A program made the position numbers and the translations under genes. 33,499 nucleotides of DNA from contig WELB01000104.1 in NCBI GenBank assembly GCA_009602725.1, positions 401,856 to 435,354 of the forward strand, written 5' to 3'. The notes beneath the pieces were generated by a model. It did no database searches. It worked only from the letters and a program-made list of their open reading frames with translations, and was not told the DNA's origin. Positions within the stretch are counted from its first letter, which is position 1, and each line of letters starts with the position of its first letter. Source of the DNA: Spirogloea muscicola. Taxonomy: Eukaryota; Streptophyta; Zygnematophyceae; Spirogloeales; Spirogloeaceae. Below, in pieces: positions 1-33,499 of this stretch.

Positions 1-201
1 GGCTTGCCAGCGCTCCGGCGGTGCCTCAGAGGCGCGGGGGGATAGCCGCCGCCGCCGGACCCGCCGCAGGCACCTGCGGCCGCGGCCGCGCTTGAGCGCC
101 AAGGCCTCCCGGCGCGGGGCTCCTGAGCCGGCAGTGCGGACCCAAGGCGCGAAGGTCAGGGCCGCCGGCTCCGTTGGCCAAGGCCGGCCGCGGCGGCTGC
201 C

Positions 202-3200
202 ATGGGGAGCCGCGGCGACCCGGCGGGCGACGATATGTTCCAGGACGACGTCGAAGGGGAGGAGGACGACGCCGAGGTGCGGCGCCCAGCCCAGGAGTTA
301 AGATTTAGGGTTTTGGATCCGGGGTCTTAGGGTTCGAATCTCAGGGTTTGCGCCTCGTCCACGCCAGGCCTCCGCCCCGCGCTCCCCGCTCGCCGCGGCG
401 CCTTGCCTGCTCTGCCAAGTGTGGGCGCTGCCGCAGGCGAAGGTCCATTCACCCACCATTCCAGATGGTGTTCATGGCAAGCGCAGGACCGCTACGCCGC
501 CGGCAAGGAGCTGGTTGTGTACCTCGTCGACGCCGCCGCCGACATGCTCCTGCCGCTCTCGCCGCCGGTCGGTGTCTCGCAGTCACATGCTCCGCCCCTC
601 GCTACAGAGTTTAGGGGTTTAGAGATTCAATTTGGGGTTAGGGTTGAGGGTTAGGATTCAGTTAGGCATTAGGGTTTAGGGTTTAGGGTGCCGATTGCGG
701 AGCTTCATGGGCGCTGGGCTGGTTTTAAAGGCAGTTCACTGGTGACGGCCTGGCAGGACGACGACGAGCGGACCTTCCTGGACGCGGTTCTGGCCGCCAT
801 TGGCGAGGACCTCAAGGCGCGCATCATCTCCCGCGACACCGACCTCGTCTCGCTCTGCTTCTTCAATGCGGTGAGTTGGGTTCTGCAACCATCTGAGGCG
901 CATCAAGTGATACAGTTGCGGCGATGCCTGCTCCGAAGTGACGAGCTCTGGGCCGTGCTGAAGTGTTTCTAGCTCTGCGCCTGCACTGGATGTCCATTTG
1001 CGCAGCGGGAGAAGAAGAACCTGCAGGAGGGTGAGGGCGTGTTTGTGCTGCAGGAGCTGGAGCTGCCATCTGCGCAGCTTATCTGCAACGTTGCCACGCT
1101 GCCAGGCAAGTGCTGGCTGCGCTAGCTGTGGCACAGCGAGAGTCAGCTCCCTCAGCCAGCCGCCAAGCCACCAACCCTCTCCCCCCCACTTCTGCCCATA
1201 GCAGCCATTTAGCCTCATGCCAGGTGGTGAGCCAAGCGCCAGTTCTTTGAGCATGAGCTCAACTTGAGCCCCCATGCAGGCCGCTTTGAGAAGGTGGTCG
1301 GCAGCGGGCCCGGCGTGACAGCTGCATCGCGTGACAACCCTCTCTACACTGCACTCTGGGTGACGCAGGCGCTCTACCGCGCTGGGTGAGCAGCCTGACC
1401 CCACAAGCACCCCACGATCAAATCGTTCCCCCCCTCTTCCCTCCCACCCCCTGGTTCACCGTTTGTGCCACTCCCTCTCTTGTGCTTGCGTTGACATGCC
1501 TCGTGAGCCTATCTCTCCAATGGAGGCACGTTCTCGGGGTACAAACGCATCTGCAATGTCCAAGCTGTGGCGCTTCTCCTTGTGGTAACGGGCTCCGGGA
1601 TGGGTCACCAAATGAATGGACCCAACACAAAAGAGATGAGAGAAGCTCGGATGTCACAGCTTTAGCTGCTTAATGCAGACGAGCTTGCCAGCAGGCATCC
1701 CTGAGTTGCTGCTTCGATCAAGTCGCTCCTGCAGGCCATCGAAGCACGTGACCAAGCGCATCATGCTCTTCACCAACAATGATGACCCCTTTGGGGAGCT
1801 TGACGAAGCTGTCAAGCGCGACATGGTGCGGACCACGGTCCAGCGTGCCAAGGTACGCAGACTGCCTCAGACGTGCTTGGGATGTCAGAAATGCCAAGTA
1901 CATTCGTGTCAATGGGATTCAACAATTACTCTAGGAGGACTTTTTCGCTCAAGCTGCCGCGCCCGGCACAGTCCTTGCTCTTTAGGCTCCAGCCTACCCT
2001 GACGGCGATTGCATTGTCCTTGCGCGCAGGATGCGCAAGACCTGGGCATCCAGCTGGAGCTGCTGCCTATGAGCCGGCCTGGAGAGAAGTTCAATGTCAA
2101 CATCTTCTATGCGGTGGGGGACGATTCCAAAGGCTTGCATCTGGAATGGACAACTTGTCATAAGAAGTACTAGCTGGACCTCAGCACTTTTTGGACAGGC
2201 TCGCAGCTCCTTATTATACTACAATCACTATCCAGATGGTCAGGAGTTTGAGAATACGCTTGCCGACCATGAGCACGACCGCACCAGCCACTTCTTGCTG
2301 CTAATGTTGTTGCTGCTGCTTACCTTGAAATGCCAGCAAGCAATCGAGGGGCTGGCTCAGGACGACCCTTCCAGCTTCCTTGTGACAGCCAGCTCAAGGT
2401 GCGAGCAGTGCTTAGCCGGCCAGCCTGCAGATGTTCTCTGGTTGAGTACTTACCTCTTGCATGGCGACTTCCACATGGGACTAGGCTGTGACCTGTAAAC
2501 TACCTAAAGCCTGGATCCTGAGCAATCCCAGAATGTGAAACATGCGAGTCAATCCATGGCACTCCAGTCGCAAGTGTAGCATCACTCTGAGCATCACTCG
2601 ACAAGAGGCAGCTTCATTTCCACGGATGCTCTCAGCTTGGGCATCTCTCTTGCGGGCAGATTCGAGGACCTGGTGAGCCAGCTGAAGAAGCGGGTTTTCA
2701 AGAAGCGCATGGTGCGGCGTTTGGCGCTTACAATAGCGCCGGGCACAGAGATTGCACTGAGGTCCTATGCCATGCTTCGGCCAGCTTCAGAGGGTACGTT
2801 GTCCATGCAGCAGCAGAGCCGCACTTGGAGCTTGTGATAGGGTGCGCAGTCCTGTTGCAAGCAAGGCAGCAAGAGGCCTTGCTTGCGTTAATTTGTAATT
2901 AAAGTGGCATTAATGAAGTGTTTCCACTAAAAGTCAACACCAGTGCGCTCCCTGTGCAGGAAGGTACACGTGGGTTGAGTCTCGGACGCACTCGGAGGTG
3001 AAGGTGAACGTCTGCCGTTGCTCTTTGTCGAGCTCATGCTCTTGCCAGTGCTAGACATGGACCTCAAACTTAACTTCCACATGTTACGATTCTACTTGAG
3101 AGCTGGCGTTTTCCACTTGACAGGCTCCTCATACCTGACGGTTCACATTTTGATTGTCTCTGGCAGCCTGACACCAGCCTCATCTGCGCCGACACAGGGG

Positions 3201-6130
3201 CGATCCTTGTGGAGCCCATCAAGCGTATGCAGCTATATGGCGGGTACCGCCTGCTGATCAGCCACCGGCTCCTCATTCTTGGTTAACCATGTCACGTCTG
3301 TGCTCTGGCATGAAATCCAAGCACGTGGGATTCAAGTGCTCTGTGCTTGGGGTTGCCACATGGCTTCTTCCGATGGCTGCTTTTACTATGACAGCGTTCA
3401 GGTCTTGTTCACGCCTGCTGAGCTTGCCGAGATCAAGAAGGTCATCAAAGACGACCTGCAGCTTCTGGGGTTCAAGTCCTTGGAGCTCCTCAAGGACCAT
3501 CACAACTTGCGGCCTCCGACCTTCCTCTATCCTGACGATCTTGTCAGCATACCCTGCAGCTGATCCTCTTGCCCGAACACATGTGCTGCTGTTACCCTGA
3601 ACATGCGTGGCATAAAGGGGAGAGAACCCCTGCTGTTAATTTCATAGCTTCTGCTTCCCAAGCAGCATTGACCATTTTAGTTTGCTGTCTCTGCTGCAGG
3701 CTATAAGTGGAAGCGTCTGTGCATTTGCGGCGCTCCACCAAGCAATGCTGGACACACAGCGGTGAGTGGAGGAGTTATCCTCACTACGCAAGTATCTGAT
3801 TGAATAGGAGTCACCTAAGGATGCCAACTACCCTATGCACATTGGGTTAGATAGTTGCTAAAGGCTACATGTGAGACATGTCCTCAGCTTTGCAAGTACG
3901 TGCACTTTGCCACAATATTGATGAGGCATCTGGTGTGGAGAAGTTGACAAGAATGCGCATACAACCTCGTCAAGCTGAAAAGCTGATTCTGCTGCTGCGA
4001 TGCATTCAGTGTGACTCTGATGCCCAATATTCTGCAGGATGCTCGCAGGTTTGCAGTCTGCTGCTACGGCAAGTCTACCATGCCACAACTAGTGGCCCTT
4101 GTGGCTCAAGTAAGTCTGAGAAGCTGCACTTGGTCTCAATATCTTCACCTTGGCTACGTACTTCCGAACACCCTCGTCTGCCAAATTGCATGCTCCCTGA
4201 GCCTATGCGCTTGCTTCTTCTTACATGATGGGTTTGTAAACTCGTGAAAGGAGTTTGGTTGCTGACGCGAGCCACAGTGGTTTTGTGCCGCTGCCTGAGA
4301 GCTGCCCAGGAAGAGAAGCTCGAGGAAGGAGGGGCAATTCAGGTGCAGCCGCCTGGCATGCAGATGATCTACCTCCCATTTGCTGATGATATTCGAATGG
4401 CCGAGCAGGTTTTAGCCGCTTCCCAAGCCTATCTCTCCTTGTCGAGTTGCATGTTACTTATATGTGCAGCTTGGTCGTCTTCCTCGTGTGTACCTTGCAA
4501 GCTGCCTGCATCTCTCAGCCTACTAGCTGTCTTAGACTTCTCATTTGATGTCGTTTTAAAGTGACAAATGTACGTATGCAAAGCATGCGGTTTATCACTC
4601 TCTTAGATAACCTTTCTCACGAAAGCAAAGCAAGGCCATGGGGATTGACGTGCTTGGAGAATGAGAATGGAATAGACATCTATACAGCTTGATCAGCTTC
4701 TATCTTGATCTGTATATCCTGAACCATGGTGGGTTGGAGACTGACGTGAAGTCGTAACAAGGTAGCCATAGGGGATCCAAAAACAAGACATGCACCCTGA
4801 CTAACCTCAATCGCATGTGCATCAGGGTGCGCTTACAAGCTGTCCATTGGCTTGCTTCGGGTCTTGCAGTATCACGTATCACAAGAAGCACCAGTAGCTC
4901 GGGCGAGCAAAGAGCAGGTCGAGAAGGCTTTGGCCATGATACGACGACTTGAGCTCAAGGACTTCTCACCTGACCAGATCTCCAATCCCTGTGAGCCGTA
5001 AAGATATCAATTAATGCGACTGCAAAGTATTACTGCAAATTGTCATCTTTGCTCATGGGTGAATTGCCAGGGCTGTGAGCCAGCTGAAGCGAACCTGGCG
5101 AGCACAGACAAGCTCATGCTGGTGATGGCTGCTCCCACATCGCAGAGTTGCCCCAGCTGAGGCTGCTAATGTGGGTATTTCGGCAGCCTTGCAGCACCAC
5201 TTTGCTATCATTGAGGCACTCGCGCTTGACGAGGATGAAGCGCGGGAGGTTAAGGATGAGACTTTGCCTGATGAGAAGAGTCTCGAGAGGTTGCTGCAGC
5301 AGCACCCTCTCTGTCATTGTTACTTGGCACAATACATGCTTCTCGATCATTTACACAAGATGACATACCTTCATTTCAATTTTGCACAGCTCCTTGGGAT
5401 GCCGTTCTTCGTTTTCGGTAGACCTTCGGTCCGATGCATCATGAGCACCTTGTGAGTGGCCACTGACGCAGAAGAAGTTGTTGAGGAGTTTTACTTTGTT
5501 GCCTGGGCTGGTGCAGGCCGGCTGTCAGAGCAGCAATCCAGGCCTTCAAGGACGCTGCGTATGGTGAGAACCACGATGCTGAAGAGGCCGAGAAGGAGTA
5601 CGCAAAGGGTGCCAGCGCGCGTAAAAGGCAAGCAACTGCAGAAGCTGCCGTGGAAGCCGCGCGGGACTTTGACTGGCCGGAGCTCGCAGAGCAAGGGAAG
5701 GTGAGGCATCCCGGTGTAGCATCCGGTGTAGCGCAAATAACACATTGTATACCTGCTGTTAGGCCCTGTTCCCTCAGACTATGTACAAGTAACAGCGGGC
5801 GTCATTGCCGCCTCTCTGTGCAGCCGTATGCTTGCGGCTTAAGGGAACAGCATGCCCTCCTGACATTCGCTCCTGTGACATCGCCCATGTTGCGTCGAGG
5901 CTTTTTGCCAATCCAAGTAATGGCTCAGTCGCGTGCCTGCACAATGGCTTGACCATCCCCTCTCCGTGTCACCTGGTTGCGATTCTTAACATCAGCCAAG
6001 TGCGTGGGTTTTGCAGCTTCAGGAGCTGACGGCGGAGCAACTGAAGATCTTCTGCAGAGCAAACCATCTCCCACTGACTGGAGCCAAGGCCGTGCTGATC
6101 GACCGCATCTTGCAGAAGCTAGGACTGTAA
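202..6130 (+). CDS. KU70: Ku70, DNA-end-binding subunit of the Ku heterodimer (19 exons, 628 aa)
   Basis: Ku70 pairs with Ku80 to form the ring that binds broken DNA ends in non-homologous end joining and also protects telomeres; it acts in the nucleus. Exons read: 202-276, 487-567, 757-870, 1006-1105, 1280-1385, 1735-1852, 2030-2113, 2337-2398, 2660-2793, 2960-3003, 3167-3243, 3395-3542, 3700-3761, 4049-4109, 4310-4408, 4870-4990, 5187-5289, 5517-5700, 6017-6130. They sum to 1887 nt with every phase matching. Domains: acidic N-terminus (1-25); von Willebrand-like Ku N-terminal domain (about 30-225; YLVDAAADM, FTNNDDPFG, DAQDLGI, LELLP); Ku beta-barrel core (about 235-520; LKKRVFKKR, ICADTGAI, LLGFKSLELLKDHHNLRPP, LVALVAQ, IYLPFADDIR, RRLELKDFS, DETLPDEKS); C-terminal SAP DNA-binding domain (592-626; ELTAEQLK, LTGAKAVLIDRIL). 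Length and order match plant Ku70. Intron 4 uses a GC donor. The start is the first ATG in frame with the acidic leader. Confidence 0.95.
298..352 (+). repeat. Degenerate telomere-like repeats, Ku70 intron 1
   Basis: A perfect TTTAGGG lies at 304-310, followed by variants (CTTAGGG, CTCAGGG) in intron 1 of Ku70. The G-rich strand is the mRNA-sense strand. TTTAGGG is the Arabidopsis-type telomere unit also used by many trebouxiophyte algae. Confidence 0.65.
607..690 (+). repeat. Interstitial telomere-like repeat tract, Ku70 intron 2
   Basis: A run of TTAGGG/TTTAGGG/GTTAGGG/TTGAGGG units ends in three consecutive units (one TTAGGG, two TTTAGGG) at 669-688. The tract sits wholly inside Ku70 intron 2 (568-756), with the G-rich strand in the sense direction. 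It is too short and degenerate to be a chromosome end. Confidence 0.8.
4723..4778 (+). other. Inserted fragment of organellar small-subunit rRNA gene, 3' end (NUMT/NUPT)
   Basis: Positions 4748-4767 carry the universal near-3'-terminal SSU rRNA sequence AAGTCGTAACAAGGTAGCC, preceded by a GACGTG context and followed by CATAGGGG. GGTAGCC rather than GGTTTCC marks the bacterial/organellar type, not nuclear 18S. The fragment lies inside Ku70 intron 15 (4409-4869) and is far too short to be functional. I infer a captured piece of mitochondrial or plastid DNA; the outer borders are approximate. Confidence 0.75.
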
Positions 6131-6959
6131 GCTGACGCACTAAAGGGAGCCGAGTCTGGCCTTCTGCGTGGACTTGTCCCATCAGATTCTGCAAACCCAG
6201 AACATCCCAATTGCTCGAAGTGTTTGGACACTCCCTACTAGAGAATCAGTCATGGCAACTGCAAAGTTGTAGCGCAGGGCCAGCAGCCCTGAGCAGACTT
6301 AAGTTCGAGAGTGTAGAGCATTTATGAGAAATGTACTGGGTCAATGAGGAGTAGCAGCTGCTGCGGGTGAGCACGGTTCCAGTGTGCACTGGTCGCCAGA
6401 TGCAACTCAGCAGCCAACACAGGTCCTAAAAATACCCTTCGGGCAGCTAGAACGAGTAATGATGTGTCTAGAAATGGTGAGGACCTCAGGCGTACTTCTG
6501 CTCTACTGATCATTCACTACATGAGGAGATGAGGATTGCCCCCCATCTTTCAAGCTGTTGATATATTGACGTTCCCATGCTGGAGACTCGCCACGCTCGA
6601 AAGACTGGCTCCGACTGCCCTGTCGGAGGCAGGAAATGCTCACCTGCACAGTCGAACAAGGTCATTGTATGGCTGTAAGCTTACAGACATGTCAGGAGAG
6701 GAGCTGCGAGCATGGCAATGAGCTTGCTGTGAAATGCTGCTGAGCTCCTGTTGGAATACGGAACAATGAGTAGCTCGCTTGCCATGGAGAAGATTGACGC
6801 AGGAACGAAGTTATCATGTAAGAGGGCCAGATACTCTTTGAAGCGTCAGACTGGACTTAGCTGTCATTGAAACAAATCTGGTGCACCTTGTCTTCAAGTT
6901 GATTGTGCATAGCAGTGTGCACGGTGCATATGGACAAGCCATTTCAGATGGGAGTGCAA
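6131..6959. other. Intergenic 3' region between convergent Ku70 and SULTR4 genes
   Basis: These 829 bases hold the two facing 3' UTRs. Short reading frames on both strands show no recognisable protein. The only structured element noticed is the TGTAAGCTTACA palindrome at 6674-6685. An alternative last SULTR4 exon (stop at 6857-6859) could lie inside this stretch. Confidence 0.6.
6674..6685. terminator. Palindromic TGTAAGCTTACA, candidate bidirectional poly(A) signal
   Basis: TGTAA is the usual poly(A) signal of chlorophyte nuclear genes. This perfect 12-bp palindrome shows TGTAA on both strands, about 545 nt after the Ku70 stop and about 275 nt after the SULTR4 stop. Its placement between convergent genes suggests shared use; this is inferred from motif and position only. 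Confidence 0.4.
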
Positions 6960-9900
6960 CTACGCTGGACGACATGTTTCCAGCATTAGGAAGTAGCTGT
7001 AGGTAGGCGACTTGCATACCTGGACAGCATCATGCACACGTACAAAGTACCAGTCGCGTCCGATGAGATCAGGGATGCCAGCCTTCGCCAAAGTTCGCAT
7101 GACTTTCTGACTAGGGTTGGACAATGCCAGCTGTTGAGAAATGAGCACTTATGTCAGGTTGTGAATGCATGTCCACCATCAAACGTGTAGGAGGTTCAAT
7201 AAGTACAGCTGGCTGCCTGCAACCAGCACATCTGACAGTGTGAATTGCTCTTCCAAGCACCCCTCTGTTACCGGCTTCTTGCTTCTCAATAAAGAGTTGG
7301 TATGTTACAAAAGCACCTGGATGCCTCTTGCCGCATACTCTGAATGCAACTCCTTCAAGCAGTGAATGGCTGTTGAGTCAATGTACGTGACAGCTGAAAA
7401 AGAAAAAAAATGAATGGGTGCATAATTCAGAATAATTTAGAAAGCTCCCAAGGCCTGTCTAGCTAGTCTCCAGTGAACGTACTTAGCACCACTTAACATT
7501 GTTTCTGGATATGACCAAGCCTTTGCCTAAATTGACGATTGGAGGAGAAGATCTACCAACTCACGAGACATCTCAATCACCACAAATTGCACAGCAGCAT
7601 CAACAGGCTGCTTCCTGCAAGTGTACTCCCTTAGCCTGCAGTACCAAATGTGTAATGTCGTATCAAACGAGCTGACATCTACTTCAAACTTGCGTGCTTC
7701 TTGTCGCCCATGCCAACGTCCAGGACATTCACTTTGTGTAACACGACCAGAGACCACTGCAAGCATCCGCACATGGTGGCCACCAGCACTCAAGTCATGC
7801 TTCCCACAGTAGTCAGCATAGCTACTCCCTTCATGGGGCCCAAGAGCATACCTATCCTTGATGTAGTTAATATTTGCAAAGTAAATAGGAGCATCGATCC
7901 TGAGTACAACAATTCCAGAATAAGTCATGGCATCTGGATACTGTGCAATGTTCCTGTAGACAGTGGTCCCAGGTAGTCGGCCCAACACAGCTGAAACAAG
8001 ACAGTCACATGTAACCTGAGCTTCTGTTCTACATAACTGTACTACACTGTTCTACATAAAAATGAATGCAACACATTGCATTGAACTCATTGCCACTGGC
8101 GTTAAGCCCTGATGTTTTTGCCCCTGTTTGCCCCTGATGCTTGATAAGCAAAGTCTAGCACAGCATTATATATAGAGGAGGAGACAATGCAAAGTAGTAC
8201 TTACCCATGTGTGGATTTGCAGACTCGTAAATGACAAAGACAAGTGATAGACCCACAGCAACTAATACTCCAATCTCAATTCCAAGTAAGAGAGTCCCTG
8301 TGAATGCTGCTACCCAGAGTGCGAAGTCCCGCTTTCCCACACGCCAAAGGAAGAATGCTTCATCATAATCAATCAATCCCATGATAGCTGAGATGACTAT
8401 GGCGGCCAACACACACTGCATGGCTGCAAGAGAATGTCAGTACCTTATTTTTACTTTGGCAGCTACTTATTGTGATGACCAACAGAAGCAGGCAAGCGTT
8501 GAGTATACTACAGCATGTCATAAGTTGAACTTGCCTGAGGTACACTAGTAAACAAAGGTGTAAGGAACAGTAAGGTAGCCCATATGACACAAGCCATTAC
8601 AAGGCCTGCGAGGCCGGTCTTTGCTCCTGTGTCGTTGTTCACAGCTGATCGCGAAAATGATCCTGAAATTATTGGTCACGTGCCTAAGCCACTGCCATAC
8701 AGGAGGCCTTATGGCTTGTTGACACACTGATTCCTTGGACCTTGAAGCGTGAGCAAAAGCATTGCTGCCTTTAGGCTCAAGGACTGTCTGCATGACAGGG
8801 AAGCTGCTATATACAGCTTCCAAGACTGACCAGTGGTAGGATAGGCAGAGAACATGGAGCCGAAGATGTTGGAGAGGCCCAATCCAATCAGCTCTTGGTT
8901 GCTATTTAGCTCGTATCCATTCTTAGCAGCCAGAGCCTTTGCAATTCCTACTGACTCCTGCACAGAAGAAGGAATGCATTGAAGCTAGCTGCATTGGAGC
9001 TAGCTGCTTTGTGAAGGTCGCGGCATCTAGAAATGTCTACAATCTCTACCTTTGTTTCCATGCTAGAACCTTTAAAGTATGTGCTGATTGTAGAGTGCGC
9101 TTGCAAATGTACATTTGTGGTGTCTCACAATCCGGACAAATATAGGATGGTGAAGATATTATAAAGCTGTACCACTCGAGCAACAGAGACACTCTTTTTG
9201 TAGCCTGGCGTGCATAAGTTGGACTCACAAGCACTTACCAGCACTGCAACTCCTGTAATAACAGCTGCAGTTGGTAAAAGCCTCTCCCAATTTCGCAATG
9301 AATGTGGTATGGTCACTGGAGGCAGGCCACTGGGGATCTCGCCTACAACTTTTATACTAGAAGGATGGAAAACCAAGACCACCAGAGTACCCAAGGCAAC
9401 TGCCGTGCATGGGCCAGCAGCTCTGATCATCCTCAGATTTGCATTCTTCTTCCCCTGAATAAACAACGTCAATTTGAAGTGAGGACTACAAGCAAGGATG
9501 ACCACTAAAGCTCTTTGCTATCATAGTTAGTGGTACGACAAGAGCAAACAAAGAAACGTGACTTTGCCCAATGCTGCTGATGCTGTACTATGCGGTCCTG
9601 ATTCTGCAAGGATGTGAAAGAGTTCAGTGTACCACTTGCTTCATCACTAGTAGGAGAATGAGAAAGAAGCATCCAAGGGTCAGGGGCTGCCACTTGAAAT
9701 TGTCCCGTCCAGCAACAATGCTTTGCACGATGGGGATGAGTCTGCTGCTCCTTGAGAGCTCATAGCCTAAGAACTCACTAGCCTGGGAGAGGCCTATGAT
9801 TATAGCTGCCCCAGATGTGAAGCCAGACACCACCGAGTCGCTGATGAACCTAAGTAGCCAGCCCATCCTGCATGCTGCCCTCATCAATCAGGCAAGGACA

Positions 9901-11909
9901 CACTACAGCATGCGCAGCTTGATAAGTGGAATGGTAAGTGTCAAAGCAACTGACGAGGCAATCTTCTGCAGTGTTATCTGCAGAACATAGCCATCTTGTT
10001 TCCCTCTCAATATGTTTCTCTGAAGTGCAAATTTCAGGGAGCTTTTGGCGCATAATGCCAGCAGCTTCATGCTGGCTTTACATAAATGCTGTAGAATGCT
10101 GTAGAAAGCTGGAGACTGCTGCAGATATGTGGAATCAAAGCTAATCTGTCCCCCACACAATGGGCAGTGGAATTGGAGGAGTGCAGCTGGTGAGTATTTC
10201 AGTACCTGAAGATACCCAGTAAAAACTCCAGAAGGCCAACAATGAGTGCCAACTGCAAAGCAAGTTCCACATATTCCATTTGAGCTTCTTCGGTAGGAGT
10301 TACCACAGGATCCACTATTTTCAGTAAGCCATTTGATACTAGAAGTGAGACAAGGGCCACTGGGCCAACTGCCAACTGACGAGAAGTTCCAAATATGACA
10401 TAGGCAAACACTGGGACAAATCCTGCATCTGTCATTTATCACAGTAGAGACAAGCCCAGAAGCTGTCAGTCATATGAAGGACAGGACAGTGGGCCGTCAA
10501 TCATGATTGAAGGCGTCGTCAAGACAAGACCACGTCATGACCGTCCTCCAAGAAAGACCACTGAGGCATTTCCATACAGCTACATTGAAGATTGGAAAGG
10601 TGACACAGATTTCCATACAGCTACAAAGAATGGAAAGGTGACACAAACTGCAATCAGGCCTTAGTCATTGAGTCAGGGCCAATTGATACTGGCCCTTGCA
10701 GAGGGCACGCCTGCTGAAGGAGTCAAAACTTACAAAGTCCATAGATTGAATGCAGATTGGCAAGTCTAGCATAGGACATTGACTGCACACAGTTGATCGT
10801 AAGAGAAGGCTGATCACTTTCAACTGTCTTTTCCAGTTGAATATGCTAGCATGGTCAGCAGCCACATGCCTCTGCTTCTACAGAAGCCAATGGTGCACAC
10901 CAGACTGCAGACCTGAACTACTGCTCAGATGCGCTTAGTAGCAAACACAGAGTGAAGCCCTAAGGCAGGTGTAGAAACTGCAAAATCTCTAAGTATCTCA
11001 TGGCGAGGGTCAGAAGCTGGACATTAATTTACCTGCGGCACAAGCATTATGCCAACAGTTATTCCAGCAAGTATGTCGGCCTTCATGTCGTCTCTGACAT
11101 TGTACTCAGATATCCATACAAGGCAGGGGAACAGCTGACTGAGAATATTGAACAGGGCCGACTGCCACGTATCTCCATACTGAGTGAAATACCTGCGAAT
11201 GCATGCCACTTCTTAACGACCTGCTTGGCCAGTCCTTGAGGATATGCATGACTGCACATTCTGTAGCACGCTGCCGCTGCTACTGTTGGAGCTCTTCACA
11301 CGAGCGTGCTCATCCAGTGCGACAGGCTGGATGACATAAAGCAGAACCTGATAGATGAGGTCCGCCACAAGCCGCTGCCTCCAGACTGTGAGTGTCTCAG
11401 AGGCAGCACGCGGACGTTCCTGCACACAAGACACCTCTGGGCTCGGCAAAAAAAAGTGCACTTTCCTACAAGATGTACAACCTCCTCTCCTAACAGATTT
11501 TGTTGCAGATTGACATTGTCTGTGCCAGGTGACTATTCAAGATACAATGCATATTGCTTGACCGGTGCCATACACTTTGAGCAAAGAGCGGGCACATCCT
11601 GCTGCACATACTTGCAGCGGCACTGATGCTTGGAGAGGTGGTGCCTGGTGCTTGGTGCTTAGAGACGGGTACTCACTTGGACCATTGGCTTCTCGCCGGA
11701 CTGGTACTTAGGAGGGCCTCAGAGGCAAGCTCATGTTCAGCATCAACTTCCTCCATCTGAGAGCCCCAGTGCATCACTCGAAGCTCTATACTCTCCAGTT
11801 CAGGACCTGGGCCGAGGAAGTGTGTGCACTCTGAATCAAGTGGCAGGAGAATGTGAAGTTGGCCCAGCGACCAGCTGACTCCCGCTGTGACATGCTCGAG
11901 CATCCTCAT
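6960..11909 (-). CDS. SULTR4: SULTR4-type sulfate transporter (SulP family with STAS domain; 13 exons, about 679 aa)
   Basis: A SulP/SLC26 proton-coupled anion carrier. The closest recognisable relatives are plant SULTR4 proteins, which export sulfate from the vacuole. Exons in transcript order: 11909-11677, 11192-11033, 10782-10734, 10428-10206, 9867-9633, 9454-9239, 8957-8831, 8662-8535, 8415-8205, 7990-7852, 7635-7565, 7393-7317, 7130-6960; phases all agree (2040 nt). Seen in order: [16 protein letters not shown], the sulfate-transporter signature ([20 protein letters not shown]), [87 protein letters not shown], then STAS (about 530-648) with VVIEMSPVTYIDST and RVHDAVQVC. Intron 8 has a GC donor. 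Uncertain: the N-terminus (Met at 11909 or 11756), a possible extra exon in 11213-11461, and the C-terminal tail, read here without a further splice. Confidence 0.92.
10568..10645. repeat. Tandem duplication of about 40 bp in SULTR4 intron 3
   Basis: Two adjacent copies of a unit that starts ATTTCCATACAGCTACA and ends GGAAAGGTGACACA lie between SULTR4 exons 3 and 4 (intron 10429-10733). The copies differ by a few bases and a small indel. No function is evident. Confidence 0.75.
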
Positions 11910-12255
11910 GGCCTAGCCTTTGCGCCTCCCTGCGAACTTCCATCCTTGCAAAGAAGGTCATGGCTGGACCCTGCGCTCCACACTAGTCACGCAGATGCCG
12001 GCAGCTATTTAGGCTGACTGTGCACTCGCAGACATGGAGGAAGTCCACAGCGGCCCGGCGGCCGCTTGTCCAGCCGACGCACATAGCGCGCCGACAAGAA
12101 GCCGCACGAGAGGGAAAGGCCGCTAGACGCGGTGAGGAGCTTGACGGTGGCGTACGTCCGTCGCACAGCCCCTTGCGATCATTTGGAACCAGTCTTAGGA
12201 ACCGAGAACCCGCCTTCTCGGCATCGATCAGCAATTGGTACAGAGGGAAAGCTTG

Positions 12256-13820
12256 TTTGAATAGGGGCGATGGCTGTGAAAGAAGTTGTGCACGCTATAG
12301 AGAAGAGGGGCTGGCTAAGCCAGCCTAAAAAGAATGGACAATGTCCAAAGCCAAAGGAGGTGCTGGAAAAGGATTACACTATCAAACACGACAACGCACT
12401 AGGGAAGCTCAGTACCCGCAAGTGAGCAACATCAGGTCGGAGTAGCTCGTTGCCTGTGAAAGGCCAGAAAGGACACGGTCCGAGAGGGCCAGCGCAAAGT
12501 CACGAGTCTACGCAAGTAGCACCTCAGGTAATCGAGAGCCCACTCACTGACGTCTTGGAGACTAGTGTCCTGCTTTTGCGCCATCCGGCCCTAGAGACCT
12601 TGTCCATTCCTTTGGGCTGGCCTGTCACAGCCACTTCTCGCACAGCCAACGCGTCAATTTGGAAGAGCTGTTTTGCTAGGACAGATGTTAAGAGAGCGCT
12701 CTTCCGAAGCGGACAGTGACTGAAGAAGCAGCTCTTCCGAAGGGGCCGAGGGCGAGGTATTGAAAAGCCAGCTACAAAAGGATAAGCAGCTCTTCCAGCA
12801 TTTCCAGAGCGCTCTTCCGAAGATGACAGTGGCTGAAACAGCAGCTCTAGTTCAAGGGGGCGAGGGCTGTGAGAAGCCAGATAATCGAAACAAGATCAGA
12901 AGCAGCTTTTGCCAGCTATCCTTGGCTCTTGCCGTGCACTTGCGGACAGGCCGCACCTTGGCTGCTGCTTCTGGCTTCCACAGGGCGACGCTTTTCGGCC
13001 CTCTAGTCATTCGGATCTACACTTGCTGACTTGAAGTTATTGAGAGTCCAATCCAGAATCGCAGAGGTCGCGGGATTGATTTAATTTTGTTATGTTCACG
13101 CCTTCTGGCCTTGGAGCCACTATCGCCTTCCACTGGAAGAGCTTATCTTTCTTCATTTCAGACCCTACTCAGTGCTTTGAGGCTGGCCTCTCACAGTCAC
13201 TGACTCACATTGGAAGAGCTCCTCTCCTTTTCCTTCCAAAAGAAAGCGCGGCCTTCCAAAAGGGGTGAGGGCTGGGACAAGCCAGCCCACAAAAGAAGTT
13301 TTTTTTGTGTGCAATAAGATTCAAAGCAAGAGCTGTTCTGTTGTAAGGCAATGACAGTGAGAGACCATCCCAAGGGAATGAACAAGAAGGAAGACTCTTC
13401 CAGTAGAGGGCGATGGCTGTACTTGGCCAGCCCACAGATAGGAATGATCTACGTGCGAACGGGCCAGAAAAGCGTTGTAGCACACATTGACGCAAGCGGT
13501 CTGAAAGGTCCGGAAAAGTTGGTCGGCAAGCCCAAGAAGGTGGCAACAGCAGTAGCAAACGGGGCCTTCAGGGTACGAGCGTCATTCGAGATCCCACTGA
13601 AGCTGGAGTGTCACCAAACGCCAACACTTACATTGACGAGCAACTCTCGTCCATTCTTTTATGCTGGCCCTTTGGCAGCTAATGTAACTTGCTGTACTCG
13701 TCCTGTTGTTTGGGAGCTGGCTTACTTGCCCCTGACAGACTGCCTGAACTGACCGCACAGTCTCTCCTGAAGAAACTCTTTCAGTGTATGGCGATGACTG
13801 TGCAACACAGCGACTGGCGC
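12256..13820. repeat. Cluster of hairpin-repeat copies in both orientations
   Basis: The core reads GCGATGGCTGTGAGAGGCC then AGCCCAAAAGAATG in the forward sense; GGCTG pairs with CAGCC around a loop of about 7 nt. Recognisable copies lie near 12256-12350 (+), 12585-12680 (-), 12795-12905 (+), 13110-13190 (-), 13225-13310 (+), 13342-13445 (+) and 13775-13820 (+). Many are flanked by AGCTCTTCC. Further copies lie at 25.0-25.4, 26.87-27.06, 32.72 and 33.2 kb, none inside the gene introns I inspected. Confidence 0.65.
12697..12822 (+). repeat. Local array of GCTCTTCC(GAAG) motifs
   Basis: The motif recurs at about 12697 (GCGCTCTTCCGAAG), 12729 (CAGCTCTTCCGAAG), 12786 (CAGCTCTTCC) and 12809 (GCGCTCTTCCGAAG), separated by fragments of the hairpin repeat. 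The spacing is irregular, so it looks like nested repeat fragments rather than a simple tandem array. Confidence 0.6.
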
Positions 13821-14536
13821 TGTTAAGGAGGTGCTATTGTATTCACCTTCAATGAAAACAATGACCGAAAACAATGACAACGTCCGAAGGGGCCGGAAAG
13901 CGCAAAACCATTTGGGAGGCTCCTTGAGCAGCCGCTGTATTTTAGGAGCGGTAGGTACGAGTTCGCGTCGTCACGCGGCTCGCTGGCAGCTCGTGGGATT
14001 GTGATGAGAATGAGGGGCGCAGTCTCTCCCCGCCTAGCTTGGACCCCTCGATGTTGTTGAACCCTCATTGAACGGTACGCTCTTCGCCTTCGCCTTGCAA
14101 CCGGTTCAAACGAGTCACCGGCAATGTGTGCCCTTCTGACGAGCGTTCCGAGGAGCTTTAGTGCCCGCATGCCTGCAGCACACCCGCACCTCCAGCAGAC
14201 GCTGCCAGGGCCATGACTTGCCGCAGAGGCGACGGCGGCGGCGGTGAAGGTGCGCCGCGGCGATCCCGTCTCTGGCGCCCTGGCGGGCCATCGCCAGCGT
14301 CCCATTCGAGCAGGGCTGGGCCGCTAGCTGGGCAGAGGCCGGCGAAGAGTACCAAAGAGGGCTGCCGGCAGTCTGCTGTGAAGCATAGCGTGCTGCAAAG
14401 CCTTTCGCGGAGTCTAGCCGTTCCTGAGCCGGTGCTTTAGCGCTGGACATGATGTCCTTCTGCTTCCGTGTCTAGGCGGAGCCCTGTGCGGGGCCCTTGG
14501 CGGAGCCCTAGGTTGGCTGAAGGTTGGCTGAAACTT

Positions 14537-14544
14537 TGACGTCA
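14537..14544. promoter_or_regulatory. TGACGTCA palindrome (candidate bZIP/CRE site) upstream of LPA1-like gene
   Basis: A perfect TGACGTCA lies 121 bp upstream of the ATG at 14665. This is the full consensus of a bZIP/CRE binding site. A small direct duplication (GGTTGGCTGAA twice, about 14511-14532) is immediately upstream. Regulatory use is inferred. Confidence 0.35.
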
Positions 14545-14664
14545 CCTTCTAGAAGTACTTGGAATTCCACCAACTGAAGGTCCTGCTACTAGCTCTTCAA
14601 GCCGTGTGCATACAGCCACGTCTCGCCGTAAGAGAAGGGCCTTGTTCACTGGTGCATGTAGCGT

Positions 14665-17600
14665 ATGGGAGACCAGCCCAGGTTACTCACCATTTCGGTT
14701 GTGAAAGATGACAACACTGCCAGCAATGCCTCTAGTGCACCTCCTTTTTGGTATACTCGATCCATCTTGGCAAGCACCCTCCAAATCATGGGATGTAAAG
14801 CACGCCTTGCATTCAAGGTGAGCAGTTGCAGGTTTGCAACTCCAGAGAACTAAAGTATGAGGACACAGGATGAGGACACTGCTGTGCTGCACAGTACGCA
14901 CTTGCTAACATTTTCAATTCCAGCCAGTGCGCCTTGCCATTTTCTGCTTGATTAATTTCTTGTTGGTCCATATTTGAATGTTGCTATGATGTATGGTACT
15001 ATGCGTTTGCAGATCAGCGAGAGAGCCTTTGCGATCATGAGGCAAGAAGAGCTCCATCAGAATGCAAAGCATCTAGCAACGCCGCCAGCAATATATCACG
15101 GAACAGGAAAACAAGCTTCTATTGTAACAATCAAACGCATGGTGTTCCAGGCTGCTGTTTGCCAAGCTTTGGCAGAGTATCGCTATCTGGGACAGACTCA
15201 AGGCTCAGACCTCATGACTGCTTGCAGGTTCATGGCCGTAGACCATCCTCCTCTTTAAAGCTCCTGTTTAAAATGCTTATCAGCTATTTGTGGTATTGAG
15301 CTCTTCTGGTGTCATGCATGATAGTAGACTTTCGTCCTTATGAATGCTCCTGAAGAACACAATTTGATTGCACGTGTTGGTCCTGCTTGCAGGTTGAAGG
15401 AGCGCAAGAGTTCAGTCACTGTCCTCCTTAGTGGAACCAGTGGGTGTGGCAAATCTACACTCGCCTCTCTGCTTGCCTCTCGTCTGGGCATAACAACCGT
15501 AGTATCAACAGACTCAATACGACATATGATGAGGAGCTTCATGGATCAGAAGTCTAATCCGCTGCTTTGGTCCTCCACCTACCATGCTGGCGAACATCTT
15601 GATCGTTCAGCAATAGCTCTGGCAAAGTCGAAAAGAAAAGCATCTGCCACCTTTGGAGCCTCTACTAATCGTGAAGTCATAGGGGCCTGGGAGGTGCCTT
15701 ACAGTTCTTATCAAGCGGCTCAATGGAGTGCATCTACTTCAGCAGCGCCGTGTGGTATGAAATCTTTGGCAGCTCGTGCTGGGAGCAAGCCTTATGATCT
15801 TGAAGAGAAGGCACCTGCCAAAGCTATCAATGATCCTGCAGGCGTGTCAATGAAGGAGCTTGTGGTACAGGGCTACAAAGCACAAAGTGAAATGGTCATG
15901 GATAATCTTGACAGACTAATAGGTATCTGGGAGAGACGCAATGAATCTGCCATTGTGGAAGGCGTGCATCTCAGCCTTAACTTCGTGGTGAGCCACTACA
16001 TTTTTGCAGCAAGACGGGCTATTTCTTGTATTTAGCTATACTTGTTCGATGTTCTTCTATAGAGCTAGACTACTCTCTGACATGTTTGAGGACACTGCTG
16101 TGTATTTGCAGATGAGCTTGATGAAAAGGCACCCAACAATTGTTCCATTTTTAATCTACATCAGCAATGAAGCTAAACATCTGGAGCGCTTTGCTGTGAG
16201 GGCCAAATACATGACACTGGACCCGGCTAAGAACAAGTATGCCAAATATATAAAGAATATCAGGACTATCCAAGACTATATGTGCAAGCGTGCGGAGAAG
16301 CATCTTGTACCCAAGGTACTGGAGTGATGTTCTGTCATCTGCTGCCAACAGATGCAGTCCATCCATGTGCTCAATCACATCCAAATCTAAGATTGCAACA
16401 TGAACCTTCTGTTGCTAGAGAATACTGACTCGGCGACTATGATGGAATCAGGTGAACAACACCAATGTGGATAAGAGCGTCGCCGCAATTCATGCGACAG
16501 TCTTTGCTTGCCAGGGACGTCGCGAGTCAGGGGTAACCTTGTATGATATGACTACCAACACAGTGAAGGTTGTCCATGAAGAGTACATGAGCCAGTATGC
16601 TGTATCAGCCTTAAGTTCCAAGGGCATGTTCCAGCTTATTCAACGAAAAGGGTCATCACGTGACCTCATGGCGCTTGTCACATTTGATGGCTCAAAGGCT
16701 AGAGCTTGGCCTGTGCTGAACAAGCTTGCAAGTACTACATCCCAGAGACAGCAGCAGCCTTCATCCAGTCTTCAAATCGTCGCTTCGCCTGTCAGCCATG
16801 ATAGCAGCTATCTCTCTCAATCTCAAGTGACAAGGGACCATCTTCAGGCTCAAGCTGCTGTAGCTCATAACAGGGAAACTCACATGCGCGCAGCAGAGAA
16901 TGCCAACCTCAGCTGTGAGAACGCTCCAGAAGTTTGCCAGACGCTAGATCAAGATAGGGACCAAGTTGGTATACAGGAGGCCAAATCAGACAGCAACAGC
17001 CACGGTCGAAATTTTGCTTCTATGGTGGGACCAGGACTCTGGCATCGTGAATTTCACAGTTGTCCCGTGCCGATTACCACCACGCAAACAGGTCACTTGG
17101 GGACGGCCCAACCTACCTTGGATGATGGAAGTGCCATGAATGTGAGATTCGGAAGTTACGGCTTGCATTCATGGGCCAGTGGTCTGACAAATAGCTGTAG
17201 GAGCAGTAGTGGAGAAGGTTGTCAGCTCGCTGTTGAAGATGAGGAGCTTCTTGACTTACGACTTGGATACCCTGGCCTCACAGCCAGTGATGGCCAATCT
17301 TCCAAATTGGTAAGTGGGCTTATAATCGCGTGATTCCTATGACATGCTCAATAAGTCCTGCATATAGACCTGCTCTTAAGAGAGTGTAAGGTCACACTCA
17401 ATACAGGCTAGCTGATTTGTGAAAGTTATTGTTCTTTGGGTTGGCTAGCAGTAAATACATGCTGCTACACTCTCACTGGCTAGTAGTCCCTGAAATGAGC
17501 AACTCATGTCATGAAGGACTCAAGCACGTCAACTCTGTCCTTGAAGCAGCATACGGACAAGGTACGTGCACCAGAGCATAGCGAGGACGACTTAGGAGGC

Positions 17601-18156
17601 AGTGACGAGGAGGGTTCTGATAGTATTAGCAGCGATGAGACATCCAAAGCTGCAGCTCATACTTCGGTGGACAATGATGAGGTTGGTGTACACACTTCTG
17701 CAGATAGCAGAGTGGTCTCCTTGAGACTTGCTTGATCTGCATTGCAAGTAGTGCTGCACTTTCAGAGGTCAGGCCTTTAATTGGTTGGCCTCCAGCAGGT
17801 GCATCTGTCAGACATTGTATGTTTTGGCTGTACAGGAGGGATCAGTTGACGAAAACCCCAGCAGCCTCTCTGGTGACGAGTCACCTGGTCGTGATGGAGA
17901 GTGGTCTCCCACAAGTGAAATAAGAGCGGGTACAGCAAGTCCTGAGACTCCGTTGGCTTTAGCTGGGAGCGATGCTGCCTTACTGAACAAAGGAGAGAGT
18001 GGCAACATTGTTGGTCGCCAAGCGAAGCTCCACCAGCAGACACCCATGCACCACCAGCTGCAGCATCAGCTACCACTGGATCCACTTCAGAGGCCAAGAC
18101 TGGATGCAATGCCAGCTGATTTAAGGCTGAAAAGCACCTCTCACATGTACAGGTAA
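14665..18156 (+). CDS. LPA1/2-phosphoglycerate-kinase-like P-loop protein (7 exons, 825 aa)
   Basis: Homologue of the plant 'P-loop NTPase domain-containing protein LPA1' group, related to archaeal 2-phosphoglycerate kinase and linked in rice to phytic-acid (inositol hexakisphosphate) level. The plant proteins' exact reaction is not settled. Exons: 14665-14817, 15013-15227, 15393-15987, 16112-16315, 16452-17309, 17550-17681, 17836-18156; phases agree (2478 nt). N-terminal module (about 1-120: [24 protein letters not shown]); Walker [10 protein letters not shown] at 137-145, then [27 protein letters not shown]; an [21 protein letters not shown] block and [30 protein letters not shown]. The last 400 or so residues are low-complexity, rich in Ser, Gln and acidic residues, and not recognisable as a domain. 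A TGTAA lies 128 nt after the stop. Exon 6 is supported mainly by phase and composition. Confidence 0.88.
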
Positions 18157-18283
18157 AATTCCTGGACTAGTGTGCAGCGATTGTTGAGGGGTTTTCTTAG
18201 CTTGCCTGAGCAGGTCAATTGAGTTGCTGATTGCCCATGCAAGCATGGTTGTCTGCTTATGTAGCCTGTGAGAGTATACCTGC

Positions 18284-18288
18284 TGTAA
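18284..18288 (+). terminator. TGTAA, candidate poly(A) signal of LPA1-like gene
   Basis: TGTAA, the usual chlorophyte poly(A) signal, occurs 128 nt downstream of the stop codon at 18154-18156. It is a motif match only. Confidence 0.4.
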
Positions 18289-18847
18289 CTGTCCTCCATC
18301 GAAGGCAACAGATCAAGTATCATCATCAGCTGTTTGTTGACAGCCCAAGCAAGCAAAGTGGAGCACCTCGATAAGAGCACATCCTTGAAGGCTGAAGCTC
18401 AACAACATTACTATAGCTGGACAGAAGGTGGAGCATGCCTCGCCCAGGATGAAAGCCTGATACGCTGATTATGATGCGTATCAAAGACTTCGAATGAAAA
18501 GGGTTCGGCTCAAGCCCCCTGATATCGCTTTGCAGGTCCTGCATCCGCACTAGATCTAGTCCGGTCCCCACACCTTTGCTGGTGGCTGGCCGAATACTAG
18601 TATATGCACCACTTTTGTCATCGATTTAGGCCATGTTCGAGATTATATTAGCTGGTCCAGGCACAGCCCTCTATCAGTCATTTCATTCATTGATTCAATT
18701 TTAGTCACGAGAAAGTTCTGAGGCCACCGATGAGTACAAAGACCGTCCCGCAAGCGGCACATGACTGCTGGGGCAAAGAATGGCTAAGGTAATAGGGCCA
18801 AAGCACATATGGAGGGAAATTTGTACTCACGAGTGACACCTATCCAA

Positions 18848-18990
18848 TGCTGACTCAGCGACCCCTGCTAAGCAGTCGCAAGTCAGATATGCTAGGCTCC
18901 TGGAAGTGGGTCCCCTGGCCAGAGCCAGAGGCAGCAGCGAGGGCTCTGCCGGCACGCAGGTGCAGCGCGGGGGCCATCGGCCGCTGCAGC
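18848..18990 (-). repeat. Diverged copy of the repeat-A distal half
   Basis: On the minus strand the frame reads LQRPMAPALHLRAGRALAAA and ends SDLRLLSRGR-stop. The A copies read LQRAQAYALHQKAGRALAAG and end SDLYVLTRGY-stop. DNA similarity is moderate but collinear. A fragment with HLRTGRTLAAASG also occurs on the plus strand near 12935-12980. Confidence 0.55.
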
Positions 18991-19255
18991 GAGACGGCCA
19001 AACGCATCCGGTACACCTGCGCTAGCGACCCCGGCTGCAGGAAAGTCCACCGGCTCCCGAAGCGGCGGCCGACAGGCGTGGCGGGCGAGCTGGTTGGGAG
19101 ACCCACTTCATTGGGAGACCCACTTTCTTTCACAGCCGCCCCACTAGATCCTGGCCTGCCCCCGGCCGACGGGTGCGTCCAGGTGCAGGCGCGGAGAGAG
19201 GGGTGGAGAGAGGGGGCCACGGGCGTGGCAGGCGGGCCGCTTTCCGGGACGTCCG

Positions 19256-19492
19256 AGAAAATGCGTGTATATTAAGAGATGGGGAGGCCATGTGTGGCCA
19301 AGTACAAAGGCAAGCACATTGGACAAATGTACGTCACCTGCTGCTAAGCTGACCCGCTCAGTAACCACGAGTCAGCACATAGAGGTCGCTAGCTGACGCT
19401 CGAATACCGGACGGCAATTGACTAGCTCTTGTGCCAGCAGCTAAGGCTCGACCAGCTTTCTGATGCAGAGCATACGCCTGAGCTCGTTGCAG
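19256..19492 (+). repeat. Dispersed repeat A, copy A1
   Basis: This 237-bp stretch matches 24636-24872 (copy A3) almost perfectly; from 19261 to 19492 I count one mismatch (ATTAAG versus GTTAAG). A1 continues beyond 19492 with sequence also seen in A2, whereas A3 stops there. It lies upstream of the dioxygenase gene. Confidence 0.9.
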
Positions 19493-19693
19493 ACAGGTTG
19501 ACACTCGACGTCGCAGAAATGACAGATAGGCTGCCGGCATACATCCGAGAGGGTGGGCGCGCGAGCGTGCGAACGAGCGCACCCAGGAGCGATCCAGAAG
19601 GCGGAGCGAACGACGGGCGATGCCCCCCGCTGCCGCTTCCCGAACAGTGGTTACTGGCTCCCCTTGGCCTCCCTTACCGGAGGGCTTCCTCTT

Positions 19694-19755
19694 AACAATG
19701 TATTGGCTTGAATTGGCCTCCCTTTCAATTCATGCGCCCCGCGCGCCTTCTCTCT
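19694..19755 (+). repeat. 62-bp exact repeat B, copy 1
   Basis: Identical over 62 bases to 33383-33444. It begins AACAATGTATTGGCTTG and contains an inverted repeat TGAATTG...CAATTCA (7-bp arms) followed by a GC-rich tail. This copy is about 200 bp upstream of the dioxygenase ATG. Weaker relatives occur near 25567 and 32630. Confidence 0.85.
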
Positions 19756-19852
19756 CTCTCTTGGAAGAGCCGTTTCGTTCTTCCACATTAGAAGGCCCCA
19801 ACCCACCACCAAGCCTCCACCAGAGCTCCCCCCGCTACGCCCAGCTCGCTGC

Positions 19853-19854
19853 CG

Positions 19855-19894
<40 letters not shown>

Positions 19895-19907
19895 NGCGGC
19901 GGCTGCT
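19853..19907. repeat. GCC/GGC trinucleotide tract with an ambiguous base
   Basis: A run of GCC units up to 19894 meets n at 19895 and then GCGGCGGC, so the sequence is a palindrome around the n. It lies in the leader of the dioxygenase gene. The true length and even the polarity switch could be an assembly artefact. Confidence 0.7.
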
Positions 19908-19948
19908 CGCAGCGCGGGGCCCCTCGCGGCGGCGCCAGAGCCGCCAGG

Positions 19949-21407
19949 ATGACGGCCTCCGCGCTGGCCGTGGAGCCGGCAGCCATTCCGCAGCAGCGGC
20001 TGGTGGCAGGCGTGCCCTTCCCGCTGGTCCTCACGCCGGCCGCGGCACCAGACGACGGTGGCGCGGCCGCCAGCCTCGGCTCCCTCCTCCAGTGGGTCGC
20101 CGAGAGCCGGGCGCGGCTGGAGGCCGACGCCCAGAAGCACGGCGCGGTGCTGCTGCGCGGCTTCCCCGTGCGCACCGCCGAGGACTTTGACGCCGTCGTG
20201 GCCGCGTTCGGCTACGAGGAGCTGCCGTACATTGGCGGCGCCGCACCGCGGACCAACGTCACCGGCCGCGTCTTCACCAGCAACGAGTCCCCGCCTGACC
20301 AGAAGATACCGTTCCACCACGAGATGGCCCAGGTGAGGGCGCAGCATGTGCTGCCCAGCCTCTGCGTGTCACCACCTTCGCTCGCCAGTGTCGCTCGGCA
20401 CTAGCTACCTCCTGCAGGATCTGGAAACCAGGTCTTGGTATGGTGTGCCTTGCGTGTGTGTACTTGCGCTTCTTATACAGAGCCGCAGCAGTCGGCCAGC
20501 TTGCTTGGTCTGGGTCTTGGTGTACTTCCACAGCCCACAAACTGTGCTGTGGATCGTAAGTTTGTCATCATGGCAGAGATTGTCGAGCTGCAAGTCCGCA
20601 GCAATGACGAGGCTAAAGTGGGCATTTGATTGAGCAACATGTGGCAGGTCCCAGAGTTCCCTTTGAAGCTCTTCTTCTTCTGCGAGCGGGAGCCAGCTGA
20701 GGGCGGCGAGACACCGCTGCTGGTCAGCAGCGAGCTGCATGCGGCAATGTGCGCCAAGTACCCTGAGTTTGTGGCGGACCTGGAGGCAAAGGGCCTGGTA
20801 TATACGCGCATCCTTGGAACAGGCGATGACCCGTCATCACCTATCGGGCGTGGTTGGCAGTCCACATTCCTCACGTCCTACCGTGAGGAGGCAGAGGAAA
20901 GGTGCGACTTCTGACCACCATCAGGACAGCAAATCACCATGAATTTTGTTGCTCCTTAAGGTTTTAGAAGCTATACATATATTGTCTGTAAAAAGGGCCT
21001 CTTGACCTACAACTTATGTATCGTTGTTTATGGCATGTCGCAGGGGTGCGAAGCTGGGCGTAAGTCTTGAGTGGCTGCCCGACGGTAGTGTGAAGACCGT
21101 GTCCTCTGTACTCCCGGCGCTTCGGCGAGATAAGCGCACAGGGCAGGTTGCATGGTTCAACAGCATGGTGGCAGCATACACTGGGTGGCAGGATGCGCGG
21201 AATGAGTCAGAGAAGGCTGTCACCTTTGGTGATGGCACTCCACTGCCCCGTGAGGCTGTCCTCGGTTGCCTGCAGCTCATGGACGAGCTTGCTGTTGACA
21301 TACCATGGCAACAGGGCGACGTGTTCTTCATTGACAACCAGCTCGTTCAGCATGCACGCCGGCCCTTTGTACCGCCGCGTAGAGTGCTCGCATCGCTGGC
21401 GAAGTGA
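19949..21407 (+). CDS. TauD-family Fe(II)/2-oxoglutarate dioxygenase, At3g21360 (clavaminate synthase-like) type (3 exons, 333 aa)
   Basis: A non-haem iron oxygenase of the TauD/TfdA fold. The plant homologue has a known structure but no agreed substrate, so none is assigned. Exons 19949-20332, 20648-20901 and 21044-21407, all phases matching (1002 nt). Recognised blocks: GAVLLRGFPV, ELPYIGGAAPRTNVTGRVFT, NESPPDQKIPFHHEMAQ, EFPLKLFFFCEREP, GGETPLL, DDPSSPIGRGWQSTFLT, WFNSMVAAYTGW, AVTFGDGTPLP, PWQQGDVFFIDN and HARRPFVPPRRVLASLAK at the C-terminus. Likely iron ligands are H123 and E125 of the HHE motif and H316; an Arg near 325 would bind 2-oxoglutarate. The start is the first in-frame ATG after the GC-rich leader. 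The gene is convergent with the SDR gene (233-bp gap). Confidence 0.93.
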
Positions 21408-21640
21408 TCAATGCAAGACGCACGCATTATCCACTGCGTCTGCTGTTGTTTCGTCTTTCAGCTGTTCGGCTCATCCTTGCATGCTCCACAGGGGCACTTG
21501 TACAGTCACAAGCCCCAAATTTTGCTCATGATATGAGTTGTGAAGCTCAGCTGATTTCAAATGCTCCAACTTAGCCAGAGTTCACTACATCCTGACAAAT
21601 GTAGACTGAACATTCATGAGTGCAATCCTGCGTGTTCTTC

Positions 21641-23894
21641 CTATGGCTCAAGTCCTGTCAATTTCGCACTCTCATTCCACCACTCGAGCGCCAGGTCCTT
21701 GTCAGAGGCAACTGGATTCGGTGCCCTGGGTGCAGAATCCGCAAAGTAGCCTGCCATGCCATACACAAGAAAGGTGTCATAGCCAGACACTTGGGACTAC
21801 AGAAGTGCACTTCTAGTCGAGATGATAAGGATGCCCTTGAGAGTGCACTCTTAGCAATGGCAGCTGTAATCTCCACAAGTCTGCCCCATGCCCAGCAACG
21901 ACCGACAGCAACTTAGCGTCTAAGCGGTATCTGTGTTATATGTGCACACGACATTGACCAGGCTCGTGGGCCACCCCTGTACATACCTCCGCTGCCAGTC
22001 TGACTGCATGGTGTTGTGGCCAAGTAGATAGAAGTGGCTGCGCCCTGCCAATATTAGGAAAAGCTACTTGAGTTGCCGGACATACTCAGGAGATTAATGG
22101 CAGCACAACATGCCCCCTGCCGGCTGCTCAATTCCGCATCCAAAGTGCTCAGCAGCACCAGGCCAGACATGCACCTCGAGCTGGACCAACATGATTTGAG
22201 ATAGTAACTGCCTACAATCTATTCAAACTTTGACGTTTCCAACTTTGACGAATAGCACAATAGGATGCCGGAGGCGGTTCTTGCCTTCTCGGGTGTGTAA
22301 AGGGCTCCGAAGGTGGTGGCAAGCCACCCAAGTGGGGCCAGTGCCACCTTCAAGATGGAATTGGTGTTCCTGCATAGCATTACATGTCCACAGGTATCAT
22401 TACTCTGCAGCCACCGCTGCTATTTGTTACCTCCTGCACACAAAGGAAGACTCACTCAACACTGCATGAAAGTGGTTGTCAGGGCACTTATCGTCATGGG
22501 ACTGGCCTTGTCAGGAGCTCAGTGTTGACGATGCCCGGGTGCACGGCGTTCACCGTGATCCTCTCGCCGTAACAACGGTTCATTTCTACTGTGAAAAGGA
22601 CCTGAAGGGGTCTGTGGCAGAAGGTAAGAATCGTCTGAAGGAGCCTGTGTCAACTGCAAGGCATTTGCGTGAAGGAGTGCGTCAAACCTGGCCCAGCTTG
22701 GACTGCCGGTATGCAGTCCATGCGTCGTAGTCAGCGGCCGAACGTCTCGCGATGCTAGTAAACTCGCCCTGCAGCACCCCATCGGTGATCACAGAGCAGA
22801 AGTAGAAGCACCGTCCTGCTAAGTGAACGGGCCGAGCCTGTCGTAAGTGTCTCGCAGTGCACGCACCTTGCGTATCGAGCTTCGTTCTCCCGCGAGGGAC
22901 GAGACGTTGATCACGGACGGGCTGGCGGCCTTCTCCAAGAGCGGTATCATCAGCCGCGTCAGGAGGTAGTGCGACAGGTAGTTGACCTGCACACAGGCTT
23001 GGCCGTTGTCACGCACTTGGTTTGGTGGGTCTTCAGAAGAGATGAGCCTCAGAGGCGCAGTCCTGAGCAACCCAACAACTATCATGAGCAACCCAACAAC
23101 TGGCGGACCTGGAACTGGGACTCGAAGCCGTCGGCAGTGAGGCCGTGCGGCGGAATCATGATGCCCGCGTTGTTGACGAGGCAGTCCAGGCGGTCGTGCC
23201 GCTTCCGGAACCACTCCGCGAACGCCCTGCAGAGGTGCCGCCCAGGATCGATTCCGCCGCCGCTCAGCGAAGACAGCACTGCTGAGGATCTAACGGGTTT
23301 TCCTAACAGCGAGCCGCGGTTAGAGTTGATGGCTGACCAGAGAGTGGACCCCCGCGGCCGTCACCTGACCGAGGCGAGGGAGGTGAGGTCGAGGCTCGCG
23401 AGCTGAGCGGAGCCTCCGTTAGCTCCCGACTGCGCGGCAGCTCGCGAGACGCGCTCCGCGGCGGCGCGGCCGCGCTCCACAGACCTGCTTGCAACCAAGT
23501 GGGTGACAATGAGGCGGCGCCTAAATCCTAAACGTCAGGCCGGAAGCGGACAAGGGCCCGTCGCGCGGCGGCCGCCGACGACGACCTGCAGGCCATGACG
23601 ACGGTGGCGCCCCGCTTGGCCAGCTCCTCCGCCGTCACCACGCCGATGCCTGGCGGCCAGCTCCACGACCCACGCTTGGTACAATTAGAAGCCAGATTGG
23701 TATCGTCCCCGACGAAGTGCAAACGCCTGCCCAGGATTTGATTCTGCCGCGATTCCCCGATGTAGCATGGCAAGCGGCAAGGCATCGACTGGCCGCCGCG
23801 GCGTCGTCGGCGGCGGCGGGGTTGGCCTGCCGCCCGATGGGCACGGGGACGCACCTGTGTTGGCGCCCGTCACGACGCAGACCTTCCCGGCCAT
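21641..23894 (-). CDS. Short-chain dehydrogenase/reductase, retinol-dehydrogenase/WWOX-like (10 exons, 296 aa plus probable presequence)
   Basis: An NAD(P)H-dependent oxidoreductase of the SDR superfamily; the substrate cannot be told. Exons in transcript order: 23894-23855, 23649-23586, 23484-23365, 23226-23109, 22986-22867, 22768-22688, 22601-22507, 22369-22285, 22044-21987, 21750-21641; phases agree (891 nt). Motifs: cofactor loop TGANTGIG (9-16), LDLTSLASVRAF, NNAG (93-96), VNYLSHYLLTRLM, INVSSLAGE (catalytic Ser 143/144), YRQSK (catalytic Y174/K178), ITVNAVHPGIVNTEL, YTPEKGAATSIYLATTP, ending KLTGLEP. Two consecutive introns use GC donors (AG|GCCAGT and AG|GCAAGA). An in-phase-but-for-one-base upstream reading from 24070 looks like a targeting presequence interrupted by n at 23940. 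An intron holds a short direct repeat (GAGCAACCCAACAACT twice, about 23066-23100). Confidence 0.9.
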
Positions 23895-24070
23895 GCCGCC
23901 TGCGCCGTGGGCGCCGCCGGCGGCGGCGGCGGCTGCGGCNGACGCCCAGGCCCGCTGCCTGCCGCTGCCGGGCCGCCTGCGGTGCGCAGGCTGCGGAGCG
24001 CAGGCAGGCGCGAGCCAGCGGCGGAGGCGGAGAGCACGCGGAGGGACGAGTATGACCTGGCGACGGACAT
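23895..24070 (-). CDS. Possible N-terminal organelle-targeting extension of the SDR, broken by an ambiguous base
   Basis: From ATG 24070 the minus strand reads MSVARSYSSLRVLSASAAGS and continues for about 43 residues rich in Arg, Ser, Ala and Leu with no acidic residues, as in mitochondrial or plastid presequences. It runs into n at 23940. Downstream, an Ala/Gly-rich frame without stops leads directly into the SDR start MAGKVCVV at 23894. The two frames differ by one base, so a missing base at the n would join them. Confidence 0.45.
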
Positions 24071-24211
24071 GCAGGTCACGGCGGCGGCGGCGGCAGCGGC
24101 GGCGGGGGCGGAGCTGATCATTGCGCCACGTGGCCGTGGGGTGGGGGGGGAGGGAGGGGTGGGCCAGGCGGGAAGCCGCCGGCTCCCCTCCACGTGCGCC
24201 ACGGTGAAGAG

Positions 24212-24480
24212 GAAATGGTTGTGTATTAAGAGATGGGGAGGCCATGTGAGGCCAAGTACGAAGGCAAGCACATTGACAAATGCACGTCACCTGCTGCTGA
24301 GCTGACCCGCTCAGTAACCGCGAGTCAGCACATCGAGGTCGCTAACTGATGCTCGAATACCGGACGGCAATCGACAAGCTCTCCAACTACCAGCCAAGGC
24401 TCGACCAGCTTTCTGGTGCAACGCATGAGCCTGAGCTCGCTGCAAACAAGCTGACACTCGACGTCGCAGATAATGCCAAA
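24212..24480 (+). repeat. Dispersed repeat A, copy A2 (diverged)
   Basis: Aligns along its length with A1 and A3 but with many substitutions and small indels (for example GTGAGGCC for GTGTGGCC, AACCGCGAG for AACCACGAG). It lies about 145 bp upstream of the putative SDR presequence start and is followed, after about 155 bp, by the unrelated-age copy A3. Confidence 0.85.
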
Positions 24481-24635
24481 TTGGCTGCCGGCATACCCAT
24501 TTGGCCTGGAAGCACGTCCTCGCGTCGTGCATATCCCAGACTCGCTGTGTTCTCAAGTAGGGTATGGAAGCGAGGACCCAAGCAGCCGAAAGTGTCGATT
24601 GCGGCCGGGAGAAAGGTGGTCGCAGCGGGGGGAAG

Positions 24636-24872
24636 GAGAAATGCGTGTATGTTAAGAGATGGGGAGGCCATGTGTGGCCAAGTACAAAGGCAAGCACATT
24701 GGACAAATGTACGTCACCTGCTGCTAAGCTGACCCGCTCAGTAACCACGAGTCAGCACATAGAGGTCGCTAGCTGACGCTCGAATACCGGACGGCAATTG
24801 ACTAGCTCTTGTGCCAGCAGCTAAGGCTCGACCAGCTTTCTGATGCAGAGCATACGCCTGAGCTCGTTGCAG
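24636..24872 (+). repeat. Dispersed repeat A, copy A3 (near-identical to A1)
   Basis: 231 of 232 aligned bases from 24641 equal A1, although the copies are 5.4 kb apart. Similarity to A1 stops sharply at 24872, directly against GGAA and a long G tract (about 24877-24887). Confidence 0.9.
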
Positions 24873-25265
24873 GGAAGGGGGGGGGGGTGCCTCCCCGTGG
24901 TCCGGCTACGTGGCGCCTCTCCGAGCAGGCGGGCCCCTGCAGTAGCACTTCTCAAGCCCTGAACATTTCTTGATCCCTTTCATAAATGAGGGGTTTACTC
25001 TCCTGAAGGCCCCCCCTTTTCATTACCCTCCAACAGAGACAGCGCTTCCAAAGTTGACAGCAATGGCTGTGAGAGGCCAGCCCAAAGGACTGGAGCATTG
25101 AAGCACTCCAACAATAGGAGCACTGAAGCCAAAGCCTACTGCTCCCAACCCTCGTCCCCACCAGCTTGAGGTCCCCCAAGTCTGCACCGTTGCGGTCTCC
25201 ACCTTCTGGTACTTGTTGGTCCTCCCCCCGCCCGACAACCCGATCCCTCTCAATGCAGATTCTGC

Positions 25266-25306
25266 CTTGTCCATGTCCTTGTCCTTGTCTTTGTCCTTGT
25301 CCATTC
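25266..25306 (+). repeat. TCCTTG-type microsatellite
   Basis: About six imperfect units of TGTCCT/TGTCCA/TGTCTT in tandem (CTTGTCCATGTCCTTGTCCT and on). On the minus strand this reads as alternating Lys-Asp, which explains an artificial open frame there. Confidence 0.7.
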
Positions 25307-27130
25307 TTTCTGGGCTGGCTTTTCACAGCCCCTATCCTCAATGGGCGAGCACTTTCTTCTTTTCACAGCCCTCGCCCCATTTGGAAGAGCTTGATTCTTT
25401 TGGGGGCAGGCAGTCCACAGCCACTCCCCCCTCACTTGGGCTGCAGTCTTGGCCTCGGACCTTGCAGGCCAAAAGCGAGACGTCACTGCTTTGCTTTTGG
25501 TATATCAGGCACTTACTTGGCTTATACAGGCGCCCTTAAGCTTTTGTCCAAGGCTGGCGACCCCACTTTTGAATTGGCCTCCTTACCCTCCTGTTTTTGA
25601 AATGCTCCAAGCAGTCTCTATGGTGACAGCATTGTGAAAGCACCGCAGGTGATGCCTACTCTTCTGTTCTAGTCCAGCCGCAGACCATCTTATACAGTGT
25701 GCCTTTCAAGATAGCTGCGCACGCTTCTCTGCAGCGTTTCGGAAAATAGCTACAACCGATTGCTACGACTTTGAAGCTGTCAGCAACAGCAGCACTTCTT
25801 ACGTGCACCACTTTTCGTGCAGATTCTCTACTAGGCGGGGCTCCCAGATCTTCATCCTCTCTACATCTTGTGCTTGTGCTGATGACAGCGACAGCAGGCT
25901 CACAAGTTAGTACAAGTCCTCCGCCCACCTCTCAGATTTAGGACTGAGGCGGGAGGCCACTTATTAGGCCTGCTCCCCTTGCTGTTGCTGGGATTTCTAT
26001 GGATGTTTACTGCCTGTGGGAACAGACAGACTCCCCGAAGTCGCCAGATGAAGCAGGAGCTTTGTCTTGGCAGCCACCACACAGGGCAATGTCGCACATT
26101 AGCAAGGCTGAGGAGGCGCGATCATTTGTAGCGTGCTACAGCATTGCAGCACAGCACATAGCTTAACAGTGCATAGTGGCCTCCTGCAAGCGCTGCCCTG
26201 GGTTGGAGCACGCTCCTACGTGCAAGACTTGGCCAGCCGTTTTGCGTGACCCTATCAACAGATTAGAACAGACGACTAATGCACTGCCTATCTCCACCAC
26301 CCTGACGATAGCAAGTGAAGCGAGGAGCACTGCATGGCTGCATATGTCAAGAGTAAGCAAGCCACCAGACACATAAAAGAAGCGAAATACACTAACAGAA
26401 TACTGCAGCACACCTGTGTATCAATAGTAGCGTTTAGACATCCAGCTTAAAGCATCATGCATAAACGCCGAGACCTTACTACGAGTTCTTTTCTTTTCTA
26501 CTAGTCGACTCTCATGTCAGCAGTCGTCTTTGCTAGACTTGGAAATGCACAGAAGCACGCACGCGCAAGCGCGGTCGTTTGAGGGGGGGTGAAGCAACTT
26601 CTGGAGGCCCACAAGGCAAGAATGCGGTACACTCAGCAGAGGCTGGTGGCAAGGCGCGAGGAGTGGAGTGGGTCTGCGCCAACGACAGGTGCTCCATGTA
26701 GAGTAAACGTCCAGGGGCGGCCTGCACGATAGGGCCGACGCGAGAGGGGCCAGCTGCAGGGGCTTCGATTTCCTTCCTCCAATAGAAGCAAGAAGACGCG
26801 CGGAGCGCATGTGAGGGAAAGGAAAGGCCAAGCAGAGCCAGCACGCTATTCATGCAAGAAATTCCAAATTGACTGGTGGCTGTGAGAGATTCATGCGAAG
26901 TGGCCAAAAGCTACAGCGGGGCTGAGGTGGGGCCCCAAGCAGAGCCGAGATTTAGCGGGCTCCATGTGGGCGGTGTTCCCGAGTCCATTCATCATGCGGG
27001 GTTTAAGGAAGGAAGAGGAAGGGCTCGCCCATTGAGGATGGCCAGCCCAAAAAAGAATGAACAAAGGACGAGTAGGGGCCAGGGTAAGCGCTAATAAAAA
27101 CAAGCACAAGAAGACTGTAAGCAGCTACGA

Positions 27131-27173
27131 AGCACTCAGTAACCCCTGCTAAGCAGCCTCAGGTCGGGAAACT
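27131..27173 (-). repeat. Conserved repeat terminus, copy upstream of CSN6
   Basis: On the minus strand it reads GACCTGAGGCTGCTTAGCAG then GGGTTACTGAGTGC. The same terminus, diverged, appears at about 12400-12440, 18848-18890, 19345-19395, 24300-24345, 24725-24775 and 32857-32893. Here it is about 100 bp upstream of the CSN6 ATG. Confidence 0.6.
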
Positions 27174-27272
27174 GGGGTTTAAGGGGCTTCCCTCAGCATT
27201 TCCACCTTCCTCGCCTCTGACATTCTCCCGGGCGCCGCGTCCGCCGCCAAGGCCGCCGCCCCGGCGGCGGCC

Positions 27273-30048
27273 ATGGCGGGCGGCGCGAGCGGGCTGACCT
27301 TCAAGCTGCACCCGCTGGTGCTCCTCAACATCTCCGACCACTTCACGCGGACGCGCGCGCAGGCCGGCGACGGCGGCGGCGCGTCCTCCTCGTCGTCGTC
27401 CTCCACTGCCGCCGGCGCGCCGCCGCGCGTCCTGGGCTGCGTGCTGGGCGCCCAGTCCGGGCGGCACGTCGAGATCTTCAACTCGTTTGAGCTCAAGCAC
27501 GAGCGCGACGCCGCCAGCGGCGCCGTCGTGCTCGCCCGCGATTTCCTCAACACCAAGATCGAGCAGTGTGCGTCGTGCCCGCCAGGGCCGCTCTCGAGGG
27601 GGCCCGGTCATGGCGTCTGTAGACCACCGATCCGCTGTCTGGGGTCAGGGTCGCCTTGGCTGGGGTCGTCAAGGCGGACTGGAGCCCACGTCCTACTGAC
27701 GAGCGCGAGGTGTGAGAGCTTGCAGACAAGAAGGTGTTCCCTAAGTATGACGTGCTGGGCTGGTACTCCACCGGCACCAGCGTCGAGGATGCCGACATGC
27801 AGGTCCACCGCGCGGTGAGGCTTGCAGCCGCCCCACGCCAGTCACAGTCTGCGCCTCACCCTTTCTTGGTCAACAATGGATAATCCTCGCCGATGAGCTT
27901 GAGCTCTTTTGGGTTGAGATTAGCCACGATCTCAAATTCTAGCAGCAGTCCTGCCCTTAAGGCTGCCCCTTGTCTATTATCGCCCCTTGTCCAAGTTAGC
28001 TCGCGAGAAAGTAGGAGTTGGCAATGTCGAGCAGACCACAGTGGCAGCAGACCACTCAGATGGGACTGATTGGCCTGCCAGAATCCGACGGGCTTACAGT
28101 TGCTGCTGGTCGCGCACAGCTGATGGACATCAACGAGAGCCCCATTTACGTGCTCCTCAACCCTGCCATCACCCACGGCCAAAAGGACTTGCCAATCAGC
28201 ATCTACGAAAGCGGTATAGACCTGCCCCTCAGCCTTTCCTAGTTCCTGTGTGATTGGGACGAGTCTGGGTCAGCTCTCTCTGATTCGTTGAGGATGTCTA
28301 TGGACCCGGGAGCCCATGTCACAAGGCTTCAAGGCCCTTCTTTAAGGGGGGCTTGACTAGCGCTGTTGTCTGCTTCAGCAGTCCTGCAGAAAGTTTTGGT
28401 TTGAGAACCCAAATCTTAATTTTAGGGGTTTTTACACTTCGCAACTTCTTACTGTGGGGATGTGAATGCCAGCTGCATCCACTGCTAAACGTCCCCTTCC
28501 CAGCGCCGGGCAGCCATACTTTGCCGCCCTGCAACAATCTTACACAGGGGAAATATTGAAGTCCTTAGAAGTTTGACATCTCAATTGCCACTGCCTCATG
28601 GCGTTGGGGCACTCCAAGAGGAACAAGATAAGTGTAGGATGTGCACGAGTCCGCTGCTACCGTCTCTTACTCAACACTACCTTACCCACTTGTTGAGCTC
28701 TTCTGATTCTAGTCATCTGTTGCCTTGTCTGCAAATGCAGAGCTTCACGTCATTGAAGGCGTGCCTTCTCTGATATTCGTGAAGTCCAGCTACACCATAG
28801 AGGTATATCTTTGATGATGTACTGGAATTCTCCTATTACATTTAGGTCGTCCATGTTGGGTACATGCTACCTGCTATATATCACACTTTTGCACTGATCA
28901 AGAATCTTATTATAGCCTGGAGCAGCCCGCCAAGATTGTGGAGCTGGACAAGCTTGTTGTAGCAGACTGATGATCCTGGTTGCTGGTTGATTTGTTTAAG
29001 CAGACTGTGGAGGCTGAGAGAATATCTGTTGATCACGTGGCGCACATCAAGCCCTCTGACGGGAGTTCGGCAGCCACTCAGCGTATGAATCAAGATACCG
29101 ACCCTGCGATGCGCCAAACCATCTTGCACCTGAGAGTCTGCGTTAGACTACCAATTACCTCCTCAGTATAGTGGTTTGGTGCTCCAACAATGAAATGTCA
29201 TATTACACCTTGACACCTAACGCTTTTGTCGATGTGCTTTGTCAGTTGCTGCCCACCTCACGGGCATGCACAGCGCCATCAAAATGCTGAGCAGCCGCAT
29301 CCGAGTGCTGCACACCTTTCTTAGCACAGTGCAGAAAGGTAACACGTGTGTGCAACCCTTGTGATGGGATCGAGCTGATTAGCACGCCTATGTGTGTCCA
29401 GTGCACATACCTTTTTGAATGGCATTGAAGTGCATTTGCCTGCAGGGGACGTGCCCCATCAGCGCTCATTGCTGAGGCAGATTGCCAGCCTGGTTCAGAA
29501 GCTACCTGCTATCGACTCTTCACAGTTCCAAGACGACTTCCTTACGGTATGAATAGCAAGCACCAGCTTGCAGCTATTGAAAGCCCTCAGGCTGGTGCAT
29601 GTCATGCAGCACAATGTGATTCGAACACGTTGCACATATGTACTGGATCACTTGATCTTCTGTCTGGCCTCACTCAGTATACTTGTTATTGATTACAGGA
29701 GTACAATGACACATTGCTGATGACATACTTGGCAAGCATGACCAAGACTACAAGGTAGGCCACTGACTTCATCACGACACAGACAAGCATCTCAATCTGA
29801 TGTCATCGTGTTTGGATAACATACCCTGCAGTGGCATTGATATAGCAAAATCTGCCTACTCGATCAAGTCCTTGACCACATGCAGTAGATAGGGTACTCG
29901 TTCATAGAAGGTTGTAGACCAATTGTCAATCTCAGTGCTGGCTAACCTATTGGATGTGGATTGCAGTATTATGAATGAGATGGTGGACAAATTCAGCCTT
30001 GCTTATGACAAGCAAGGCAGGAGAGGGAGCAGAACTGCTTTTGCTTGA
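27273..30048 (+). CDS. CSN6: COP9 signalosome subunit 6 (9 exons, 316 aa)
   Basis: CSN6 is the non-catalytic MPN-domain partner of CSN5 in the COP9 signalosome, which removes NEDD8/RUB from cullin-RING ubiquitin ligases. Exons: 27273-27567, 27726-27814, 28120-28213, 28741-28802, 29004-29082, 29246-29338, 29446-29546, 29699-29754, 29967-30048; phases agree (951 nt), and 316 aa equals the plant length. MPN domain (about 8-140): LTFKLHPLVLLNISDHFTR, GCVLGAQSGRHVEIFNSFEL, KVFPKYDVLGWYSTG, LMDINESPIYVLLNPA, KDLPISIYES. The zinc-binding JAMM residues are absent, as expected for CSN6. Then ERISVDHVAHIKPSDGSSAA, HLTGMHSAIKMLSSRIRVL and the C-terminal helix MNEMVDKFSLAYDKQ. A Gly/Ser-rich insert (about 30-50) occurs in the MPN domain. 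Exon 1 is strikingly GC-rich compared with later exons. Confidence 0.95.
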
Positions 30049-30944
30049 TCATGCTAGTGAACCTGATATACTGTTCTGGGATTCACGAAGACCCTCGAAG
30101 TATTGAGAATCTGACAAACTCCAGAGAATGTCCTAGTCAGATTCTTATGAAACTCAGAAGTGTAAGTCAGCAATAGGAGTGGCATGTTATCTTGGTTTCA
30201 GAGTCAGCCCTCGTATGGTTGCAGCAGAAGTAGTCTTCTTCCCAGAAGTGGTTCTTAATTGTGCATCAGCCGATCTTGCAGATCTTCTGGCTGTGGTCAC
30301 TCAGAATGAAGCTCACCCTTGTACATTCTGCATAATTAGTTATTGCAAGTCAGCATGCAAAGACATACCATTCCGGCCTGGCTGAGTGATACAGAGCTCT
30401 AGCAAGGTCATTCATGTATATTGCCACAAGGCAGCATTCAAGTGCAAGCTACGAAAATTCCTGCTAACCTGTTGCTCTTGCACCAGTGGAATGACATGTT
30501 TGCCAATGATTGACTACCCTTTCCCTTCATCAAAGCTTCTAAGCATTTCTACCCTAGGTGTTTTCACTTGTGCAGTCATCAATTTTCACGCCACATACTA
30601 GCTTGCGTGAGTGCCTCAGTCGAGAGGTAATCCAGAGGACTGCTACAGCGTGAAAGCCCTGCTAGTATGCTACTCATGTCTACAAGAAGAGATTTAGCTT
30701 GTGGTCAGCAACACTATCAAGGCCCAACAGATGTTTACTCCTTCTGAGGTCGTGGAGCTGTATTCATGTCCAGCTTCTGCAGCAAGACAAGTGTTGCAAC
30801 ATATAATACTTGCCCTTGGCCAGTCTGACACCGACAGCGTGTAACAGATGCTTGAGATCAAGAGTTGTTACTACCTCAATCCACATCATCCCCGTCTAGA
30901 CTATCTGTCACGGTATCCAAACTGCATAATCTGAAAATGGACAA
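30049..30944. other. Intergenic 3' region between convergent CSN6 and cyanase genes
   Basis: Contains the CSN6 3' UTR with a candidate TGTAA at 30161-30165, and the cyanase 3' UTR. Short frames (30179-30385, 30386-30601) resemble nothing I recognise. A short extra cyanase exon could lie at its right edge (acceptor near 30900). Confidence 0.55.
30161..30165 (+). terminator. TGTAA, candidate poly(A) signal of CSN6
   Basis: A TGTAA motif lies 113 nt after the CSN6 stop. It is a motif match only. Confidence 0.4.
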
Positions 30945-32225
30945 TCATGTCAAACATAAGACCTTGAGAAAGATTATCACCTGTTCAGTTTGGGGCAGAA
31001 ATTTCCCGTTGAATGAGATGAGGCACCTGTCCTCACCGTGCTTGCCTTTAATCTTGTCCATGGTACAGAAGAAGTCTATAGCAGACATGCTGTTCACATG
31101 TAAGAGGCGTGTAAGATGGGTATCTCTTTCCAACTTTTGGCAGCCAGCACGTGGCACAATCCTGCCTACTCGACTTAACTTCCTAAGCTTGAAGACTTAA
31201 AAGCCTACAGAAAACACGCCAGCCCTACTACTTCCTCACTGGAGCCAAGCATGCACACTTATTGAGCAAGACTCAGCTGCGGCAGGCTGATATCCTAACC
31301 AGATTCTGACAACATCATGTAGTCTTCTCCCAGTTCAGTAACAAATTAGGCAGTCACATGCACACTGAAGGCTGAGCAAGGGCAATCGTTTGCCGGGCAT
31401 ACATGCCATCTCCAAACTTCTCTTGAAGGAGTACAGTAAACGTCCTTCCATAGTGCATCACAGCCTCATGGATCCTGGCACCAAAGAAGATTATGAGCAA
31501 CTTTAGCAAGCACTGAAATCATGTCTAGTATGAAGAAGGACTCCGATAATTTCACGTGTTTGTCAAGCAAGCAAAGTAGTGACAGGCAATGTGGCCATGG
31601 ATTCAACACGGGGAAAGACTGGGAAGACGGGCTGTATATTCTGATCCAAGACCAGTGTAATGAATGCACAAGGGAACTGTCACTGCGGGTGCCAGCAGCC
31701 TCCACCTGTAAACATTCGGCTCCTGCAGTATCTCTTCATCATAGGACCGGAACGGAGGCTCCTGCATCTCCTTCAGCACCTCGTCGTCGAGGTCTGGAAC
31801 AGCCTTCTTCAGCAGTGGTGCTGTGTCCTTCTTGAGCTGAGCCTGTACAGGAAGTCATTGCCAAGCCAAGATCCCCATCGTGCGGACAGCCTTGATCATT
31901 GTCAGCAAAGCTCTGGCTTCGGCTGGGGAAGCGCATGCCACGCTGAGGATCCCAGGGAATGAAGGTAGAAGAATGTCATAACACCAGAAGGGCAGGAAAC
32001 TTGAAATGAAGACTAGGAGGGACATATGCGGCAGAAGGATGTATTGCATCACAAACTTGGATTGCGAAGGGCACGCACCTGCCGGAAGAAAAGCTGCACG
32101 GTGTAGCAGTTGGTGAGCCCCACCTCCTGAGAGATCTCCTCAAACGTCTTGCCACTCCTCTTCTTGGCCTCCAGCAGCTTCGCCACCGCCTCGGCCTTCC
32201 TCTCGGTGTAGTAGTCGTCGGCCAT
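30945..32225 (-). CDS. CYN: Cyanate lyase (cyanase; 4 exons, 166 aa)
   Basis: Catalyses bicarbonate-dependent decomposition of cyanate to ammonia and carbon dioxide, detoxifying cyanate and releasing nitrogen; it forms a decamer in E. coli. Exons in transcript order: 32225-32079, 31842-31706, 31474-31403, 31089-30945; phases agree (501 nt). N-terminal helix-turn-helix-like domain (about 5-75): [20 protein letters not shown] then [12 protein letters not shown] and [12 protein letters not shown]-terminal catalytic domain with [28 protein letters not shown] and [13 protein letters not shown]. The catalytic triad is present: R95, E98 and S121, corresponding to R96, E99 and S122 of E. coli CynS. 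The tail after GKFLPQTEQ is about 10 residues longer than usual; a donor (CAG|GTGATA) there allows a different ending. It is convergent with CSN6. Confidence 0.93.
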
Positions 32226-32495
32226 GGCCCCGGGCAATGGCTGTGCAGGGTCTCGGAGGTGAAGGTTGGTCAAGGTGCCTCAGCAGCCGGCCTCTGGCGC
32301 TCGCTAAGGAAAGGTGCCAACTTGCACAGCAATGTGGCGCTCGCTGGCAACTCCGCAAGCCGGTCGCGAGCGCGGCTCCGCGCAGCCGCTTACCGCGCTC
32401 TGCGCCGCGCTGGAAGCGGGCGCGGCAGGCAGCTCGGCGCCGGCTCCGCTTTGAGCGCGGCGGCGGCCGCAGCTTGGGTGCTCTGTGCTGCGAAT

Positions 32496-32562
32496 AGAAA
32501 ACGAGTGTGTATTAAGAGATGGAGGGCCTTGTGCGGCAGGTACAAAGGTAAGCACATTGAAT
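32496..32562 (+). repeat. Dispersed repeat A, partial diverged copy A4
   Basis: Matches the first 65 or so bases of repeat A (GTGTGTATTAAGAGATGG, GGTACAAAGG, AAGCACATTG) and then diverges. It lies about 270 bp upstream of the cyanase ATG. Confidence 0.7.
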
Positions 32563-33382
32563 AGAGTAGAGCTGTCTGAACGGGCCCATCTATAATAAAT
32601 GATCCCCCAGTCCTTTTGCGAGGATAGTGTGTTGGCTTGATTGCTTTTTCAGTCATGCGCACCGTGCGGCTCTTGGGCTCTGTCTTAGCTGCGTGCTTTG
32701 ACCTTCCCGGCCCCACCAGACATGGCTTTTTGGGCTGGCCACTCACAGCCATCCCGTAATGTCCTGCTTGTCTGCATGAACTCCTTACTTCTGCTGCTTC
32801 TCTTATCTCAAGGGAAAGCGTCTTGTCTTAAGCACACAGGGAATCAAGTAGCTACGAAACACTCAGGAACCCCTGTTGAGCAGCCGATCTAGGGCTGAGC
32901 CGCCTTGGTCGGGGACGGCATCTCTCCAGTGGAGGATGTCGCCACGCGGCGCGCCAGGCGGGCCGCCCATGCACGTCGTCATGTCGACAACTCATCAGGG
33001 AGCGGCGGCACCGATCGCCCGCCGCGTGCGTGCAGGAGATGAGCGCGTGTAACCTTGTCTGCGGGGCTTTATGATGAAGTTGATGATGAACTTATCATCA
33101 GCTTTTACGAGAAAGGTGCGCAGTCCGCTTGAAAGTAAAAGTGAGCCGAACGGAGCACCACTTCATGCAAGAATCAAAGGACGTGCCAAGAGTGGGTCTG
33201 AAAAGGCCGCAGTGGCTGTGCAAAGCAGCCCAAAAGCATGTACAGATGGGAGGGCCCCTGCACTTCGCCAGCACTTCGGAAGTTGCGCTGCTGCTGGCCA
33301 GACTTTCGGACATCGCCGGACCCCTTCCCTTTTGGCATTGTTTGTTTAGTAGCATTGTTTAGTCTGCACTCGACTCTGCCTG

Positions 33383-33444
33383 AACAATGTATTGGCTTGA
33401 ATTGGCCTCCCTTTCAATTCATGCGCCCCGCGCGCCTTCTCTCT
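33383..33444 (+). repeat. 62-bp exact repeat B, copy 2
   Basis: Identical over 62 bases to 19694-19755, nearly 14 kb away. The flanks differ on both sides. It is followed by a TTGG/CCAACGG-rich stretch and the poly-C tract. Confidence 0.85.
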
Positions 33445-33470
33445 TTTGGCCTCTCCGTTGGCTCTCAACG

Positions 33471-33493
33471 GCCCCCCGCCCCCCCCCCCCCCG
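33471..33493. repeat. Poly-C tract at the window end
   Basis: An almost pure C run (GGCCCCCC G then about 15 C) ends the window. Its length is prone to sequencing error. Confidence 0.8.
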
Positions 33494-33499
33494 CTGTCG

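Follow-up and report, generated by a model that had tools for sequence, protein, structure and literature searches.

The window, meaning the entire 33,499-nucleotide stretch of Spirogloea muscicola DNA that was analyzed, carries a Ku70 gene whose first exons and introns were delimited by reading frame and GT-AG splice borders (Table 1). The Ku70 label holds because the joined exon pieces match the Pfam family Ku_N (E 9e-23). Each of the first two introns contains a degenerate telomere-like tract, with TTTAGGG at 304, 610, 675 and 682 and further TTAGGG units, outside TTTAGGG, at 327, 638 and 669. The only perfect consecutive units are TTAGGG-TTTAGGG-TTTAGGG at 669-688, which form the end of the intron 2 tract; the remainder is degenerate. 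An earlier note had described telomere-like units in these introns, the consecutive run and a G-rich strand in the sense direction, and motif positions and the gene model confirm all three, with coordinates and letters correct and every unit on the + strand, as is the gene. The window also holds three exact telo-boxes, all of them within Ku70 introns 1 and 2.

Table 1. Exons and introns at the 5' end of Ku70 and the telomere-like features within them (window positions).
Feature	Position	Strand	Basis or remark
Ku70 exon 1	202-276	+	frame and GT-AG splice borders
Ku70 intron 1	277-486	+	frame and GT-AG splice borders
Degenerate telomere-like tract, intron 1	297-352	+	motifs at 304 and 327; aligned in three copies
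Exact telo-box TAGGGTTT	306-313	+	intron 1
Ku70 exon 2	487-567	+	frame and GT-AG splice borders
Ku70 intron 2	568-756	+	frame and GT-AG splice borders
Degenerate telomere-like tract, intron 2	608-689	+	motif matches; aligned in three copies
Exact telo-box TAGGGTTT	670-677	+	intron 2
Exact telo-box TAGGGTTT	677-684	+	intron 2; one base in common with the box at 670-677
Ku70 exon 3	757-870	+	frame and GT-AG splice borders

With both strands counted, positions 304-688 hold four of the five TTTAGGG and seven of the ten TTAGGG of the window. Window-wide, neither count is remarkable: the five TTTAGGG compare with 2.38 expected (at least five in 10 of 100 shuffles) and the ten TTAGGG with 9.91 expected. 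Between 276 and 754, borders that lie 1-2 bases off the final exon/intron borders, there are seven TTAGGG and four TTTAGGG, where shuffles average 0.30 and 0.10, respectively, and none of 2000 shuffles was as high for either motif. The clustering of units within Ku70 introns 1 and 2 thus exceeds chance. Elsewhere in the gene, an intron carries at 4748-4767 a 20-base match to the universal 3' end of plastid/bacterial 16S rRNA. This match is possibly a scrap of organelle DNA; Rfam at the gathering threshold gave no match in the window.

The genome searched comprises 153 Mb in 471 contigs, and Ku70 is present in three copies, on the window's contig (C104), C110 (86%) and C57 (85%). A genome triplication has been reported for this species (PMC7994812). 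Ku80 domains lie on three contigs, as do TERT domains, and glutamyl-tRNA synthetase and Elongin A are each represented by their 5' exons on three contigs, Elongin A twice on one of them. TERT has a RuBisCO small subunit gene as its neighbor, some 11 kb away, on C8, C39 and C42, a shared neighborhood that indicates three syntenic copies, the mark of a triplicated genome. Among solved structures, a RuBisCO small subunit fragment from this genome finds its best relative in small subunit 1A (Arabidopsis) at 118 bits, compared with 87 bits for 1gk8 (Chlamydomonas), in keeping with a streptophyte.

Three gene copies within one genome served as the basis of comparison, standing in for other algal species. 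The degenerate intron 2 tract aligns in all three Ku70 copies, and a 25-base core of it is identical across them, while the perfect TTAGGG-TTTAGGG-TTTAGGG run is found in the window's copy only. Exact telo-boxes number three in the window's copy and one in each of the others, the second copy retaining the box in intron 1 and the third retaining one in intron 2. Absence of the repeats from the same introns of relatives, which the earlier note took to speak against a regulatory role, was accordingly seen in part: the degenerate tract is common to all copies, but the exact units are not shared. Pairwise identity of the intron 2 tract is 81-85% with 9-22 gap columns, as against 78-90% identity for Ku70 introns 3-6 (the borders used are again 1-2 bases off the final ones), and the three-copy alignment of tract and introns 3-6 gives no sign of base-by-base constraint on the tract.

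These comparisons also bear on how the tract arose. The notion of a recent telomerase scar in the window's copy is not supported, because the tract occurs in all three copies and no orthologous Ku70 site without it was found among them. A fresh telomerase insertion was rejected for that copy, since the aligned stretch holding the perfect run is equally long in copy B. An origin of the core from a dispersed repeat was likewise rejected, as a search allowing at most two mismatches returned the three Ku70 copies and one other site, C110:38662.

Similar tracts are found at genes with no connection to telomeres. The 21-mer (TTTAGGG)3 has 752 matches across the genome, many overlapping inside long arrays. 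Our first sample consisted of 18 sites among the matches listed for this pattern (100 of 752) and our second of 20 sites from another pattern; of these 38, the 11 sites that by eye looked gene-like near the tract supplied the frames submitted to Pfam. At 10 of the 38 sites a gene identified by family match has the tract inside an intron or ahead of its coding start, with intron borders here, as everywhere outside Ku70, judged by eye. The G-rich strand is in the sense direction at UPF0176 (L004 and, through alignment to it, L020), LSm (L007), glutamyl-tRNA synthetase (L009), Elongin A (L013), AAA_26 (L019), an ABC transporter (L021), GH31 (L042) and PPR (L048), and antisense at a class II tRNA synthetase that by eye is of aspartyl type (L014). 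Counting UPF0176 once, sense orientation is seen in eight of nine family-named genes (two-sided sign test, 0.039). Two genes lacking a Pfam match are divided between the strands (L037 sense, L040 antisense), and a fasciclin gene (L005), whose tract is more than 400 bases upstream, was left out of the count. The remaining sites include long arrays, a contig end, mobile-element-like surroundings and more distant genes, among others. Tracts of this kind in unrelated introns, which the earlier note had also set against a regulatory role, therefore do occur, at several of the family-matched genes.

Proximity to coding starts differed between the samples. In sample one, 10 of 18 tracts are followed within 110 bases by the start of a sense coding segment, against 3 of 18 in the mirror-image count on the other strand; the codon model behind these counts had been trained on its own output and assigned the wrong strand at L014. 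In sample two the corresponding counts are 4 of 20 and 2 of 20, a weak closeness, and all four near-start sites fall outside the 11 submitted to Pfam, one of them looking mobile-element-like. Because of this weak second sample and the strand miscall at L014, enrichment of tracts at gene 5' ends is not established in this genome and rests on the plant literature. A background sample of twelve 10-kb stretches, cut from picked contigs at one fixed position and comprising 81.5 kb of readable sequence (three stretches are all N), shows no overall excess of TTTAGGG (4 against 4.1 expected under an order-2 model). It contains two exact telo-boxes, and a k-mer score detects a small telomere-like cluster in three of the twelve stretches, none tied to a named gene.

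Other tracts have different surroundings. Long internal TTTAGGG arrays occur at L036 and L038, where 1.6 kb of sequence contains 72 and 89 TTTAGGG, respectively, and at C27:905790-906261, where the array changes strand; such arrays, some of them bordered by N, are possibly misjoined chromosome ends. At five sites (L005, L034, L049, L050 and L053) TTTAGGG tracts adjoin a shared string like gggctggctttgccagcc, which by eye looks mobile-element-like.

Copies of the other genes permit the same comparison as for Ku70. One Elongin A copy has (TTTAGGG)3 21 bases ahead of the ATG, a second has a degenerate tract ahead of the ATG, and a third has no tract there, with telomere-like letters farther upstream; all three carry telomere-like letters past exon 1. 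Among glutamyl-tRNA synthetase copies, one has a long tract, one a short degenerate tract and one none aligned, and at UPF0176 (TTTAGGG)3 is kept in both copies read. As judged from these alignments, turnover of the Ku70 tract resembles that at Elongin A and glutamyl-tRNA synthetase.

Candidate binding proteins were sought using the Myb domain of Arabidopsis TRB1 as the query. Two loci (L066 and L067) match at 66-67% identity, and weaker matches occur elsewhere. In the frames from both loci an initial Myb domain precedes a linker-histone domain (Pfam) and a tail rich in alanine and glutamate that by eye resembles the TRB coiled coil. By its predicted domain order, the genome encodes a TRB-type protein, the type that binds telo-boxes in plants. 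Published accounts differ on this point, as TRB was not found in Zygnematophyceae according to PMC10167121 and is reported there, Spirogloea included, in PMC12616469.

We favor, at a probability of roughly one half, the reading that the Ku70 tracts form an ordinary telo-box cluster through which a TRB protein may bind and modestly tune Ku70 transcription. The boxes (TAGGGTTT/AAACCCTA, short interstitial telomere motifs) occupy introns 1 and 2, which are promoter-proximal, and their G-rich strand is the sense strand. A TRB protein would bind them at the DNA level and would act through chromatin partners; Ku70 would be regulated as one among many housekeeping or growth genes, and Ku's role at telomeres would be incidental. 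This reading is favored because the exact boxes of the window are confined to introns 1 and 2 and cluster beyond shuffles, because every Ku70 copy has the tract, and because unrelated genes have tracts in their introns or on their 5' side, eight of nine in sense, in a genome with a TRB-type gene. Support also comes from the Arabidopsis pattern of boxes in 5' UTRs and the first two introns (PMC3022908) and from the report that a single box suffices for TRB binding in Arabidopsis (PMC10167121). Of the options raised in the earlier note, a telo-box bound by TRB-like proteins fits best, in motif, in placement and in the presence of a TRB-type gene, with TRB occupancy itself putative. The reading is weakened by the divergence of the tract, which matches that of other introns, and by the unequal numbers of exact boxes (3, 1 and 1). 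It is also weakened by partner motifs, since site II, the usual partner, is not clearly enriched in readable sequence and much of the upstream sequence is N (the stretches scanned have few site II and no TEF match, and 786-1365 of their bases read N), and by a coding-start closeness that fell from 10 of 18 to 4 of 20 at sites of which the identified ones were picked by eye.

The coincidence of gene and motif, together with the sense orientation, could instead suggest a feedback element that places Ku70 under the control of telomere proteins or of free Ku, as had been proposed from the sequence. We consider this highly improbable. Similar tracts occur at genes lacking a telomere role, and the exact units differ among Ku70 copies. 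Moreover, no exact telo-box was found on either strand of the 5' sequence from three Ku80 copies (4.0-4.1 kb) or from three TERT copies (3.3 kb), whose start codon was not located, and sense TTAGGG is also absent from these same stretches. (Ku80 first codons and intron 1 are present in L054 and L055, whereas L056 was matched at its second exon only.) Antisense TTAGGG occurs four times in the Ku80 stretches and not at all in those of TERT. A regulon of telomere genes was rejected on the absence of the exact motif from Ku80 and TERT 5' sequence. The link between Ku70 and telomere sequence looks like a coincidence, because similar tracts accompany several unrelated genes, within them or immediately upstream, in the manner of plant telo-boxes.

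Two further explanations were weighed. The 8-to-1 sense bias among identified genes would agree with a G-rich intronic element acting in the sense transcript, as a splicing enhancer, through intron-mediated enhancement or as an RNA quadruplex, and a list of candidate hexamers for Arabidopsis first introns includes TTAGGG (PMC8157754). However, that list also contains ACCCTA and AAACCC, so that strand does not discriminate, and the enhancement motif TTNGATYTG is present in intron 1 of only one of the three Ku70 copies (copy C, L003). The quadruplex was rejected because quadruplex-allowing folding is no better than shuffles in any Ku70 copy, and an RNA-level element is on balance unlikely. A more serious contender, which we regard as a real possibility although short of probable, is that the repeats are neutral, an old tract added by telomerase or born of slippage that expands, contracts and decays near promoters and has no function. 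The intron 2 tract has diverged about as introns 3-6 have (81-85% identity with 9-22 gap columns, against 78-90%), turnover of length and units is also seen at Elongin A and glutamyl-tRNA synthetase, and a telomerase-based model for the spread of telo-boxes has been published (PMC3022908). Against neutrality, at least one exact telo-box is kept in each Ku70 copy and no base of the 25-base core differs among the three, although either could be chance.

These results do away with a tempting but deceptive connection between Ku70 and telomere sequence. We would venture, as a rather doubtful extension, that the algal lineage sister to land plants already used the telo-box/TRB system, with the boxes placed in introns as multi-unit tracts whose G-rich strand is sense; if so, the three copies per gene would show regulatory boxes gained and lost. 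With its triplicated genome, a TRB-type protein and several genes carrying telo-box tracts, this streptophyte alga offers a test bed in which box gain and loss can be compared among copies.

In the literature searched, as far as it was accessible, we found no work on where telo-boxes lie in the genes of zygnematophytes. Arabidopsis telo-boxes fall along the gene, are enriched in 5' UTRs and are commoner in the first two introns, although introns overall are not enriched (Gaspin et al. 2010, PMC3022908). The Ku70 tract has the exact 8-base motif (AAACCCTA/TAGGGTTT) and the first-intron location, and several other tracts lie near gene starts, so that on sequence grounds it adds to known first-intron telo-boxes. 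It differs from the plant telo-box in being clustered, degenerate and multi-unit, with the G-rich strand in sense, and in occurring in an alga; strand is not discussed in the accessible part of PMC3022908, and partner motifs are not clearly enriched in readable sequence. Interstitial telomeric sequences formed by break repair (PMC7215372) are likewise short telomere-like runs at internal sites, but every Ku70 copy has the tract and thus no insertion event is demonstrable. There is also a likeness to the TRB proteins and the telo-boxes that they target (PMC10167121, PMC12616469), in that this genome encodes an N-terminal Myb domain, a linker-histone domain and a TRB-like tail, whereas the Ku70 introns are putative counterparts of targets that are known in those systems.
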